A DNA stretch of 64,000 nucleotides from Thermoanaerobacter pseudethanolicus ATCC 33223 (lineage in GTDB: Bacteria > Bacillota > Thermoanaerobacteria > Thermoanaerobacterales > Thermoanaerobacteraceae), in NCBI RefSeq assembly GCF_000019085.1, contig NC_010321.1, positions 310,001-374,000 of the forward strand. The letters are read 5' to 3'. The notes beneath the pieces were generated by a model. The model saw nothing but the letters and a program-made list of their open reading frames with translations. It did not search any database and was not told the origin of the DNA. The number at the start of each line of letters is the position of its first letter. The first letter of the stretch is position 1. Positions 1-64,000 of this stretch are shown piece by piece. The position numbers and the translations under genes were made by a program.

Positions 1-546
1 AAGAGTTTAAATGAAGAGGTCTTAAGACTTATAAATATTGTAAAAGACCTTGAAACATTGAATAAATTTGAATCTGACATGTTAAAGCTTAATAAAATCA
101 AATTTGACGCAAGCGAATTAGTAAAGAGCATTTTAACAAATTTTGAAGCATCTTTTGCTGAAAAAGAACAAGAAGTTGTAAAGAACATCGAAGATAACAT
201 TATGTTGTTTGGCGATAAGGACAGGATAGCACAGGTCTTTGTTAACCTAATATCAAATTCAAATAAATATACTCCTGTAGGTGGCAAAATAAAAATAGAC
301 TTTTATAAAGATGGCGATTATGCAGTATTTATTGTAGAAGATAATGGAATGGGTATATCAAAAGATGATATTCCTTTTATTTTTGAAAGGTTTTACAGAG
401 GAGAAAAATCAAGAAATCGTGAAACAGGTGGAAGTGGAATAGGGCTTTCGATTGCAAAAGCCATAGTACTAGCCCATGGAGGCAAAATAAACGTTGAAAG
501 CGAGATAAATAAAGGGAGTAAGTTTATTGTTAAAATTCCCCTATAA
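1..546 (+). CDS. Sensor histidine kinase, C-terminal part (5' end outside window)
   Basis: The reading frame is open from base 1, so the start and any sensor region lie upstream of the window; 181 residues are visible. The first ~35 residues look like the end of a HisKA dimerisation helix. The rest is an HATPase_c domain: N box around QVFVNLISNSNKYTP, G1 box DNGMGIS, F box FERFYRG, G2 box GGSGIGLSIA. It would bind ATP and autophosphorylate a histidine that is not visible here. The layout resembles BaeS/PhoR-type membrane kinases of OmpR-class two-component systems, whose regulator would be expected upstream. A SHOCT membrane protein follows after 74 bp. The kinase call is firm; its signal is unknown. 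Confidence 0.9.
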   Translation, partial: KSLNEEVLRLINIVKDLETLNKFESDMLKLNKIKFDASELVKSILTNFEASFAEKEQEVVKNIEDNIMLFGDKDRIAQVFVNLISNSNKYTPVGGKIKIDFYKDGDYAVFIVEDNGMGISKDDIPFIFERFYRGEKSRNRETGGSGIGLSIAKAIVLAHGGKINVESEINKGSKFIVKIPL

Positions 547-620
547 AAACTGGTTCATAAGTTTTTCATAATGGCGGTGTATAATTATTTTTGAAAGGAA
601 GAAGGGATGGTGAAAACATT

Positions 621-869
621 ATGATGAGAATGATGTATGGCTGGGGCTGGGGATATGGAATAGGTGGATTTATTTGGAGCATTGTCTGGATGGCAATAGA
701 GATAGGTTTAATAGTTGCTGCAATATATCTTATTATATCATTATTTCGAGGCACAAAAAATAGAAACAAAGAGAGGGATGCGATAGAAATTTTAAAAGAA
801 AGATATGCAAGAGGGGAAATAAGCGAAGAAGAATATCTTGAACGAAAAAAACGACTTGAAGAAAAATGA
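621..869 (+). CDS. Small membrane protein with C-terminal SHOCT domain
   Basis: The protein has 82 residues. Residues 5-16 are Gly/Trp-rich (GWGWGYGIGG), about 15-42 form one transmembrane helix, and 43-82 are charged with the SHOCT signature (ILKERYARGEISEEEYLERK). SHOCT domains are short C-terminal modules thought to act in oligomerisation or as membrane-anchored binding modules; no enzymatic activity is expected. I chose ATG 621 because GGTG at 609-612 lies at good distance; the frame could also begin at TTG 591. It follows a histidine kinase gene and may belong to the same envelope-stress unit, which is inference. Confidence 0.8.
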   Translation: MMRMMYGWGWGYGIGGFIWSIVWMAIEIGLIVAAIYLIISLFRGTKNRNKERDAIEILKERYARGEISEEEYLERKKRLEEK

Positions 870-1500
870 TTATATCATTGCATGCAGGCATCTTTAAATT
901 GATTTGTATTATATATTAATAGGGAAAGGGTCTTCTATATGAATCTGCAAATAGTGAGAGACCACTTTGGATTGGTAACAATTGCGATAATTGTAATATC
1001 AGTAATACCTGCATTGTAAGCTTTGTAAATGCGGAGACTTTTCTGTTATGTCTAAAGTCTGAAACGTTGAATACTTATCAATGGTTTTCTTTAGTTATTT
1101 TTATCTTGGTTTAAATGTTGTGCATTCTGTTTCTGCACTAGTTTTTGCAGGCATTACTTTTGAACTTACTTCAATTGATGGAGCGTGGCATTTCATTAAA
1201 AACTATTCACCGAAAATGTCATTGTTATCGTAATAATTAACCCAAAAATAGAATTTATTACCATAAGACAGCTTTAACAATAGGAAAGTAGTTTACATTA
1301 GTAGTATACAAATACAATTATTCCCTGTAAAATAACAAAAAAAGACAATACCACTTTATGGCTTACAATGCAGCTTCCCTCACTGTTAGTGTTCTTGCAT
1401 TTGTTTTTTTGAATGATGATTAATTTTTGTAATTCCCTCTTTGCCATATTATTTCTCCCCTTTTCATACTGACATTATCGCAGAATACTTTTAATATGGC
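870..1500. other. Non-coding/decayed stretch with short ORF remnants
   Basis: No intact gene is visible between the SHOCT gene and the cad promoter. Three short plus-strand frames look like scraps. 939-1019 (26 codons) contains HFGLVTIAIIVISVIPAL, which resembles the C-terminal helix of DedA/VTT membrane proteins. 1081-1233 (50 codons, containing LGLNVVHSVSALVFAG) and 1358-1423 (21 codons) are hydrophobic and unassigned. A minus-strand frame at 1298-1447 (49 codons, with a GGGGAG ribosome-binding-like sequence) is also possible. The mixture of hydrophobic scraps separated by stops suggests gene decay, but homology is too short to prove. Confidence 0.35.
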
Positions 1501-1538
1501 AATATCACAGAATAATAACATTCATCAGATTTCTGATA

Positions 1539-1588
1539 TTGACATGAGGGAAAAATAATTATATACTAATATATGAACAATTATTCAT
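1539..1588 (+). promoter_or_regulatory. cad promoter with ArsR-family operator
   Basis: TTGACA at 1539-1544 and TATACT at 1562-1567 are separated by 17 bp, a near-consensus SigA promoter. Just downstream of the -10, 1573-1588 is an imperfect palindrome (ATGAACAATTATTCAT) of the kind bound by SmtB/CzrA/CadC repressors. Its position at the expected transcription start fits repression by the protein encoded next, relieved when metal binds. Confidence 0.8.
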
Positions 1589-1613
1589 ATGTTCAAGTAT
1601 TGAGGTGCTTTTT

Positions 1614-1979
1614 ATGAAGGAGAAAGGAAATAAAGCAGAGGCTTGTGAAGTTACTATAATACATGAAGATATTGTAAACAAAGTAAAAGAAATTATGCCC
1701 GAAGAAACAAAATTATATGACCTTGCAGAATTATTCAAAGTATTTGGGGATACTACAAGGATAAAAATACTCTGTGCGTTATTTGAATCAGAGATGTGTG
1801 TTTGTGACATTGCGGCACTTCTTGGCATGAGCCAGTCTGCTGTTTCCCACCAACTTCGAGTATTAAAGCAAAATAAATTAGTGAAATTTAAAAAAGAAGG
1901 AAAAGTAGTGTATTATTCTTTAGCGGATGACCATGTAAAGAAAATATTTGAGCAGGGATTTAATCATATTAATGAGTGA
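1614..1979 (+). CDS. cadC: ArsR/SmtB-family metal-responsive repressor, CadC-like
   Basis: This 121-residue winged-helix repressor contains GDTTRIKILCALFESEMCVC and a recognition helix SQSAVSHQLRVL. It carries two candidate metal sites. The alpha3N-type Cd/Pb site is Cys62 and Cys64 in the MCVCDI motif, plus Cys11 in the N-terminal arm; S. aureus CadC has two arm cysteines, here only one is seen. The alpha5 zinc site is complete: Asp105, His107, His118 and Glu121 (DxHx10HxxE). ATG 1614 is preceded by GAGGTG with 6 bp spacing; a GTG at 1605 is less likely. It lies directly downstream of its probable operator and 20 bp ahead of the ATPase gene, so metal presumably releases it and induces efflux. 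Confidence 0.9.
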   Translation: MKEKGNKAEACEVTIIHEDIVNKVKEIMPEETKLYDLAELFKVFGDTTRIKILCALFESEMCVCDIAALLGMSQSAVSHQLRVLKQNKLVKFKKEGKVVYYSLADDHVKKIFEQGFNHINE

Positions 1980-1999
1980 ATGAATAGAGGGTGAGTAAT

Positions 2000-4099
2000 G
2001 TGCAAAATAATAACAAGTCATTTATTTTAAAAGGGCTTGATTGCGCAAGCTGTGCTGCCAAAATAGAAGAGGGTGTGAAAAGGATAGAGGGTGTGACTTA
2101 TGCTAATTGTGATTTTGTCAACAGCAAGCTTTCCGTTGAAATAGATGATTCATATGAGCTGGAAAAAACGATAAAAGAATTGAAAAAACTCGTAAAAAAT
2201 ATAGAACCAAATGTTGAAATTATTGAATATGAAAATGAAAAGATTAAAGATGATAATGAGCTATTGAGAAGGGGCATTCGATATGGAATTTCTGCTATCT
2301 TGTTTACTGTTGCATTGATATTTAATTTATCTGTTTATGTTAAATTTACTTTATTTTTCATAAGCTATATAATCGTAGGTGGAGAAGTCATCTTAACAGC
2401 TGGTAAAAAGATTTTAAAAGGGCAGGTTTTTGATGAACATTTTCTTATGAGCATAGCGACAATTGGTGCTTTTGTTATTGGAGAGTATCCGGAAAGTGTA
2501 GCTGTAATGCTTTTTTACCAAATTGGGGAACTTCTGCAGGATATTGCTGTTGACCGTTCGAAAAGGTCTATTAAAGAGTTAATGAATATTCGTCCCGATT
2601 ATGCTAACTTAAAAATTGGATATGAAATAAAGAGGGTTTCACCACAAGAAGTAAGACCGGGAGACGTCATCATAGTAAAGCCTGGTGAAAAAATACCACT
2701 TGATGGGAAGGTAATCGAAGGGGAATCGATGGTGGATACTTCTGCATTAACAGGAGAATCTGTTTTAAAAGAGGTTTATAAAGGCGCGGACGTTTTAAGT
2801 GGCTTTATAAATAAAAATGGACTTCTCACAATAGAAGTAACCAGAGAGTTTGCAGAATCAACTGTTTCAAAAATACTAGGACTTATTGAAGAGGCTAGCA
2901 GTAAGAAAGCTCCTACAGAAAAATTTATGACAAAGTTTGCCAAATATTACACTCCTATTGTTGTTTTTTTGGCATTGATTATTGCAGTAATTCCTCCTTT
3001 AATTATACCAGCAGCAACCTTCAAGGAATTTATATATAGAGCACTTATTTTTCTTGTAATATCGTGCCCCTGTGCACTGGTGTTATCGATTCCTTTAACC
3101 TTTTTTGCTGGTATAGGTGCTGCCTCAAAAAATGGCATCCTTGTAAAAGGAAGTAACTATTTGGAAGCGTTAAGCAATGTAGAAACTGTTGTATTTGATA
3201 AAACAGGTACCCTTACAAAAGGGGTATTTAAGGTGACGAAAATTAAATCTGTAAATGGCATGAGCAGGGATGCGCTTTTGGAATATGCGGCATATGCCGA
3301 AAGTTTTTCAAATCATCCTATAGCAGAATCCATTTTAAAAGCCTATGGGAAAGAAGTAGACAGATCTAAAATAAAAAAGTATGAAGAAATTTCAGGAAAT
3401 GGCGTAAGAGCAAATATAGAAGGAAAAGAAGTCCTTGTGGGCAATGCTAAATTAATGAAGATGGGAAATATTGATTGTGTTACCGGTGACTCAACAGGCA
3501 CTATCATCCATGTAGCTATAGATAACAAATACTGTGGTTATATCCTCATATCTGATGAGGTAAAGGAAGATTCCCCAAAAGCTATAGAAAGTCTCAGGAA
3601 AATGGGCATTAAAAGGATTGTCATGCTTACGGGGGATAACAAAGCTATCAGCGATAAAATCGCTGCTTCATTAAGGATTGATGAAGTGTATTCAGAACTT
3701 TTTCCAAATGAGAAAGTTGGTATACTTGAGAAGTTATATGCTAACAATAAAAAGGGCAAACTCATATTTGTCGGTGATGGCATAAATGATGCACCGGTTT
3801 TAGCGAGAGCTGATGTTGGTGTTGCAATGGGTGGAATCGGGTCAGATGTTGCTATAGAAGCAGCCGATGTAGTTTTAATGACAGATGAACCTTCAAAACT
3901 GGTAACAGCTATAAAGATATCCAAAAAAACAAAATTAATAGTATGGGAAAATATCCTTCTTGCGCTGGGAGTAAAAATAGTAGTTTTAGCACTTGGTGCT
4001 TTAGGGGTTCCTACAATGTGGGAAGCTGTATTCGCCGACGTTGGTGTTGCTCTCCTTGCAGTCCTTAATGCATTGCGTGTGCTAACTGGGGCGGTTTAA
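2000..4099 (+). CDS. cadA: P1B-type heavy-metal (Zn/Cd/Pb) efflux ATPase
   Basis: The protein has 699 residues. One N-terminal HMA domain carries GLDCASC (Cys15, Cys18). About eight membrane helices follow, with the actuator loop (TGES), the transport motif Cys356-Pro-Cys358, the phosphorylated Asp400 in DKTGTLTKG, the P/N-domain motifs SNHPIAES and TGDN, and GDGINDAP. The last helix contains ADVGVALLAVLNALR, whose Asp is typical of the Zn2+/Cd2+/Pb2+ subgroup, unlike the Met/Ser motif of copper pumps. GTG 2000 is preferred because GAGGGTGA ends 5 bp upstream; an in-frame GTG at 1991 overlaps that site. The gene is cotranscribed with cadC and should export divalent soft metals at ATP cost. 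Confidence 0.93.
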   Translation: MQNNNKSFILKGLDCASCAAKIEEGVKRIEGVTYANCDFVNSKLSVEIDDSYELEKTIKELKKLVKNIEPNVEIIEYENEKIKDDNELLRRGIRYGISAILFTVALIFNLSVYVKFTLFFISYIIVGGEVILTAGKKILKGQVFDEHFLMSIATIGAFVIGEYPESVAVMLFYQIGELLQDIAVDRSKRSIKELMNIRPDYANLKIGYEIKRVSPQEVRPGDVIIVKPGEKIPLDGKVIEGESMVDTSALTGESVLKEVYKGADVLSGFINKNGLLTIEVTREFAESTVSKILGLIEEASSKKAPTEKFMTKFAKYYTPIVVFLALIIAVIPPLIIPAATFKEFIYRALIFLVISCPCALVLSIPLTFFAGIGAASKNGILVKGSNYLEALSNVETVVFDKTGTLTKGVFKVTKIKSVNGMSRDALLEYAAYAESFSNHPIAESILKAYGKEVDRSKIKKYEEISGNGVRANIEGKEVLVGNAKLMKMGNIDCVTGDSTGTIIHVAIDNKYCGYILISDEVKEDSPKAIESLRKMGIKRIVMLTGDNKAISDKIAASLRIDEVYSELFPNEKVGILEKLYANNKKGKLIFVGDGINDAPVLARADVGVAMGGIGSDVAIEAADVVLMTDEPSKLVTAIKISKKTKLIVWENILLALGVKIVVLALGALGVPTMWEAVFADVGVALLAVLNALRVLTGAV

Positions 4100-4108
4100 A
4101 ACCGCCCC
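4088..4108 (+). terminator. Hairpin at the end of cadA
   Basis: GGGGCGGTTT-A-AAACCGCCCC is a perfect 10-bp inverted repeat that includes the cadA stop codon. The following T tract is weak (TTAAGTTTATGG), so it may be an inefficient terminator or an mRNA-end stabiliser. Confidence 0.6.
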
Positions 4109-4180
4109 TTAAGTTTATGGAAACACAGAAATCTTCGTGACTTTTTTGCCTATAAATAAACTGAATTTTGAAAGTATCTA

Positions 4181-4250
4181 TTGACATTGATATAAGATTG
4201 TGATACTTTAAGAAGAGAAAATTTATAATTCTTATCGGAATACTCGGAAT
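4181..4250 (+). promoter_or_regulatory. Promoter upstream of cysK with 9-bp tandem repeat
   Basis: TTGACA at 4181-4186 and TACTTT at 4204-4209 are spaced 17 bp. Between the likely start site and the gene, TCGGAATAC-TCGGAATTA at 4235-4252 forms a near-perfect 9-bp tandem repeat. Sulfur and Fe-S genes of Firmicutes are often controlled by Rrf2-family regulators (CymR/IscR), so a regulator site is possible, but the motif does not match a consensus I can confirm. Confidence 0.5.
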
Positions 4251-4269
4251 TAAAAGGAGGCAAAAAATT

Positions 4270-5208
4270 ATGTCTGAAAGAGAAGACAAAATTTATGAGG
4301 ATATAACCCAGCTTATAGGCAATACACCTATGATTAGGTTAAATAAAATTGTTCCTGAAAATGCAGCGGAGGTCATAGTAAAATTAGAGTCTTTTAACCC
4401 AGGTGGGAGCGTTAAGGACAGAATTGCATTAAATATGATAAAAAGGGCTGAGGAAGAAGGAAGATTAAAACCTGGTGGGACAATTGTTGAAGCTACCAGT
4501 GGAAATACAGGCATTGGTCTTGCAATGGTCAGTGCTGTAAAAGGGTATAAATTGATTCTTGTCATGCCTGATACGATGAGTATAGAACGACGAAATTTAC
4601 TTTTGTCATATGGAGCAGAGCTTGTTTTAACACCCGGTGCAGAGGGCATGAAAGGAGCCATAAAAAAGGCACAAGAAATTTTGGAATTGAATCCTGATTA
4701 TATAATTTTAGATCAGTTTAAAAATTCTGCGAATCCAGAAATACATGAGCTTACAACGGCAAAAGAAATATTAAAAGATACAAATGGAATAGTAGATGCA
4801 TTTGTAGCAGGTGTAGGCACAGGGGGAACAATATCCGGAGTAGGGAAAGTTTTAAAGCAATATAACAAAGATATAAAGATTTTTGCAGTAGAACCAGAGG
4901 AATCTCCTGTATTGTCAGGCGGCAAACCTGGACCTCATAAGATACAAGGAATAGGAGCTGGATTTATTCCCGACACATTAAATCTTGACGTTATCGATGA
5001 AATTATAAAGGTAAAAGAGAGAGATGCTTTTGAGATGTCAATGAAACTTGCAAAACAAGAAGGAATTCTTTGTGGTATTTCTTCAGGCGCAAATGTTTTT
5101 GCGGCAATTGAAGTTGCAAATCGCATCGGGAAAGGAAAACGAGTTGTAACTGTGTTGCCTGATACTGGGGAAAGATATTTAAGTATGCACAAATTTTTTG
5201 AATATTGA
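4270..5208 (+). CDS. cysK: Cysteine synthase (O-acetylserine sulfhydrylase)
   Basis: This 312-residue fold-type II PLP enzyme has the usual family length. The PLP lysine is in NPGGSVKDR (residues ~44-52), the substrate-binding loop is [10 protein letters not shown], and the phosphate-binding Gly-rich loop is [19 protein letters not shown] near the C terminus supports OAS/CysK-type specificity. The reaction is O-acetylserine plus sulfide to cysteine and acetate, in the cytoplasm. AAAAGGAGG precedes the ATG. The next gene is a cysteine desulfurase and the one after a tRNA thiolase, so the cluster makes cysteine and moves its sulfur to tRNA. A cystathionine beta-synthase-like role cannot be excluded by sequence alone. 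Confidence 0.93.
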
Positions 5209-5284
5209 ACTCCATAATGAATAAAAAATGCAGAATATGAACAGATACTAAGAAGTAGAAGATAAATAGAGAGAGGCGATTTTT

Positions 5285-6439
5285 GTGAGCACAATTTATT
5301 TAGACAATGCGGCGACTACTCCAGTTGATAAAAGGGTATTAGAGGCGATGTTACCATATTATAGTGATGTTTTTGGTAATCCCTCTTCTTTACATTCACA
5401 TGGTCAAGAGGCGAAAAAAGCTATTGAAGAAGCGAGGGAAAAAGTAGCAAAAGCACTAGGTGCAGATTCTGAGGAAATATATTTTACCAGTGGAGGGTCT
5501 GAGTCAGATAATTGGGCATTAAAAGGTGTAGCATATGCGTTGAAAGAAAAAGGAAATCATATTATTACAACAGAAATTGAACATCATGCAGTGCTCCATA
5601 CTTGCCGATATCTTGAAAAAGAAGGATTCAAAGTAACATATCTTCCAGTTGACGAATATGGACTTGTAAAACCTGAAGATTTAAAAAAGGCGATTACAGA
5701 TAAAACAATCCTTGTTTCTATAATGTTTGCTAATAATGAGATAGGTACGATAGAGCCAATTGAGGAGCTTGTCAAAATAGCTCATGAAAAAAACATATAT
5801 TTTCATACTGATGCTGTGCAAGCAGTTGGAAATGTACCGATAGATGTAAAAAAATTAGATGTTGATTTGTTATCTTTGTCTGCTCATAAGATATATGGAC
5901 CCAAAGGTGTAGGAGCATTATATATAAAGAAGGGGGTAAAGATTCATTCGCTTATACAGGGAGGAACACAGGAAAAAAATAGAAGAGCAGGTACTGAAAA
6001 TGTTCCAGGAATAGTAGGACTGGGGGAAGCGATAGAGCTTATCACGAAAAATTTGGATTCTCATATAAATAAACTTACATTTTTAAGAGATAAACTTATA
6101 AATGGAATATTAGAAAAAATACCTTATACGAGGTTAAACGGGCATCCAACAAAAAGGCTTCCAGGCAATGTTAATGTATCATTTGAATTTATAGATGGCG
6201 AATCCCTTATTTTAAACTTAGATATGGCAGGAATATGTGCTTCAAGTGGTTCAGCATGCACTTCTGGTTCACTTGAGCCATCTCATGTGCTTCTGGCAAT
6301 TGGGCTCTCAAAAGAATTAGCTCGAGGGTCTTTGAGACTTACAATAGGTAAAGATAACACTGAAGAAGATATAGATAAGGTTTTAGAAGCACTTCCACAA
6401 ATTGTTAAAAGATTAAGGTCAATATCACAGATTGTATGA
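5285..6439 (+). CDS. iscS: Cysteine desulfurase (IscS/NifS class)
   Basis: The protein has 384 residues. It begins with the family hallmark [11 protein letters not shown]. The PLP lysine lies in [12 protein letters not shown] (residues ~199-210), and the catalytic cysteine loop near the C terminus reads [17 protein letters not shown], the group I (NifS/IscS) form with the extended mobile loop. It converts cysteine to alanine and carries a persulfide for Fe-S assembly and tRNA thiolation. The start is GTG 5285 after GAGAGGCG. Its stop overlaps the first possible start of mnmA, indicating cotranscription. No IscU/NifU scaffold gene is adjacent, which suggests that sulfur delivery to MnmA is its main local role. 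Confidence 0.93.
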
Positions 6440-6471
6440 GAGAATCTACAAGGAGGTTAGAAAATTTTTTT

Positions 6472-7566
6472 ATGAAAAAGAATAACAGAGTAGTTGTGGG
6501 AATGAGCGGAGGTGTTGATAGCTCTGTTTCAGCGTATCTTTTAAAAGAGCAGGGATTTGATGTTATAGGTGTTACGATGCAAATATGGCAGGACAAAGAT
6601 GAGGAAGCCGTAAGAGTTGAAGGCGGCTGTTGTTCATTAAGTGCTGTTAATGACGCCAGAAGAGTAGCGAATAAGATTGGCATTAAATATTATGTAATGA
6701 ATTTTAAGGATGTTTTTAAAGAAAAAGTAATAGATTACTTTGTAGATGAATATTTAAAAGGTAGGACTCCTAATCCATGTATTGCTTGCAATAAATATAT
6801 AAAATTTGAAGAACTTTTAAAAAGAGCCTGGATGATAGATGCATATTATGTGGCAACAGGCCATTATGCGATTAAAGAGTACGATGAAGAAAGAGGAAGG
6901 TATTTATTAAAGAAATCTGTAGATACTTCCAAAGACCAGACTTATGTACTATATAATCTTACTCAAACTCAGCTTGAGCATATTTTGTTTCCACTGGGTA
7001 AATATAAAAAAGATGAGGTCAGAGAGTTAGCTAAAAATTTAGGCCTGCCTGTTGCATCAAAGCCAGACAGTCAAGAAATTTGTTTTGTAACTGATAATGA
7101 TTATGGAAAATTTATTAGAGAAAATGCCAAAGAAGAAATAAAACCAGGAGAATTTCGTGATACGAGAGGTAGATTTTTAGGCTATCATAAAGGGATTATA
7201 CATTATACAATAGGACAAAGGAAAGGTTTAGGAATTTCTGTTGGTAAACCCCTCTATGTTGTTGATATTGATGCAGAAAATAATGTGGTAGTATTAGGAT
7301 ACGGTGACGAAGTATTTGGGGATGAACTCATTTCCTACAATAATAATTTTATTTCAATTGACAAACTTGAAAGAGAAATGAGAGTAAAAGCAAAGATACG
7401 GTACAATGCAAAAGAACAGGATGCAGTAATACGACCACTTGAAGACGGCAAAGTTTTTGTGAAATTTGATAATCCACAAAGGGCTATTACACCAGGACAG
7501 TCAGTAGTTTTTTATGAGGGAGATATTGTTGTAGGAGGGGGAACAATAGAAAGAAAAGTTAGATAA
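6472..7566 (+). CDS. mnmA: tRNA-specific 2-thiouridylase
   Basis: The protein has 364 residues, normal for the family. It starts with the PP-loop ATP-pyrophosphatase motif GMSGGVDSS. The catalytic cysteines are in [12 protein letters not shown] (residues ~99-110) and in DSQEICFV (~193-200). The C-terminal part is the usual beta-barrel. It activates C2 of uridine-34 with ATP and inserts sulfur in tRNA-Lys, -Glu and -Gln. ATG 6472 is chosen because the protein family begins close to the PP loop; AGGAGG at 6451 lies somewhat far (15 bp), and ATG 6436 would overlap the iscS stop and add 12 residues. Position after iscS fits direct sulfur transfer. Confidence 0.93.
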
Positions 7567-7636
7567 AATTTCGGAATCTCCTTTTATGTGGAAGAATTTC
7601 CTATAAGAAACTAAAAGATGAAGAGGAGATGAAAAT

Positions 7637-10030
7637 ATGGCCGAAAAAGCTAATTTAAAAATAACAGGGATGTCTTGTGCAGCTTGCGCAACAAAAATAG
7701 AAAAAGGGCTTAAAAGCTTAGATGGAGTTTTAGATGCAAATGTAAATCTTGCGATTGAAAAAGCAACAGTTATATATGATCCAGATAAAATTAATATATG
7801 CGATATGGAGAAAAAAATAGAAGATATAGGATATGGTGTAATAAAAGATAAAGTAGAGCTTGCACTTATGGGTATGTCCTGCGCATCCTGCGCTGCTAAA
7901 ATCGAAAAAACCTTAAAAAACCTTCCTGGTGTAAGCAACGCATCAGTCAACTTTGCGACGGAAACGGCAACTGTTGAATATGATTCAAATGAAATTGATA
8001 CAGAAAAAATGATTAAAGCGATAAAAGATATAGGATATGATGCAAAAGAGAAGACTGGAGTAGGTATTGACACTGAAAAAGAGATAAAGGAGAGGGAAAT
8101 AAATACATTAAGAAAATTGGTAATATATTCAGCGATTTTAACTGTCCCACTGGTATTATCAATGTTTTTGGTAATGTTTAAAGTTCCAGGAGGGATACTT
8201 GAGAATCCGTGGTTGCAGGTGTTTTTATCTTCACCTGTTCAGTTTATTGTGGGTCTTAGATATTATAAAGGGGCGTGGAACAATTTAAAAAATATGACGG
8301 CAAATATGGATACTTTGGTAGCTATGGGAACATCTGCAGCATATTTTTATAGTTTGTACAATGTATTTACAAAACCCTCTCATGAGATACACAATTACTT
8401 GTATTTTGAGGCATCAGCAGTTATTATAACGCTTGTAACATTGGGTAAGCTGCTTGAAGCTACAGCCAAAGGGAAAACATCTGAAGCAATAAAAAACCTC
8501 ATGGGACTACAAGCAAAGACCGCAAGAGTGATAAGGGATGGACAAGAATTAGATATACCTATTGAAGAAGTCAAAGTCGGGGACATCGTTGTTGTAAGAC
8601 CGGGCGAAAAAATACCAGTTGACGGTAAAATAGTTGAAGGTAGTTCCACAATAGATGAATCTATGATAACTGGAGAATCTATTCCTGTAGAAAAAGGCGT
8701 TGGTGATGAAGTAATTGGTGCTACAATAAATAAAACAGGAACGTTTAAATTTGAAGCGACAAAAGTGGGTAAAGATACGGTACTATCGCAAATTATTAAA
8801 ATGGTGGAAGACGCCCAAGGTTCCAAAGCACCAATTCAACAAATTGCTGATAAAATCTCTGGTATTTTTGTACCCACAGTTATGGGTATAGCTGCTACCA
8901 CATTTTTAATCTGGTATTTTGGGTATGGAGATTTTAATGCGGGCATAATAAATGCAGTATCTGTGCTTGTAATTGCGTGCCCGTGTGCGCTTGGACTTGC
9001 AGTTCCCACTTCTGTGATGGTAGGGACAGGAAAAGGAGCAGAAAATGGTATACTCATAAAGGGAGGAGAACATCTGCAGAGGGCAGGAAAAATAACGACA
9101 ATAGTGCTTGATAAGACTGGGACGATAACAAAAGGAGAACCGGAAGTTACAGACATAGAAGCTTTTGGAAATTTCACCGAAGAGGAGATACTAAAAATAG
9201 CGGGAATTGCGGAAAAAAATTCTGAGCATCCATTGGGACAAGCAATTGTCAATAAAGCAAAAGAAAAATTCAAAATATTGGAAGTTCCTGAGAAATTTGA
9301 GGCTATACCAGGCTACGGTATATGCATTACGATAAATGAAAAAGAATTTTATATTGGCAATAGAAGGCTTATGGATAGACAAAATATTGATATAACGCCA
9401 ATTGAAGACAAACTTGTAAATTTAGAAATACAAGGTAAAACATCAATGATTTTGGCTTCCAAAGATTGTGTTTATGGCATTATAGCAGTTGCAGATACAG
9501 TAAAGAGTGACTCGGCAAAAGCTATTAAAGAGTTACAGGCTATGGGTATTGAAGTGTACATGATTACGGGAGATAATAAAAGGACTGCTGAGGCAATAGC
9601 AAAACAAGTTGGTATAAAAAATGTGTTGGCAGAAGTATTGCCAGAAGATAAAGCTGAAGAGGTTGCCAAGCTTCAAAAAATGGGAAAGGTAGTTGCAATG
9701 GTGGGAGATGGTATTAATGATGCTCCTGCTTTAGCTACTGCGGATGTTGGCATAGCGATAGGTACAGGTACAGATGTGGCGATAGAAACCTCAGATATAA
9801 CGTTGATAAGTGGAAATCTTATGGGTATTGTGACCGCCATAAAATTAAGCAAAGCTACCATGAGAAATATATATCAAAATTTATTCTGGGCTTTTATATA
9901 CAACACAATCGGTATACCATTTGCTGCAATGGGATTTTTAACTCCAGCTATAGCGGGAGGGGCGATGGCGTTTAGCTCAGTATCAGTTGTTTTAAATGCT
10001 CTGAGATTAAGAAGGTTTAGGGAGGGATAA
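7637..10030 (+). CDS. copA: Copper-exporting P1B-type ATPase
   Basis: The protein has 797 residues. Two N-terminal HMA domains carry GMSCAAC and GMSCASC, typical for Firmicute CopA. The transport motif is Cys448-Pro-Cys450, the phosphorylation site Asp492 in DKTGTITKG, followed by SEHPLG and [11 protein letters not shown]. The last helix has [14 protein letters not shown], the Met-x-x-Ser-Ser signature of Cu+ pumps. It exports monovalent copper across the membrane. ATG 7637 has a GAGGAGATG site upstream. It lies 70 bp after mnmA with no terminator visible between, so it may be read from the cys promoter. I see no CsoR-like site or CopZ gene beside it; an orphan CsoR-like operator occurs near 25.98 kb. 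Confidence 0.95.
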
Positions 10031-10040
10031 ATATTTAAAA

Positions 10041-10064
10041 TGAGTTTGGAATTGTCCAAACTCA
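10041..10064 (+). terminator. Terminator after copA
   Basis: TGAGTTTGGA-ATTG-TCCAAACTCA is a perfect 10-bp stem with a 4-nt loop, followed by TTCTTTT. It ends the copA transcript 10 bp after the stop codon. Confidence 0.85.
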
Positions 10065-10378
10065 TTCTTTTAATGCAGGAAGCCACACTACAAAAGTTGC
10101 TTCTTTTCTCTTTTTACTGTAGATTTTGATCAACTCTTTGCTGTTGTCCACCACTTAATTCATGGGATATCTTTTTCATCAAGTATTTTTTCCTGTTCTG
10201 TTTTTTCCATTTTTTCTATTCCAAATAAGATATTTTTTCAACTGTCATGTGTGGAAATAATGCATAGTAGCAATTAGTCTTAAAATTGTACATTTACCGC
10301 TTCCACTGGGACCTAAAAGTGCTACAATCTCTCCTTTTTCAATAGATAAATTAAAGTCCTTTAATAGATAAAGGACTG
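10065..10378 (-). pseudogene. Fragments of an ABC transporter ATP-binding protein
   Basis: Read on the minus strand, 10300-10378 encodes [20 protein letters not shown] followed by [10 protein letters not shown], a Walker A region. Further on comes [11 protein letters not shown] (Q-loop region), and at about 10140-10170 the ABC signature LSGGQQQRV. Stops and frame changes separate the pieces, and Walker B, D and H loops are missing. The spacing between parts is shorter than in an intact gene. The motifs point to the CysA/PotA/ModC group. A last scrap near 10062-10115 (EATFVVWLPALKE) looks like the end of a histidine kinase. The gene is dead and joined to another broken gene on the same strand. 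Confidence 0.75.
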
Positions 10379-10380
10379 CA

Positions 10381-10995
10381 CTAATAAGCATAATTGAACA
10401 TTAATTCTATCTCCTTTGAAGTTTTAGGTCTCGATATATAATAACCTTGTATTTTGTCACAACCCCATTCCTTTAGCATACTAAGCTGTTCCTCTGTTTC
10501 TACCCCTTCCGCTACGACTTCATAGTTCATTTCCTTTGAGATATACAAAATTCCCTTAATTAATGTTTTTACTTTGTTTTCGTCAATCCTGTCAATAAGG
10601 CTTTTGTCCATCTTAATAGTGCTTATAGGAAACTCTATCATGTTTATTAAGGAAGAATATCCAACTCCAAAATCATCTAGCGAAATCTTTATTCCCCTTC
10701 TTAAAAATTCGTCTATTTTATTTACCCTTTGCTCTTTAATATCTAATATTTGAGTTTCAGTAAATTCTATGCCGATGAGATTTGATGGTATATTGTATTT
10801 ACTAATAAGCTCATCAAATTTAAAGAAAAACTCATCGTCCCTAAGCTGAAGGGGAGAAACATTGATGTTAACCTTAAGCTCGATACCCTTATTCCGCCAA
10901 TCTTTTATTTGTTTAAAAATATCTTCAATAATAAAAATACCAAATTCTTTGATAAGACATACGCCTGATAGATGAACGCGATCGTGATACCTGGA
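10381..10995 (-). pseudogene. EAL-domain (c-di-GMP phosphodiesterase) gene, 5'-truncated
   Basis: About 195 residues of an EAL domain are readable on the minus strand. Motifs present are NINVSPLQL, IEFTETQIL, SLDDFGVGYSSL, the substrate loop through IKMDKSLID, VAEGVETEEQ and the C-terminal GYYISRPKT. The first strand with the actual EAL motif and the preceding GGDEF or sensor part are missing; upstream of LIKEFGIFIIEDIF the frame turns into unrelated sequence around 10990. Without the first metal ligand the product cannot hydrolyse c-di-GMP, so I call it a pseudogene although the remaining frame is intact. It lies next to the broken ABC ATPase and phage-type genes, indicating a rearranged region. 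Confidence 0.75.
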
Positions 10996-11163
10996 AAGTA
11001 GTAGGATTTGAAGCAAAGCAAGCTCTTAGCACTTTTGAGGAATTTACCTACAAAAGGCGCATTTACATTTTTTATTTTTTATATAAACTTGTTAATTTTC
11101 TTTGCATATTATATGATTATGATAGAAGAATTTACAAAATTTATTTTAATGGTGGTGAGTGAA

Positions 11164-11823
11164 GTGCTCATAGCTATTGATCCAGGTCACGGAGGGAAAG
11201 ATCCGGGAGCAGTGGTTGAAAACTATAAGGAAAAAGACTTAAATCTAGATATCGCTTTAAAATTAAGGGAGATTTTATTGGACAAAAATATAAGCGTGAT
11301 TATGACAAGAGATAAAGATGAAACTGTAGATTTGCAACAAAGGTGTGATATTGCTAATAAGAACAAAGTAGACTACTTTATTTCAATTCATTGCAATAGT
11401 TTTAAGGACCCTACTGCAAATGGTACGGAAACTTATGCATATCCGGGAAGCATTGTAGGCCAAAATTTAGCTCAATATGTCCAAAATGAGATAGTAGAAA
11501 TGTTAAAAACGGCGAATAGGGGGGTAAAGTATGCAACTTTTTATGTTTTAAAACACACCGTAATGCCAGCAATATTGGTTGAAACAGCTTTTATGTCAAA
11601 TCCGCAAAATTTAGATTTGCTTTTACACAGACCAGATATTTTTGCACAGGCGATTTCAAATGGGATAATTAAATTTTTAGAAAGTATAAATTATCAACAA
11701 ACTGATGATATTAAAAAATTGCGCAGGAAAGGGATTATAAATGAGCATTATGATCCTAAAAGTTTTGTCACATGGGGAGAATTTGCTTCTGTTATAATAA
11801 AAATATTGGGGGGAACAAAATGA
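11164..11823 (+). CDS. N-acetylmuramoyl-L-alanine amidase (Amidase_3), phage-endolysin-like
   Basis: The protein has 219 residues. The catalytic domain starts at once with IAIDPGHGGKDPGA (zinc His), then the conserved Glu in YKEKDLNL, SIHCNS (zinc His) and the catalytic Glu in VETAFMSN. The C-terminal ~40 residues (IKKLRRKGIINEHYDPKSF, then VTWGEFASVI) resemble the tail module of Clostridial prophage endolysins. It cleaves the amide between MurNAc and the stem peptide. GTG 11164 is preferred, with GGTGGTGAG just upstream and the fold beginning two residues later; the longer frame from 11008 would add an unlikely hydrophobic leader. ATGA overlap couples it to a holin gene. Confidence 0.85.
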   Translation: MLIAIDPGHGGKDPGAVVENYKEKDLNLDIALKLREILLDKNISVIMTRDKDETVDLQQRCDIANKNKVDYFISIHCNSFKDPTANGTETYAYPGSIVGQNLAQYVQNEIVEMLKTANRGVKYATFYVLKHTVMPAILVETAFMSNPQNLDLLLHRPDIFAQAISNGIIKFLESINYQQTDDIKKLRRKGIINEHYDPKSFVTWGEFASVIIKILGGTK

Positions 11824-12158
11824 GAGATTTGATTATGACAATTTTGACTGCTGGTGTTCAACTTGGTATAATGGTCGTGCTTGGATATTTGATTGATTAT
11901 TTAAATACCAAAATTGGTATGGAAAAAATGAAAAGATATTACGAAATTGCAAAAACTTTTGTGCAAGCAGTAGAACAACAAATAGGGCCTGGCAAAGGAC
12001 CAGATAAGAAAACAGAAGTTTTTAATTTATTAAAGAAAGTGATTGGCAATAAGTTGACAGATGAAGAGATAGATAAATTAATAGAAGCGGCAGTTTTTGA
12101 AATGAATTATATATTGAAATTGAAAGGTCTAGAAAAGCAAGCTGAAGTGAATAAGTAA
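11820..12158 (+). CDS. Phage-type holin, LLH family
   Basis: This 112-residue protein has one N-terminal membrane helix (residues ~4-26) followed by a long amphipathic, charged region with the conserved patch YEIAKTFVQAVEQQIGPGKG and a C-terminal helix ending in Lys/Glu. I recall this layout for the LLH family of phage holins. It would form membrane lesions allowing the amidase out. Its ATG overlaps the amidase stop (ATGA), with a G-rich ribosome site. No other phage structural gene is present, so the pair is a phage remnant or a domesticated lysis cassette. Confidence 0.75.
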   Translation: MRDLIMTILTAGVQLGIMVVLGYLIDYLNTKIGMEKMKRYYEIAKTFVQAVEQQIGPGKGPDKKTEVFNLLKKVIGNKLTDEEIDKLIEAAVFEMNYILKLKGLEKQAEVNK

Positions 12159-12188
12159 AAGCGCTCCATTAGGAGTGCTTTTGTTTTT
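12157..12188 (+). terminator. Terminator after the amidase-holin pair
   Basis: AAAAGCGCTCC-ATTA-GGAGTGCTTTT with one G-T pair, followed by TTGTTTTT. It isolates the lysis pair from the next gene. Confidence 0.85.
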
Positions 12189-12345
12189 ATCACCTATTAC
12201 TAATCAAAATTGCAAGAATGCGATTCAAAAATTTCATCAATGTAAAAGATTACAGAAGATATGTGCGCAAAAGAACGATATTATGACAAAAAGTTCGGAA
12301 TGTAGATACATACTAAAAATTATTTTGCAAATTTTATTATTCAAA

Positions 12346-12374
12346 TTGCAAACTTGAAAAATTTTTTGTATAAT
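12346..12374 (+). promoter_or_regulatory. Promoter of the P-loop protein gene at 12408
   Basis: TTGCAA at 12346-12351 and TATAAT at 12369-12374 with 17 bp spacing, 33 bp ahead of the ATG. The preceding 150 bp hold nothing else recognisable. Confidence 0.6.
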
Positions 12375-12407
12375 ATTCTTATACTTATTATTGTGAGGTG
12401 GTATAAG

Positions 12408-14309
12408 ATGGACTTTTCTCTCATTACTAATAAGGAAACAATGGAAATTATAAGTAAAATGAGCCTACCAGAAGAAGTAGAGGAAATATTAAAAAAGTGT
12501 CCTAAAATAACAATTCCAGAAAGTAGACAACATCTTCTTGAAATTTCTGTTGGGGGGAATAATGACTTTTTTGAAGTTTTTTATGATGTTCCAGGGAAAG
12601 GAAAAGTATTAGAAGCCACCGTGGCAAGATGTAAAAACGGATTAGCAGTTAATTATCCTGAGCCTTATATGAGAAGGAGAGAGCCAGACTGTCTCGTCGT
12701 TGCCGATAATGGGGAGACAGATAAGCCAAGATTTATGGAAAGATATAAATACGATTTTGAGGAGTTAAGACAGAAGACTTTTGAATGGTTAAAAGATCAG
12801 AATTTAATTGTTATGCCTTTTATGGCCGGTGGTGAAGAATACGGCTATCCTTCGCTTTTATTGGCACCCGAAAATGCTGGTTTCTTTGCTACAGCTCTTG
12901 CAGATATTCAAGGATTTATACCTAAAAAGGAAATACCGGAAGGTTTTACTCCGAAAGCAATAGTATATTCAGCTCCTCCATTTAGGCATACCCACTTTAA
13001 TGGAAAGCAAGTAGTTGTACACAACCGCTTAGAGAATCTTTATGAACTTTTTTCGTATAACTTGTATCCTGGCCCAAGTGCAAAAAAAGGAATATATGGA
13101 GTACTCTTAACAATGGGAGAAAAAGAAGGGTGGATTACTGCTCATGCTTCTGCAGTAAGAATAATTACTCCTTATGACAATATATTGACTATTATGCATG
13201 AGGGTGCCAGCGGTGGCGGAAAGAGTGAAATGTTGGAACAGATTCATAGAGAACCTGATGGTTCTATAAAGGTAGGACGCAATTTAGTAACAGGGGATGA
13301 AATATATGTAGAGTTGAAAGAGGCTTGTGAGTTGCAGCCTGTAACTGACGATATGGCCTTATGTCATCCTAAATTGCAGCAAGGCAAAAAGTTGGTTATA
13401 AAAGATGCAGAAAAAGGTTGGTTTATACGTGTAGATCATATGAATGAATATGGAACAGACCCTCATTTTGAAAAGTTATGTATCTATCCTAAAGAGCCTT
13501 TAATCTTTTTAAACATAGACGGAGTGCCTAAATCCACTTGTCTTATATGGGAACATATTATGGATGCACCTGGCAAACCTTGTCCTAATCCTCGTGTAGT
13601 TATGCCAAAAAGATTTATGCCAAATGTAGTTGATGAACCTGTAGAAGTGGATGTAAGAAGTTTTGGTGTGAGGACTCCGCCCTCCTCAAAGGAAAAACCA
13701 TCATATGGGATAATAGGTATGTTACATTTGTTACCACCTGCTCTTGCTTGGTTGTGGAGACTAGTGGCGCCGAGAGGTCATGCAAATCCCAGCATTGTAG
13801 AAACTGAAGGGCTTCAAAGTGAAGGAGTAGGCTCATATTGGCCTTTTGCAACGGGGAAAAGAGTAACCCATGCAAATCTCTTGCTCCAACAGATTATAAA
13901 TACGCCTGGTACTCGATACATTCTTGTTCCAAATCAACACATAGGTGTATGGAAAGTTGGATTTATGCCTGAATGGATAGCTCGTGAATATCTTGCAAGA
14001 AGAGGAAGCGTGAGATTCAGGCCAGACCAAATTACACCAGCGAGAAGTAGTCTCTTAGGTTATGCTTTAAATACATTAAAAATAAACGGAAGCTTTATTC
14101 CTCGTGAATTACTGCAAGTCAACAAGCAGCCAGAAGTGGGAGATGAAGGATATGACAAGGGTGCAGAGATGTTAAATGAATTTTTCAAAAGAGAATTAAA
14201 ACAATTTTTAGTACCTGAACTTGATCCCCTCGGCAGAAAGATTATTGAAACGTGTTTAGAAAATGGAACTTTAGAGGACTATATAAAACTTTTAGGAGAT
14301 TATAGATAA
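12408..14309 (+). CDS. Uncharacterised protein with HPrK/PEPCK-like P-loop (DUF4914-type)
   Basis: The protein has 633 residues and is soluble, with no signal peptide. The clearest motif is GASGGGKSEM at residues ~266-275, a P-loop of the form seen in HPr kinase and PEP carboxykinase (GxSGxGKSE/T) followed by an acidic/His-rich stretch (EQIHREPDG, DEIYVELKE). Other strongly patterned blocks are ARCKNGLAVNYPEPYMRRREPD, split here as the N-terminal substrate-like block, CPNPRVVMPKRFMP, and GVGSYWPFATGKRVTHANLL. From memory it matches the family named DUF4914; its reaction is not known to me. A kinase or phospho-transfer role is inferred from the P-loop only. GAGGTGG precedes ATG 12408. It is monocistronic, with its own promoter and terminator. 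Confidence 0.75.
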   Translation: MDFSLITNKETMEIISKMSLPEEVEEILKKCPKITIPESRQHLLEISVGGNNDFFEVFYDVPGKGKVLEATVARCKNGLAVNYPEPYMRRREPDCLVVADNGETDKPRFMERYKYDFEELRQKTFEWLKDQNLIVMPFMAGGEEYGYPSLLLAPENAGFFATALADIQGFIPKKEIPEGFTPKAIVYSAPPFRHTHFNGKQVVVHNRLENLYELFSYNLYPGPSAKKGIYGVLLTMGEKEGWITAHASAVRIITPYDNILTIMHEGASGGGKSEMLEQIHREPDGSIKVGRNLVTGDEIYVELKEACELQPVTDDMALCHPKLQQGKKLVIKDAEKGWFIRVDHMNEYGTDPHFEKLCIYPKEPLIFLNIDGVPKSTCLIWEHIMDAPGKPCPNPRVVMPKRFMPNVVDEPVEVDVRSFGVRTPPSSKEKPSYGIIGMLHLLPPALAWLWRLVAPRGHANPSIVETEGLQSEGVGSYWPFATGKRVTHANLLLQQIINTPGTRYILVPNQHIGVWKVGFMPEWIAREYLARRGSVRFRPDQITPARSSLLGYALNTLKINGSFIPRELLQVNKQPEVGDEGYDKGAEMLNEFFKRELKQFLVPELDPLGRKIIETCLENGTLEDYIKLLGDYR

Positions 14310-14320
14310 ATTGAAAGAGA

Positions 14321-14358
14321 AAAGAGCCTGTACTAAGTTGTATGGGCTCTTTTTTTGT
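14321..14358 (+). terminator. Terminator of the P-loop protein gene
   Basis: AAAGAGCC at 14321-14328 pairs with GGCTCTTT at 14345-14352, followed by a run of seven T. The palindromic element begins directly after it. Confidence 0.8.
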
Positions 14359-14599
14359 GGTTCTTTGTCAAGAGTTGGGGTGGGTATTTTTCTGAATGCC
14401 GCCCTTTAGTTTTAAACTGAAATATGTAATCGTTGTGTCAGCTTTCAGAAATTTTGTGATATAATTGGTATGCACTTATTCTGATGCTTCTTTTTGATAA
14501 ATTTTGTTATTTAACCAATTTTATTATAACAGGCATTCAGAATAAGTGCGCTATTTTTTATGGATGATTTTTATCCACCCCAACATTTGTTAGAGAACC
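14359..14599. mobile_element. MITE-like element, 241 bp, with ~25-bp terminal inverted repeats
   Basis: The left end GGTTCTTTGTCAAGAG continues into TTGGGGTGG; the right end, reverse-complemented, reads GGTTCTCTAACAAATG continuing into TTGGGGTGG. The two share about 18 of 25 positions. Internally GCACTTATTCTGATGC (14472-14487) pairs with GCATTCAGAATAAGTGC (14534-14550), and TCTGAATGCC (14391-14400) is repeated inverted at 14532-14541. There is no ORF. It sits between a terminator and the end of kbl. Terminal repeats beginning GG and AT-rich flanks recall ISL3-type elements, but no target duplication is evident, so family assignment is open. Confidence 0.65.
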
Positions 14600-14606
14600 A
14601 AATTTT

Positions 14607-15794
14607 TTAAATTATATTCAATTGTTTTCCGACTTTTTCAAAAGCTTTTAAGGCAGCGTCTAAGTCTTCTTTTGTATGGGCAGCTGTTACAATTGTTCTT
14701 ACTCTGGCTTTGTTTTTAGGTACAGTTGGATATACTATTCCTTGCGCGAAAACTCCTTCTTCAAAGAGTTTTCTGCTAAATTCGAGAGCTTTAGTTTCTT
14801 CGCCTATTATTACAGGGGTGATAGGTGTTTCACTCTTGCCGGTATCAAAACCTAAAGATTTTAACTTTTCTTTGAAATATTTTGCGTTATCCCACAGCTT
14901 GCGAGTGAGAGCATCACTTTCACTTAAAATATTTATAGCTTCTATTGATGCTGCAACTGCCGCAGGAGGTAGAGCTGTACTGAAGAGGAAGGGTCTGCCT
15001 CTATGATTTAGCCATTCTATAAGCTCTCTTTTGCCAGCTACATATCCTCCAACAACTCCGATTGCTTTGGAAAGTGTGCCTATTTGTATATCAATTCTTC
15101 CGTGTAAGTTGAAATGGTCAGCAGAGCCTCTTCCGCTTTCACCTAAAACGCCACTGGCATGTGCGTCATCTACATAAGTTATTGCACTGTATTTTTCTGC
15201 CAATTTCACTATTTCGGGGAGTTTCGCTATATCGCCATCCATGCTGAATACTCCGTCAGTTATTATCATTTTGACTCTGTATTTATCTTTTACTTCTTTT
15301 AATACTCTTTCTAGGTCCTCCATGTCACTGTGTTTGTATATTACCACATCTGCTCGGCTTAATCTGCAGCCATCGATGATACTGGCGTGGTTTAATTCGT
15401 CACTTATTATGACGTCTCCTTTGTCAACAACTGCTTGAATGACGCCCATGTTTGCTGTAAAACCTGATTGGAAAGTGAGAACTGCTTCTTCTCTTTTAAA
15501 TTCAGCTAATTTTCTTTCAAGTTCTTCGTGAATTGTCATGTTTCCTATTATCGTTCTTACGGCGCCAGCACCAACTCCCCATTTTTCAATAGCTTCTATT
15601 GCGGCTTTTTTTAACCGCGGATGATTTGCAAGGCCGAGGTAGTTGTTTGAAGAAAGGTTTATAACTTCCTTTCCATCGATTATAGAACGGGGGCCAGAGG
15701 GACTTTCAAGGACAGTTAATTTTCTATACACACCTGCTTTTTTGAGTTCTTCCAGCTTTTCTTTTATAAAGTCAAGGTCATGAATGCTTGACAT
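14607..15794 (-). CDS. kbl: Glycine C-acetyltransferase (2-amino-3-ketobutyrate CoA ligase)
   Basis: The protein has 395 residues and is a PLP-dependent alpha-oxoamine synthase. It shows [18 protein letters not shown], the PLP stacking region [21 protein letters not shown], and the Schiff-base lysine in [12 protein letters not shown]. The reaction is 2-amino-3-ketobutyrate plus CoA to glycine plus acetyl-CoA. ATG 15794 has AAAAGGAGG upstream; the longer in-frame extension lacks conservation with the family start. It follows tdh by 19 bp on the same strand, so both act in sequence: threonine is oxidised by Tdh and the unstable ketone is cleaved by Kbl. BioF is the main alternative, but the context favours Kbl. 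Confidence 0.93.
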
Positions 15795-15813
15795 ATTAAA
15801 AACCTCCTTTTGT

Positions 15814-16860
15814 TTATGGATATAATACAACTTTGCCACATTGGCCTTTTATCATTAGTTCCATCCCTTTTTGGTATTCAGTGAGAGGGAAGGTATGGGT
15901 GATTATTGGCTTTAATGCATCTTTTAATCCTGAGCGCAATAAACCTTTTACTTGGTACCAAGTATCGTACATTCGCCTTCCTGTGATGCCGTGTATAGTT
16001 ATGCCTTTAAAAATGACATCATTGGTTATGTCTATAGGGACTTCATTGTCAGGAAGACCTAAAATAGACATTCTTCCGCCTTTTGCGATATATTTAAGAC
16101 CTTGCCTTATTGCAATCGAGCTTCCAGAGAAGTCCAATACTACATCCGCGCCGTAGCCTTCTGTTTCGCTTTTTATTATACTGACAACGTCTTCTTTAAG
16201 AGGGTTTATAACTCGTGTTGCACCTAATTTATGAGCAAGTTCCCTTCTGTATTCGACAGGTTCTATTGCAAATACAGCTGAAGCTCCTGTTGTTTTAAGA
16301 AGTGGTATCGCCATCATACCTATAGGACCGCAACCTACTACAGCGACAGTTTTTCCTACTACCTCTCCAGAAAATACTGTGTGAACGGCGTTTCCAAGGG
16401 GTTCTTGTATGGAGAGAAGTTCTAAAGGTATGTCTTTATCGTTTAGCCATACATTGCTTTCCGGGACTTTAATGTATTCTGCAAAAGCACCGTCTGTATC
16501 AACACCGAGTATGAGGGTGTTTTCGCAGATGTGGGCATTACCTGTTCTGCAAGCTTTGCATTTTCCACATACTATGTGAGTTTCCGCACTTACTAAATCT
16601 CCAACCTTTACAGATGTTACATTTTTACCTATTTCTACAACTTCTCCTACAAATTCATGTCCCATTGTCTTTGGAGGTTTTATGCGGCTTTTTGCCCATT
16701 CATTCCAAACGTAAATGTGAACGTCTGTGCCGCAAATAGATGTAGCTTTGACTTTTATTAAGACTTCATCCGGTCCTATTATTGGTATTTCTTTTTTTAT
16801 TATATCTGCACCCTCTGTGGTATGTTGTTTAACAACAGCGGTCATATATCCTTCCACCAT
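15814..16860 (-). CDS. tdh: L-threonine 3-dehydrogenase
   Basis: The protein has 348 residues and is a zinc-dependent medium-chain dehydrogenase. The catalytic zinc ligands are in [10 protein letters not shown] and GHEFVGEV, the structural zinc cysteines in [15 protein letters not shown], and the NAD-binding Gly motif is [15 protein letters not shown]. The Thr-specific HIYVWNEWA block supports Tdh over sorbitol dehydrogenase. It oxidises threonine to 2-amino-3-ketobutyrate. I use ATG 16860 because AAGGAG lies 7 bp upstream; ATG 16845 with GGAAGG ahead is a close alternative. It is the first gene of the tdh-kbl unit, transcribed divergently from the PFOR gene. Confidence 0.92.
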
Positions 16861-17084
16861 GGACAACTCCTTTTCTTGTACACTCAACTTAATACATAAT
16901 ATATTCTATATTTTTAGAAGAATTCCTTCTTACATTACAAAAAAATTTGAAGAACTACATTTTTTCCAGAAAAGTTTCACTAAATAAAGGTGAAAAAGGC
17001 TTTAAAATGTATGATAATCCTTTTTTGTCAAATAATATATCTGAATATATGAATACAAATTTAAAATTGGTGAGGAGGAAACTT

Positions 17085-20000
17085 ATGAAAAAGTCAATGA
17101 AAACAATGGACGGAAATACAGCTGCTGCCTATGCCTCTTATGCTTTTACTGAGGTTGCAGCAATTTACCCTATTACGCCTTCTTCTCCAATGGCAGAAAA
17201 TGTCGATGAATGGGCTGCCCACGGCAAAAAGAACATATTTGGACAACCCGTGAAGGTTGTTGAAATGCAGTCAGAAGCAGGTGCTGCAGGTGCTGTCCAT
17301 GGTTCTTTAACTGCAGGCGCTTTGACAACCACATATACCGCATCACAAGGACTTCTTTTAATGATACCAAACATGTATAAAATAGCAGGAGAGCTTTTGC
17401 CGGGGGTTTTTCATGTAAGTGCCCGTGCTATTTCTGCCCATGCACTTTCTATATTTGGTGACCATCAGGATGTAATGGCAGTAAGACAAACAGGTTTTGC
17501 ACTTCTTTCTTCTTCAAATGTCCAAGAAGCTATGGATATGGGTTTTATAGCACATCTTTGCGCGATAAAATCGAGAGTACCTTTTTTGCATTTTTTCGAT
17601 GGTTTTAGAACCTCTCACGAAATGCAGAAAATAGAAGTGGTGGAATATGAGGATATTGCAAAGCTTTTGGACTTAAAAGCAGTAAAAGAGTTTAGAGATA
17701 GGGCACTTAATCCAGAACACCCTGTTGTAAGGGGTACTGCTCAAAATCCTGATATATACTTTCAGGGAAGAGAGGTAGCTAATAAATTTTATGAAAAAGT
17801 TCCCGAAATAGTGGAAGATTACATGAAAAAATTTAAAGAATTGACTGGAAGGGAATATCATCCCTTTGATTATTATGGAGCAAAGGATGCAGAGTACATA
17901 ATTGTTGCAATGGGGTCGGTGTGTGACACAATAGAAGAGACAATTGATTATTTGATGAAAAAAGGTGAAAAAGTAGGCTTAATTAAAGTGCATCTTTACA
18001 GGCCTTTTTCAGAGAAGCATTTTTTTAATGTGCTTCCTGGTACAGTAAAGAAAATCGCTGTGTTGGACAGAACAAAAGAACCTGGTTCTATAGGTGAACC
18101 GCTATATCTTGATTTGGTTAAAGCTTTTTACCACAAAGATAAGAAGCCTGTAATAGTAGGAGGAAGGTATGGCCTTGGCTCAAAAGACACAACTCCTTCT
18201 CAAATTATTGCTGTGTATGATAATTTAAAGAAAGACTATCCAAAAGATCGATTTACAATAGGAATTGTAGACGATGTAACTTATACCTCATTAGAAGAAG
18301 GTGAATTTGTAGAGACAACTCCTGAAGGCACTGTAAGCTGTAAGTTTTGGGGATTAGGCTCTGACGGTACAGTTGGTGCAAATAAATCGGCTATTAAGAT
18401 AATTGGGGACAATACAGATTTGTATGTGCAGGCATATTTTCAGTATGACAGCAAAAAATCAGGTGGAACTACTATTTCCCATTTGAGGTTTGGTAAAAAG
18501 CCGATTAAATCCAGCTATCTTGTAAATCACGCTGATTACATTGCTTGTCACAATAAATCTTTTATTTATAACTATGATGTGCTAAAAGGCCTTAAAAAAG
18601 GTGGCACCTTTGTGCTAAATTGTCCTTGGAGCAAAGAGGAACTTGATGACAAACTGCCTGCCTCAATGAAAAGATACATTGCTGAAAACAGCATCAATTT
18701 TTATATAATAGATGCAGTGTCTATTGCGCAAGAGGTAGGATTAGGTGGCAGAATAAACATGATAATGCAGACTGTGTTTTTTAAACTAATAAACATAATA
18801 CCTTTTGAAGAAGCGGTTAAGTATTTAAAAGATTCTATACAGAAAGCCTATGGCAAAAAAGGGCAGGATATAGTGGAGATGAACTTAAGAGCTGTAGATA
18901 AAAGCATAGAAGCACTTGTAAAGGTAGAAGTGCCTGAAGAGTGGAAAAACGCAAAAGAAGGGCAAAAAATTATAAAGCCAGAGCCTGATTTTGTTAAAAA
19001 CATACAAAGACCTATAGAAAGAAACGAGGGAGACCTGCTTCCTGTAAGTGCTTTTGTCGGCATGGAAGATGGCACATTTCCTACTGGCACTACCGCATAC
19101 GAAAAGCGAGGGATTGCGGTACTGATACCTGAATGGCAAATAGACAATTGCATACAGTGTAACCAGTGTTCATTTGTTTGTCCTCATGCGGTTATAAGAC
19201 CGTTTTTGTTAACTGAGAAAGAGGTAAAGAAAGCGCCGCCAACTTTCAACGTAAAAAAGGCTATAGGGAGAGGTTTAGAGGGACTTTGGTATAGGATACA
19301 GGTAAGTCCTCTTGACTGTACGGGATGTGGCAATTGTGCAGATGTGTGTCCTGCACCTACAAAGGCCCTTATAATGAAGCCTGCTGAAGAACAAATAGAA
19401 AAAGAAGCGAGAAATTGGGAGTATGCTGTGACACTTGATGTTAAAGATAATTTAGTGGATAAGACAACTTTAAAAGGCAGTCAATTTGCTAAGCCCTTAT
19501 TTGAATTTAGCGGTGCATGCCCCGGCTGCGGTGAGACACCTTATATAAAGCTTTTGACTCAGCTTTTTGGGGACAGAATGATGATAGCAAATGCTACAGG
19601 TTGTTCCTCTATTTATGGAGCAAGTGCGCCTTCTATTCCTTATACTACTAATAAAGAAGGAAAAGGGCCTGCGTGGGCTAACTCACTTTTTGAAGACAAT
19701 GCCGAATTCGGCTACGGCATGTTTTTGGCAAATAAGCAGATAAGGGAAAGGCTTAGAGATTTGATGAAAGAAGCTATAAATATGACTATTGACGATGAAT
19801 TAAAAGCCGCATTCCAAGAGTGGATTGATGGGATGGAGGATGGAGATAAATCTAAACTTGCTTCACAGAAGATATTGAATATTATAAACAAAGGTAGCTA
19901 TACAAATAATGAGATAATAAAAGAGATACTTGACAAAAAAGATTTTCTTGTAAAAAAATCTCAGTGGATAATAGGGGGAGATGGGTGGGCATATGACATT

Positions 20001-20600
20001 GGTTTTGGAGGGCTTGACCATGTCATAGCATCAGGGGAAGATGTAAATATCCTGGTGCTGGATACAGAAGTTTATTCCAATACAGGAGGACAGTCCTCAA
20101 AATCTACGCCGTTAGGGGCAATTGCAAAATTTGCGGCAGCAGGTAAGAGGACAAGCAAAAAGGATTTAGGTTTGATGGCTATGAGTTATGGATACGTGTA
20201 TGTGGCACAAATTGCAATGGGAGCAAATATGAACCAGATGATAAAGGCTTTTGTGGAGGCAGAAAAGTACAAAGGACCGTCACTTATAATAGCATACGCT
20301 CCTTGCATAAACCATGGCATAAAGTCAGGCATGGGGACAAGTATAATGGAGGAGAAAAAAGCTGTGGAGTCTGGTTATTGGCACCTTTACAGGTTTAATC
20401 CAGAACTTAAAAAAGAAGGGAAGAATCCTTTTGTACTTGATTTTAAAGAGCCAACAAAATCTTTTAGAGAATTTATTGAAGGTGAGATACGGTATTCTTC
20501 ACTTAAAAACGTGTTTCCTGATATTGCAGAAAAACTTTATCAAATGGCAGAAGAGACTGCGAAAGAGCGATTTAAAAGATATAAAAAGCTGGCAGAATAA
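17085..20600 (+). CDS. nifJ: Pyruvate:ferredoxin (flavodoxin) oxidoreductase, single-chain
   Basis: The protein has 1171 residues, the standard homodimeric length. Domains in order are the pyrimidine-binding domain (SYAFTEVAAIYPITPSSPMAE), domain II, the gamma domain (GLGSDGTVGANKSAIKIIG), an EKR-type linker, a 2[4Fe-4S] ferredoxin domain with CIQCNQCSFVCP (~689) and CTGCGNCADVC (~745), and the C-terminal TPP domain with ACPGCGET (cluster cysteines) and GGDGWAYDIGFGGLDH. It oxidises pyruvate with CoA to acetyl-CoA and CO2, reducing ferredoxin; in a fermenting anaerobe it feeds hydrogenases and acetate/ethanol formation. GTGAGGAGG precedes ATG 17085. It is monocistronic with a strong terminator. 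Confidence 0.96.
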   Translation: MKKSMKTMDGNTAAAYASYAFTEVAAIYPITPSSPMAENVDEWAAHGKKNIFGQPVKVVEMQSEAGAAGAVHGSLTAGALTTTYTASQGLLLMIPNMYKIAGELLPGVFHVSARAISAHALSIFGDHQDVMAVRQTGFALLSSSNVQEAMDMGFIAHLCAIKSRVPFLHFFDGFRTSHEMQKIEVVEYEDIAKLLDLKAVKEFRDRALNPEHPVVRGTAQNPDIYFQGREVANKFYEKVPEIVEDYMKKFKELTGREYHPFDYYGAKDAEYIIVAMGSVCDTIEETIDYLMKKGEKVGLIKVHLYRPFSEKHFFNVLPGTVKKIAVLDRTKEPGSIGEPLYLDLVKAFYHKDKKPVIVGGRYGLGSKDTTPSQIIAVYDNLKKDYPKDRFTIGIVDDVTYTSLEEGEFVETTPEGTVSCKFWGLGSDGTVGANKSAIKIIGDNTDLYVQAYFQYDSKKSGGTTISHLRFGKKPIKSSYLVNHADYIACHNKSFIYNYDVLKGLKKGGTFVLNCPWSKEELDDKLPASMKRYIAENSINFYIIDAVSIAQEVGLGGRINMIMQTVFFKLINIIPFEEAVKYLKDSIQKAYGKKGQDIVEMNLRAVDKSIEALVKVEVPEEWKNAKEGQKIIKPEPDFVKNIQRPIERNEGDLLPVSAFVGMEDGTFPTGTTAYEKRGIAVLIPEWQIDNCIQCNQCSFVCPHAVIRPFLLTEKEVKKAPPTFNVKKAIGRGLEGLWYRIQVSPLDCTGCGNCADVCPAPTKALIMKPAEEQIEKEARNWEYAVTLDVKDNLVDKTTLKGSQFAKPLFEFSGACPGCGETPYIKLLTQLFGDRMMIANATGCSSIYGASAPSIPYTTNKEGKGPAWANSLFEDNAEFGYGMFLANKQIRERLRDLMKEAINMTIDDELKAAFQEWIDGMEDGDKSKLASQKILNIINKGSYTNNEIIKEILDKKDFLVKKSQWIIGGDGWAYDIGFGGLDHVIASGEDVNILVLDTEVYSNTGGQSSKSTPLGAIAKFAAAGKRTSKKDLGLMAMSYGYVYVAQIAMGANMNQMIKAFVEAEKYKGPSLIIAYAPCINHGIKSGMGTSIMEEKKAVESGYWHLYRFNPELKKEGKNPFVLDFKEPTKSFREFIEGEIRYSSLKNVFPDIAEKLYQMAEETAKERFKRYKKLAE

Positions 20601-20602
20601 CA

Positions 20603-20640
20603 ATTCCGGGCGTATGCCCGGAATCGTTATTTTTTGTTTT
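20603..20640 (+). terminator. Terminator after the PFOR gene
   Basis: ATTCCGGGC-GTAT-GCCCGGAAT, a perfect 9-bp GC-rich stem, followed by CGTTATTTTTTGTTTT. The T-rich tail overlaps the end of the convergent small gene. Confidence 0.9.
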
Positions 20641-20788
20641 CTTCTACCCATTCTTTTGCGTTTATTACTTCATTTTCACTTGGGATAGGCACATTTGATT
20701 CTTCTTTTACATTTTGTATGTTTGCCCAGGAAGCAGTCTTATGATTTTCTATTGGCATTTTGTGAGGTTTTTTTGGTTTTTTAGTCAT
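20627..20788 (-). CDS. Small conserved protein, DUF3787-like
   Basis: The protein has 53 residues and is hydrophilic. After a basic N terminus (MTKKPKKPHK) come MPIENHKTASWANI and ESNVPIPSENEVINAKEWV, a pattern I recall from the DUF3787 family of Clostridia. An AAAGGAG site precedes the ATG. There are no membrane segments or catalytic motifs. Function is unknown; family members are found in spore-formers. It converges on the PFOR gene. Confidence 0.75.
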   Translation of the reverse strand: MTKKPKKPHKMPIENHKTASWANIQNVKEESNVPIPSENEVINAKEWVEENKK

Positions 20789-20944
20789 ACAATCACTCCT
20801 TTAAATGTATTATTTTCGATAATTGAAGAAATTATGACTATTATTGTGATAACCTGAGGGGTGTAAATTTCTTTTCTTTCTTAGGTTACAGTTCAAAATA
20901 GCAGTATAATTATTGTTATAATCATGGGATGAGGAGAGATTGAA

Positions 20945-21352
20945 ATGGAGATAAGAGGACATCACTTTTTGTGTATGTTGGGCTTTAGAGGGCTTGGTTA
21001 TGATGAAAAATTTGTTAAAAATATGGATGAAATTATTAGAAAATTAAATAATGAACAGGACATGTTGATAAAAGTTGTGGATAATGTGGATAATATTTGC
21101 GCCATGTGTCCAAACAATGTAGATGGAGAGTGCAAAATAGAGAATTATCCGGGAAGTGTGAGGGAAAAGGATAGGGCTATTTTAGAGGTTCTAGGTATAG
21201 AAGTAGGAGAAATATTAAGCTATAAAAAAATTATAAATCGAATTAGAGAAAAAATGACAGAAGAAAAGATGAGAGATATATGTAGGGATTGTGAATGGTT
21301 TAGCCTTGGGTATTGTTTAGAAGGGCTTAAAAAGTTAAAAGGCGGTGTGTGA
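20945..21352 (+). CDS. DUF1284 protein with cysteine clusters
   Basis: The protein has 135 residues. The N-terminal MEIRGHHFLCMLGFRGLGY is the DUF1284 hallmark. Two Cys groups, CAMCPNNVDGEC (~residues 56-67) and CRDCEWFSLGYC (~115-126), suggest a bound metal or iron-sulfur cluster, which is inference. ATG 20945 follows GAGGAGAG. Family members are widespread in anaerobes and methanogens, with no known activity. It stands alone between two terminators. Confidence 0.8.
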   Translation: MEIRGHHFLCMLGFRGLGYDEKFVKNMDEIIRKLNNEQDMLIKVVDNVDNICAMCPNNVDGECKIENYPGSVREKDRAILEVLGIEVGEILSYKKIINRIREKMTEEKMRDICRDCEWFSLGYCLEGLKKLKGGV

Positions 21353-21360
21353 CCGCCTTT
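21338..21360. terminator. Bidirectional terminator between convergent genes
   Basis: AAAGGCGGT-GTGTG-ACCGCCTTT overlaps the DUF1284 stop and ends at the permease stop; A and T flanks allow use on both strands. Confidence 0.75.
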
Positions 21361-22219
21361 ATAAGTCTCTTTGTGAAAAGCGCTTTGCACCGTAATAGAG
21401 GAGAAATACCACGTAGAAAAAGATGTATATGAACATGTAAATACTGGGTTGAGACATGCCGCCAAAGAGTCCTTGTGTCATAAAACTTATCCCACTACTT
21501 TGTGTCAAAAGCTCTGCGGTCATTTTTCTATATATGACATCTGTAGGAAGGATGAGGCTTGTAATTATCCCTGCGTTTATAAGGCTTTCTCCGCTTTTTA
21601 AGCCAAAGGTACCGACTTGACTTTGTTGCATTGCTGTTCCAATTTGTTCAAGAACACCTCCGACGAGGGCAATTCCATAAGCCATAATAGCTATGATGCC
21701 TGTGTTTACAGTCGAAAAAATTGAGCTGGAAGCTATTATAAGGGCTAAAAATACAATCGGTCCTAAGTCGAAGAAAAAAAGTCCTCTTAAAATATTGCTT
21801 GCTTCAAAGGTTATTTTAGCCCCCATAAAGATGTTTAAACCTACTACAGACAAAAACATGATGGAGCTGTATATTACAATCATAGTGCCTAACCCTATAA
21901 ATTTTCCCAAAACCAGTTCATATCTTTTTATAGGTTTCGATAAAACGGCGTATATGGTGCCGCTTTCTATTTCTCCTGATATGGCATTTACTGATGTCAA
22001 AACTACAAGAAAAGCCACTATGAAATTTGCGAAAAATAGACCGGCAGACAAAATTTGAGATTGAAAGATGATGTCATATATAGAATCGTTGGGACGCTCA
22101 AATATTTTACTTAAGCCGAAGGCATATATGGAAAGGTAGAGGAGGGACAAAAGGGAGACTAATAGAAAAGCCCGTTTTTTTAGCATCTCTTTAAATGTGT
22201 ATTTTATTATAGTTATCAC
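21359..22219 (-). CDS. ABC-2 type transporter permease
   Basis: The protein has 286 residues with about six membrane helices. A first helix around residues 17-35 is followed by the conserved cytoplasmic segment SGEIESGTIYAVLSKPIKRYELVLGKF, given here only as its key SGEIESG and KPIKR motifs, typical of NosY/CcmB-like ABC-2 permeases. GTG 22219 overlaps the stop of the ATPase gene, so the two are translationally coupled. It forms the membrane part of an exporter; substrate unknown. Its upstream neighbours are an ATPase, an anti-sigma factor and a sigma factor, so export may be under ECF control. Confidence 0.85.
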   Translation of the reverse strand: MITIIKYTFKEMLKKRAFLLVSLLSLLYLSIYAFGLSKIFERPNDSIYDIIFQSQILSAGLFFANFIVAFLVVLTSVNAISGEIESGTIYAVLSKPIKRYELVLGKFIGLGTMIVIYSSIMFLSVVGLNIFMGAKITFEASNILRGLFFFDLGPIVFLALIIASSSIFSTVNTGIIAIMAYGIALVGGVLEQIGTAMQQSQVGTFGLKSGESLINAGIITSLILPTDVIYRKMTAELLTQSSGISFMTQGLFGGMSQPSIYMFIYIFFYVVFLLYYGAKRFSQRDL

Positions 22220-23118
22220 GACACCTCATCCTTTCCAATTAAGTTTATGAATAAGTCTTCCAATGAAGAAGTTTGAGTATTTAATTGATATAGCTTTGCA
22301 CCTGCTTCTATTACCATTTTAGCTATAACTGGTATTTTTTCTCTGTCTTCTACTTTAAAAGAGAGTTTACCTTCTTCAAATTGAAATTCTTTTGATAAGC
22401 GAGAAATTTTTTCAATCAACTCTGAAGTATAGTCTGATACAATCATTTCTACATGGGTGTGTTCTTTTAATAGCTCTTCCAGTTTTCCTTCGGCTATTAT
22501 TCGGCCATGGTTTATTATGGCTACTTCATCGCATACCATTTCCACTTCACCTAAAAGGTGGCTATTTAAAAAAACAGTTTTGCCTTGGGATTTTAACTCT
22601 TTTATGATTTCTCTTACGTCAATTCGTCCTACAGGGTCAAGGGCTGACGTAGGTTCGTCTAAAAATACTATTTCTGGGTCGTTTAAAAGAGCTATCGCAA
22701 GTCCAATTCTTTGCTGCATTCCTTTGCTGTAATTTTTTATCTTTTTATTTTCATGGCCTTTTAGTTTTACCAACTCAAAAAGACTATCAATTTTTTTATT
22801 AGGATTTTTTATTTTGTGAAGTTCAGCGTGAAAAGTCAAAAGTTCTCTTCCTGTCATCCAGTCATGATATCTAAAGTTTTCGGGCAAAAATCCTATTTTT
22901 TCTCTTGACTTAGGAGTACCTATGGGTTTGCCAAGAATCCAAGCAAAACCAGAGGCAGGGTGAAGTAACCCCACCATGGTTTTTACAAAAGTGCTTTTTC
23001 CAGCACCATTTGGACCTAAAAATCCAAAAACCTGCCCTTTTTCTACAGAGAGTGTGACTTCTTTAAAGCCGCCTTTTCCATTAAACTGTTTTGTGAGATT
23101 TCGTGTTTCTAAAACCAT
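22216..23118 (-). CDS. ABC transporter ATP-binding protein
   Basis: The protein has 300 residues. Walker A is GPNGAGKST (~33-41), the Q-loop region is IGFLPENFRYHDWMTG, the ABC signature is YSKGMQQRIGLA, Walker B is IVFLDEPTSALDP and the H-loop is FLNSHLLGEVE. The ~75-residue C-terminal extension is usual for the CcmA/NosF/DrrA exporter group. It pairs with the ABC-2 permease that overlaps its stop. It starts 5 bp after the anti-sigma gene ends, in one operon. Confidence 0.92.
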   Translation of the reverse strand: MVLETRNLTKQFNGKGGFKEVTLSVEKGQVFGFLGPNGAGKSTFVKTMVGLLHPASGFAWILGKPIGTPKSREKIGFLPENFRYHDWMTGRELLTFHAELHKIKNPNKKIDSLFELVKLKGHENKKIKNYSKGMQQRIGLAIALLNDPEIVFLDEPTSALDPVGRIDVREIIKELKSQGKTVFLNSHLLGEVEMVCDEVAIINHGRIIAEGKLEELLKEHTHVEMIVSDYTSELIEKISRLSKEFQFEEGKLSFKVEDREKIPVIAKMVIEAGAKLYQLNTQTSSLEDLFINLIGKDEVS

Positions 23119-23122
23119 TTAA

Positions 23123-24283
23123 TCACCTCATTGAATTTGCAATTTGAATTAAGGTATTAATATTTACATCCCTAATCTGTGGATCTGTTTTTTCAGGAGA
23201 AGAACTTGTACCGAACATAGACAAGGCATACATTACTCCATTTTCATTCCAAGCAAGTGTAACCGTATCAGGAGAATACTTACTTGTGATTAAGAAGGCT
23301 TTGTTGCCTCTTATGTTTATTTCTTGGACGCTTTGTGCTTCAGTGATAGGTATAGGCAAAGTTTCTTTCCAGTTGTTTACATCTGCAATCTGTTTTTTCA
23401 AATGGTCAGGTAAAAAGGGTAAGTTAGCCAAAGCATCTATTACTTTATCCACATCTACTCCTTCTGGTACTATCACTTCAGGAGCGTTGTTTATTGAAAT
23501 GTGTATGCCTCTATAATTTTCTGAAGCATTTTTGTCTTTCATGGAGATATTAACTGTTTTGCCGATGTTTAAAATTACAGGTTTTTTATTGAGTTCTGAA
23601 GGGAATAGATGTGTTCCTCCAAATGTTTTAATGAGCTCATTAATTTTGTCGATATTGAGTACAAATTCAAAACCCTGATCTTTTCCTACATAAATGTGTT
23701 CTATTTCGAAATTGCTATCTGTCGGGAGCTTAATTTCATAATCCACCATAGATTTTAATTTGTCAATTTCATTTGGGGATACATCATATCCTTCAGGACC
23801 TCCATTTTTTAATATTTCTCCATATTCCTTTAAGTCAATATTTTTTATATCTCTTCTGTAAAACTCATTTTGAATTTGCCTCATATCATCAGGAGTTATT
23901 GTTATTACCTGCATCTTGTTAAGCCTTAGAAGGTTTAAAAGTTTAGCTTCTACATTTTTAAGGGGTGGGAAAAATACTGAGGCAGCTATAAATGCAATTA
24001 CAATGGCAGCAGCAATAGCTTTTTTGTATTTTGTAAACATGGCAAAAATTCCTCCTTTTTTATTATTTTCACTCAATTTTTCATTAAAACTTGCCCATGC
24101 TTCATTTAAGTCTATATTAGTAGTTTCTAAAGCTTTTGAGGTAAATTCATTTATAGACTTTAATTCTTCTAATTTTTCTCTGCATACATCACAGGTTTTT
24201 AAATGTTCTTCAACATTTTTTGCTGTAATTTCATCAAGTTCGTTGTCTATATATGCTTGGAGTGTTCCTTCATCGTAGCACAT
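23123..24283 (-). CDS. Membrane-bound zinc-finger anti-sigma factor with large extracytoplasmic part
   Basis: The protein has 386 residues. The N-terminal ZAS/zf-HC2 domain (Cys2 in MCYDEG, HLKTCDVC at ~27-34) would bind the sigma factor. One membrane helix lies at ~88-107 (KAIAAAIVIAFIAASVFF). The remaining ~280 residues are outside, acidic, and contain repeated alpha/beta segments resembling DUF4367-like C-terminal domains (LITSKYSPDTVTLAWNENG near the end). It is encoded directly after the sigma factor gene, as expected for a cognate pair. It should hold the ECF sigma inactive until an envelope signal arrives. The partner sigma gene carries a frameshift here. Confidence 0.85.
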   Translation of the reverse strand: MCYDEGTLQAYIDNELDEITAKNVEEHLKTCDVCREKLEELKSINEFTSKALETTNIDLNEAWASFNEKLSENNKKGGIFAMFTKYKKAIAAAIVIAFIAASVFFPPLKNVEAKLLNLLRLNKMQVITITPDDMRQIQNEFYRRDIKNIDLKEYGEILKNGGPEGYDVSPNEIDKLKSMVDYEIKLPTDSNFEIEHIYVGKDQGFEFVLNIDKINELIKTFGGTHLFPSELNKKPVILNIGKTVNISMKDKNASENYRGIHISINNAPEVIVPEGVDVDKVIDALANLPFLPDHLKKQIADVNNWKETLPIPITEAQSVQEINIRGNKAFLITSKYSPDTVTLAWNENGVMYALSMFGTSSSPEKTDPQIRDVNINTLIQIANSMR

Positions 24284-24285
24284 TT

Positions 24286-24787
24286 TTACACCTCCTTTTC
24301 ATATAATTCTTTAAACTTTTTTTGTGCTCTTGCTATGGTTGTGCCGACGGAGGTTTTCTTAAATTCCCAATGATATTGCTATTTCTTCGTAACTATATCC
24401 TGAATGTTTAAGTATTAGACACATCATATCTCTTTTACTCATTTTTAGGAGGACTTCTTTCACTTTAGCTCTTTCAAATTTTTTAATTGCTATTTCTTCA
24501 GGGTCTTCAAAAAATTCCTCTTGCGTGTTTTTAAAAACTTCCAGTTCTCTTATTTTTGTGTTTTTTTCACTGCGGATATAATTTAAGGCATGATTTATTG
24601 CCACTTTGGATAACCAACCTCCTATATTTTCATTGTGACGGGGAGGATTTTTAAAATACTTTATAAAAACTTCTTGAGTAATGTCTTCCGCTTTGAATTC
24701 GTCTTTTATCATCCAAGAAATTTGATTTAAAACTTTTGGATAATATTTTTCAAAGATATCTTTGAAACTTTCCTCTATTTTGAACAC
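24286..24787 (-). pseudogene. ECF sigma factor gene, frameshifted in region 4
   Basis: ATG 24787 starts a typical ECF sigma: region 2 reads FEKYYPKVLNQISWMIKDEF and DITQEVFIKYFK, then GGWLSKVAINHALNYIR. Region 4 begins YSYEEIAISLGI and stops at TAA (24359-24361) after 142 residues. In the next frame the sequence continues as KKTSVGTTIARAQKKFKEL and ends at TAA 24286-24288, just ahead of the anti-sigma ATG. The full span is 502 bp, one base more than 167 codons, so a single extra T in the ATTT run explains the break. Without the second helix of the -35-binding motif the product should be inactive, unless the base is a sequencing error. Confidence 0.85.
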
Positions 24788-24849
24788 CTCCCCTATGTCT
24801 TTTCACTAATAATAACACATCTAAAGTCAATTTTGTGACAAAAACTTTT

Positions 24850-24914
24850 CAGACGAAGGGGACGGTTCCTCTTGTCTGAATTTTTCAGATGAAAAGAACC
24901 GTCCCCTTCGTCTG
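24850..24914. repeat. Long palindromic intergenic repeat
   Basis: CAGACGAAGGGGACGGTTC (24850-24868) is matched exactly by its reverse complement at 24896-24914. Inside, CTCTTGTCTGA and TCAGATGAAAAG extend the pairing imperfectly around a short T-rich loop. The GC-rich GGGGACGGTTC core contrasts with the AT-rich surroundings. It lies between two divergent genes, so termination is not its obvious job. It resembles a dispersed palindromic repeat rather than a gene-specific signal. Confidence 0.75.
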
Positions 24915-24975
24915 GATTTTATTTTTTGTGGGAAGTGCTATATAATTATATCGGTGTTTTTAAAAAGGTGCGGGG

Positions 24976-25926
24976 GTGTTAAATTTGGAGAGGATAAAGA
25001 GTTATTATCCTTATTTAGCAGGAATAGGAATGGCATCAATTTTTGGATTTTCTTTTATGTTTACCTCTATGGGGCTTGATGTAGCTTCTCCTATGGAGCT
25101 TATAGCCTATCGTTTTTTACTTGCAGCATTTATGATTACTCTTTTGTGGGTATTTGGAATTATTAAACTTAATTATAGAGGGAAAAATCTGTGGCCATTG
25201 TTTTTATTGTCTCTATCAGAGCCTGTTGTGTATTTTATATTTGAAACATATGGTGTAAAATATACATCCTCTTCTCTTTCTGGTTTGATGATAGCTTTAA
25301 TTCCTGTTGCTGTTACCGCTTTGGCGGCGGTATTTTTAAAGGAAAGGCCTTCTTTGTATCAGCTTTTCTTTATTCTTTTGTCTGTTACAGGAGTTGCTTT
25401 TATAATTTTTATGACAGGTGTTGAAAGCCGTAATACGTCAATTATAGGTTTTGTATATCTTTTAGGAGCAGTCTTATCTGCAGCTTTTTACAGTATTTTA
25501 GCAAGAAAGTCTTCTTTAGAATTTTCACCTATTGAGATAACCTTTGTCATGATGTGGTTTGCCGCAATTTCTTTCAATCTTTTAAATTTAATTGATAGAT
25601 TAGCAAAAGGCTATCCTATTTCTGACTATTTCAGGGATTTAACTGATTACAGAGTACTTATTCCTGTGCTATATCTAGGTGTTTTATCTTCTGTTGTAGC
25701 GTATTTTTTAAACAATTACGCTCTTTCAAAATTGCCTGCATCTCAAGCTTCAGTTTTTGCAAATTTGACCACAGTAATTTCGGTAATAGCGGGGATCACC
25801 ATAAGACGTGAAGCTTTTTATTGGTATCATATAATAGGAGCTATTATGATATTGATAGGAGTATGGGGGACAAATTATTTTGGAAAAGTGTCTCAACCGA
25901 TTATTTCTTCAGAAGAAACACACTGA
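24976..25926 (+). CDS. EamA/DMT-family permease
   Basis: The protein has 316 residues in ten membrane helices, arranged as two repeats of five, as in the drug/metabolite transporter superfamily. First-repeat motifs are FGFSFMFTSMGLD and AYRFLLAA; at the end of repeat one, SLSGLMIALIPV and AVFLKERPSLYQ; the second repeat ends with LPASQASVFANL and IIGAIMILIGVWG. It probably exports a small metabolite or amino acid; substrate unknown. The start is GTG 24976 (AAGGTG upstream) or TTG 24985 (GGGGGTG upstream); the difference is three residues. Confidence 0.88.
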   Translation: MLNLERIKSYYPYLAGIGMASIFGFSFMFTSMGLDVASPMELIAYRFLLAAFMITLLWVFGIIKLNYRGKNLWPLFLLSLSEPVVYFIFETYGVKYTSSSLSGLMIALIPVAVTALAAVFLKERPSLYQLFFILLSVTGVAFIIFMTGVESRNTSIIGFVYLLGAVLSAAFYSILARKSSLEFSPIEITFVMMWFAAISFNLLNLIDRLAKGYPISDYFRDLTDYRVLIPVLYLGVLSSVVAYFLNNYALSKLPASQASVFANLTTVISVIAGITIRREAFYWYHIIGAIMILIGVWGTNYFGKVSQPIISSEETH

Positions 25927-25935
25927 AATTCTGTA

Positions 25936-25995
25936 TTTACATTACATAGAGAATGTGATATACTTTTAACGTAACCCTATACCATACGGGGGCAT
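25936..25995 (+). promoter_or_regulatory. Promoter with CsoR-like operator, no intact gene behind it
   Basis: TTTACA (25936-25941) and TATACT (25959-25964) are spaced 17 bp. At 25979-25995, ATACCATACGGGGGCAT agrees closely with the B. subtilis CsoR operator core (TACCCTACGGGGGTATG, from memory). A copper-responsive repressor could sit here. The downstream DNA holds only decayed coding sequence. Confidence 0.55.
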
Positions 25996-26012
25996 ATATT
26001 AGTCCAAAAAGG

Positions 26013-26034
26013 ATGCGGTATAAAAATACCGCAT
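26013..26034 (+). terminator. Hairpin behind the CsoR-like site
   Basis: ATGCGGTAT-AAAA-ATACCGCAT, a 9-bp stem followed by TTATTATAG. The T tract is weak, so it may be a leader structure rather than a true terminator. Another 10-bp inverted repeat (GTACTTTAAT at 26060-26069 and its complement at 26094-26103) follows. Confidence 0.5.
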
Positions 26035-26145
26035 TTATTATAGAGGAGTGATTTTATTAGTACTTTAATTAGTATAGCATGTTTTTGCGTTTTATTAAAG
26101 TACAAAAAGAGAGATAATAAATATAAAAAGTTTTTGAGGTGAAAC

Positions 26146-26483
26146 TATGGAGAGAGATGTAAAAGAAGCTCTAGAAATGTTAGGCAGAGGGAGATGAAAC
26201 TTTTGAGGTTGTGGCTACATACAATGCCATGCATCACATGAGGAATTATAAAAAGGTACTGGATGAGATGGTGAGGGTCTGTAAAAAAGGCGGTAGTATT
26301 CTTATATCCGAATTAAACGAATATGGGAGGAAAGTTGTTGCTGAAAGACACAAAGAGAGAGGAAGCTATCATGAAGCAAATATAAGCATTGAAGATATTG
26401 CAAAGTATTTAGAAGTCGAATATGCTTTAATAGGAGAAATAAAAAAGGCAGAAAGGACAGATATTTTTATATCCAAAAAATGA
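26146..26483 (+). pseudogene. SAM-dependent methyltransferase gene with internal deletion
   Basis: After GAGGTGAAACT, ATG 26146 opens a frame of 16 codons (MERDVKEALEMLGRGR) that stops at 26194-26196. One frame over, GDETFEVVATYNAMHHM begins a class I methyltransferase C-terminal half: NYKKVLDEMVRVCKKGGSIL, ISELNEYG, and the final strand TDIFISKK. The SAM-binding half with its GxGxG motif is missing, and the two ends are joined out of frame. The gene is non-functional. It sits behind the decayed CsoR-like promoter region. Confidence 0.75.
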
Positions 26484-26507
26484 CAATTATTAAGGAAAAA
26501 TTTATCG

Positions 26508-26535
26508 TTGACAAGACATGAAAATATGATAAAAT
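26508..26535 (+). promoter_or_regulatory. Promoter of tRNA-Glu
   Basis: TTGACA at 26508-26513 and TAAAAT at 26530-26535, 16 bp apart, about 16 bp before the tRNA. Confidence 0.65.
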
Positions 26536-26551
26536 AAGTAATGTCTTTTGT

Positions 26552-26626
26552 GGCCCCGTGGTCAAGAGGTTAAGACACCGCCCTTTCACGGCGGCAACAC
26601 GGGTTCGAATCCCGTCGGGGTCACCA
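26552..26626 (+). tRNA. tRNA-Glu (anticodon UUC)
   Basis: The cloverleaf is complete: acceptor GGCCCCG pairs with CGGGGTC, the D arm contains GTGGTCAAGAGGTTAAGAC, the anticodon loop CTTTCAC carries TTC, and the T arm is ACGGGTTCGAATCCCGT. Discriminator A and CCA are encoded. The product is charged with Glu and is a substrate for the MnmA thiolation encoded at 6.5 kb. Confidence 0.97.
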
Positions 26627-26643
26627 TTTAAGTTAAGAAATAA

Positions 26644-26674
26644 AATGTCGCACAAAGGTGCGACATTATTTTTT
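26644..26674 (+). terminator. Terminator after tRNA-Glu
   Basis: AATGTCGCAC-AAAG-GTGCGACATT, a perfect 10-bp stem with 4-nt loop, then ATTTTTTAT. Confidence 0.9.
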
Positions 26675-26675
26675 A

Positions 26676-26741
26676 TGTCGAAAGAAAAATTACATATATA
26701 ACAAAAATTAACAAATAAAACCATCACCTTAATGTTATAAT
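26676..26741 (+). promoter_or_regulatory. spoIIE promoter with Spo0A box and 22-bp spacer
   Basis: TGTCGAA at 26676-26682 matches the Spo0A box TGNCGAA. TTAACA at 26708-26713 and TATAAT at 26736-26741 are separated by 22 bp. Spo0A-activated SigA promoters of B. subtilis spoIIG and spoIIE are known for unusually long 21-22 bp spacers, so this arrangement fits activation by phosphorylated Spo0A at sporulation onset. Confidence 0.65.
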
Positions 26742-26770
26742 TTAGAAAAAACGAGAGGTGGTGGTTTTTT

Positions 26771-29116
26771 ATGCAAAATATAAATATTTTACCTTATAAA
26801 AGAGTTATAAAAACTCCCTTTACGGAAAATACACAAAAAAATCTTTATAAAAACATTCAACAGATTATATTATTGTCAATTATAAGCTTTTTTATAGGGC
26901 GAGCTGTTATTTTCAATAGTCTTTTGCCTTTCGGCATTGCTTTTTTTGCAACCCTTTTAATGTATAAAAAGCGATATCTTTTAACAGGAATAGGAGTATG
27001 GTTGGGAATATTAACTTTACCCAATGTCAATAGTTTTAAATACCTTTTAGTCCTTATTTTGATCTTTTTATTGGAGGGGCTTTTAAAAGTTAAACCTCAA
27101 AATATTATTAAAACCTCTTTCATTACTTTTATTTCTCTTTTTAGCACAGGTCTTATCTTCAGCTATATTTATGGCTTTTTGCTTTTTGACATCATAATGA
27201 GCCTATATGAGTCTGTCACTGCAATGTTAATGGTTTTTATTTTTAATCACGCTGTTTCATTTATTTTGAATGTAAACAGAAAAATTGTTTCCAATGAAGA
27301 GTTGATATCTTTGAGTATATTTATAGTGCTATTTATTTTAGGAATGAATCATCTGAATGTATGGAAATTTACTCTCAATGGGATATTAGGGATATTTATA
27401 ATACTTTTAGCCTCTTATATAGGTGGGGTTGGAGTAGGAGCAAGTATCGGCACGACTATGGGACTTATTGGGAGTTTATCTTTTTTCCAAATGCCAGTCT
27501 CCATAGGGCTTTTTGGATTTGCAGGCTTGTTGGCCGGTAGTTTGAAAAAATTGCATAGAATTGGAGTTATTATAGGCTTCTTAACTGCCATTTTTATTAT
27601 TACATTTTATGTAACATCAAGTGTGGATATGCTTGTAAATCCTTATGATATTGTGTTAGCTTCTTTAATGTTTGCAGCGCTTCCTAAGAAGTACATAGTA
27701 AAGGCGGAGGAAATAGTAAAAGGAAATAAAAATTTAAACAACAGAAATTACAATGAAAAGCTAAAGGAAGTAGTGACAGATAGATTAAAAGAGTATTCTC
27801 AAGTATTTGAAGAGCTCTCTAAAAGTTTTAAACAGGTAAATGAAAAGGTACTAGACCACAAAGATATTTCTTATTTGTTTGAGGAAATTGCCAATAAGAC
27901 TTGTACTCAATGTGTCATGTATAAAACTTGTTGGGACAAGGAATTTTACAATACTTATAAAAGCATGTTTGAATTGATAGAACATCTTGAAAGAAATAGC
28001 AGTATTGAAGACAATAAACTTTATAGAAAATGTATAAGATTTTCTGAGCTTATAAGTACAACTAAATATTATTTAGGCATTTATAAAATAAGCATGCAGT
28101 GGAGAGAGAGGTTAAAAGATGCAAAAGGGCTGATTGCTACTCAGTTGAAGGGAGTTGCTGATGCAATATCTAATATGGCTAGTGATATTAGCATGAATGT
28201 CACTTTTAAAGATGAATTAGAACAGATGATGATGATAGAATTGGATAAAAAGGGCATACCTGTAGAGGATGTGTTAATTTATGACACAGGAGATGGAAAT
28301 GTTAACGTAAAAATATACAAAAAGGTATGTTTTGCTAAGGAATGTGACAAAAAGATTGCCCCAATTGTGTCTGAAATTATGGGGGAAAGATATGAGAGAA
28401 AAAGTAGGTTATGCTCTATAGACCACAATGGAAGGTGCGTACTTACTCTTACAAAAGCAGAGAGTTTGCAAGTTTTGACAGGTATAAGCAGAGTTAGCAA
28501 GTCAAAAAACAAGATTTCTGGAGATACTTATTCTTTTATGGATTTAGAAGATGGAAAATACATGGCAGCTTTAAGCGATGGAATGGGGATTGGATATAAA
28601 GCGGCTGCAGAGAGCAGTACTACCATTTCTTTGCTGGAGAAATTTATAGAAGCAGGTTTTGATAAATATTTAGTTATTCAAACATTAAACTCTATTTTGG
28701 CTTTGCGATCTGCAGAAGAAATGTTTTCTACTGTGGATATAATGTTTCTGGACAAATTTACTGGAGAAACAGAATTTATCAAAATTGGTTCTTGTGCTAC
28801 TTTTATAAAGAGGGGAAATGAGGTTGAAATTATAGAATCTAGTTCTTTGCCCATTGGCATTTTGGAAGATATAGAGGCAGATATACATGAAAGAAAATTA
28901 AAAGATGGAGATTTTGTGATTTTAGTTACTGATGGAGTGTTGGAGTGTTTTGAGAAAGATAAAGAAGTAGAATTTTCAAGGTTAATCAGTGAAATTAACA
29001 CGAGGAATCCTCAGGATATGGCGGAGGTGTTGATGAAAAAATGTTTGGAATTGTGTAATAATACTCCAAAGGACGATATGACAATTTTGGTTTCAAAGGT
29101 ATGGAAGAAAATATAA
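26771..29116 (+). CDS. spoIIE: Stage II sporulation protein E (SpoIIE), PP2C phosphatase
   Basis: The protein has 781 residues. The N-terminal ~300 residues hold about ten membrane helices. The central domain (~310-570) contains a Cys-rich patch TCTQCVMYKTCWDKEFYNTY given by its cysteines, as in SpoIIE's FtsZ-linked region. The C-terminal PP2C phosphatase domain starts with GDTYSFMDLEDGKYMAALSD, with metal ligands Asp in ALSDGMGIG and TDGVLE and the end motif PKDDMTILV. In B. subtilis it sits at the polar septum and dephosphorylates SpoIIAA, activating SigF in the forespore. AGAGGTGG precedes ATG 26771. It lies just upstream of tilS-hpt-ftsH, the order also known in B. subtilis. Confidence 0.95.
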   Translation: MQNINILPYKRVIKTPFTENTQKNLYKNIQQIILLSIISFFIGRAVIFNSLLPFGIAFFATLLMYKKRYLLTGIGVWLGILTLPNVNSFKYLLVLILIFLLEGLLKVKPQNIIKTSFITFISLFSTGLIFSYIYGFLLFDIIMSLYESVTAMLMVFIFNHAVSFILNVNRKIVSNEELISLSIFIVLFILGMNHLNVWKFTLNGILGIFIILLASYIGGVGVGASIGTTMGLIGSLSFFQMPVSIGLFGFAGLLAGSLKKLHRIGVIIGFLTAIFIITFYVTSSVDMLVNPYDIVLASLMFAALPKKYIVKAEEIVKGNKNLNNRNYNEKLKEVVTDRLKEYSQVFEELSKSFKQVNEKVLDHKDISYLFEEIANKTCTQCVMYKTCWDKEFYNTYKSMFELIEHLERNSSIEDNKLYRKCIRFSELISTTKYYLGIYKISMQWRERLKDAKGLIATQLKGVADAISNMASDISMNVTFKDELEQMMMIELDKKGIPVEDVLIYDTGDGNVNVKIYKKVCFAKECDKKIAPIVSEIMGERYERKSRLCSIDHNGRCVLTLTKAESLQVLTGISRVSKSKNKISGDTYSFMDLEDGKYMAALSDGMGIGYKAAAESSTTISLLEKFIEAGFDKYLVIQTLNSILALRSAEEMFSTVDIMFLDKFTGETEFIKIGSCATFIKRGNEVEIIESSSLPIGILEDIEADIHERKLKDGDFVILVTDGVLECFEKDKEVEFSRLISEINTRNPQDMAEVLMKKCLELCNNTPKDDMTILVSKVWKKI

Positions 29117-29134
29117 AAATTAATAAATTGGAAT

Positions 29135-29203
29135 AACCCTTCCACAATGTGGAGACAATATATCGAGGTGATTAAAGGAATACTTTTGTGGAGGGGTTTT
29201 TTA
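29135..29203 (+). terminator. Terminator after spoIIE with large loop
   Basis: AACCCTTCCACAA (29135-29147) pairs with TTGTGGAGGGGTT (29186-29198) with one mismatch, followed by TTTT. The 38-nt loop is unusually long for a simple terminator. Confidence 0.6.
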
Positions 29204-29277
29204 GGTTTGATTTAGAAAGGAGGATATTATATAATCATTATATAACATGAGTATATATCGTTATAAGGGGTTAAGAA

Positions 29278-30654
29278 ATGATTGATAAGGTTGTTTCTAC
29301 AATTAAAAGGTATAAAATGATTGAGACAAATGATAAAATTGTAATGGGGGTTTCCGGTGGACCTGATTCTTTGTGTATGCTGGATATTTTATACAATTTA
29401 AAAGATTTATTTAATCTTAAGTTGTATATAGTACATGTTAATCATATGATAAGAGGAGAAGCAGCTAAAAGGGATGCGCAATTTGTTGAAGATATGTGTC
29501 GCAAATTGAAACTCCCATTTTTTTTATTTGAAAAAGATGTAAAAAAAATAGCCAAAGAAATGGGATATTCAGAAGAAGAGGCTGGTCGATATGTGAGGTA
29601 TCAGGCTTTTGAGGAAGTATTAAAAGAAGTTAAGGGTAATAAAATAGCAGTAGCTCATAATAAAAATGATGTAGTGGAAACAGTTTTTTTAAATTTAATA
29701 AGAGGTTCTGGAATGGCTGGCCTCATTGGAATAAAACCGGTAAATGGAAATATAATAAGGCCTCTCATTGAAATAGAAAGGGAAGAAATAGAGAAATACC
29801 TTAAGGAAAAAGATTTAAAGCCGGCAATAGATTTTACAAATTATGAGGATTTATATAAGAGAAATAAAGTAAGACTTAAATTAATTCCCTTTATAAATGA
29901 AACTTTTGAAGTAGATATAATAGAAAATATCTACAGGATGGCAAAAATTATTTTAGAGGAGAATGACTATTTAGAAAAAGAGTGTGAAAAGATTTTTAAT
30001 GAGGTTTGCTATTTTAATCAAGAGGAAATTTTTGCTGATATAAAAAAACTGAAGACACAGCATCCTGCTATTCAGCGGCGCTTAGTTAGGCTTATGTACC
30101 AAAAATTAAAAGGAGATATTTATGGGTTAGAATACATCCATGTAGAGGATGTTTTAAGCCTTTTAGACAAACCAACTTCCTCAAAAATTGATTTACCCTT
30201 TGAAATTGAAGCTTTAAAAAGCTATAATAATCTTATAATGAGAAAAGTAAAAGAAAAAGAGGTCAAGACTTTTTGGGCAAAATTAAATATTCCTGGAATT
30301 ACTAAGATATGTGGTATTGGTCAATTTAAAACTGCTGTTTTAGCTATTGATGAGGTAAAAAAACTCAACATAGGAAAATACACGAAATTTTTTGACTATG
30401 ATAAAATACAGGGAGATGTAATAGTTAGAAATAGGCAAGCAGGGGATATTTTTTCTCCTCTTAACTTGGGGGGGAGTAAAAAATTAAAAGAATTTTTTAT
30501 TGACGAGAAAATACCCCGCGAAATAAGAGATAGCATTCCTTTATTAGCCATAGACAATGAAATTGTGTGGGTTGTAGGTTATAGAATGAGTGATAAATTT
30601 AAAGTAGATGAAAATACAAAAAAAGTCCTTGTGATAGAGTATACCAAAGGATAA
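29278..30654 (+). CDS. tilS: tRNA(Ile)-lysidine synthetase
   Basis: The protein has 458 residues. The PP-loop SGGPDS lies in VMGVSGGPDSLCML near residue 25-38, followed by HVNHMIRGEAAKRD and AHNKNDVVETVFLNLIRGSG, the conserved core of TilS. The C-terminal part has the TilS-C domain with RNRQAGDIFSPLNLGGSKKL given by its key R-x-R-x-GD and GGSKK motifs. It attaches lysine to C34 of tRNA-Ile2 (CAU) to allow AUA decoding and is essential. It starts 26 bp ahead of hpt, as in many Firmicutes. Confidence 0.93.
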   Translation: MIDKVVSTIKRYKMIETNDKIVMGVSGGPDSLCMLDILYNLKDLFNLKLYIVHVNHMIRGEAAKRDAQFVEDMCRKLKLPFFLFEKDVKKIAKEMGYSEEEAGRYVRYQAFEEVLKEVKGNKIAVAHNKNDVVETVFLNLIRGSGMAGLIGIKPVNGNIIRPLIEIEREEIEKYLKEKDLKPAIDFTNYEDLYKRNKVRLKLIPFINETFEVDIIENIYRMAKIILEENDYLEKECEKIFNEVCYFNQEEIFADIKKLKTQHPAIQRRLVRLMYQKLKGDIYGLEYIHVEDVLSLLDKPTSSKIDLPFEIEALKSYNNLIMRKVKEKEVKTFWAKLNIPGITKICGIGQFKTAVLAIDEVKKLNIGKYTKFFDYDKIQGDVIVRNRQAGDIFSPLNLGGSKKLKEFFIDEKIPREIRDSIPLLAIDNEIVWVVGYRMSDKFKVDENTKKVLVIEYTKG

Positions 30655-30679
30655 AATAAAAAAAGAGGAGGTTAAATTT

Positions 30680-31225
30680 ATGTCGAGTCCAACACAAGAT
30701 ATACAGGAGATTTTGATTACGGAAGAGCAATTAAAAGAAAAAGTGAAAGAGTTAGGACAAATAATTACAAAAGACTACCAAGGGAAAGACCTTGTCCTCC
30801 TTGGGGTTTTAAAAGGAGCAATAATGTTTATGGCAGACTTATCTCGTGCGATAGATTTACCTTTATCAATAGATTTTATGGCAGTCTCCAGTTATGGTTC
30901 TTCTACTCAGTCTTCTGGAATAGTAAAAATAATTAAAGACCATGACATAAACATTGAAGGGAAAGATGTGCTCATAGTTGAGGATATTATAGATAGCGGT
31001 TTAACACTTTCTTATTTAAGAAAGACTTTATTAGAAAGAAAACCCAGAAGTTTAAAAATTTGCACTATTTTAGATAAACCTGAAAGAAGAGAAGCAGACG
31101 TTAAAGTAGATTATTGTGGATTTAAAATTCCTGACAAATTTGTAGTTGGTTATGGATTAGATTTTGATGAAAAATACAGAAATCTCCCATTTATAGGGGT
31201 TTTAAAGCCAGAGCTGTACAAATGA
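30680..31225 (+). CDS. hpt: Hypoxanthine(-guanine) phosphoribosyltransferase
   Basis: The protein has 181 residues, normal length. The PRPP loop is VLIVEDIIDSGLTL, the flexible-loop region follows SIDFMAVSSYGSSTQSSG, and the purine-binding KIPDKFVVGYGLDFDEKYRN ends the protein (key DKFVVGYGLD). It salvages hypoxanthine and guanine with PRPP to IMP and GMP. AGAGGAGG precedes the ATG. In B. subtilis HprT and TilS jointly control ftsH; the order tilS-hpt-ftsH is kept here. Confidence 0.95.
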   Translation: MSSPTQDIQEILITEEQLKEKVKELGQIITKDYQGKDLVLLGVLKGAIMFMADLSRAIDLPLSIDFMAVSSYGSSTQSSGIVKIIKDHDINIEGKDVLIVEDIIDSGLTLSYLRKTLLERKPRSLKICTILDKPERREADVKVDYCGFKIPDKFVVGYGLDFDEKYRNLPFIGVLKPELYK

Positions 31226-31296
31226 TTTGGTTTTTTAAAGGAGATATGATATTATAGATTAAAGGTAGTTGGACTTGTTTGAAGGAGGGGCCTTAT

Positions 31297-33132
31297 TTGA
31301 ACGATAATAACAAAATAATTAGAAGCATGGTGCTCTATTTATTAATATTTATAGCTATTTACGCAATGGTACAATTGTATTCTCAAAGCACCGAACCAAT
31401 AACCGATATTGATTACGGACAGCTAATAAAATACATTGATGCCAATCAAGTAAAAAGCATTACCCTTGTGGGTAATGATGTTAAAGGTGTATTAAAAAAT
31501 GGTACCGAGTTTAAGAGCCGTGTACCAGATGTAACAAACTTTATGAGTTTTGTAAATCCTTACATTTTACAAGGAAAACTGGATTTTAAAAGTGAGCCGC
31601 AAGTAGGCCCGCCATGGTGGGTACAAATGCTTCCTTCTCTCTTTTTAATCGTAATTTTTATCATATTTTGGTATATTTTTATGCAACAGGCACAAGGTGG
31701 GGGAGGAAGCAAAGTGATGTCTTTTGGCAAAAGCAGAGCCAGAATGATTACAGACAAAGATAAAAGAGTAACTTTTAATGACGTGGCGGGAGCGGATGAA
31801 GAAAAAGAAGAACTACAAGAAATTGTTGAATTTTTAAAATATCCCAAAAAGTTTCTTGAGCTTGGAGCCAGAATACCTAAAGGGGTTCTTTTAGTAGGGC
31901 CTCCAGGTACAGGAAAAACTCTTCTCGCAAAAGCTGTAGCAGGAGAAGCGGGGGTACCGTTTTTTAGCATCAGCGGTTCCGATTTTGTGGAGATGTTTGT
32001 CGGTGTAGGTGCTGCGAGAGTAAGAGATTTATTTGATCAAGCCAAAAAGAATGCGCCTTGTATTGTTTTTATTGATGAAATAGACGCAGTAGGAAGGCAA
32101 AGAGGTGCGGGTTTAGGTGGCGGACATGATGAAAGAGAGCAAACACTAAACCAGTTGTTAGTTGAAATGGATGGTTTCAGTGTCAATGAAGGTATAATTG
32201 TGATTGCCGCAACAAACAGGCCAGATATATTAGACCCTGCTCTTTTAAGACCAGGAAGATTTGATAGGCACATTACTGTTGGTATTCCTGATATAAAAGG
32301 AAGAGAAGAAATTTTGAAGATACATTCAAGAAATAAGCCATTGGCTCCAGATGTATCATTGCAAGTATTGGCAAGAAGGACGCCTGGGTTTACTGGGGCC
32401 GACCTTGAAAATCTTATGAATGAAGCGGCTCTCTTAGCAGCAAGGAGAGGGCTTAAGCAGATAACTATGGCGGAGTTGGAAGAGGCTATAACGAGAGTAA
32501 TAGCAGGACCTGAAAAGAGAAGCAGGATTATGTCTGAAAAAGACAAGAAATTGGTGGCATACCACGAAGCGGGGCATGCTGTTGTAGCAAAGCTTTTGCC
32601 AAACACTCCTCCTGTTCATGAGGTAACGATAATTCCGAGAGGCAGAGCTGGAGGCTATACTATGCTTCTTCCCGAAGAAGATAAATATTACATGTCAAAA
32701 TCTGAAATGATGGATGAGATAGTTCACCTTTTAGGTGGACGTGTGGCAGAGAGTTTAGTGCTAAATGATATAAGTACAGGTGCACAAAATGACATTGAGA
32801 GAGCTACAAATATTGCAAGAAAGATGGTTACAGAGTATGGCATGAGTGAAAGGTTAGGGCCCATGACTTTTGGTACTAAAAGTGAAGAAGTGTTTTTAGG
32901 GCGGGATTTAGGAAGAACAAGAAATTATAGTGAAGAAGTAGCTGCAGAAATTGATAGAGAGATAAAGAGAATAATTGAAGAAGCGTATAAAAGAGCAGAA
33001 TCATTGTTAAAGGAAAATATTGATAAACTCCACAGAGTAGCAAAAGCTCTTATTGAAAAAGAAAAGCTTAATGGGGAAGAGTTTGAAAAAGTCTTTAACG
33101 GAGAGGATATAGAAGGGGTGCAGTTTGCATAA
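31297..33132 (+). CDS. ftsH: ATP-dependent zinc metalloprotease FtsH
   Basis: The protein has 611 residues. Two membrane helices (~7-25 and ~110-130) enclose a short extracytoplasmic domain. The AAA module has Walker [14 protein letters not shown], Walker [15 protein letters not shown], the pore motif [11 protein letters not shown] and the second region of homology [16 protein letters not shown]. The zinc site is HEAGHA with the third ligand Asp in the [10 protein letters not shown] region. It degrades membrane and regulatory proteins and is required for sporulation in B. subtilis. TTG 31297 is chosen because GGAGGGG lies 6 bp upstream; the TTG at 31279 precedes that site. Confidence 0.96.
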
Positions 33133-33142
33133 AACACCAAAT

Positions 33143-33180
33143 AATGTATAAGTCTTTGGACTTATACATTATTTTTTTAA
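33143..33180 (+). terminator. Terminator of the tilS-hpt-ftsH unit
   Basis: AATGTATAAGTC-TTTG-GACTTATACATT, a 12-bp perfect stem, followed by ATTTTTTTA. Confidence 0.9.
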
Positions 33181-33208
33181 AAATTTTTAGTTAACAATAA
33201 AAAAATTA

Positions 33209-33236
33209 TTGACAAAAAGGAGGATTTTTCTACTTT
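33209..33236 (+). promoter_or_regulatory. Promoter upstream of the orphan kinase gene
   Basis: TTGACA (33209-33214) and TACTTT (33231-33236) with a 16-bp spacer, 70 bp before the ATG. Confidence 0.5.
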
Positions 33237-33305
33237 AATGTCTAATTATATTAGTGGGACTAAGGCTTTTGAACGAAAGATAAGGGAGATAAAAGGGGGA
33301 CAGTC

Positions 33306-34688
33306 ATGAAAGTGAACAAAGCTTTTGCTACAGATAAAAATTCCTTGCAGTGGATATGCAACCTTTTAGATAATTCACACGATTTTTTTGTCTTAAAAGA
33401 TTTAAATGGTAAGGTAGTTCATGTAAATAAAAGACTTCTTGAAACATTAGGCTATACCGTTGATGAGTTAGATAATTATGATTATTTTTTTTACCATATA
33501 TTAAAATACAAAGAAGTAGGACCGTACGAAGATGGTCTTATCATAGAGCTTACGGCAAAATACAATATAAGAATGTCTTTTAGCATAAAATTTAGTCCTA
33601 TAGCTAACAGTGTTGGTGATAAAATAGCTTTTTTAGGGTTTGTGAAGTTGCGAAGCTATTGTAAAGAAAAACCTGAAGATTATTTTAACTTCTTCAAACA
33701 TCCAAATGACGTAATGGATATGACAGAGGAAGGTGTTGTGATAGTTGATAATAGGTTTAACGTGGTCTATGTGAATAACAGGACATGTGAATTATTTGGC
33801 ATTAAATATACAAAATTCATAAATGCAAAGTTTATGGACATTATAAAAAAATACAAACCGGATGCTTCAGAAAATAATTTAATTAACGGAGAAAAAATTG
33901 TAATCCCATTGAAAGGGAGTTTTGACGAAATAGTGCTTTTGCTTAAGTATGGGAAGTTAAACAGTGGGCATTGGAAAACTATTATTGTGAAAAATATAAC
34001 TGAAGACTTAAAATATCAAAAATTAATTGAGCAAACGGAAAAATACACAATTGCTGGTGAATTTGCTGCCACAACCATTCATGAAATAAAAAATTCTTTA
34101 ACTTCTATAAAAGGCTTTATACAACTTCTACAAGCTAAACATAAAGAAAGTTCTACTTACTATGAGACTATTTTAGATGAAGTGGACAGAATATTAGCTT
34201 TAATAAAAAATTACCTTGGTATAGTTAGAAGCAATGAAGAAGGAGAAACTGAAATAGACATAAATGGCGTTATAAATCAATATTTACTTCTTTTTGAAGC
34301 AGAAGCTGTTCGCAAAAAAATTAAAATAGAAAAAAGGTTTGGCGATGTCCCTCCTATAAAAATGGACAAAAATCATCTTAAGCAGCTTATTCTAAATGTA
34401 GTTCAAAATTCTCTTCATGCCATTGGGGAGAATGGTAAAATAATATTAGATACAAGATATTACACTCTCAAAAAGAGGGTGGTAATAAGAATTGTTGATA
34501 ATGGAGGTGGTATAGAGAAGAAATATTTAAAAAAAGTTATTGAGCCCTTGTTTACAACTAAAAGAGAAGGAACAGGCCTGGGACTTGCAATTTGCAAAAG
34601 TATTGTAGAATTGTACAATGGTGATATTAAAATTTTTAGTAAAAAAGGCAAAGGTACACTTGTAAAAATAATTTTAGGTGAGAGATAA
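33306..34688 (+). CDS. Orphan PAS-domain histidine kinase, sporulation-kinase-like
   Basis: The protein has 460 residues with no membrane helix. Two PAS-like domains lie at ~15-110 ([20 protein letters not shown]) and ~135-230 ([29 protein letters not shown]). The H box is [20 protein letters not shown] (~255-275), close to the HEVRNPLTAIKGFLQ form of KinA-type kinases. HATPase motifs are [24 protein letters not shown] and [12 protein letters not shown]. No response regulator gene is adjacent. In Clostridia such orphan soluble kinases can act on Spo0A; given spoIIE and germination genes nearby this is plausible but inferred. Confidence 0.85.
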
Positions 34689-34713
34689 AAATAAAAGCTG
34701 GAGGGGAAAATTT

Positions 34714-36381
34714 ATGAAATCTGATATTGAAATAGCTCAAGAAGCGAAAATGCTACATATAAGGGAGGTTGCAAAAAAGTTAGACATTGAGGAAGACTAC
34801 CTAGAATACTACGGCAAGTATAAAGCAAAAATTTCTCCTGCGTTATCGGAGAAAATAAAGGACAGAAAAGATGGTAAGCTTATTCTTGTCACAGCGATAA
34901 CTCCCACCCCTGCAGGCGAGGGTAAGACTACACTTACTGTAGGATTAGGACAGGCTCTTGCTAAAATAGGTAAAAAAGCCATGATAGCTTTAAGAGAGCC
35001 CTCATTAGGACCTTGTATGGGAATAAAAGGTGGAGCGGCTGGGGGAGGATATTCTCAAGTTGTACCTATGGAGGACATAAATTTGCACTTTACAGGAGAT
35101 TTACATGCGATTACTGCTGCTCATAATTTATTGGCTGCTATGATTGACAATCACATCCATCATGGAAATGAACTTAATATTGACATAAGGGCTATTACAT
35201 GGAAAAGAGCTATGGACATGAATGATAGGGCTTTAAGAGAAATAATAGTAGGGCTTGGAGGAAAAGCAAATGGCTTTCCGCGGCAAGACGGATTTATAAT
35301 AACAGTTGCCTCAGAAGTAATGGCGATTTTATGTCTAGCTCAAGACTTGATGGATCTGAAAAGAAGAATTGGTGATATAATAGTGGCTTATGATAAAGAT
35401 GGCAATCCTGTAACTGCAAGAGATTTAAAAGCCGATGGAGCTATGACAGTCTTATTAAAAGATGCTATAAAGCCTAATTTAGTACAAACGATTGAAAACG
35501 TTCCAGCATTTGTTCACGGAGGACCTTTTGCAAATATTGCTCATGGATGCAATAGCTTAATTGCCACTAAATATGGTTTAAAATTGGCAGATTATTTGGT
35601 CACAGAGGCAGGCTTTGGTGCGGATTTAGGAGCTGAAAAATTCTTTGACATAAAGTCAAGGTTTGGAGGACTAACACCCAATGCAGCCGTCATAGTAGCG
35701 ACTGTAAAAGCTTTAAAGATGCATGGAGGAGTTAAAAAGGAACACTTACAAAAAGAAGATGTGGAAGCAGTAAGAAGAGGAATAGAAAATCTTGAAAAGC
35801 AAGTTGAAAATGTGAGGAAATTTGGAGTACCAGTGGTTGTAGCTCTCAACAGGTTTGTTTTTGATACTGAAAGGGAAATTGAAGAGGTAAGAAAGGCCTG
35901 CGAAGAAATGGGAGTAGATATGGCAGTAGCGGAAGTTTGGGAAAAAGGAGGGGAAGGCGGAATAGAGTTAGCTGAAAAAGTTGTGAAAGCTTGTGAGACA
36001 CCTTCCAACTTCCACGTTTTGTATGATGAAACACTTCCAATTAAAGATAAATTGCACATAATTGCAACAGAAATATATGGAGCTGATGGAGTAGAATATA
36101 CTGCTTCTGCTCTTAAAGATATAGCAAACCTTGAAAGACTAGGCTTTGACAAGATGCCAATAGTTGTAGCAAAAACTCAATATTCTCTTTCAGATGACCC
36201 AAAACTTTTAGGCCGTCCGAGAGGGTTTAAGATAACAGTAAGAGAATTGAGAGTTTCAAGAGGTGCAGGGTTTATTGTGGCTCTGACAGGGGATATAATG
36301 ACAATGCCAGGACTTCCAAAACATCCTGCAGCAGAAAACATAGACATTGATGAAAATGGAAGAATAACAGGGCTGTTTTGA
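34714..36381 (+). CDS. fhs: Formate-tetrahydrofolate ligase
   Basis: The protein has 555 residues, the family length. The ATP loop is [20 protein letters not shown], the conserved blocks [20 protein letters not shown] and [14 protein letters not shown] follow, and DNHIHHGN and [18 protein letters not shown] are present. It makes 10-formyl-THF from formate, THF and ATP; reversibly it supports C1 supply or the Wood-Ljungdahl methyl branch. ATG 34714 has GGAGGGG upstream; the frame open from 34678 overlaps the kinase stop but is an unlikely start. A small folate-linked domain gene follows 10 bp later. Confidence 0.96.
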
Positions 36382-36391
36382 GGGAGTGTAG

Positions 36392-36757
36392 ATGAAAAAA
36401 GAAATATTAGATATACAAAATTTGTCACAGGCGAAAAAGGAACTTAGCCAAATAAAAGCTGAAGAAATTTCTATAGATATTATGGCGCCAAAAGCTGTTT
36501 TTAGGGTTGTCAAGCTGTTTGATGTACATCCAGCAGCTGCTAACATAATAAAACAGGAGATGTTAGCTATAGGAGGAGAAGCAGCTGTAGCAAGAGGTTG
36601 CGTCAATATGAGCGTTGAAAAATCTGACGTTATTATAATGGGAACATTAAGACAATATCAAAGGCTTTTGGCGAAACTTAAAATGCAAAAGGGCTATTTT
36701 GGGCTTAATGAGGTTGTAGAAGAATTAAAAAGTGTTATTGAGGAAATGTCTAGATAG
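36392..36757 (+). CDS. Stand-alone protein matching the N-terminal extension of Clostridial dihydropteroate synthases
   Basis: The protein has 121 residues, alpha/beta and soluble. Key blocks are ISIDIMAPKAVFRVVKLFDV, PAAANIIKQEMLAIGGEAAV, ARGCVNMSVEKSDVIIMGTL and KMQKGYFGLNEVV. From memory, the FolP proteins of Moorella and Desulfotomaculum relatives carry such a ~110-residue block before the DHPS barrel (consensus IMAPK...ANILKQEMLS.GGEAAV). Here it is a separate gene behind fhs, while the folP at 50.7 kb lacks it. It may bind a pterin or assist a folate or corrinoid enzyme; its activity is unknown. A GGGAGTG site precedes the ATG. Confidence 0.7.
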   Translation: MKKEILDIQNLSQAKKELSQIKAEEISIDIMAPKAVFRVVKLFDVHPAAANIIKQEMLAIGGEAAVARGCVNMSVEKSDVIIMGTLRQYQRLLAKLKMQKGYFGLNEVVEELKSVIEEMSR

Positions 36758-36790
36758 GCGGCAAAGAGGCTTTTTCTTTGGCCGCTTTTT
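36758..36790 (+). terminator. Terminator after fhs and the DHPS-N-like gene
   Basis: GCGGCAAAG (36758-36766) and CTTTGGCCGC (36776-36785) pair with one bulge, followed by TTTTTT. Confidence 0.85.
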
Positions 36791-36877
36791 TACGGGAAAA
36801 AATTTCAAATGAAAAGGTAAACATTTGTTAAAAATTTATGTTATAATGTTAAGGGGAAAATCAAAGGAAGGTGTTTT

Positions 36878-36973
36878 ATGGTTGACAAGGAAGAATTAGA
36901 AAGTACTTTTGGAACTTTGTCAAAGGGATTAAATTTATTGTGTATTTGGGAAGTATGTGGTATATTATTTTAG
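36878..36973 (+). CDS. Tiny ORF of 31 codons, unassigned
   Basis: ATG 36878 follows GGAAGGTG at good spacing and a TATAAT-like sequence near 36843. The product would be MVDKEELESTFGTLSKGLNL followed by 11 mostly hydrophobic residues, then TAG. It could be a truncated gene, or a real small peptide in the leader of the carboxyltransferase operon. I do not recognise it. Confidence 0.35.
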   Translation: MVDKEELESTFGTLSKGLNLLCIWEVCGILF

Positions 36974-37034
36974 TAGGTACTAATAATAACTGCTACTATT
37001 CGGTCGCAGTGAGGCTGTAAGGAGGTATAATTGT

Positions 37035-38585
37035 ATGAGTGTTCATGATATGATAGAAGAGCTAAAAAGAAGAAGAGAAAAAGTTTTAGAAGGTGGAGGG
37101 GCTAAAAGAATAGCTGCTCAGCACGAAAAGGGTAAATTGACTGCAAGGGAAAGGATACATAAGCTTCTTGACAAGGACAGTTTTGTAGAAATAGACCCTT
37201 TTGTAGAGCATCGGTGTTATGACTTTGGGATGGAAAAGCAAAAATATCCTGGAGAAGGGGTTGTGACAGGTTACGGTACGATAGACGGAAGATTGGTATA
37301 TGTATATGCGCAGGACTTTACTGTGTTAGGTGGGTCATTAGGAGAGTACCATGCGAAAAAGATAACAAAAGTTATGGATATGGCGATGAAAATGGGAGCG
37401 CCTATAATAGGGCTTAACGATTCGGGGGGTGCTCGCATACAGGAAGGGGTGGATGCTCTTTCTGGGTATGGAAACATATTTTACAGGAATACTTTGGCCT
37501 CCGGTGTCATACCGCAAATATCGGTAATAATGGGGCCGAGCGCTGGGGGAGCCGTGTATTCACCGGCATTGACAGATTTTATTTTTATGGTAGACAAAAC
37601 TAGTCAAATGTTTATAACAGGTCCACAAGTTATAAAAGCTGTAACTGGAGAAGAAGTTACTCCTGAAGAATTGGGAGGATCAATAACTCACAATAGATTA
37701 AGCGGTGTTGCTCATTTTAGGGGTCCAAATGATGAAGAAGTTCTTAAGATGGTGAGGAATTTATTGAGTTATTTACCTTCTAACAACTTAGAAGACCCAC
37801 CACAATACGAGACAGGGGATAATCCCAATAGAGTTTCTCAAAGACTTATGGAGATAATTCCAGACAATCCTAATAAGCCTTATGACATGAAAGAATTAAT
37901 AAGAGAAATAGTCGACAATGGAGAATTTTTAGAGTCACAAGAGATGTACGCAGAAAATATCATCACAGCTTTTGCAAGACTTAATGGAAAGACAATAGGA
38001 ATTGTTGCAAATCAGCCAAGAGTATTAGCAGGAGTACTTGACATAAATGCTTCTGACAAAGCGGCCAGATTTATTCGTTTTTGTGATGCTTTTAATATAC
38101 CTATACTTAGCATAGTGGATGTGCCTGGATTTTTGCCAGGGACAAATCAAGAATATGGTGGGATAATAAGACATGGGGCAAAAATGCTTTACGCTTATTC
38201 TGAGGCTACTGTTCCTAAGGTTACTTTGATTGTAAGGAAGGCTTACGGTGGGGCTTATCTTGCTATGTGCAGCAAAGACTTAGGGGCTGACATGGTGTTT
38301 GCATGGCCTACGGCAGAGATTGCGGTTATGGGACCAGAAGGAGCAGCTAACATAGTTTTTAAAAATGAAATCAATGAGGCAGAAAATCCTGCAGAAGTGA
38401 GGCAGCAAAAGATAAATGAATACAGAGATAATTTTGCAAATCCATACAGAGCTGCAGCTCGTGGCTATGTAGATGATGTAATTCTTCCTTCTGAGACAAG
38501 GCCAAGACTCATATCAGCTTTTGATATGTTATCTAGCAAAAGAGAGAGTCGTCCTCCTAAGAAACATGGCAATATACCTCTGTAA
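37035..38585 (+). CDS. mmdA: Acyl-CoA carboxyltransferase (methylmalonyl-CoA decarboxylase alpha / propionyl-CoA carboxylase beta type)
   Basis: The protein has 516 residues with two crotonase-like halves. Conserved motifs are [18 protein letters not shown], the oxyanion-hole glycines in [11 protein letters not shown] and [13 protein letters not shown] (first half), and [21 protein letters not shown] and [11 protein letters not shown] (second half). It moves carboxyl groups between an acyl-CoA and biotin on a carrier protein. AAGGAGG precedes ATG 37035. A gamma/delta-like small subunit and a biotin carrier follow in the same operon. No biotin carboxylase and no sodium-pumping beta subunit gene is nearby, so the direction (decarboxylase, transcarboxylase or carboxylase) is open. 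Confidence 0.92.
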
Positions 38586-38597
38586 GGTGGTGCTTTT

Positions 38598-38855
38598 ATG
38601 GAAGGGTTTTTGGAGTTTTTGAAGAAAATCTTTAATAATAAAGAGGAAGAGAAAGTAAAGAAGGAAGAAAAAATAGATAAAAATGGAGAAAACGAGGAGG
38701 AAACTGAGCTTGTTGCTGCGATTACAGCCGCAGTTGCTTTGTATTTACAAGCCGATGTTAGTAGTTTTTACGTAAAGTCTATAGTGAGACTTCCAGAGAC
38801 TGCTCCTGTTTGGGCTAAAGTAGGGCGGCAGGAGCAAATGAGAACAAGATTGTAA
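38598..38855 (+). CDS. OadG/MmdD-like small decarboxylase subunit, without membrane helix
   Basis: The protein has 85 residues. The first ~45 are strongly charged (KEEEKVKKEEKIDK). The C-terminal block TELVAAITAAVALYLQ, FYVKSIVRLPETAPVWAKVG and RQEQM is the conserved tail of delta/gamma subunits of sodium-pump decarboxylases, which link the carboxyltransferase with the rest. Usual members begin with a membrane helix; none is visible here. It sits 12 bp after mmdA and 17 bp before the biotin carrier gene. Confidence 0.75.
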   Translation: MEGFLEFLKKIFNNKEEEKVKKEEKIDKNGENEEETELVAAITAAVALYLQADVSSFYVKSIVRLPETAPVWAKVGRQEQMRTRL

Positions 38856-38872
38856 CTGAAGGAGGGATTTCT

Positions 38873-39271
38873 GTGAAGAAGTTTAAAGTAACAGTAAATG
38901 GAAAAGTATATGAGGTTGAAGTAGAAGAGATAAAAGATAAGGATGAAATTTCAAACATAATACAAACGGCAACTGTTTCACAGCCTAAAGTGACTGCAAC
39001 TCAGGCGACTTTCCAGCCAGTTTCAAAAGCTGAAGCGCCTTCTTCGGCAGATAAAGGTTCTAAAATAATTTCTGCCCCTATGCCAGGCACAATTCTTGAT
39101 GTGAAAGTTAAAGAAGGTGACAGGGTAAAGCGGGGAGATGTGGTAGTAATTTTAGAGGCTATGAAAATGGAAAATGAAATAATGGCACCTGAAGAAGGAG
39201 TTATAGCAAGCATACATGTTTCTAAAGGCTCTTCCGTAAACACAGGGGATGTGCTTGTGACTATGAATTAA
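38873..39271 (+). CDS. mmdC: Biotin carboxyl carrier protein
   Basis: The protein has 132 residues. The N-terminal ~25 residues (FKVTVNGKVYEVEVEEI) are the typical start of MmdC/OadA carriers, followed by a Pro/Ala/Ser/Thr linker and a biotinyl domain at ~60-132 with SAPMPGTILDVKVKEGD and EAMKMENEI, whose Lys is biotinylated. It carries CO2 on biotin for the carboxyltransferase encoded two genes upstream. The start is GTG 38873 after GGAGGG. Confidence 0.92.
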   Translation: MKKFKVTVNGKVYEVEVEEIKDKDEISNIIQTATVSQPKVTATQATFQPVSKAEAPSSADKGSKIISAPMPGTILDVKVKEGDRVKRGDVVVILEAMKMENEIMAPEEGVIASIHVSKGSSVNTGDVLVTMN

Positions 39272-39364
39272 AAAATTATTGATGAGTAAGACTTTTTTTG
39301 GTAAAATAAAATTGCGGGTATCGTCTTTGAACCTGACATGATAATTAAATAATTAAATGGAGTT

Positions 39365-39396
39365 CGGAACGGTATCCTGAAAAGGAACCGGAACGG
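39365..39396 (+). other. Repeat and small hairpin in the leader of the S-component gene
   Basis: CGGAACGG occurs at 39365-39372 and again at 39389-39396, 24 bp apart. Between them GGTATCC (39371-39377) and GGAACC (39384-39389) can pair imperfectly around TGAAAA. The second copy runs into the ribosome-binding site GGAGGTGAGG. It could control translation or bind a repressor; no known riboswitch pattern is evident. Confidence 0.4.
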
Positions 39397-39407
39397 AGGT
39401 GAGGAAA

Positions 39408-39935
39408 GTGCAAATTAAAGCGACAAGAGAAGGGAAAGCGGCAAAAATTTCTTTGAGGCAGATAACTGTAGCAGGAATGCTGGCTGCGATATCCATTGTT
39501 TTATCTACAACCATTTTAGGGTACATTCCTTTAGGTATTGCTAATGCTACTACAATGCACATACCAGCAATTATAGGAGGAGTATTAGAAGGACCTATTG
39601 TAGGAGCTTTTATAGGTTTGATTTTTGGATTGACCAGCTTCATAAGGCAAAACACTCCTCTTTTTGCGGACCCTGTAATTGCTATATTGCCCAGGATTTT
39701 TATAGGGGTTGTGGCATATTATTCTTATAAGTTGACTAAAAATGTTGGTATTGCAGCAGCCGCAGGCACGTTGACAAATACCATCGGAGTTTTGGGCTTA
39801 GCAGTGCTTCTAAAATATCTGCCGCTTAAGGTTGCATTATTTGTAGCTTTAAAAAATGGCATATTTGAAATTATTGTCGCTGTGATATTGACAACAATGA
39901 TAGTAAAGTCTTTGAAAAAAGTGTATGATAAATAA
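39408..39935 (+). CDS. panT: ECF transporter S component, probably pantothenate-type
   Basis: The protein has 175 residues with about six membrane helices. It shows the S-component pattern [40 protein letters not shown] and [14 protein letters not shown], with a final basic tail. Such proteins bind a vitamin and use shared EcfAA'T subunits encoded elsewhere. The pantothenate assignment rests on the next gene being pantothenate kinase and is inference; other vitamins are possible. GTG 39408 is chosen, with GGAGGTGAGG upstream; GTG 39399 lies inside that site. Confidence 0.75.
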
Positions 39936-39941
39936 ATATAA

Positions 39942-39968
39942 AAGCAGGCATTTGCCTGCTTAATTTTA
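39942..39968 (+). terminator. Hairpin between the S-component gene and coaX
   Basis: AAGCAGGC-ATTT-GCCTGCTT, followed by AATTTT. It may terminate or attenuate transcription into coaX 15 bp downstream. Confidence 0.7.
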
Positions 39969-39982
39969 AGAAGGTGATGATT

Positions 39983-40750
39983 TTGCTTTTAGTCTTTGAC
40001 GTAGGGAATACCAACATTGTAATGGGGATTTACAAAGGGAAAAAGCTTCTACATTCTTTTAGAATATCTACCGAAAAAAGCAAAACCTCCGATGAATATG
40101 GGATGTTGATAAATCAGTTGTTTGAGTACAATGGTCTGAAGCTTAAAGATGTAGATGCGGTAATAATTTCTTCTGTTGTACCTCCTATTATGCATACACT
40201 TGAATCGATGACTATAAAATATTGCAATACAAAGCCTTTGATTGTGGGACCAGGGATAAAGACAGGCATAAATATAAAGTATGATAATCCCAAAGAAGTA
40301 GGTGCAGATAGGATTGTAAATGCTGTTGCCGCATATGAAATTTACGGAGGACCAGTCATAGTAATAGATTTCGGCACAGCTACTACTTTTTGTGCAATTT
40401 CTAAAAATTGTGAGTATTTAGGTGGAATAATTGCCCCTGGATTGGCAATATCTGCTGATGCGCTTTTTCAAAGGACTGCTAAACTTCCTAAAATCGAACT
40501 TACAAAACCGTCTACTGTTATTTGCAAAAATACAGTGTCTAGTATGCAGTCAGGTATTATATATGGACATGTTGGTATGGTGGATTATATAGTAAGCAGA
40601 ATGAAAGAAGAATTTGCGCCAAACGCTTATGTGGTAGCGACAGGTGGTTTTGCAAGGATGATTGCAGAAGAGTCAAAAACTATAAATACGGTGAATGATA
40701 TGCTCACTTTGGAAGGTTTAAGAATAATCTATGAGAGGAATGCAGATTAA
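39983..40750 (+). CDS. coaX: Type III pantothenate kinase
   Basis: The protein has 255 residues. It begins [14 protein letters not shown] (phosphate-1 motif) and contains [35 protein letters not shown] (substrate and dimer motif, key KEVGADR), [13 protein letters not shown] and [11 protein letters not shown]. It phosphorylates pantothenate with ATP in the first CoA step. TTG 39983 fits best: AAGGTGATG lies just upstream and the protein then starts as the family does. Its 3' end meets the germination permease gene tail to tail. Confidence 0.92.
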
Positions 40751-40765
40751 TTCCTCTCATTTTAT
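40733..40765. terminator. Bidirectional terminator between coaX and the germination permease gene
   Basis: GAGAGGAA (40733-40740) pairs with TTCCTCTC (40751-40758), spanning the coaX stop; ATTTTATTTTT follows on the plus strand. Confidence 0.75.
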
Positions 40766-41866
40766 TTTTCTGATTTTCGCAATGATATAAAGAACTATAG
40801 GGAAAAATACTTCAAACCAAAAGGCTTCAAAAGGGAAACACCTCTGTATGTAAGTGTACAATCCATCTAAATTTTCAGATACATTTTCTGCTAAGGGGAT
40901 TAACAAAGTAGCAAGGGGTAATAGAATAAAGCGATAGTCTGGGGTTTTTATTGTTTCAGCTAATCCTTTTGCAAAGAGATAAGTAAATATTACAATTTTA
41001 AGATAAATTCCCATTAACCACATTGCCATTACCAATGAATCAAACCGCTGTATATAATCGCTAATTCTTATATTTCTCACCATTTCCAAAGCTGTAAATT
41101 GAAAGTTTGATGCAGTTTTTGCTCCAAAAATTCCTATTGCTAAAACTCCCAACATCATGCTAAGAGCTAATATTCCAAGGCTTATTATTCCTCCTTTTAA
41201 GGCTTTTTCTTTTTTAGAGATATGAGGGAATATAAAAAGTATTATTACCGTTTCAAGCATATAAGAGGTAATGAGGATTGAACCTATTATGGGAGGTTTT
41301 ATCCCGTTTTCGAGTATTGGGAGAAAGTTTGCCATCTTAACTTTTGGAAGGGCCAAAGTGATCACAAATGCCAAGAGGAGCATTCCAAAAGGAAATAAAA
41401 GTTCATTTAATTTAACAATTGCTAAAAAACCTTTTGATACAGTGTACATTACTGATATTATCAAGACTACATAAAAAACCATTGGGGGAGTATGAGGCAT
41501 AAAAGCATTGACCATAATCTCTATTAATTCTCTCATTACTAAAGAGATACCGTGTAAGATAAATAACAAATAAAGCGAAGCTATTATTTTTCCTATAAAT
41601 TTTCCTGTTATTTTATCTACATAGGAAAATAGCATTTCTTCTTTAAAGACCATTGCCAGTTTATAATAAAAAACAAAGACAATGCTAGAGGTTACAAAAG
41701 ATATCACCACAGAAATCCAAGAGTCTTGTTTTGCGGCTAATGCCACAAAAGAAGGCAAAAAGACGTCTGCCGTTGATAGGACAGTTGTGACCAATAAAAA
41801 TATCATTTGTTTTGTAGAGATTTTCTTTTCTGAAGTCCTTTCATATTGTCCTGTTTCTTTAAACAT
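40757..41866 (-). CDS. Spore germination permease, GerAB/GerKB family
   Basis: The protein has 369 residues with ten predicted membrane helices and a soluble N-terminal tail with KKISTKQMIFLLVTTVLSTA, the usual start of the GerB subunit (APC superfamily fold). Other hallmarks are PHTPPMVFYVVLIISVMYTV (third to fourth helix) and the final QRCFPFEAFWFEVFFPIVLY. The B subunit is thought to bind the germinant in the inner spore membrane. The partner A and C genes lie on the opposite strand 97 bp away, so this gene is divergent instead of sitting between A and C. Confidence 0.85.
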   Translation of the reverse strand: MFKETGQYERTSEKKISTKQMIFLLVTTVLSTADVFLPSFVALAAKQDSWISVVISFVTSSIVFVFYYKLAMVFKEEMLFSYVDKITGKFIGKIIASLYLLFILHGISLVMRELIEIMVNAFMPHTPPMVFYVVLIISVMYTVSKGFLAIVKLNELLFPFGMLLLAFVITLALPKVKMANFLPILENGIKPPIIGSILITSYMLETVIILFIFPHISKKEKALKGGIISLGILALSMMLGVLAIGIFGAKTASNFQFTALEMVRNIRISDYIQRFDSLVMAMWLMGIYLKIVIFTYLFAKGLAETIKTPDYRFILLPLATLLIPLAENVSENLDGLYTYIQRCFPFEAFWFEVFFPIVLYIIAKIRKIK

Positions 41867-41962
41867 ATCCGACTCCTAAACGTATTTTTTTTTATTATTT
41901 ATCTAAAGCCAACATAATATTCTAAAAAAAACTTGAAATAATAATATCTGGAGGTGTTTAAA

Positions 41963-43498
41963 ATGCCCCATAAGTTGCCTGATCCACAGTATGTAAAAGA
42001 AAATTATCAATATATGACTCTTAGCAAAAAATTAGAAGAAAATATATATATATTTCAAGTGCTTTTAAAAGGGAATAATGACATAGTTTTTAGGCAAATT
42101 AGCATAGGAGATAAAAAAGTTAAAGCTTTTTTAGTATATGTAGATGGAATGGTAGATAAGTTGTTAATTACTCGAAATATTTTAGAGCCAATAATGATAG
42201 AGACAAGAAAGTTGAATAAAATCATATACACTAATGACCAACTCTTTAATTATATAAATGAATATTTTATAACAACTTCAGAAGTAAATGTAAAAGATAA
42301 AATTGGAGATATAATAGACGACTTACTTTCTGGAGAGACAATACTTTTAATTGATGGAGTGGAAAAAGCTTTAATTATCTCTACAAAGGGATGGGAAGGG
42401 AGAAATATAACTGAGTCTACTACAGAATCCTATGTAAGAGGTCCTAAAGAGTCTTTTGTGGAGACTTTAAGAATAAATACTTCTATGCTAAGAAGGAGAA
42501 TAAAACACCCTGATTTTGTAATTGAAAATATAAAAATTGGAAAGTATTCTAAAACAGATGTATCTATTGCTTATGTAAAAAGCATTGCTGATGATACAGT
42601 GGTACAAGAAGTTAAAAAACGACTTAAAAAAGTACAAATTGATGGGGTTATTGATAGCGGTTATTTAGAAGAATTTATAGAGGATAATCCTTTTTCTCCT
42701 TTTCCACAAATAGCTCATTCTGAAAAGCCAGACAAGGTGACTGCAGAAATTTTAGAAGGGAAAGTGGCAATATTAGTTGATGGTTCACCTTTTGTATTAA
42801 TAGTTCCTGCAGTATTTGTACAATTCTTTCAGGCTGCTGAAGATTATTATGAGAGGTATTTCTTGTCATCAGCTCTCAGAATTTTGAGAATTGCTGCGAT
42901 GTTTATTGCTCTTTTATTTCCCTCTATATACATTGCAGAAACTACTTTTCATCAAGAAATGATACCGACGCAACTAGCTATTTCTATTGCTGCTCAAAGG
43001 GAAGGAGTGCCTTTTCCAGCACTTTTGGAGGCATTATTCATGGAAATAACCTTTGAAATTTTAAGGGAGGCGGGTATAAGACTTCCTATGCAAGTAGGAC
43101 AAGCAGTAAGTATAGTAGGCGGTTTGGTAGTTGGGCAAGCAGCTGTTCAAGCAGGACTCGTGTCTCCTGCAATGGTGATTGTAGTTGCAATGACAGGAAT
43201 AGCTTCCTTTTCAATTCCTGCTTATAACGTTGCGATAACTTTTAGGCTTTTGAGATTTATCATAATGATTGCAGCAGGAACTTTAGGCTTTTTTGGGATA
43301 ATAATGGTGGTGATGATGATACTCGCCCATATGGCGTCATTGGAGTCTTTTGGAGTACCATACCTTTCACCTTTGACTCCAAGTAGGACACAAGAATTAA
43401 GCGATGTATTAATAAGAATACCTTGGTGGGCAAAGATATTGAGGCCGCGAACTGTACAGAGAAAAAATATTATGAGGCAGGAGGATACAAGAGGATAA
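41963..43498 (+). CDS. Spore germination receptor A subunit, GerA/SpoVAF family
   Basis: The protein has 511 residues. The N-terminal ~290 residues are a soluble alpha/beta region with NDIVFRQISIGDKKVKAFLVYVDGM (given by its FLVYVDGM core) and TESYVRGPKESFVETLRIN, the most conserved block of the family. About five membrane helices follow (LRILRIAAMFIALLFPSIYI, LPMQVGQAVSIVGGLVVGQA), then a basic tail ending RPRTVQRK. It forms the germinant receptor with the B permease and the C lipoprotein. GGAGGTG precedes ATG 41963. The C-subunit gene starts 1 bp after its stop. Confidence 0.93.
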   Translation: MPHKLPDPQYVKENYQYMTLSKKLEENIYIFQVLLKGNNDIVFRQISIGDKKVKAFLVYVDGMVDKLLITRNILEPIMIETRKLNKIIYTNDQLFNYINEYFITTSEVNVKDKIGDIIDDLLSGETILLIDGVEKALIISTKGWEGRNITESTTESYVRGPKESFVETLRINTSMLRRRIKHPDFVIENIKIGKYSKTDVSIAYVKSIADDTVVQEVKKRLKKVQIDGVIDSGYLEEFIEDNPFSPFPQIAHSEKPDKVTAEILEGKVAILVDGSPFVLIVPAVFVQFFQAAEDYYERYFLSSALRILRIAAMFIALLFPSIYIAETTFHQEMIPTQLAISIAAQREGVPFPALLEALFMEITFEILREAGIRLPMQVGQAVSIVGGLVVGQAAVQAGLVSPAMVIVVAMTGIASFSIPAYNVAITFRLLRFIIMIAAGTLGFFGIIMVVMMILAHMASLESFGVPYLSPLTPSRTQELSDVLIRIPWWAKILRPRTVQRKNIMRQEDTRG

Positions 43499-43499
43499 G

Positions 43500-44684
43500 A
43501 TGAAGAGACTTGTAATATTAATTTTGGTGGGTGCCATTTTACTCACAGGATGCTGGGATAAAAGAGAAATAAATCAATTGGCCTTTGTACAAGGTTTAGG
43601 TATTGAAAAAGGAAAAGATGACATGATACATCTCATTGTGCAAATTTTAAAACCGGGACTTCTTGCAACAGGTGGCGGTGGTGCTGGAGGTACGGGGGGA
43701 GGAAGTGCTGTTGGCAAGCCCTATGCTGTTTTTCAAGCCAGTGGGGTGGATTTTGCAAAGGCTTTTTCTAACTTAAATGATGAATTGCCAAGGTCTCTTT
43801 TTCTGCAATATAACGAAATAATATTTTTAGATGAAAAATTTGCACGTTCGGGAATATACAAGACTTTAGATTTTATGACAAGAAATCCTGAGTTTAGGAG
43901 GACAGCTTATATATTAGTTGTAACTGGAGGAAACTTGCAAGAACTCTTTGATTTGCCAAGTAATGAGCAACTTGAAAGATATCCCTACAGAGAAGTGTTG
44001 GGAATGATACAAAACCAACAAAATACTTCTTCTTCGTATGTATGTGATCTAAATGAGTTTATTGAGACGTTGGAGATTCCAAAAAAAGCGCCTATAACAG
44101 GGCGACTGGAAATAGTAAAAAAAGATGGCAAAGCGATAGGATTGAGGATGGTAGGGTCTGCAGTTTTTAACAATGATAAGTTAGTGGGATTTTTAGAGGA
44201 GCAAGACACAAAAGCTGTAATGACATTAAAGAACAAATTAAAAAGAAGTACATTGACTTTAGACAAGGGATTAAAAAGCGAAAAGGCACATATTTCTTTT
44301 GTGGTTACTAAAGCCCATACTGATATTATTCCTAAAGTGAAAGGCAAAGACATTTCTTTTGATATAAAAGTTAATATAGAAACCCATATGAACGAGCAAG
44401 AGAGCAAGTATGATTTGACAGAGCCTAAAAATCTTGAAAAGCTTCAACTTTTAATAAATGACAAAATAAAACAAGGGATAGAACACGCGCTTTTTGTACT
44501 TCAAAAGAAGTATAATGCTGATGTAGTAGGATTTATCAATATTTTGCACCAAAGGAATCCTAAACTATGGAAAGAAGTTGAAAAAGACTGGGATAAAATT
44601 TATCCTGAGGTGAAATTTAATGTGACAGTGAAATCAATTGTAAGAAGGACAGGTTTAACTTCTAAACCTATATATCCGAGGTGA
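43500..44684 (+). CDS. Spore germination receptor C subunit, Ger(x)C lipoprotein
   Basis: The protein has 394 residues. A lipoprotein signal peptide ends in the lipobox LLTGC (Cys at ~18), followed by the family start WDKREINQLAFVQGLGI. Middle motifs are FQASGVDFAKAFSNL and NDELPRSLFLQYNEIIFLDE (key LPRSLF). The last ~130 residues have the Ger(x)C domain with IKQGIEHALFVLQKKYNADV and FNVTVKSIVRRTG. A Gly-rich stretch GGGGAGGTGGG near residues 58-68 is an unusual insert. It attaches to the outer face of the inner spore membrane. Confidence 0.92.
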   Translation: MKRLVILILVGAILLTGCWDKREINQLAFVQGLGIEKGKDDMIHLIVQILKPGLLATGGGGAGGTGGGSAVGKPYAVFQASGVDFAKAFSNLNDELPRSLFLQYNEIIFLDEKFARSGIYKTLDFMTRNPEFRRTAYILVVTGGNLQELFDLPSNEQLERYPYREVLGMIQNQQNTSSSYVCDLNEFIETLEIPKKAPITGRLEIVKKDGKAIGLRMVGSAVFNNDKLVGFLEEQDTKAVMTLKNKLKRSTLTLDKGLKSEKAHISFVVTKAHTDIIPKVKGKDISFDIKVNIETHMNEQESKYDLTEPKNLEKLQLLINDKIKQGIEHALFVLQKKYNADVVGFINILHQRNPKLWKEVEKDWDKIYPEVKFNVTVKSIVRRTGLTSKPIYPR

Positions 44685-44688
44685 TTTT

Positions 44689-44913
44689 ATGATTAAAATA
44701 CTTGTTCTAACATTGATTTTTGTGATTATATCATTGGTTGAGGTACCAGGTCTTGTAAGACAAAAAAAGATTAAAGAAGTTATTCTGTTTTTTGTCTTTT
44801 TGATTGTTGGCTACATATTAAACTTGCTCTACCTTTTAAATATACAAATTACCCCTACTAATAAAATAATTCAATCTCTATTAAAACCAATTGAAAAATT
44901 TTGGGGACAATAA
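44689..44913 (+). CDS. Small two-helix membrane protein of the germination operon
   Basis: The protein has 74 residues. Two membrane helices (~2-18 and ~31-52) flank a basic loop (VRQKKIKEV). It starts 4 bp after the C-subunit gene and ends before the terminator, so it belongs to the operon. Small two-helix 'D' subunits are known for several ger operons and can modulate receptor function; assignment is by position and topology only. Confidence 0.7.
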   Translation: MIKILVLTLIFVIISLVEVPGLVRQKKIKEVILFFVFLIVGYILNLLYLLNIQITPTNKIIQSLLKPIEKFWGQ

Positions 44914-44950
44914 TCCAGAAAAGTATTTTATCTGGATTATTTTTCTTTTT
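44912..44950 (+). terminator. Terminator of the germination operon
   Basis: AATCCAGA (44912-44919) pairs with TCTGGATT (44931-44938), then ATTTTTCTTTTT. Confidence 0.85.
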
Positions 44951-45028
44951 GGTATTGAAATTTTTTTAAAAAAGTATTAAAATTGTAATTAATATGAGCA
45001 CAAAATGTGCACACTGGAGGTTGTGCAA

Positions 45029-45553
45029 ATGAAATTCATTAAAATTGGTGATAAGACTATAAATTTAGAGAAATTACACGGTATTATAGATAAAATGATT
45101 GAAATGAGACAAAATGGGTTTTCACAGCAAGAGGTTGCCTCCCGCTTCAAAGTTGACAGAAGTTTTGTTTCCAGACTAGAAAGTTTAGGTGAGGTTAGAA
45201 AAGGAGGAAATATTGCTGTAGTAGGTTTTCCTATAAAGAATAAAGAAGAGTTGGAGATGCTTTTTAGAGAGTGGGGAGTTAATTTTACACTTCTTTTGTC
45301 TGAAAAAGAGAGATTGAACTTGGCTGAAAATATGAGTGGTGTGGAGCTTTTTAACATGGTAATGGATTTAATTGCTAAAATCCAATCTCACGACGTAATA
45401 ATTTTTTTAGGTTCAGACAAAAGGAGCCAGTTGGTAGAGGCTATATTTGACAGAGATATCATAACTATAAATATTGGACATTCTCCTTTGACAGAAGATG
45501 TATATGTTGACCCCCAAATAGTGAAAGAAATATTAAATTCCTTGAAAGGGTGA
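45029..45553 (+). CDS. Helix-turn-helix protein heading a three-gene operon
   Basis: The protein has 174 residues. The N-terminal ~60 contain an XRE/sigma-like HTH, GFSQQEVASRFKVDRSFVSR, at ~33-52. The remaining ~110 residues are an alpha/beta domain with NIAVVGFPIKNKEELEML, SHDVIIFLGSDKRSQLVEA and IITINIGHSPLTEDVYVDP, of unknown ligand. Positions of short hydrophobic strands suggest a nucleotide- or metabolite-sensing fold. ATG 45029 has TGGAGGTTG upstream. The next gene starts 4 bp after its stop, so it likely regulates or senses for the two following genes. I have no name for it. Confidence 0.7.
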   Translation: MKFIKIGDKTINLEKLHGIIDKMIEMRQNGFSQQEVASRFKVDRSFVSRLESLGEVRKGGNIAVVGFPIKNKEELEMLFREWGVNFTLLLSEKERLNLAENMSGVELFNMVMDLIAKIQSHDVIIFLGSDKRSQLVEAIFDRDIITINIGHSPLTEDVYVDPQIVKEILNSLKG

Positions 45554-45557
45554 AAAT

Positions 45558-46466
45558 ATGAAAAAGGTTGTAAGCATAAGTATAGGTTCTTCTACAAGAA
45601 ATAAAACGGCAGAAGTGGAGATTTTAGGAGAAAAATTCGTTATAGAAAGAATAGGGACTGATGGAGATTTAAAAAAAGCTATAGAACTTATTAAAGAGCT
45701 GGACGGGAAAGTTGACGCTTTTGGAATGGGAGGGATAGATTTATACCTTTCAGCAGGTAAAAAAAGATATGTTATAAAAGATGCTTTGCCTTTAAAGAAC
45801 GCCGCAAAAATTACTCCAATTGTGGACGGCTCAGGACTTAAAAATACTCTTGAAAGAAAAGTAATAAAATACATACAAGAAAAAGGTATAGTTGATTTAA
45901 AAGATAAAAAGGTACTTATTGTAAGTGCTATGGATAGATTTGGAATGGCTCAAACTTTTTCTGAAGAAGGAGCAAAGCTTATTATAGGGGATTTAATTTT
46001 TGCATTAGGAATTCCTATTCCTCTTCACTCGTTAAAGTTATTGTATGGTTTGGCGGCTATATTAGCTCCAATTATTGTTAAATTGCCTTTTGAAATGTTG
46101 TATCCGACAGGAGAAAAGCAATTATCAATAGACAGTAAAAAATATGAAAGATTTTATAAAGAAGCAGAAATAATTGCAGGTGATTACTTGTTTATTAAAA
46201 AGTACATGCCAGAAAGGCTTGATGGGAAGATAATTGTGACTAACACAGTTACACAGGAAGATGTAGAAATGATGAAAGAGAAAGGGGTGAAAATGCTAAT
46301 TACTACCACCCCAAATATAAATGGTAGATCTTTTGGAACAAATGTGATGGAAGGAGTTCTTGTGGCAGTAGCAGGTAAAAAACAAGAAGAAATGACACCA
46401 CAAGATTACGATGAACTTTTGGATAAAATAGGTTTTGAACCAAGAATAGAATATTTACAAAAATAG
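45558..46466 (+). CDS. Protein of unknown function (sometimes labelled 'quinate 5-dehydrogenase')
   Basis: The protein has 302 residues. It begins KKVVSISIGSSTRNKTAEVE and has DAFGMGGIDLYLSAGKKRYV, VDGSGLKNTLERKVI, VLIVSAMDRFGMAQTF, a hydrophobic stretch at ~150-185 (LIFALGIPIPLHSLKLLYGL, then LAAILAPIIVKLPF), and IIVTNTVTQEDVEMM followed by TTTPNINGRSFG. From memory, database entries with this sequence pattern carry the label quinate 5-dehydrogenase, but I see no GxGxxG Rossmann motif and no AroE-type catalytic Lys/Asp pair, so the label is doubtful. It is tightly coupled with the HTH gene before and the reductase-like gene after. Confidence 0.65.
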   Translation: MKKVVSISIGSSTRNKTAEVEILGEKFVIERIGTDGDLKKAIELIKELDGKVDAFGMGGIDLYLSAGKKRYVIKDALPLKNAAKITPIVDGSGLKNTLERKVIKYIQEKGIVDLKDKKVLIVSAMDRFGMAQTFSEEGAKLIIGDLIFALGIPIPLHSLKLLYGLAAILAPIIVKLPFEMLYPTGEKQLSIDSKKYERFYKEAEIIAGDYLFIKKYMPERLDGKIIVTNTVTQEDVEMMKEKGVKMLITTTPNINGRSFGTNVMEGVLVAVAGKKQEEMTPQDYDELLDKIGFEPRIEYLQK

Positions 46467-46479
46467 GGAGGTAATAAAT

Positions 46480-47568
46480 ATGCATAAATTTGGTTTTATA
46501 ATACATCCTATAGAGTACGAAGATGTAAGCCGCAAGTTTAAAATAATGGAGAAGTTTCCCAAAAGAGTTGTGGAAGGTTTTACAAGACTTCTTCCTCCTA
46601 TGAAAGTTTCCGAAATAACAGGGGTTAAAAGCGAATATGCTGAGACAGAAGGTTGGTTTGTAGCGGTTCCTTTGACCTCTGAACAAATGTTAAAATTGCC
46701 TGAGGGCTATGTTTTAAATAAAATAATAAAAGCGGTAAAAATTGCAGAAAATTTAGGTGCAGAAGTTGTCGGCTTGGGGGCTATGACCTCTGTTGTAGGA
46801 GATGCAGGGATAACAATTGCTAAAAATTCAAACATCGCTGTAACTACTGGTAACAGTTATACAGTCGCTACCGCAGTAGAAGGAGCGGTAAAAGCAGCAG
46901 AGATGATGGGTAAAGATGTAAGAGATTCTCATGTCGCTGTAATAGGAGCGACAGGCTCAATAGGCAAAGTCTGTGCAGAAATTTTATCCCGAGATGCAAA
47001 GTACATGACACTTGTAGCACGAAATAAAGAAAAATTGCAAAATTTTAGAGACTATCTTTTAACAAAAACGGGTATGTCTGCTCATATCACTTCAGATATA
47101 AAAGAAGCTTTAGAAGATGCGGATATAATAATTACTGTTACAAGTGCAGTAGATACGGTGATAAAGCCTGAATATCTAAAACCCGGGGCTGTTGTATGCG
47201 ATGTAGCAAGACCGAGAGATGTGTCAAAGGAAGTTGCGGATAAAAGAGATGATGTTTTAGTTATAGAAGGTGGAGTAGTACAGGTGCCTGGTGATGTAGA
47301 CTTCCACTTTAACTTTGGCTTTCCACCTAAAACAAGTTATGCATGTATGGCAGAGACAATGATTCTTGCTATGGAAGGACGAATTGAGAATTATTCATTA
47401 GGACGTGATTTGACTGTAGAGCAAGTGGATGAGATATCAAAACTTGCTAAAAAGCATGGGTTTAAATTAGCGGGATTTAGAAGTTTCGAGCGAGAAGTTA
47501 CAATGGAAAAGATAGAATCTGTGAGAAAAAACGCCAAAAAGAGATTACAAGAGTGGAAATTTGCATAA
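46480..47568 (+). CDS. Rossmann dehydrogenase related to cyanobacterial long-chain acyl-ACP reductase
   Basis: The protein has 362 residues. The N-terminal ~110 residues start FGFIIHPIEYEDVSRKFK and include LPPMKVSEITGVKS, comparable to the AAR start (FGLIGHLTSLE...) and its PP..V.EIT.. block. TTGNSYTVATAVEGAVKAAE matches AAR's TTGNTHTAYVICRQVEAAAK block. The NAD(P) motif is VAVIGATGSIGKVCAEIL (~152-169), then LVARNKEKL. The acyl-carrying cysteine of AAR lies in FACFAEAMLLEFEG; here the equivalent is Cys289 in YACMAETMILAMEG. It should be an NAD(P)H-dependent acyl-thioester reductase or a close derivative. Similarity to AAR is recalled by eye. A GGGAGG site precedes the ATG. Confidence 0.75.
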   Translation: MHKFGFIIHPIEYEDVSRKFKIMEKFPKRVVEGFTRLLPPMKVSEITGVKSEYAETEGWFVAVPLTSEQMLKLPEGYVLNKIIKAVKIAENLGAEVVGLGAMTSVVGDAGITIAKNSNIAVTTGNSYTVATAVEGAVKAAEMMGKDVRDSHVAVIGATGSIGKVCAEILSRDAKYMTLVARNKEKLQNFRDYLLTKTGMSAHITSDIKEALEDADIIITVTSAVDTVIKPEYLKPGAVVCDVARPRDVSKEVADKRDDVLVIEGGVVQVPGDVDFHFNFGFPPKTSYACMAETMILAMEGRIENYSLGRDLTVEQVDEISKLAKKHGFKLAGFRSFEREVTMEKIESVRKNAKKRLQEWKFA

Positions 47569-47575
47569 TTTAGAC

Positions 47576-47651
47576 TTGACTTTATTTGTTAACTGATTTA
47601 TAATAATCCACATGGAAAATTACACAAGCACTGCTGAAGCAGTGCTTGTGT
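47576..47651 (+). promoter_or_regulatory. greA promoter and leader hairpin
   Basis: TTGACT (47576-47581) and TATAAT (47599-47604) with 17-bp spacing form a strong promoter. ACACAAGCACTGC-TGAA-GCAGTGCTTGTGT at 47622-47651 is a perfect 13-bp stem starting about ten bases after the likely start site, with only a weak ATTAATATT tail, followed by ~80 nt of AT-rich leader before greA. It could be an attenuator or an RNA-stability element, or the terminator of the preceding operon. Confidence 0.7.
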
Positions 47652-47732
47652 ATTAATATTAACATAAATTTCATTATTGTTACATATGAATAAAATACAA
47701 TTTTCAATATTTTATAAAAAGGAGAATCATCT

Positions 47733-48206
47733 ATGAGCAAGCCTGTAATTTTAACTTATGAAGGACTCAAAAAGTTAGAGGAAGAATTAGAATATTTAAA
47801 GACGGTCAAAAGAGCTGAAGTAGCAGAAAAGATAAAACAAGCGAGAGCATTTGGAGATTTAAGTGAAAATTCAGAATACGACGAAGCAAAAAACGAACAA
47901 GCGTTTATAGAAGGAAGAATAGCTACTCTGGAAGCCATGCTTAAAAATGCAAAAGTGATTGACGAAGAAGACATAAAACTTGACCAGGTTAGCATTGGAT
48001 GTACTGTAAAAGTGTATGACGAATCCTATAATGAAGAAGTAGAGTATACAATTGTAGGTTCAGCAGAAGCTGACCCAATGAATAACAAGATATCTGACGA
48101 ATCTCCAATAGGGAAAGCGCTTTTAGGGAAAAAAGTAGGAGATGTTGTCTCTGTTGAAGTTCCTGCTGGAATTATAAAGTTAAAAATATTAGAAATACGC
48201 AAATAA
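47733..48206 (+). CDS. greA: Transcription elongation factor GreA
   Basis: The protein has 157 residues. The N-terminal antiparallel coiled coil ([40 protein letters not shown]) carries the two acidic tip residues in [12 protein letters not shown]; the C-terminal FKBP-like domain contains [26 protein letters not shown] and [10 protein letters not shown]. It stimulates cleavage of backtracked RNA in RNA polymerase. AAAAGGAG precedes the ATG. lysS follows 19 bp later, a pairing common in Firmicutes. Confidence 0.96.
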
Positions 48207-48213
48207 AGGGTGA

Positions 48214-49724
<1,511 letters not shown>

Positions 49725-49725
<1 letters not shown>

Positions 49726-49751
49726 AAAAGCAGTCGAAAGACTGCTTTTTA
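49725..49751 (+). terminator. lysS terminator, first copy
   Basis: AAAAAGCAGTC-GAAA-GACTGCTTTTT begins within the stop codon region. An identical 24-bp copy (from AAGCAGTC on) occurs at 50013-50036. Confidence 0.9.
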
Positions 49752-49755
49752 GACT

Positions 49756-50005
49756 GTAGACAAACTCTTTATTATATGTTGGCATTTTGCATAAGTGAAG
49801 CGACTTGACAGAGCAGCAACTAAACTTAGCGAGACCGAGAGACGAAGGCGAGGCCGAAGCCAGGGAGGGCGGAGGCGGGCACCTGAGGCAAGGACGCCGA
49901 ATGTGCCCGGAACCCCGCCTGAGTCCGAGGTCGAGCTTTAGTTTAGTCTGTGATGTCACTCGGAGCGAACGATGCAAAATGCCAACAAAAATAGAACTTT
50001 GTTAA
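49756..50005. other. GC-rich, strongly structured palindromic element (candidate ncRNA or MITE)
   Basis: GTTGGCATTTTGCAT (49778-49792) is matched exactly by its reverse complement at 49972-49986, and the pairing continues imperfectly outwards (ACAAACTCTTTATT against ACAAAGTTCTATTT). The interior is visibly GC-rich, unlike all flanking DNA, with nested stems: ACTAAACT (49819-49826) with AGTTTAGT (49940-49947) plus neighbouring AGC/GCT and GACC/GGTC pairs, and CGGGCAC (49876-49882) with GTGCCCG (49903-49909). Purine-rich GCGAG/CGAAG units occur between. Both strands have read-through ORFs, but with low-complexity, Arg/Pro/Gly-rich products and no ribosome sites. I call it a non-coding folded element. 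Confidence 0.7.
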
Positions 50006-50012
50006 CAAACTG

Positions 50013-50036
50013 AAGCAGTCGAAAGACTGCTTTTTA
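50013..50036 (+). terminator. Second copy of the lysS-type terminator
   Basis: AAGCAGTC-GAAA-GACTGCTTTTTA is identical over 24 bp to the hairpin at 49728-49751. It lies at the far side of the GC-rich element. Confidence 0.85.
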
Positions 50037-50117
50037 ACTTTTTTGTAAGGACTGGCTTTTTAGAGATAAAAATAATATAATAAAGTTGTCAACTTTTTAA
50101 ACAAAGGGGTATCGTAC

Positions 50118-50684
50118 ATGATAGATAAAGAAAAGATTAAAAAAGCGGTAAGAGACATACTTGAAGCCATAGGAGAAGACCCGGATAGGGAGGGGCTCCT
50201 TGAGACTCCTGATAGGGTTGCAAGGATGTATGAGGAAATTTTTGCTGGCCTTCATACGGATGTAAAAGACGTTATAAAGATTTTTCAGGAGGATGAACAT
50301 CAAGAAATAATACTTGTAAAAGATATTCCGCTTTATTCTATGTGCGAACATCATCTCTTGCCTTTTATAGGAGTTGCCCATGTAGCGTATTTGCCTAGAA
50401 AAGGTAGAATTTTAGGCCTTTCAAAATTAGCTCGCATAGTAGATATTTTAGCAAAAAGGCCACAGCTTCAAGAGAGGTTGACAAGTGAAATTGCAGATAC
50501 CATAATGGAAGCAGTGAATCCCTTAGGTGTTGCCGTTGTCATTGAGGCAGAACATTTGTGTATGACAATGAGAGGTATCAAAAAGCCGGGGGCCAAGACT
50601 GTTACTTCTGCTTTGAGAGGAATATTTAGAACAGATGAAAAATCAAGGGCAGAGGTAATGTCTTTAATAAATTCTAAAAAATAA
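50118..50684 (+). CDS. folE: GTP cyclohydrolase I
   Basis: The protein has 188 residues. Zinc and catalytic motifs are [20 protein letters not shown] (key CEHH), [40 protein letters not shown] (second Cys and His ligand region) and TSALRGIF. It converts GTP to 7,8-dihydroneopterin triphosphate, the start of folate synthesis and also of queuosine precursors. Next are folP, folK and a PTPS-family gene. Confidence 0.96.
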
Positions 50685-50696
50685 GGGAGGTAAATT

Positions 50697-51509
50697 ATGC
50701 TATTTAGGTGCAGAGATAAAAGTCTGGAGATTGGAAAAAAAACTTACATAATGGGAATTTTAAATATGACTCCTGATTCTTTTTCAGATGGGGGAAAATA
50801 TAATACTTTAGAAAAAGGCATAGAAAGAGCTCTTCAAATGATAGAAGAAGGAGCTGACATAATAGATGTAGGTGGAGAGTCTACAAGGCCGGGACATACT
50901 CCAGTGGATGAAGAAGAAGAAATGAGAAGAGTTATACCTGTCATTGAAAAGCTTTCAAAAATTTCAAATGTCATTATATCTGTGGATACTATGAAATCAA
51001 ATGTGGCATTAAGAGCTTTAGAAGCAGGTGCTCACATAGTAAATGATGTATGGGGACTTCAAAGGGACCCCAAAATGGCGGAAGTAGTTGCAAAATACAA
51101 TGCAGGTGTAATAATGATGCATAACAGCAATGTAGCAGAATATGAAGATGTTGTTCAGGATATAATAAAATTTTTACAAAAAAGCATAGAGATAGGAGAA
51201 AAAGCAGGAATTGATAAAAGTCAAATGGTAGTGGACCCAGGGATAGGTTTTGGAAAAACTTTAGATCATAATCTTGAGGTCATGAATCGATTGGAAGAAT
51301 TAAAAGTTTTAGGACTTCCTGTGCTTTTAGGTACTTCTAGGAAATCCATGATTGGAAAAGTTTTAAACCTTGAAGTAGAGGATAGATTGGAAGGGACTGC
51401 TGCAACAGTTGCTGTTGGGATTGTAAAAGGGGTTGATATTGTACGCGTTCACGATGTAAAGCAGATGTTAAGAGTTGCTAAGATGACTGATGCGATGGTG
51501 AGAAGATGA
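50697..51509 (+). CDS. folP: Dihydropteroate synthase
   Basis: The protein has 270 residues. TIM-barrel motifs are MGILNMTPDSFSDGGKY, IIDVGGESTRPGHTPVDEEEE (key GESTRPG), SVDTMKSNVALRALEAGAHI, IVNDVWGL, DPGIGFGKTLDHNLE and LLGTSRKSMIG. It condenses hydroxymethyl-dihydropterin diphosphate with p-aminobenzoate. It is the short form without the ~110-residue N-terminal extension seen in some relatives; a free copy of such an extension lies at 36.4 kb. It starts 12 bp after folE and overlaps folK by 4 bp. Confidence 0.95.
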   Translation: MLFRCRDKSLEIGKKTYIMGILNMTPDSFSDGGKYNTLEKGIERALQMIEEGADIIDVGGESTRPGHTPVDEEEEMRRVIPVIEKLSKISNVIISVDTMKSNVALRALEAGAHIVNDVWGLQRDPKMAEVVAKYNAGVIMMHNSNVAEYEDVVQDIIKFLQKSIEIGEKAGIDKSQMVVDPGIGFGKTLDHNLEVMNRLEELKVLGLPVLLGTSRKSMIGKVLNLEVEDRLEGTAATVAVGIVKGVDIVRVHDVKQMLRVAKMTDAMVRR

Positions 51510-52006
51510 GTGAAGTGTATTTATCTTTAGGTTCTAATTTAGGAGATAGGGAAGAAAATTTAAAAAGAGCCGTTTTTGAGTTAGAACACTGGGAAGGCAT
51601 AATTTTAAAGAAGCTTTCTCCTATTTATGAAACAAAACCTGTAGGATATTTAAACCAGGATATGTTTTTAAATATTGCAGTTGAAGTGGAGACAAACATT
51701 GGGCCTTATGACTTACTAAAAGTTGTAAATGAAATTGAAAAAAAATTAAAACGAGAAAGACTCATAAGATGGGGTCCAAGGACTATTGATATTGACATAC
51801 TGTTGTACGATGATATTGAATTAAAGGATGAAGTGTTGAGTATTCCTCATCCGAGAATATGGGAGAGAGCTTTTGTGTTGATTCCTCTTTCGGATATAAA
51901 CCCTTTTATAAAAAAAGGAGATGTGTATATTAAAGATTTAATAGCGGAGTTGCCTGATAAAGAAGGAGTTAAGCTGTATAAAGAGAATTGGTACAATGGG
52001 GTGTAA
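51506..52006 (+). CDS. folK: 6-hydroxymethyl-7,8-dihydropterin pyrophosphokinase (HPPK)
   Basis: The protein has 166 residues. It begins VYLSLGSNLGDREENLKRAV, then SPIYETKPVGYLNQDMFLN, and has the signature RWGPRTIDIDILLYDD with the metal-binding Asp pair, followed by IPHPRIWERAFVLIPLSDI (key HPR..ERAFVL). It diphosphorylates hydroxymethyl-dihydropterin. The ATG overlaps the folP stop. No FolB (dihydroneopterin aldolase) gene or fused FolB domain is present. Confidence 0.95.
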   Translation: MSEVYLSLGSNLGDREENLKRAVFELEHWEGIILKKLSPIYETKPVGYLNQDMFLNIAVEVETNIGPYDLLKVVNEIEKKLKRERLIRWGPRTIDIDILLYDDIELKDEVLSIPHPRIWERAFVLIPLSDINPFIKKGDVYIKDLIAELPDKEGVKLYKENWYNGV

Positions 52007-52009
52007 AAA

Positions 52010-52378
52010 ATGAAAGTGACAAAAATTTTTACTTTTGACAGTGCCCACAATCTTATAAATTACAATGGGAAGTGTGAGGAGCTTCACGGTCATACCTATA
52101 AGCTGGAAGTTACAGTTGAGGGGAAGCCTGACGGAGAAGGAATGGTAATAGATTTTGTGAAGCTTAAAGAAATAGTAAATGAGAAAGTTGTAAAAAAGCT
52201 TGACCATAAGTATTTAAATGAAGTTTTAGGATTTAACACTACTTGCGAAAATATTCTTTTGTGGATATGGAAAGAATTGGAGCCTGTGTTTAAAGGAGAT
52301 AACTATCATCTTTATAAATTGAGATTGTGGGAAACCCCTACAAGTTTTGCAGAAATTACCGAAAAAGATTTAGTATGA
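52010..52378 (+). CDS. queD: PTPS/QueD-family protein with CExxHGH motif (probable PTPS-I/III)
   Basis: The protein has 122 residues. The zinc histidines are in FDSAHNL and in CEELHGHTYKLEV; the C terminus has LRLWETPTSFAEI with the pterin-anchoring Glu. In the COG0720 family QueD has CxxxHGH, PTPS-III has the Glu at the next position, and bifunctional PTPS-I/III has both (CExxHGH), as recalled from published work. This protein has both Cys and Glu. Its place in a folate operon without folB fits conversion of dihydroneopterin triphosphate directly to hydroxymethyl-dihydropterin. A queuosine role is possible as well. Confidence 0.85.
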   Translation: MKVTKIFTFDSAHNLINYNGKCEELHGHTYKLEVTVEGKPDGEGMVIDFVKLKEIVNEKVVKKLDHKYLNEVLGFNTTCENILLWIWKELEPVFKGDNYHLYKLRLWETPTSFAEITEKDLV

Positions 52379-52388
52379 GGTTTTTAAA

Positions 52389-53081
52389 ATGGTGATTACA
52401 AATCCAATTGTTTACGGGAAATTCATAAAGAGAATCAATAGATTTGAAGCTTATGTAGAGTTAAATAGCGGAGAAAAGACTTTAGTACATGTGCCTAATA
52501 CGGGAAGGTGTAAAGAGATATTTGTCCCGGGAGCAGAGGTTATCCTTGAAGTAAGAGATAGGCAAGGCAGAAAAACACCCTACGAGTTGGCTTTTGCTTA
52601 TAAGGGGAAAAGACTTATATCTATCGATTCACAAGTGCCTAATAAAGTAGTTTTAGAAAGCATAAAGATGGGGCTTATTGAGGAATTTAAAGGCTATGAC
52701 ATTGTAGAAAAAGAAAAAACTTTTGGGAACAGTAAGTTTGATATAAAGCTTACAAAAGGGAAAGAGATATGCTATGTAGAAGTCAAAGGAGTAACTCTGG
52801 AAGTAGAAGGTGTTGCAAAATTTCCTGATGCTCCCACAGAAAGAGGAAGGAAACATTTAAAAGAGCTTATAAAAGTAAAAAAAGAAGGTATGAGGGCAGC
52901 AGTAATTTTTTTAATTCAAATGGATGATATAAAATATTTTACCCCTAATGACGAGCAGGACCCGGAGTTTGGGAAGTTTCTAAGAGAGGCTGTAGGTAAA
53001 GGAGTAGAAGCTTATGCCTATACCTGTGATGTTGGAGAAAACTACGTGTTTTTAAAAGACAGGGTGGAAGTTGTGTTATGA
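52389..53081 (+). CDS. sfsA: SfsA-family protein
   Basis: The protein has 230 residues. Conserved blocks are RINRFEAYVELNSGEKTLVH with VPNTGRC, KVVLESIKMGLIEEFKGY, SKFDIKLTKGKEICYVEVKG (nuclease-like Asp/Glu-Val-Lys), FPDAPTERGRKHLKELI and FTPNDEQDPEFG. The D...EVK pattern suggests a restriction-endonuclease-like nuclease fold with an OB part. It was named for sugar fermentation stimulation in E. coli; its molecular role is unclear. It starts 10 bp after the PTPS gene and ends the operon. Confidence 0.92.
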   Translation: MVITNPIVYGKFIKRINRFEAYVELNSGEKTLVHVPNTGRCKEIFVPGAEVILEVRDRQGRKTPYELAFAYKGKRLISIDSQVPNKVVLESIKMGLIEEFKGYDIVEKEKTFGNSKFDIKLTKGKEICYVEVKGVTLEVEGVAKFPDAPTERGRKHLKELIKVKKEGMRAAVIFLIQMDDIKYFTPNDEQDPEFGKFLREAVGKGVEAYAYTCDVGENYVFLKDRVEVVL

Positions 53082-53095
53082 CCCTGTCCTTTTTA
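53058..53095 (+). terminator. Terminator of the folate operon
   Basis: GACAGGGT (53058-53065) pairs with ACCCTGTC (53081-53088), then CTTTTT; the loop contains the end and stop of sfsA. Confidence 0.8.
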
Positions 53096-53184
53096 GCGTC
53101 TCTTGATGTAATTTTTTATTTTTAGATTTTTAGCAAATATATGTTATAATAAAGTTGTAAACATTTTTAATGGGGGCGATTTTA

Positions 53185-55182
53185 ATGGAAAAATTACAGC
53201 TTGAGGACTTTACAAAGTTTAAATTTTTGTCTGGTTTGAAATACTCTCCAAATGGCGATTATGCAGCTTTTGCAGTACATAGAATGGATGTAGAAGAAAA
53301 TAAATATCTTTCTAACATATGGCTCTTAGATATAAAAAGTAGGAAATACTTTCAATTAACTTCTTTTAATGAGGAAAGGGGTTTTGTGTGGCTAGATAAT
53401 GAGAACATACTTTTTTCAGGTAGCAGGAATCCTAAAGATAAAGAAAAGGTAGAGAGTGGAGAGGAATTTACTAGGTATTATAAAATAAACATCCATGGAG
53501 GAGAGGCATTAGAGGCTTTTGTAATTCCTAAGAAGGTTATGAATATTGAACCAATTGATGAAAACACTTTTTTACTGACAGCGAGATATAACGTAAATGA
53601 AAAAGAGTTGGAAGGGTTAAGTGAGGAAGAAAAACAAAAAGAGCTAAAGAAAAGGAAAGAAGAAAAAGATTACAAAGTTTTAGATGAAATTCCCTATTGG
53701 GTAAATGGAGCAGGTTTTATAAATAAGGATAGAGAGAGGTTATATTTATATCGTGCTAATGAAAATAAGTTACAACCTATTACTGACGAATACACAGATG
53801 TATCTTTGTTTAAGTTAAACAGAGATAAAAGTAAAGCAGTATTCATAGGGCGGACTTATAAAGATAAAATGGACCTTGTAAGCGATGTGTATATTTATGA
53901 TGTTGCATCTAATGAAGTAAAGAAAATTAATAGAGACGAAGATTTTTCCTATAGATATGCTGACTTTTTAGGAGACAAAATAATTTGCACAGGTACTGAC
54001 ATGAAGAAATATGGAATCAATGAAAATGGCAAGTTTTACCTTTTAGATATTGATTCAGGTGAGAAAAAGTGCATAACTCCTGATTTGGATATGAGTTTAG
54101 GCAATTCTGTTGGATCTGATTCTAGATATGGTTCTGGTTATAGTTTTAAAGTAGAAGGAGATTATCTGTACTTTATATCTACAGAAAGGTATAATGCATA
54201 CCTTAACAGGATAGATGTAAATGGGAAAATAGAAAAAGTGATAGCATCAGATGGGTCTGTTGACATGTTTGATGTAAAAGGGGAAAATATTCTCTTTATC
54301 GGTTTTAGAGGGTTAAAACTTTTGGAACTTTATGAATACAAAAATGGCGAAGAAAAGCAGTTGACAGATTTTAATGAGTGGGTGCAGAAGGAAAGAAAAC
54401 TTTCAAAGCCAGAAAGGGTAGAAGTTGAGACAAGGCCCGGACATTTCATAGATGGTTGGGTTATAAAGCCTATAGACTATGAAGAAGGCAAAAAATATCC
54501 TGCTATATTAGATATCCATGGAGGACCAAAAACTGTATATGGCGAAATTTATTTTCACGAAATGCAGTACTGGGCGGCAGAAGGATACTTTGTATTTTTC
54601 TGCAATCCCAAAGGAAGCGATGGAAGGGGCAATGAGTTTGCTGATATAAGAGGTAAATACGGTACAATAGATTATGAGGATATAATGAAATTCACAGATT
54701 ATGTATTGGAAAATTACAAAGACATTGACCCTTCAAGAGTAGGAGTGACAGGGGGCTCTTATGGAGGATTTATGACAAATTGGATTATAGGTCATACAGA
54801 TAGATTCAAAGCAGCCGTTTCTCAAAGAAGTATATCTAATTGGACAACAGAATTTGGGACTACAGATATAGGTTATTATTTTGTCCCTGACCAAATAGGA
54901 GGAACACCTTGGGATAATTTTGAAAAGTATTGGGAACATTCGCCTTTAAAATACGCTGATAGAGTAAAAACTCCTACTTTGTTTTTGCATTCAGATGAAG
55001 ACTATAGATGTTGGATGGCAGAAGCCCTGCAAATGTTTAGCGCTCTTAAATATTTTGGCGTGGAATCAAAACTGGTACTTTTCCACGGTGAAAATCATGA
55101 GCTTTCAAGAAGTGGCAAACCTAAACACAGAATAAGAAGGCTTAGAGAAATAACGGAGTGGTTTAATAAGTATTTAAAGTAA
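53185..55182 (+). CDS. S9-family prolyl oligopeptidase / acylaminoacyl-peptidase
   Basis: The protein has 665 residues. The N-terminal ~400 residues form a WD40-like beta-propeller with repeated segments such as LSGLKYSPNGDYAAFAVHRM (key SPNGDYAAF). The C-terminal alpha/beta-hydrolase contains AILDIHGGPKTVYG (oxyanion), nucleophile Ser in VTGGSYGGFMTNW, Asp in FLHSDEDYRCW and His in FHGENHELSRSG. There is no signal peptide, so it is cytoplasmic and cleaves short peptides. ATG 53185 follows GGGGGCG; the ATG at 53170 overlaps that site. It has its own promoter and terminator. Confidence 0.93.
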   Translation: MEKLQLEDFTKFKFLSGLKYSPNGDYAAFAVHRMDVEENKYLSNIWLLDIKSRKYFQLTSFNEERGFVWLDNENILFSGSRNPKDKEKVESGEEFTRYYKINIHGGEALEAFVIPKKVMNIEPIDENTFLLTARYNVNEKELEGLSEEEKQKELKKRKEEKDYKVLDEIPYWVNGAGFINKDRERLYLYRANENKLQPITDEYTDVSLFKLNRDKSKAVFIGRTYKDKMDLVSDVYIYDVASNEVKKINRDEDFSYRYADFLGDKIICTGTDMKKYGINENGKFYLLDIDSGEKKCITPDLDMSLGNSVGSDSRYGSGYSFKVEGDYLYFISTERYNAYLNRIDVNGKIEKVIASDGSVDMFDVKGENILFIGFRGLKLLELYEYKNGEEKQLTDFNEWVQKERKLSKPERVEVETRPGHFIDGWVIKPIDYEEGKKYPAILDIHGGPKTVYGEIYFHEMQYWAAEGYFVFFCNPKGSDGRGNEFADIRGKYGTIDYEDIMKFTDYVLENYKDIDPSRVGVTGGSYGGFMTNWIIGHTDRFKAAVSQRSISNWTTEFGTTDIGYYFVPDQIGGTPWDNFEKYWEHSPLKYADRVKTPTLFLHSDEDYRCWMAEALQMFSALKYFGVESKLVLFHGENHELSRSGKPKHRIRRLREITEWFNKYLK

Positions 55183-55188
55183 ATTTTA

Positions 55189-55214
55189 TAGCACCCTTAC
55201 AGTATAGGGTGCTA
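55189..55214. terminator. Terminator between convergent peptidase and DUF1614 genes
   Basis: TAGCACCCT (55189-55197) pairs with AGGGTGCTA (55206-55214). T tracts on either side are modest. Confidence 0.7.
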
Positions 55215-55222
55215 CATTAGTT

Positions 55223-55861
55223 TTAAGCTAATAAAGCTGCTACTACACCTACTAAAAAAATTCCATCGAATATACCTGCGCCTCCTATACTTATAGCATG
55301 AGAGTTTAGGTCTTTAAAATGAGGCAAATTTAAAAGGTCTGCTCCAATTAATGTGCCTAAAACTCCTGAGATATATGCAACAGGTGCTGCATTGTGGGGA
55401 GATAATAAAATTGCAGAGGCAGCTGCCACAAGAGGCGGTATAAAGGCAGGGAGGGTAATGCCTACTCCTGGCACAGGTTTAGCTAGTGCTTTTGCTACAA
55501 TTGTAACTATTATAGTAGCTATTATAGTTGGGAGTAGTGGTGCCCTCGGCAAAAGGTACAAACTGAGAATGACGGGAACTACAGCTCCCCCTACGTTTAC
55601 TGCAATTACTTGCTCTTGCACTCGTGGGGGATAGTAAAAAAGGAATGGGGAAAAATACCGCTCTTCTTCATGGACAATAATTTTTTTTCGAGATATAGGA
55701 ATGTTGATCACACTTCCTATTAAAGATAAACTAAAAACAAAAACTGCCATTTGGGGAGATAATCCCAATTTTGCAAAAGAAAAAGTTGTTGCCTGCACAA
55801 AAAATGTAAATATCAAAAAAGGAAACAACAATATTAGGGAAAGTATCCAAATTAAAGGCAT
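55223..55861 (-). CDS. DUF1614 membrane protein
   Basis: The protein has 212 residues with about six membrane helices. DUF1614-like features are FSLSLIGSVINIPI, VNVGGAVVPVILSLYL, ITLPAFIPPLVAA and the final ISIGGAGIFDGIFLVG with a conserved Asp. The Asp-Gly and Gly-Gly motifs inside helices suggest a transporter or membrane enzyme, but no function is known to me. It is transcribed alone, convergent with the peptidase gene. Confidence 0.8.
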   Translation of the reverse strand: MPLIWILSLILLFPFLIFTFFVQATTFSFAKLGLSPQMAVFVFSLSLIGSVINIPISRKKIIVHEEERYFSPFLFYYPPRVQEQVIAVNVGGAVVPVILSLYLLPRAPLLPTIIATIIVTIVAKALAKPVPGVGITLPAFIPPLVAAASAILLSPHNAAPVAYISGVLGTLIGADLLNLPHFKDLNSHAISIGGAGIFDGIFLVGVVAALLA

Positions 55862-56007
55862 TACGAAAACCTCCTTAAATATTTGCTACTATATTGTTAT
55901 AATATCATAAAAGTGATGGTCATATCCATTACTTATAAAAATTCTTTTGTTTTTTAGGAAAAAGGAATATAATATATTTGTCAAAATTTATTCAACGAGG
56001 TGAAGCA

Positions 56008-56235
56008 ATGATAACGAGAGAAATGATAGATAGAATAAATTTCCTTTATCACAAATCACAAACAGAAGGTTTAACAGAAGAGGAAAAAGAAGAGCAGAAA
56101 AGGCTGAGGCAAGAATACGTGAAAGAAATAAAAGAGAGAGTAAGAAGAGAATTAGAAAGTATTAAATATGCTAACAATAGTTGCGAACATTGTGGTCATG
56201 ACCATCATCACCATCATCACCACCACAGACATTAA
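56008..56235 (+). CDS. DUF896 (YnzC-like) protein with His-rich C-terminal tail
   Basis: The protein has 75 residues. The first ~55 match the DUF896 helical hairpin: MIDRINFLYHKSQTEGLTEE, EKEEQKRLRQEYVKEIKERV. The tail CEHCGHDHHHHHHHHRH adds a CxxC and a run of His that the family normally lacks, suggesting binding of Zn, Ni or Cu. ACGAGGTGA precedes ATG 56008; the frame extends to TTG 55978 but without a good site. B. subtilis YnzC lies in an SOS operon; no such context is visible here. An aminotransferase gene starts 20 bp later. Confidence 0.85.
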   Translation: MITREMIDRINFLYHKSQTEGLTEEEKEEQKRLRQEYVKEIKERVRRELESIKYANNSCEHCGHDHHHHHHHHRH

Positions 56236-56255
56236 AGATAAAGGAGAGATGAAAA

Positions 56256-57683
56256 ATGTATGAAGTAACAAAGGGGAAAGTGAAGGATGATATTCCGGAA
56301 TATATAACTTTAGAAGAAGCACTTACATTAAACAAAAATCAAGTCAGAGAAAATTACAAAGAATACATAAATTCAGTTTTTGTCTCTATGCTTTCAATGC
56401 TTCAGTTTGATAAACTTTTTGTAAGAGCTAAGGGAGTTTCAGTATGGGACAATGAAGGAAACGAATATTATGACTTTTTAGGAGGATATGGTGCTTTAAA
56501 TTTAGGGCATAACCCCGATGAGGTCATCGAAGCTGTAGAAAAAGTAAAATATATGCCTAATATATTGCAAGCGGCTATTGGAAATTTGCCAGGAGTTCTT
56601 GCTCATAATCTTGCAAAAGTGACACCAGGGAATCTTAAAAGGAGCTTTTTCTGTAACAGCGGAGCTGAGGCAGTAGAAGGAGCTTTAAAACTTGCTAAAA
56701 TTGCTTCAGGGAAACAAAAAATAGTTTACTGCCAAAACTCTTTTCACGGCAAATCCATGGGTGCCCTTTCAGTGACGGGACGAGAAAAATATCAAAAGTA
56801 TTTTAAACCACTTGTGCCGGAGACAGTTCCTATTCCATTTGGAGATGAAAAAGCTTTGGAGGAAGCTTTGAAAGGTAGAGATGTTGCTGCTTTTATAGTA
56901 GAGCCTATCCAAGGGGAAGGCGGAGTTATCGTTCCTCCTGAGGGATATTTGAAAAAGGTAAGAGAGCTCTGTACTAAGTATGATGCTTATTTGATTTTAG
57001 ATGAGGTGCAAACTGGGTTTGGAAGAACAGGAAAAATGTTTGCATGTGAGCACGAAGGAGTAGTTCCAGACATAATGTGCCTTGCGAAGTCTTTAGGTGG
57101 AGGAGTTATGCCTATCGGTGCCTATATAACCACAGAGGAGATATGGCAAAAAGCTTATGGGACTATGGAAAAAGCTCTTTTACATACTTCTACTTTTGGC
57201 GGTAATACCTATGCTTGTGCAGCTGCGATTGCTTCAATACAAGCTATTATAGAGAAAAAGCTTCCTGATGCTGCAAAAGAAAAAGGTGGATACTTTTTAG
57301 GTCGACTGAAAGAATTAAAAGAAAAACATCCAAAACTTATAAAAGATGTTAGAGGAAAGGGGCTTTTAATAGGAGTAGAGTTTAATCAACCAGAAGGTGG
57401 ACTTCTTGACAAGATTTCTGGAGGAGCTATCTCAAAGTTTTCAAGTGAATATCTCGGCTCTTTAATTGCTGGAGAGCTTCAAAATAAACACAGAATTATA
57501 ACGGCTTACACTTTGAATAATCCAAATGTAATAAGATTAGAGCCTCCTTTAATTGTGACAAAAGAGCAAATTGACAAAGTTGTAGATGCTTTAGATGAGA
57601 TTCTTACAAGGAATAGTAGCTTTTTAGGTATTACTGTTTCTGGAGCTAAAACAGTTTTAGGGTCATTATTTAAGAGGCAGTGA
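56256..57683 (+). CDS. Class-III aminotransferase, putrescine/ornithine aminotransferase-like
   Basis: The protein has 475 residues. The cofactor motifs are FFCNSGAEAVEGALKLAK, ILDEVQTGFGRTGKMFACEH (Asp binding the PLP nitrogen) and CLAKSLGGGVMPIGAYI with the Schiff-base Lys; the Thr of HTSTFGGN contacts phosphate. The long N-terminal extension (~60 residues) and C-terminal ITVSGAKTVLGSLFKRQ resemble PatA-type putrescine aminotransferases more than ArgD or GabT. Substrate is likely a terminal amine of a diamine or omega-amino acid, with 2-oxoglutarate as acceptor. The next gene starts 21 bp downstream. Confidence 0.85.
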   Translation: MYEVTKGKVKDDIPEYITLEEALTLNKNQVRENYKEYINSVFVSMLSMLQFDKLFVRAKGVSVWDNEGNEYYDFLGGYGALNLGHNPDEVIEAVEKVKYMPNILQAAIGNLPGVLAHNLAKVTPGNLKRSFFCNSGAEAVEGALKLAKIASGKQKIVYCQNSFHGKSMGALSVTGREKYQKYFKPLVPETVPIPFGDEKALEEALKGRDVAAFIVEPIQGEGGVIVPPEGYLKKVRELCTKYDAYLILDEVQTGFGRTGKMFACEHEGVVPDIMCLAKSLGGGVMPIGAYITTEEIWQKAYGTMEKALLHTSTFGGNTYACAAAIASIQAIIEKKLPDAAKEKGGYFLGRLKELKEKHPKLIKDVRGKGLLIGVEFNQPEGGLLDKISGGAISKFSSEYLGSLIAGELQNKHRIITAYTLNNPNVIRLEPPLIVTKEQIDKVVDALDEILTRNSSFLGITVSGAKTVLGSLFKRQ

Positions 57684-57704
57684 TTGAAAGAGGTGAAATA
57701 AATT

Positions 57705-58190
57705 TTGAGAGAATTGTTTGAAAAAGGAATAACTTTTGAGGAATTTGTAAAAGAATCGGAGGAATATATTGCTAGAAGAATAAAAGAGAGATATGAAAAG
57801 ACAGTTTTAGATGAAGATTTGATAGAGAAAATAAAATTTAAAGATGAGATAAATATTTTGGCATTTGCTGAGAGTTGGTGTCCTGATTCTCAAGTTAATG
57901 TGCCTATAGTTGCAAAAATCGCAAGTTATAATAAAAATTTTAAACTGAGAATTTTAAAAAGAGAAGGTAACGAAGAGCACATGAAACCTTATTATATAGA
58001 TGGTAAAGCTAAAATACCCACTTTTGTATTTATGGATAAAGATTTTAAAGAAATCGGGTATTGGATAGAAAGGCCTGAAATAGTAAAAGAACTTGCAAAA
58101 AGTGGAGAAGGAGAGTGGAAAAGAGATTATCTTAAAGGGAAATATGATAAAAACATAATTGAGGAAATTGTTAATATTTTGTCCCGGTAA
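57705..58190 (+). CDS. Thioredoxin-fold protein with WCPDS motif
   Basis: The protein has 161 residues. After an N-terminal helical part (~1-45) comes the thioredoxin core INILAFAESWCPDSQVNVP, then KLRILKREGNEEH and KIPTFVFMDKDFKEIGYW with the cis-Pro. The active site has one Cys (WCPDS) where relatives have WCPDC, so it would not form the usual disulfide; bacillithiol- or monothiol-type chemistry, or a chaperone role, is possible. It starts at TTG after AGAGGTGAAAT and belongs to the aminotransferase operon. Confidence 0.8.
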   Translation: MRELFEKGITFEEFVKESEEYIARRIKERYEKTVLDEDLIEKIKFKDEINILAFAESWCPDSQVNVPIVAKIASYNKNFKLRILKREGNEEHMKPYYIDGKAKIPTFVFMDKDFKEIGYWIERPEIVKELAKSGEGEWKRDYLKGKYDKNIIEEIVNILSR

Positions 58191-58207
58191 TTGTGCCGGG
58201 TTTTTTA
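58183..58207 (+). terminator. Terminator after the thioredoxin-like gene
   Basis: CCCGG (58183-58187) pairs with CCGGG (58196-58200) around the stop codon, followed by TTTTTT. Confidence 0.8.
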
Positions 58208-58287
58208 AATTCGTTTAATTTATTAAGATTTTAAACGAAAATTAATAGTAAAGGGAGATAATAAAGTTAATCGGATATTTTTGAAGG

Positions 58288-58343
58288 TTGCATAATCCAC
58301 AATAAAATGTATAATTTAATAAGTAATACACAAAATATTGTGG
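58288..58343 (+). promoter_or_regulatory. nrdJ promoter with paired NrdR boxes
   Basis: TTGCAT (58288-58293) and TATAAT (58310-58315) are spaced 16 bp. Two NrdR-like palindromes, CCACAATAAAATGTAT (58297-58312) and ACACAAAATATTGTGG (58328-58343), start exactly 31 bp apart, i.e. three helical turns. The first overlaps the -10 element. This is the usual design for repression of ribonucleotide reductase genes by NrdR. Confidence 0.75.
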
Positions 58344-58368
58344 TTTTACATAAGAGGAGGAATTTCCT

Positions 58369-60681
58369 GTGAAAATTACTGAGAATGCGAGGAAGGTTCT
58401 GGAAAAAAGGTATTTGGCTAAAGATGAAAATGGCAAGCCTATTGAGACAGTTGAGGAGATGTTTGAAAGGGTTGCAAAGACTATTGCTGAAGTGGATTTA
58501 ATCTATGACCAAAATGCTGATGTAGAAGCAGTAAAGAAAAGATTTTATGATATGATGGTGGATCTGGATTTTTTGCCTAATTCTCCTACGTTAATGAATG
58601 CCGGTAGGCCATTAGGCCAGCTTTCTGCTTGCTTTGTTCTTCCTGTGGGAGATTCTATGGAAGAGATTTTTGACGCGGTAAAGTACGCGGCAATTATTCA
58701 CAAAAGTGGTGGGGGCACGGGATTTAGCTTTTCCCGCTTACGCCCCAAGGGAGCTACAGTCAGATCCACTGGAGGCGTTGCATCAGGACCTGTTAGTTTT
58801 ATGAAAGTTTTTAATGCAGCGACAGAAGCAGTGAAACAAGGTGGTACCCGAAGAGGAGCAAACATGGGGATTCTGCGTGTAGACCACCCTGATATATTGG
58901 AGTTTATACAGTGTAAAAAAGACAACAATGAAATAACAAATTTTAATATAAGCGTGGCTATTACAGAAGAATTTATGAAGGCTGTTGAGGAAGATAGGGA
59001 ATACGATCTAATAGATCCTCATACGGGTAAGGTTGTAAATAGATTAAGAGCAAGAGAAGTCTTTGACCTGATTGTAGAAATGGCTTGGAGAAATGGGGAA
59101 CCGGGTATTGTATTTTTAGACAGAATAAATGAGAAAAATCCTACCCCCGAAGTTGGAGAGATTGAGTCTACCAATCCCTGCGGTGAACAGCCACTTCTTC
59201 CTTATGAATCTTGTAACTTAGGTTCAATTAATCTTGAAAATATGTTAAAAAAGGTAGAAGGTAGATACGTAATAGATTATGACAAACTTAGAGAAACGGT
59301 CTATGATGCAGTGCATTTTTTGGATAATGTAATAGATGCTAATAAATATCCTCTTCCGCAAATTGAAGAAATGACAAAAGGTACTCGAAAAATAGGGCTT
59401 GGGGTAATGGGATTTGCTAACATGCTTTTAAGACTTGGCATACCTTATGATTCTGATGAGGCTGTAAAACTGGGCGAAGAATTGATGGAGTTTATTGATG
59501 AAACTTCCAAAGAAGCATCGATTAAGTTAGCAGAACAAAGAGGTACCTTTGGTTTCTATGATAAGAGTATTTACAAAAAAATGGGTATAAAAATTCGAAA
59601 CGCTACAACTACTACTATTGCCCCGACTGGCACCATATCTATCATTGCAGGTACTTCTAGTGGCATAGAACCGGTGTTTGCAATAGCTATGACGCGAAAT
59701 GTTATGGATAATACAGAACTGGTGGAAGTAAACCCTGTATTTAAAGAGGTTGCCATTGAAAGAGGATTTTATTCAGAAGAACTGATGCGAGAAATTGCTC
59801 GAAGGGGAAGTCTAAAAGACATAAAGGGTATACCAGAAGATGTTAAAAGAGTTTTTGTGATAGCTCATGATATTGACCATGAGTGGCATGTTAAAATGCA
59901 GGCAGCTTTTCAAAAACATGTTGACAATGCAGTTTCTAAAACGGTGAACTTTAGAAATGAAGCTACAGTAGAGGATGTTAGAAGAACTTATCTTCTTGCC
60001 TATAAACTTGGTTGCAAAGGGGTTACTATATACAGAGATGGAAGTCGTGAATCGCAAGTATTGAATTTGGGCATAAAAGAGAAAAAAGAAGAAGCAAAAC
60101 CTAAAGAAGAGCAAACTAAAAATGAACCTTTAAGACCAAGGCCAAGACCTCCTGTGACAAGAGGAATAACTGAAAAAGTGAGAATAGGTTGTGGAAATCT
60201 TTATATAACAGTTAATTATGATGACCAAGGCATATGTGAGGTATTTACAAATCTTGGAAGAGCAGGTGGATGTCCTTCACAGTCAGAAGCTACAAGTAGG
60301 CTTATATCTATAGCATTGCGCTCAGGCATTGATGCTAAGACAATTGTAGAGCAATTAAAAGGTATAAGATGTCATTCTACTTTAAGGCAAATGGCTACAA
60401 ACAAAGAAATAAAAGTGTTATCTTGCCCTGATGCTATTGGCAAGGTTATTGAAAAAGTGATGAAAATCCGAGTGGAAGAGGAGCAGCAATTTGCACCTAT
60501 TGATGTACCTATATATGAAAATAATCATAATGGCGATGAAGATGACCCTAAAGAAGAAGTTGCATTGAGTGAAGCTGACTTATTAGACGAAGAAAAGTTT
60601 TGCCCTGAATGTGGCAGTCCGATAGAGCATGAAGGTGGTTGTGTTGTGTGTAAAAACTGTGGCTATTCTAAATGCGGTTGA
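58369..60681 (+). CDS. nrdJ: Adenosylcobalamin-dependent (class II) ribonucleotide reductase
   Basis: The protein has 770 residues. The barrel contains [20 protein letters not shown] (first redox Cys), [36 protein letters not shown] with the thiyl-radical Cys and catalytic N/E, and [20 protein letters not shown]. After the barrel comes a TSCPD domain (~600-690, [17 protein letters not shown] and [17 protein letters not shown]) and a zinc-ribbon tail CPECG...[10 protein letters not shown], part of which is the C-terminal redox pair. It makes dNTP precursors without oxygen, requiring B12. GTG 58369 follows GAGGAGG. The gene is monocistronic behind NrdR boxes. Confidence 0.95.
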
Positions 60682-60734
60682 TATTTATAAAAAACCTTCT
60701 GTAGCAATTGCTACAGAAGGTTTTTTATAAATAT
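60681..60734 (+). terminator. nrdJ terminator, 54-bp perfect palindrome
   Basis: The 54 bp are a perfect palindrome centred between 60707 and 60708; the GC part is CCTTCTGTAGC-AATT-GCTACAGAAGG flanked by AAAAAA and TTTTTT. It starts on the last base of the stop codon and works in both directions in principle. Confidence 0.9.
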
Positions 60735-60895
60735 TTAAAGGGAAGTACAAGATTCGACATATTATGATGGGGATTTGTGGTACAATTGGCTCTGATAAAT
60801 AAATGTGATCAATTTTATAAACCTTATCAGCCCAAGAAGGATTTTTGAAATAAATGTAGAATACTAATATGATTCGGAAAAACGAGGGGATTAGT

Positions 60896-62560
60896 ATGGG
60901 GAAGTACAGGGAACTGGTTTTTAATATAACCTTAATTACAATAGGAAGTATATTATTTGTGTGGGCACTTTACCGCTGTGGTATTGGAATTGATTGGAGA
61001 GTCTTTTTGATTTTATTAGCTTTCGCAATAATTTTGGATAATATTGGCATAATGTATACAGATATAAAATTATCTTTAAGCCCTACAATAGGAATAACTA
61101 CTTTTTTGATTTTTGGCACGGTTGGAGCGGCTACTCTCATGGTATCCTCTGTTATGTTTGATACTATTGTAGTAAGAAAAAAGATAAAAAATGGGCTTTT
61201 AAATGGAGGAATGTTTTCTATTGCATATTTAGTGGCAGGATGGTTTTATGAATTCATAGGTGGAAAAATTGGCATAGTTTCTTTTTCGCAAGTTAAATAT
61301 ATTTTAAGTTACGTCATAATAAGTTTCCTTTTGAATAATTTTATACTGTACTATGCTTTAAAAGTACAGGGGAAGATTTTGTTTAAAGAGTATTGGAATG
61401 AGAGTGTATTATTAGAGTTGGGTACTTATATAGTTATGATTCCTGTTTCATTACTTCTTGCATATATTTATTTTAAACATAGCCTTCTGTTTTTTGTGTT
61501 ATCTTTAACTCCACTTATATTCATAGCATATGCTTTTAGGATGATTAGAGATTTGATTAAGGCAAATAAAAGGCTTAACGCCATATATGAGATGGTTAAA
61601 ATGATAAATTCGAAGTTAGAGTTGGAGCAAATATTAGATACTATTATAGAAGTTATTTCTCAAGTTGTTTCAGTATCTGCAGCAGCAATATATTTGACAG
61701 ATTCTAATGGGGTAGCTGCTTTAGTAAAATCGATAGGTAATAGAGAGGGAGAGGAAGGCTTTAAAGAAAATTACTTCAAAGATGAGGGAATAATAGGAAA
61801 GTGCATATCTTCTAACAAAACAATAGCAATTAAGGATTTAAAGCAGGATAAAAGATTTTTAAAAGAACAATTTTTAAATAACTATGGCAGTGTAGTAGTA
61901 GCTCCTTTAAGGTTTTCGGGATCTGTCATTGGATGTCTTATGGTGTTGCATGTAGAGACAAATGTGTTTGATGAGGATTCTGTTAAAATCATAGAGATAA
62001 TCGTAGATCAAGCTTCTGTTGCGATAACCAATGCTAAACGATATTATGAAGTCACCAAAAAATCTATTACTGATCCTTTAACAAAGACTTATAATAGAAG
62101 ATATTTTAATGATGCATTAATGGAAAATATTATGAGGGCAGATGAGACTAGTGAGCCTGTGAGCCTTATAATGTTTGATTTGGATAATTTTAAACTGATA
62201 AATGATACTTATGGCCATTTAGTTGGAGATGAAGTACTTAAGGAAGTGGCAAAACGGATAAAAAACAATGTGAGAAGTGATGATATTGTAGCGCGATTTG
62301 GTGGAGAAGAATTTGCAGTGATTTTGCCGAAACTTACTGCAGAACAAGCCTATATGATTGCAGAGAGGATAAGAAATGAAGTATCATCAAGGCCAATTAG
62401 GACAGATAAAGGAGATATATATGTAACCATAACGGGTGGAGTAGCAGATTATCCGGAAAAGGCTGATTCTGCAGAAAAACTTATAAGCCATGCAGATAGA
62501 GCTTTATATGCAGGTGGCAAAAGTAAAGGAAGAAACAAAATTGCCATATATGAAGTGTGA
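60896..62560 (+). CDS. Membrane GAF-GGDEF diguanylate cyclase
   Basis: The protein has 554 residues. About seven membrane helices fill the first ~225 residues. A GAF domain (~245-390) follows a helical linker (AIYEMVKMINSKLELEQILD) with ISSNKTIAIKDLKQDKRF. The GGDEF domain (~400-550) has DPLTKTYNRRYF, MFDLDNFKLINDTYGHLVGD and the active site GGEEF at ~468-472; the inhibitory I-site RSDD lies five residues upstream. It should make c-di-GMP from two GTP under control of a membrane or small-molecule signal. ATG 60896 follows ACGAGGGG; the upstream ATG 60869 has no good site. The broken EAL gene at 10.4 kb belongs to the same signalling system. Confidence 0.93.
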   Translation: MGKYRELVFNITLITIGSILFVWALYRCGIGIDWRVFLILLAFAIILDNIGIMYTDIKLSLSPTIGITTFLIFGTVGAATLMVSSVMFDTIVVRKKIKNGLLNGGMFSIAYLVAGWFYEFIGGKIGIVSFSQVKYILSYVIISFLLNNFILYYALKVQGKILFKEYWNESVLLELGTYIVMIPVSLLLAYIYFKHSLLFFVLSLTPLIFIAYAFRMIRDLIKANKRLNAIYEMVKMINSKLELEQILDTIIEVISQVVSVSAAAIYLTDSNGVAALVKSIGNREGEEGFKENYFKDEGIIGKCISSNKTIAIKDLKQDKRFLKEQFLNNYGSVVVAPLRFSGSVIGCLMVLHVETNVFDEDSVKIIEIIVDQASVAITNAKRYYEVTKKSITDPLTKTYNRRYFNDALMENIMRADETSEPVSLIMFDLDNFKLINDTYGHLVGDEVLKEVAKRIKNNVRSDDIVARFGGEEFAVILPKLTAEQAYMIAERIRNEVSSRPIRTDKGDIYVTITGGVADYPEKADSAEKLISHADRALYAGGKSKGRNKIAIYEV

Positions 62561-62573
62561 AAAAGGCCTAAAG

Positions 62574-62610
62574 AAAAGACTGGGAGAATATTTTCCTGGT
62601 CTTTTTTGTT
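62574..62610 (+). terminator. Terminator after the diguanylate cyclase gene
   Basis: AAAAGAC (62574-62580) pairs with GTCTTTT (62599-62605), with further weak pairs inside (GGGA/TTCC), followed by a T tract. Confidence 0.7.
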
Positions 62611-62641
62611 TTATCTCTTGATTTGAATAATTAATAAAGTT

Positions 62642-62766
62642 TTACCACATTAATAAGGCATAAAAAGTTACACTTAAATTCCTTGAAAATAAACGTTTTT
62701 TAGGTATAATATTAATCGAAAGCTGAAATAAATTTGTTAATATAGTTACCACATTAAATGTGGTAA
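62642..62766 (+). promoter_or_regulatory. Promoter and palindromic operator of the PRD regulator gene
   Basis: TTGAAA (62683-62688) and TATAAT (62705-62710) have a 16-bp spacer. TTACCACATT-A-AATGTGGTAA at 62746-62766 is a perfect 21-bp palindrome ending 14 bp before the ATG. Its half-site TTACCACATTAA recurs at 62642-62653, upstream of the -35. One site on each side of the promoter suggests autoregulation, perhaps by looping. Confidence 0.65.
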
Positions 62767-62780
62767 AAGGGTGATTAATT

Positions 62781-64000
62781 ATGGATAGGATACTTGAGAT
62801 TATAAATATGCTTTTAAATAGCGAACAGCCACTTACGGTTGATTATATCGCAAATACACTGAAAGTATCGAATAAAACAATAAGGAATGATTTAAAAAAA
62901 GCTGAAGAATTTGTACAACAAAAAGGCGTAAAAATTATCAAAAAACCAAGAGTAGGTATTGTACTAGAGGGGCCTAGAAATAAAAAGCTTGAGCTTGTTG
63001 ATGAGATTAAAAAGAGTTTAGACTTTGAAGAACCTTTTTCGCCTGAAGCAAGAAAAAACTACATTTTAAAGCGATTGTTTATGAGTAAAGGAAGTGTAAC
63101 TACAAAAGAACTAGCGGAGGAACTTTATGTAAGTAGGGTTACAATACACAAAGACTTACAAAGTGTTGAAAAATGGCTTAACAAATTTAATCTAAAACTT
63201 CTAAAAAAACCTAACTATGGCATTGAAGTGGTAGGCGATGAAGAGAATTGGCGAAATGCAGTGGCAAGCTTAATTGTTTCAACTAAAGAACAAAAAGAAT
63301 TAAAAGAATTTTTATATAATGATTACACTGGTAGGATAGATTATAGAACATTAATGCAATTAAGGGAACTTTTTGATATTGATTACAAGCAACTTGAAAA
63401 AATAGTTAGTAATGCTGAATCAAAACTCAAATTTAGATTTTCGGATGAGGCTTTTATAAGTTTGGTTATACATGTAGCTATTTCTATCGAAAGACTAAAG
63501 CATAAAAAAGATGTTAAATTATCAAAGGCGGTCTTAAATAATCTAAAGCAAAAAGATGAATATGTAATAGCTCAACAGATGGCGAAAGAGATAGAAGCGA
63601 AATTTAATGTAGTTCTTCCTGAATCAGAAATAGGATATATTGTATTGCATATCATTGGTACTAAAATGCAGCAAAATAAAATTGAAGATGTGAATTTAGA
63701 GTTGGAAGATGAAGAAAGTATTGAGCTAGCGGTTATTATGTCAAAAGAAATTATAAATATTGCTGAAAGGGCATTATCTCTTGATTTAAGCAATGATAAG
63801 CAATTGTTAAATGGTTTGATACTACATTTAAGACCAACTATAAATAGGCTTAAGTATGGTTTAACACTAAGAAATCCACTATTAAACGATATTAAAGAGA
63901 ATTATCCTGAAATATATGGGGTTGCATGGATGACAAGTGTTGTGTTTGAGAAGTATTTAGGTAAAAAAGTTGCAGAAGAGGAAATAGGTTATATTGCACT
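62781..64000 (+). CDS. BglG/MtlR-type PRD transcription regulator, N-terminal part (3' end outside window)
   Basis: The frame is open to the window end, giving 406 residues. Two HTH modules come first: DYIANTLKVSNKTIRNDLKK (~19-38) and KELAEELYVSRVTIHKDLQS (~112-131), as in LicR/MtlR/ManR activators rather than RNA-binding antiterminators. Two PTS regulation domains follow, with candidate phosphorylated His in SLVIHVAISIERL and YIVLHIIGTK (PRD1) and in LILHLRPTINRLKYGL (PRD2). EIIB- and EIIA-like domains would be expected beyond the cut. It should activate a sugar PTS operon probably located downstream. AAAGGGTGAT precedes ATG 62781. Confidence 0.88.
   Translation, partial: MDRILEIINMLLNSEQPLTVDYIANTLKVSNKTIRNDLKKAEEFVQQKGVKIIKKPRVGIVLEGPRNKKLELVDEIKKSLDFEEPFSPEARKNYILKRLFMSKGSVTTKELAEELYVSRVTIHKDLQSVEKWLNKFNLKLLKKPNYGIEVVGDEENWRNAVASLIVSTKEQKELKEFLYNDYTGRIDYRTLMQLRELFDIDYKQLEKIVSNAESKLKFRFSDEAFISLVIHVAISIERLKHKKDVKLSKAVLNNLKQKDEYVIAQQMAKEIEAKFNVVLPESEIGYIVLHIIGTKMQQNKIEDVNLELEDEESIELAVIMSKEIINIAERALSLDLSNDKQLLNGLILHLRPTINRLKYGLTLRNPLLNDIKENYPEIYGVAWMTSVVFEKYLGKKVAEEEIGYIA

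What the first reader, a model, noticed from the sequence alone, without database searches (positions are those of the whole stretch)
12408..14309. Uncharacterised 633-residue protein with an HPrK/PEPCK-type P-loop
GASGGGKSEM near residue 266 is a strong nucleotide-binding loop of the PEPCK/HPr-kinase type, within a large protein of otherwise unknown blocks. The gene has its own promoter and terminator and the protein is rich in conserved-looking Pro/Gly/His/Trp motifs, suggesting an enzyme. I recall the family only as DUF4914. A new phosphotransfer or carboxykinase-like reaction is possible.
Basis: partly seen in the sequence, partly recalled or inferred. Interest (0 to 1): 0.6.

Follow-up and report, generated by a model that had tools for sequence, protein, structure and literature searches.

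The report
Uncharacterised fourth PEP carboxykinase branch (DUF4914)
A widespread bacterial protein that databases list only as 'unknown function' has the shape and the catalytic residues of PEP carboxykinase, the enzyme that joins carbon dioxide to central metabolism, so it is probably an overlooked fourth type of that enzyme.

Summary
The gene is real: 12408-14309 (+), 633 codons, Pfam DUF4914 (1110 bits), with a GASGGGKSEM loop at residues 266-275. No sequence search of the PDB finds a relative. A confident AlphaFold2 model (pLDDT 91.8) has the complete PEP carboxykinase (PEPCK) fold: PPi-PEPCK Z 31.4 over 574 residues, ATP-PEPCK Z 30.3, GTP-PEPCK Z 26.4. By profile comparison DUF4914 is about as close to ATP-PEPCK (score 89.1) as ATP- is to GTP-PEPCK (94.2); 18 shuffled or reversed controls reach at most 30.4. 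The PEPCK catalytic residues (substrate Arg, metal Lys and His, P-loop Lys, Asp-Asp, phosphate Arg) are conserved in 83 of 83 sequences. The window's genome has only a broken ATP-PEPCK gene, no GTP-PEPCK and no PEP carboxylase. I conclude it is a fourth, uncharacterised PEPCK branch interconverting oxaloacetate and PEP + CO2, probably anaplerotic. The phosphoryl donor is unresolved: ATP-pocket residues are missing, and PPi is the boldest candidate. The HPr-kinase reading is much weaker. Nothing biochemical was tested.

The parts
12408..14309 (+). DUF4914 gene, 633-aa PEPCK-like protein
   Evidence: Pfam PF16260 E=0, 1110 bits; AF2 pLDDT 91.8; PEPCK fold
12678..12680 (+). Arg91, aligned with the substrate arginine of PEPCK (Arg65, E. 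coli numbering recalled)
   Evidence: hhalign columns; 83 of 83
13083..13088 (+). Lys226-Lys227, aligned with the KK pair of ATP-PEPCK (Mn ligand Lys213, recalled)
   Evidence: 83 of 83
13143..13145 (+). His246, aligned with the Mn-ligand histidine (His232, recalled)
   Evidence: 83 of 83
13203..13232 (+). P-loop GASGGGKSEM, residues 266-275, aligned with GLSGTGKTTLS of ATP-PEPCK
   Evidence: K272 and S273 83 of 83
13347..13352 (+). Asp314-Asp315, aligned with the DD of IGDDEHGW in ATP-PEPCK
   Evidence: 83 of 83
13587..13595 (+). Asn394-Pro-Arg396, aligned with NTR of ATP-PEPCK (Arg333, recalled)
   Evidence: 83 of 83
12346..12374 (+). promoter-like site TTGCAA-17-TATAAT (consensus match only)
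   Evidence: total sites not above shuffles
14317..14356 (+). terminator-like hairpin with T run just after the stop codon
   Evidence: total sites not above shuffles

Best explanation
DUF4914 is a fourth, uncharacterised branch of the PEP carboxykinase family. It binds oxaloacetate or PEP next to a Mn2+ held by Lys227, His246 and Asp315, holds the phosphoryl donor with the 266-273 P-loop and Arg396, and catalyses oxaloacetate + donor <=> PEP + CO2. In this genome, which has lost its ATP-PEPCK, it most likely runs towards oxaloacetate (anaplerosis, feeding aspartate). Shown here by computation: gene, fold, homology, conserved residues, loss of the ATP-PEPCK gene. Inferred: the reaction, its direction, the metal, and the donor (PPi, ATP or GTP undecided).
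For: AF2 pLDDT 91.8, pTM 0.90. Foldseek's best 50 PDB rows are all PEPCK entries, E 2.8e-23 at best; VIA-align Z 31.4 / 30.3 / 26.4 for PPi- / ATP- / GTP-PEPCK across residues 5-630. hhalign to ATP-PEPCK: probability 96.9, score 89.1, against 94.2 for ATP versus GTP; 18 controls at most 30.4. Catalytic positions aligned and invariant in 83 of 83. Own ATP-PEPCK broken, no GTP-PEPCK (23), no PEPC (72, 74). Thermotoga maritima carries DUF4914 but neither ATP- nor GTP-PEPCK (controls), and a published gene table lists no pepck for three Thermotoga genomes (PMC3561251, section 9).
Against: No biochemical evidence. HMMER finds no PEPCK in the PDB even with a 16-sequence profile. The profile match to GTP-PEPCK is only 53%. 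16 of 40 DUF4914 genomes also hold an intact-looking ATP- or GTP-PEPCK, so it is not a simple replacement. Recurrent neighbours include purine genes, which could mean another substrate. A shared fold does not prove a shared reaction.
Confidence: 0.74

Rival explanations
1. As above, but the donor is PPi (and Pi in the carboxylating direction): PEP + CO2 + Pi <=> oxaloacetate + PPi, a short form of PPi-PEPCK that would also be a source of PPi.
For: The closest structural match with the highest Z is PPi-PEPCK (8e1u, Z 31.4, 574 aligned, 18% identical). The aligned adenine-pocket residues of ATP-PEPCK (R449, T455, recalled) are not conserved. One Spirochaetales locus has MpsC, one ORF, DUF4914, adenylate kinase, one ORF, then PPDK on one strand (L060). 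PPi-PEPCK commonly coexists with ATP/GTP-PEPCK (PMC8100219, passages), as DUF4914 does in 16 of 40 genomes.
Against: Z 31.4 and 30.3 are almost tied and the second PPi-PEPCK entry scores 29.5. F519 aligns with a guanine-pocket Phe of GTP-PEPCK. PPDK is near-universal in the phylum (339 of 398), so it discriminates little. No PPi-PEPCK sequence could be obtained for a profile test.
Confidence: 0.3
2. The donor is a nucleotide (ATP/ADP or GTP/GDP) bound by a re-arranged base pocket; it is a divergent nucleotide PEPCK.
For: The P-loop, DD and Arg396 are shared with nucleotide PEPCKs; F519 is invariant and aligned with the guanine-stacking Phe530 of GTP-PEPCK (residue number recalled).
Against: R449 and T455 of ATP-PEPCK have no counterpart; the other guanine-pocket aromatics are not evident in the alignment.
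Confidence: 0.38
3. A PEPCK fold re-used for another substrate, for example a carboxylation or kinase step tied to purine synthesis.
For: PurE (15 of 88 loci), PurK (6), adenylate kinase (3) and DUF3360 (9), whose predicted fold is closest to nucleobase transporters, recur on the same strand nearby. PEPCK-like kinases of small molecules such as SerK are known (recalled).
Against: All the aligned residues that in PEPCK bind oxaloacetate/PEP and Mn are kept in 83 of 83. Purine genes share CO2/bicarbonate and aspartate with PEPCK, which explains the linkage without a new substrate.
Confidence: 0.18
4. An HPr-kinase-like protein kinase/phosphorylase.
For: GxSGxGKSE motif as in HPr kinase; weak profile match (probability 21, score 36).
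Against: Match to ATP-PEPCK is far stronger (97, score 89); the genome has a separate HPr kinase at G000:C1:615873-616382; no Hpr_kinase_C hit up to E=1.
Confidence: 0.03

Closest known systems
PPi-dependent PEP carboxykinase (EC 4.1.1.38; PDB 8e1u, 6k31)
   Same: Best structural match, Z 31.4, 574 of 633 residues aligned, 18% identical.
   Different: Chains of about 1110 residues against 633; sequence profile not compared; PPi use untested.
ATP-dependent PEP carboxykinase (PF01293; PDB 2pc9, 1aq2)
   Same: Full-length fold (Z 30.3), profile probability 96.9, catalytic residues aligned.
   Different: DUF4914 is about 100 residues longer, has its own Pfam family, and lacks the adenine-pocket R449/T455; HMMER does not connect them.
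GTP-dependent PEP carboxykinase (PF00821; PDB 2zci)
   Same: Fold (Z 26.4, 515 aligned); similar length; KK...EGW..H and the NPxR-like motif line up.
   Different: Weakest of the three by profile (probability 53) and Z; guanine pocket only partly suggested.
HPr kinase/phosphorylase (PF07475)
   Same: P-loop GxSGxGKSE.
   Different: About half the length; profile probability only 21.

Membership tests
Pfam DUF4914 (PF16260) | score above the curated cut-off | tested here: met
   1110 bits against 25.7, residues 20-628
PEP carboxykinase superfamily | PEPCK fold over the whole chain | tested here: met
   on a model of pLDDT 91.8
PEP carboxykinase superfamily | P-loop GxSGxGK[TS] and following Asp-Asp | tested here: met
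   G266-S273 and D314-D315, 83 of 83 except G270 79 of 83
PEP carboxykinase superfamily | Mn ligands Lys and His and substrate/phosphate arginines | tested here: met
   K227, H246, R91, R396 aligned, 83 of 83; metal binding itself not tested
PEP carboxykinase superfamily | oxaloacetate/PEP interconversion | not testable with these tools
   needs an enzyme assay
ATP-PEPCK (EC 4.1.1.49) | match to PF01293 above cut-off | tested here: not met
   not among Pfam hits up to E=1
ATP-PEPCK (EC 4.1.1.49) | adenine-pocket Arg449 and Thr455 (recalled) | tested here: not met
   gap before M520, and A525, in the profile alignment; the alignment in this stretch is of limited certainty
GTP-PEPCK (EC 4.1.1.32) | match to PF00821 above cut-off | tested here: not met
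   not among Pfam hits up to E=1
GTP-PEPCK (EC 4.1.1.32) | guanine pocket aromatics (Phe517, 525, 530; recalled) | tested here: inconclusive
   only F519 aligns, with Phe530
PPi-PEPCK (EC 4.1.1.38) | structural match | tested here: met
   Z 31.4 and 29.5 to 8e1u and 6k31
PPi-PEPCK (EC 4.1.1.38) | chain of about 1100 residues | tested here: not met
   633 residues against 1108-1126 in the PDB chains
PPi-PEPCK (EC 4.1.1.38) | use of PPi/Pi | not testable with these tools
   needs an assay
HPr kinase | Hpr_kinase_C domain | tested here: not met
   no hit up to E=1; profile probability 21

The most novel reading that the evidence does not exclude
DUF4914 is a fourth class of PEP carboxykinase that uses PPi/Pi in place of a nucleotide. 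It makes oxaloacetate and PPi from PEP, CO2 and Pi in Thermotoga, Thermoanaerobacter, Spirochaete and Clostridia species; Thermotoga and Thermoanaerobacter are among genera reported to encode a PPi-dependent phosphofructokinase (PMC3561251, section 9). This would explain both how such bacteria make C4 acids without a recognised PEPCK or PEPC and where part of their PPi comes from.
Probability: 0.28. Interest if true: 0.82.

Novelty: new variant of a known kind. Interest (0 to 1): 0.62.

Why it matters
PEPCK sits at the branch between glycolysis, C4 acids and CO2 fixation, and only three classes (ATP, GTP, PPi) are described in the review read here (PMC8100219, passages). A fourth class would occur in 40 of 398 sampled genomes of this phylum and in Spirochaetes, Bacteroidetes, Planctomycetes, Chloroflexi, Thermotogae and others. 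Metabolic models of Thermotoga and related thermophiles would gain a carboxylating step that they now lack, and the donor can be settled by one coupled assay.

Tried and rejected
PDB sequence searches with the protein and with a 16-sequence profile found no relative. Literature searches for DUF4914, PF16260 and DUF3360 found 0 papers in the open PMC library; other libraries were not searched. NCBIfam has no model for the protein.

I tested whether DUF4914 simply replaces the other PEPCKs. In 398 genomes, 8 of 40 DUF4914 genomes and 157 of 358 others have a strong ATP-PEPCK hit (odds ratio 0.32, p 0.0037). GTP-PEPCK goes the other way (8 of 40 against 36 of 358), and either kind is 16 of 40 against 193 of 358 (p 0.099). 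Relatedness is not corrected, so I claim no clean replacement. Before counting I set aside 14 weak ATP hits, 5 weak GTP hits, the window genome's own ATP-PEPCK fragments, and G383, whose DUF4914 hit is below cut-off. G095 and G280, whose DUF4914 copies are broken, stayed in the 40.

PPDK presence does not discriminate (339 of 398 genomes over cut-off; all 40 DUF4914 genomes listed with E 0). The bicarbonate reading of the neighbour DUF3360 was weakened: its model (pLDDT 86.1) matches nucleobase transporters best (Z 28) and bicarbonate transporter BicA less (Z 21.9). MpsC is not part of the MpsAB transporter function in S. aureus (PMC6689103 and PMC8552792, passages), so its nearness is suggestive only.

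A direct profile comparison with PPi-PEPCK was not possible: no family model is held, and a search centred on another phylum was not accepted.

Full report
THE OBSERVATION. The protein is 633 residues from the ATG at 12408. Pfam DUF4914 covers residues 20-628 with 1110 bits against a cut-off of 25.7. Promoter- and terminator-like sites flank it, but such sites are no more frequent in the region than in shuffles.

SPREAD. The window lies in G000 (one contig, 2,362,816 bases); the closest named relatives are Thermoanaerobacter and Caldanaerobacter (95% and 87% identity), so the source is probably in or near that genus (inference). DUF4914 is in 34 of 61 searched genomes, the own one and 60 relatives, and in 40 of 398 genomes drawn across the phylum above the family cut-off (41 at E <= 0.001). 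The 80 kept include Spirochaetes, Thermotogae, Dictyoglomus, Bacteroidetes, Planctomycetes, Chloroflexi, Omnitrophota and Elusimicrobia. The family is very conserved: outside the nearest genera, members are about 55-70% identical to the window protein.

FOLD. A model from the window protein and 68 of the 80 loci (alignment A2) has mean pLDDT 91.8 and pTM 0.90. Foldseek's 50 listed PDB rows are all PEP carboxykinases (best E 2.8e-23; 118 rows at E <= 0.001). VIA-align gives PPi-PEPCK 8e1u Z 31.4 (rmsd 3.3, 574 aligned, 18% identical), ATP-PEPCK 2pc9 Z 30.3 (2.8, 488), PPi-PEPCK 6k31 Z 29.5 (3.4, 580), GTP-PEPCK 2zci Z 26.4 (3.2, 515). The PPi and ATP classes are close to tied. A review states that the PPi enzymes are not related to the ATP/GTP ones (PMC8100219, passages); here both solved PPi-PEPCKs align over the whole model together with the ATP and GTP enzymes.

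HOMOLOGY BY SEQUENCE PROFILE. HMMER does not connect DUF4914 to PEPCK, but hhalign does. Against 15 ATP-PEPCKs: probability 96.9, score 89.1, 488 columns. Against 16 GTP-PEPCKs: probability 53, score 45.1. As a yardstick ATP against GTP scores 94.2. Sixteen column shuffles and two reversed alignments score at most 30.4. So DUF4914 is about as far from ATP-PEPCK as the GTP class is. HPr kinase (7 of the 9 loci examined gave a usable sequence) gives probability 21, score 36.3.

ACTIVE SITE. In the ATP-PEPCK alignment, R91 falls on the substrate arginine, Y220 on the substrate tyrosine, K226-K227 on the KK pair, H246 on the metal histidine, 266-273 on the P-loop, D314-D315 on the DD, and N394/R396 on the NxR motif. 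All of these residues are identical in 83 of 83 sequences, except G270 of the P-loop (79 of 83). The E. coli residue numbers and roles are recalled. The adenine-binding R449 and T455 have no counterpart (a gap before M520, and A525). F519 (83 of 83) aligns with Phe530 of the GTP enzyme. These residues argue for ordinary PEPCK chemistry and leave the donor open.

METABOLIC GAP. In the window's genome ATP-PEPCK is only two fragments. Reading the locus shows frame breaks, and the gene jumps from just before the P-loop to the C-terminal end (L160). GTP-PEPCK is absent, PEP carboxylase of both kinds is absent, and there is one PYC_OADA match in a 469-aa frame, which could be an oxaloacetate decarboxylase or a split pyruvate carboxylase subunit. 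Across the 40 DUF4914 genomes: PEPC over cut-off 0, archaeal-type PEPC 6, full-length pyruvate carboxylase frames 2 (G104, G387), strong ATP- or GTP-PEPCK 16. This leaves 16 genomes with none of these. Two of the 16 (G166, a single contig at 99% completeness, and G243) lack PYC_OADA as well. Thermotoga maritima, a control genome, has DUF4914 and no PF01293 or PF00821, and a published table lists no pepck for three Thermotoga genomes (PMC3561251, section 9). Against this, 16 of 40 genomes keep another PEPCK, and T. maritima has a PYC_OADA match.

NEIGHBOURS. In 88 loci (window, eight genome stretches and 79 of the 80 loci; ORFs called mechanically), MpsC (PF10057) lies near DUF4914 in 21, of which 19 are on the same strand within 1.2 kb; these include Clostridia, Spirochaetes and BRC1. 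PurE is in 15 (all same strand), DUF3360 in 9, PurK in 6, adenylate kinase in 3, and PPDK in 1 (family names). The loci are related, so these are not independent events, and 28 of 88 have no close same-strand neighbour. PurE/PurK and PEPCK share CO2/bicarbonate and, through oxaloacetate and aspartate, purine synthesis; adenylate kinase and PPDK share PEP, AMP and PPi. This fits a carboxylating role but is not specific. The window itself shows none of this linkage: upstream are an amidase and a phage-type holin, downstream a convergent pair that reads as kbl and tdh (names recalled).

CONCLUSION. What is shown: a conserved family with the complete PEPCK fold (by prediction) and catalytic residues, present where other C4-forming enzymes are sometimes missing. 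What is inferred: that it is a PEPCK, running mostly towards oxaloacetate. What is open: the donor. It is a new variant of a known kind; its link to PEPCK was not found in print in the searches named, and I could not check whether Pfam or InterPro already place it in a PEPCK clan.

Noticed in passing
   Followed up: partly
L160 (own genome G000:C1:763000-766000): The genome's ATP-PEPCK gene is broken by frame breaks and a large internal deletion, while same-genus genomes G003 and G004 keep full-length copies.
   Followed up: partly
L053:4933-6312 and eight other loci: DUF3360 membrane proteins next to DUF4914 are predicted to have the UraA/SLC26 transporter fold, closest to nucleobase transporters (Z 28), with BicA at Z 21.9.
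   Followed up: partly
window 11008-12158: An N-acetylmuramoyl-L-alanine amidase followed by a phage LLH-type holin, kept upstream of DUF4914 in four loci (L017, L046, L047, window).
   Followed up: no
window 10381-11016 (-): A 211-aa protein that begins inside an EAL domain (matches profile positions 59-236), probably truncated.
   Followed up: no
G153, G234, G080, G281 (L152-L155): A divergent ATP-PEPCK-like group at E about 1e-86 to 1e-91, well apart from the main group at about 1e-197 and lower.
   Followed up: no
G095:C1:1076688-1078554 and G280:C14:19334-19952: Broken DUF4914 copies: many in-frame stops in G095, a short fragment with two stops in G280, i.e. decaying genes in two lineages.
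   Followed up: no

Follow-up and report, generated by a model that had tools for sequence, protein, structure and literature searches.

The gene for formate-tetrahydrofolate ligase (fhs) in Thermoanaerobacter pseudethanolicus ATCC 33223 is followed closely by a short gene, and the locus raises the question of why a domain that precedes the dihydropteroate synthase (DHPS) barrel in other proteins should stand alone here, and what it does. In the window, the stretch of 64,000 nucleotides that was analysed, this free-standing FolP-N domain gene occupies 36392..36757 on the plus strand, starts with ATG, and encodes 121 amino acids (MKKEILDIQN...EEMSR). The protein is predicted to be a flavin-dependent dihydropteroate/dihydrofolate reductase with a minimal ThyX-like fold. 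The reductase genes of ThyX-using organisms that lack FolA have been described as yet to be identified (PMC1971073). We consider it probable that the open reading frame (ORF) encodes a stand-alone enzyme of this type, a free variant of the domain known as DHFR2.

The immediate surroundings are compact. The fhs gene (34714..36381, plus strand; PF01268 E 1e-282, NF010030) has an ATG at 34714 and a second start option in an upstream GTG frame from 34678. Its TGA stop lies at 36379-36381, and therefore a spacer of 10 bp (36382-36391) separates it from the free domain, as the initial annotation had described. The GAGGGAGTGT / GAGGGAGTG stretch (GAGGGAG) across the fhs stop (36380..36391, plus strand) is, from its letters, a plausible ribosome-binding site for the free-domain gene. 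A predicted hairpin followed by six T residues (36757..36791, plus strand; -17.7 kcal/mol, z -2.1) is its likely terminator, and is absent from the list produced by a consensus terminator scan. Directly 5' of fhs is a PAS histidine kinase gene (33306..34688, plus strand) that is kept across the Thermoanaerobacteraceae. The free domain is present as a single copy in the genome (one 2.36-Mb contig searched), and its named relatives at 97-100% identity are Thermoanaerobacter. Positions 36758-37034 separate it from a carboxylase gene. Between the same two genes, genomes G023 and G021 carry genes that resemble those for methylmalonyl-CoA mutase subunits, for an epimerase and for a GTPase of the MeaB type (L043 10070-13518; L045 7788-11243). 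This set is missing from the window, and G019 retains only a short B12-binding-like remnant (L044 9191-9445), which suggests that these genes were lost by recent deletion.

Searches of Pfam, NCBIfam and PDB sequences with the single protein, and of Pfam and PDB with a set of 45 members, gave nothing above noise, and the PDB chains included no full-length relative. Because the domain is absent from these sequence sets, databases probably label it hypothetical or conceal it within entries named ‘dihydropteroate synthase’. A profile built from 109 domains, with E-values scaled to a nominal 10,000 sequences, matches residues 1-117 of the FolP from Sulfurovum, a member of the Campylobacterota, at E 2e-26, the FolC-FolP linker of Halomicrococcus at E 1e-8 and, partially, the Haloarcula marismortui linker at E 1e-3. 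The domain is thus homologous both to the N-terminal part of DHPS in Campylobacterota and to the haloarchaeal linker, its divergent relative. Levin et al. in 2004 reportedly assigned a reductase activity to the N-terminal part of the DHPS of Helicobacter pylori, which they described as a flavoprotein, and regarded this part as homologous to the haloarchaeal linker. The H. pylori bifunctional enzyme is HP1232. A passage in a published report credits Levin, Mevarech and Palfey (2007) with a flavin-dependent dihydropteroate reductase fused to DHPS in H. pylori, named DHFR2 (PMC1971073). In Haloferax, a mutant in dihydrofolate reductase (DHFR) is complemented by nonorthologous genes of Hbc. salinarum and Har. 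(PMC3235422) and by a named haloarchaeal FolP-FolC fusion (PMC1274311).

Several differences from these known systems define what is present in the window. The H. pylori DHFR2 shares with the free domain a profile-homologous N-terminal domain and a host without FolA, whereas here there is a separate, unfused gene beside fhs, in which no PF00809 barrel follows in the same polypeptide (the barrel is encoded from 50697), and the connection to H. pylori runs through Sulfurovum, the haloarchaea and the literature. The haloarchaeal FolC-linker-FolP protein is a three-part fusion with a strongly diverged linker, unlike the 121-residue protein, although the H. marismortui FolC-FolP gene likewise adjoins an fhs gene. 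FolA (PF00186) has the same proposed biochemical role but no sequence match in the free domain. The signature A-N-I-x-K-Q-x-M-L is shared by free and fused members from different phyla, and N51, K54 and Q55 are among the conserved residues. Within the family, dN/dS is 0.04-0.17 (Nei-Gojobori, for pairs with estimable dS, several pairs being saturated), and the free domain is under purifying selection.

The relationship between free and fused forms is clearest within the class. The domain is encoded in 35 of its 37 genomes. In the Thermoanaerobacteraceae it is free and mostly located behind fhs, in the order ftsH, histidine kinase, fhs, free domain and carboxylase gene; in one genome (G016, L031) it is free but elsewhere, adjoining yjbQ. 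In two genomes of the same order but another family (L035 and L036), the arrangement is ftsH, fhs, a fused N-domain-FolP gene, folK and carboxylase gene. The fused proteins have 391 and 397 amino acids, with the domain at approximately 1-116 and the barrel from 132, which confirms the earlier identification of the protein as an extension that precedes the DHPS barrel. As the flanks match, including the carboxylase genes common to both loci, the free gene sits in the slot of the fused folP-folK pair. At the same locus in L037 (9669-10520), a protein of 283 amino acids combines an intact domain with a wrecked barrel, in which the pterin-binding motifs have been lost (MGILNVTPDSFSDGG, the ESTRPG stretch and GTSRKSMIG). 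A possible second case is the protein of 220 amino acids at L177 (6349-7011), where a good N-domain is followed by an unrecognised tail of approximately 100 amino acids that gave no barrel match.

The absence of fused DHPS homologues, named at the outset as the result that would count against this identification, was looked for and is clearly not what the genomes contain. Both forms occur in Bacillota and in other phyla, and fusions are widespread. The domain is encoded in 225 of 398 genomes of the phylum, and among the 150 matches listed for the phylum there are 34 short frames (free), 115 of fused length and 1 intermediate. Beyond the phylum, genome contigs carry the fused form in Margulisbacteria, Armatimonadota, Sumerlaeota, Cloacimonadota, Gemmatimonadota and Thermoplasmatota, and the free form in the DPANN archaea Aenigmatarchaeota, Micrarchaeota and Woesearchaeota. 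No relatives were found in viral contigs or phages. A phylogeny of fused and split forms, proposed in the initial annotation, was informative in part: the domain tree (119 columns) requires 8 changes between fused and free states, but it is poorly resolved and well-supported branches force only two of them. In five genomes (G360, G246, G138, G374 and G087) a free domain is accompanied by a separate FolP, and because this FolP groups with those of genomes that lack the fused form, the synthase seems to have been replaced, with the domain kept in place. Other arrangements were also seen. Three contigs encode a Caldicellulosiruptor-like FolP (L040 266-1393, L041 466-1590, L042 17365-18492) with an N-terminal extension of approximately 100 amino acids to which the domain profile gives no match; these genomes also have a free domain approximately 8 kb from FolP, beside an ORF of 200 amino acids with no assigned family. 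On an actinomycete-labelled contig (L122 7882-8749), a fused folP is broken into ORFs of 204 and 93 amino acids in two frames, either by sequencing error or as a broken gene. On an Aenigmatarchaeota contig (L096 9947-10968), a small overlap joins the free domain to the gene of a queuosine precursor transporter (TIGR00697), which is a pterin-like link.

The FolP of the window is encoded approximately 14 kb from the free domain (50697..51509, plus strand; PF00809, TIGR01496) and, as had been noted, lacks the extension, being a plain barrel of 270 amino acids. It lies within a folE-folP-folK-queD cluster, in which the folE-like ORF (50118..50684, plus strand) is the first gene and the folK-like ORF (51506..52006, plus strand) follows folP; both of these were named by inspection. 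The position of folK therefore differs between the loci, since in L035 and L036 it follows the fused folP behind fhs. The FolP tree places the window protein among fused-type FolP. A sister relationship with the same-order fused proteins of L035 and L036 was considered and is unsupported, as the tree groups it with the fused L121 and L142 at a support of 90.

A domain with dihydrofolate reductase activity would be expected to take the place of FolA, and the genomes were examined for this prediction. Within the class, FolA and ThyA are each found in 0/37 genomes and ThyX in 35/37, with the two misses being fragmented assemblies. Among the 398 genomes of the phylum, FolA is present in 79, and only 11, two of them with weak FolA matches, carry both FolA and the domain (odds ratio 0.08, Fisher P 3e-18). 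Of the 307 genomes with FolP, 205 have the domain only, 49 have FolA only, 9 have both and 44 have neither (odds ratio 0.04, P 7e-22). Since genomes are related, these values overstate independence, and a count in which each of 141 families enters once is safer (P 5e-4). The two genes can alternate within a single genus (g50), where one genome (G078) has FolA without the domain and another (G115) has the domain without FolA. In a sample of 254 genomes, FolA is present in 27/27 of those with canonical ThyA, none of which depends on the domain alone; two of the double carriers (G156 and G204) are ThyA genomes. A low-capacity reductase, sufficient for ThyX but not for ThyA, would fit this pattern. 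Both the domain and FolA are missing from the 44 FolP-containing genomes mentioned above and from many genomes without FolP, so that either the problem is solved there in other ways or divergent copies escape the profile. One complete genome of the same order (G036) is without domain, FolP and FolA but has FolT and ThyX, and would depend on an external supply of reduced folates or on a different reductase. As a separate observation, genome G000 has a single ThyX match (L207, G000:C1:472300-474100), a protein of 521 amino acids with two Thy1-like halves, a form seen in nearly all Thermoanaerobacteraceae genomes searched.

Further information comes from copies of the domain INDEPENDENCE from FolP. 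In the phylum, 11 genomes have the domain without a convincing FolP, and 9 of these also lack FolA. All 11 have a match to folT, the folate S component of ECF transporters (TIGR04518), which is above the cut-off in ten and below it in G305. The distance between folT and the domain is 28-98 bp in the ten of these genomes with listed coordinates and in G246, and NCBIfam confirms the FolT neighbour in four (L084, L086, L092 and L104). The folT-linked domains of FolP-less genomes fall into a single clade of the domain tree (SH-aLRT 98), and the arrangement may thus have arisen once. The linkage suggests that the domain acts on imported folate without DHPS. The proposal that the domain has its own function is supported by its free occurrence in several lineages, by this adjacency to folT in genomes without FolP, and by its intact state in L037.

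Structural predictions point towards ThyX. AlphaFold2 models were produced for the window protein (model 1; pLDDT 92.5, 14 rows) and for a free form from Woesearchaeota (model 2; pLDDT 95.2, 45 rows). Foldseek against the PDB gave no E below 0.001, with ThyX as the three best matches of model 2. With VIA-align, for which a best Z of 7-8 is common in models without relatives, model 1 matched ThyX at Z 8.8, 8.7, 7.1 and 7.0 (rmsd 3.3-4.1, 104-111 residues; next 6.0), and the top 17 entries for model 2 were all ThyX (Z 9.6-7.5, rmsd 3.4-4.7, 95-106 of 113 residues; next 4.9). The match of the predicted fold to ThyX is credible in view of these 17 consecutive entries and of the drop in Z that follows them. 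The free domain is half the size of ThyX (PF02511), with no Thy1 match in Pfam and no sequence similarity, and profile-profile comparison by hhalign was no better than for shuffles, so the fold match is no evidence of shared ancestry or of function. FAD and methylene-tetrahydrofolate, the compounds that ThyX uses, suit a flavin/folate enzyme, although a shared fold alone shows no function. In the openly licensed literature we found no earlier report of the free-standing form or of a ThyX-like fold, and prior notice is possible.

Different explanations can be proposed for these observations. A small protein that adjoins fhs, folT and folP, with no solved relative, might bind, store or channel folate between FolP, FolC, Fhs or FolT with no redox chemistry of its own. 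This is unlikely, as it leaves the strong exclusion of FolA unexplained and the homologous fused enzyme has been reported as a reductase (PMC1971073). A different flavin/folate redox role near ThyX, as an accessory factor of ThyX or another one-carbon reductase, would accord with the predicted fold, and the exclusion could then arise merely because ThyX organisms lack FolA, as in the class (ThyX present, ThyA and FolA absent); the presence of FolA in all 27 canonical ThyA genomes also agrees with it. We regard it as improbable, since the domain is fused to DHPS and linked to folT rather than to ThyX, and the FolP pathway needs a dihydrofolate reduction that no other recognised gene there fills.

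The position 10 bp from fhs in the window, with adjacency to fhs in several lineages, might instead indicate a subunit of Fhs in the Wood-Ljungdahl branch or a partner in corrinoid or methyl transfer. The suggestion in the initial annotation of a folate-related function agrees with the data, more specifically as flavin-based folate reduction, but its corrinoid/methyl-transfer alternative finds no support: there is no similarity to B12-binding or methyltransferase proteins, in genomes the domain is tied most closely to folP, folT and fhs and to a lack of FolA, and the free form also occurs apart from fhs (L031, L038-L042, L160, L163, L165-L170). Such a partnership is very improbable. Even less credence can be given to a functionless leftover of a fused folP after deletion of its barrel; the shared locus with the fused genes of L035 and L036 and the decayed barrel of L037 would agree with it, but it is contradicted by the low dN/dS, by presence in nearly the whole class and by a signature conserved across phyla.

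The probable reading remains that the free domain is the N-terminal reductase part of a bifunctional dihydropteroate synthase/reductase, standing alone. It most likely binds flavin, and the reduced flavin would convert 7,8-dihydropteroate or dihydrofolate into its tetrahydro counterpart, allowing it to replace FolA in this ThyX-dependent bacterium. We infer flavin binding, reductase activity, substrate and electron donor for the free domain, and likewise the exact history of fission and the extension from the Sulfurovum protein to the Helicobacter enzyme itself. The ancestor of the family probably had, at the fhs locus, a fused FolP that included the domain; in the Thermoanaerobacteraceae, the role of the barrel would have been taken by a folP elsewhere, leaving the reductase domain behind fhs.

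Many ThyX-using bacteria and archaea without FolA still need tetrahydrofolate. The stand-alone gene provides a small object for direct tests that parts the reductase from DHPS catalysis, and it would tie folate reduction to the ThyX fold. More tentatively, a free ThyX-fold flavoenzyme of approximately 115 residues may be the dihydrofolate reductase that many ThyX-dependent prokaryotes seem to lack, FolP-less folate importers and DPANN archaea among them, and it may share an ancient origin with ThyX.
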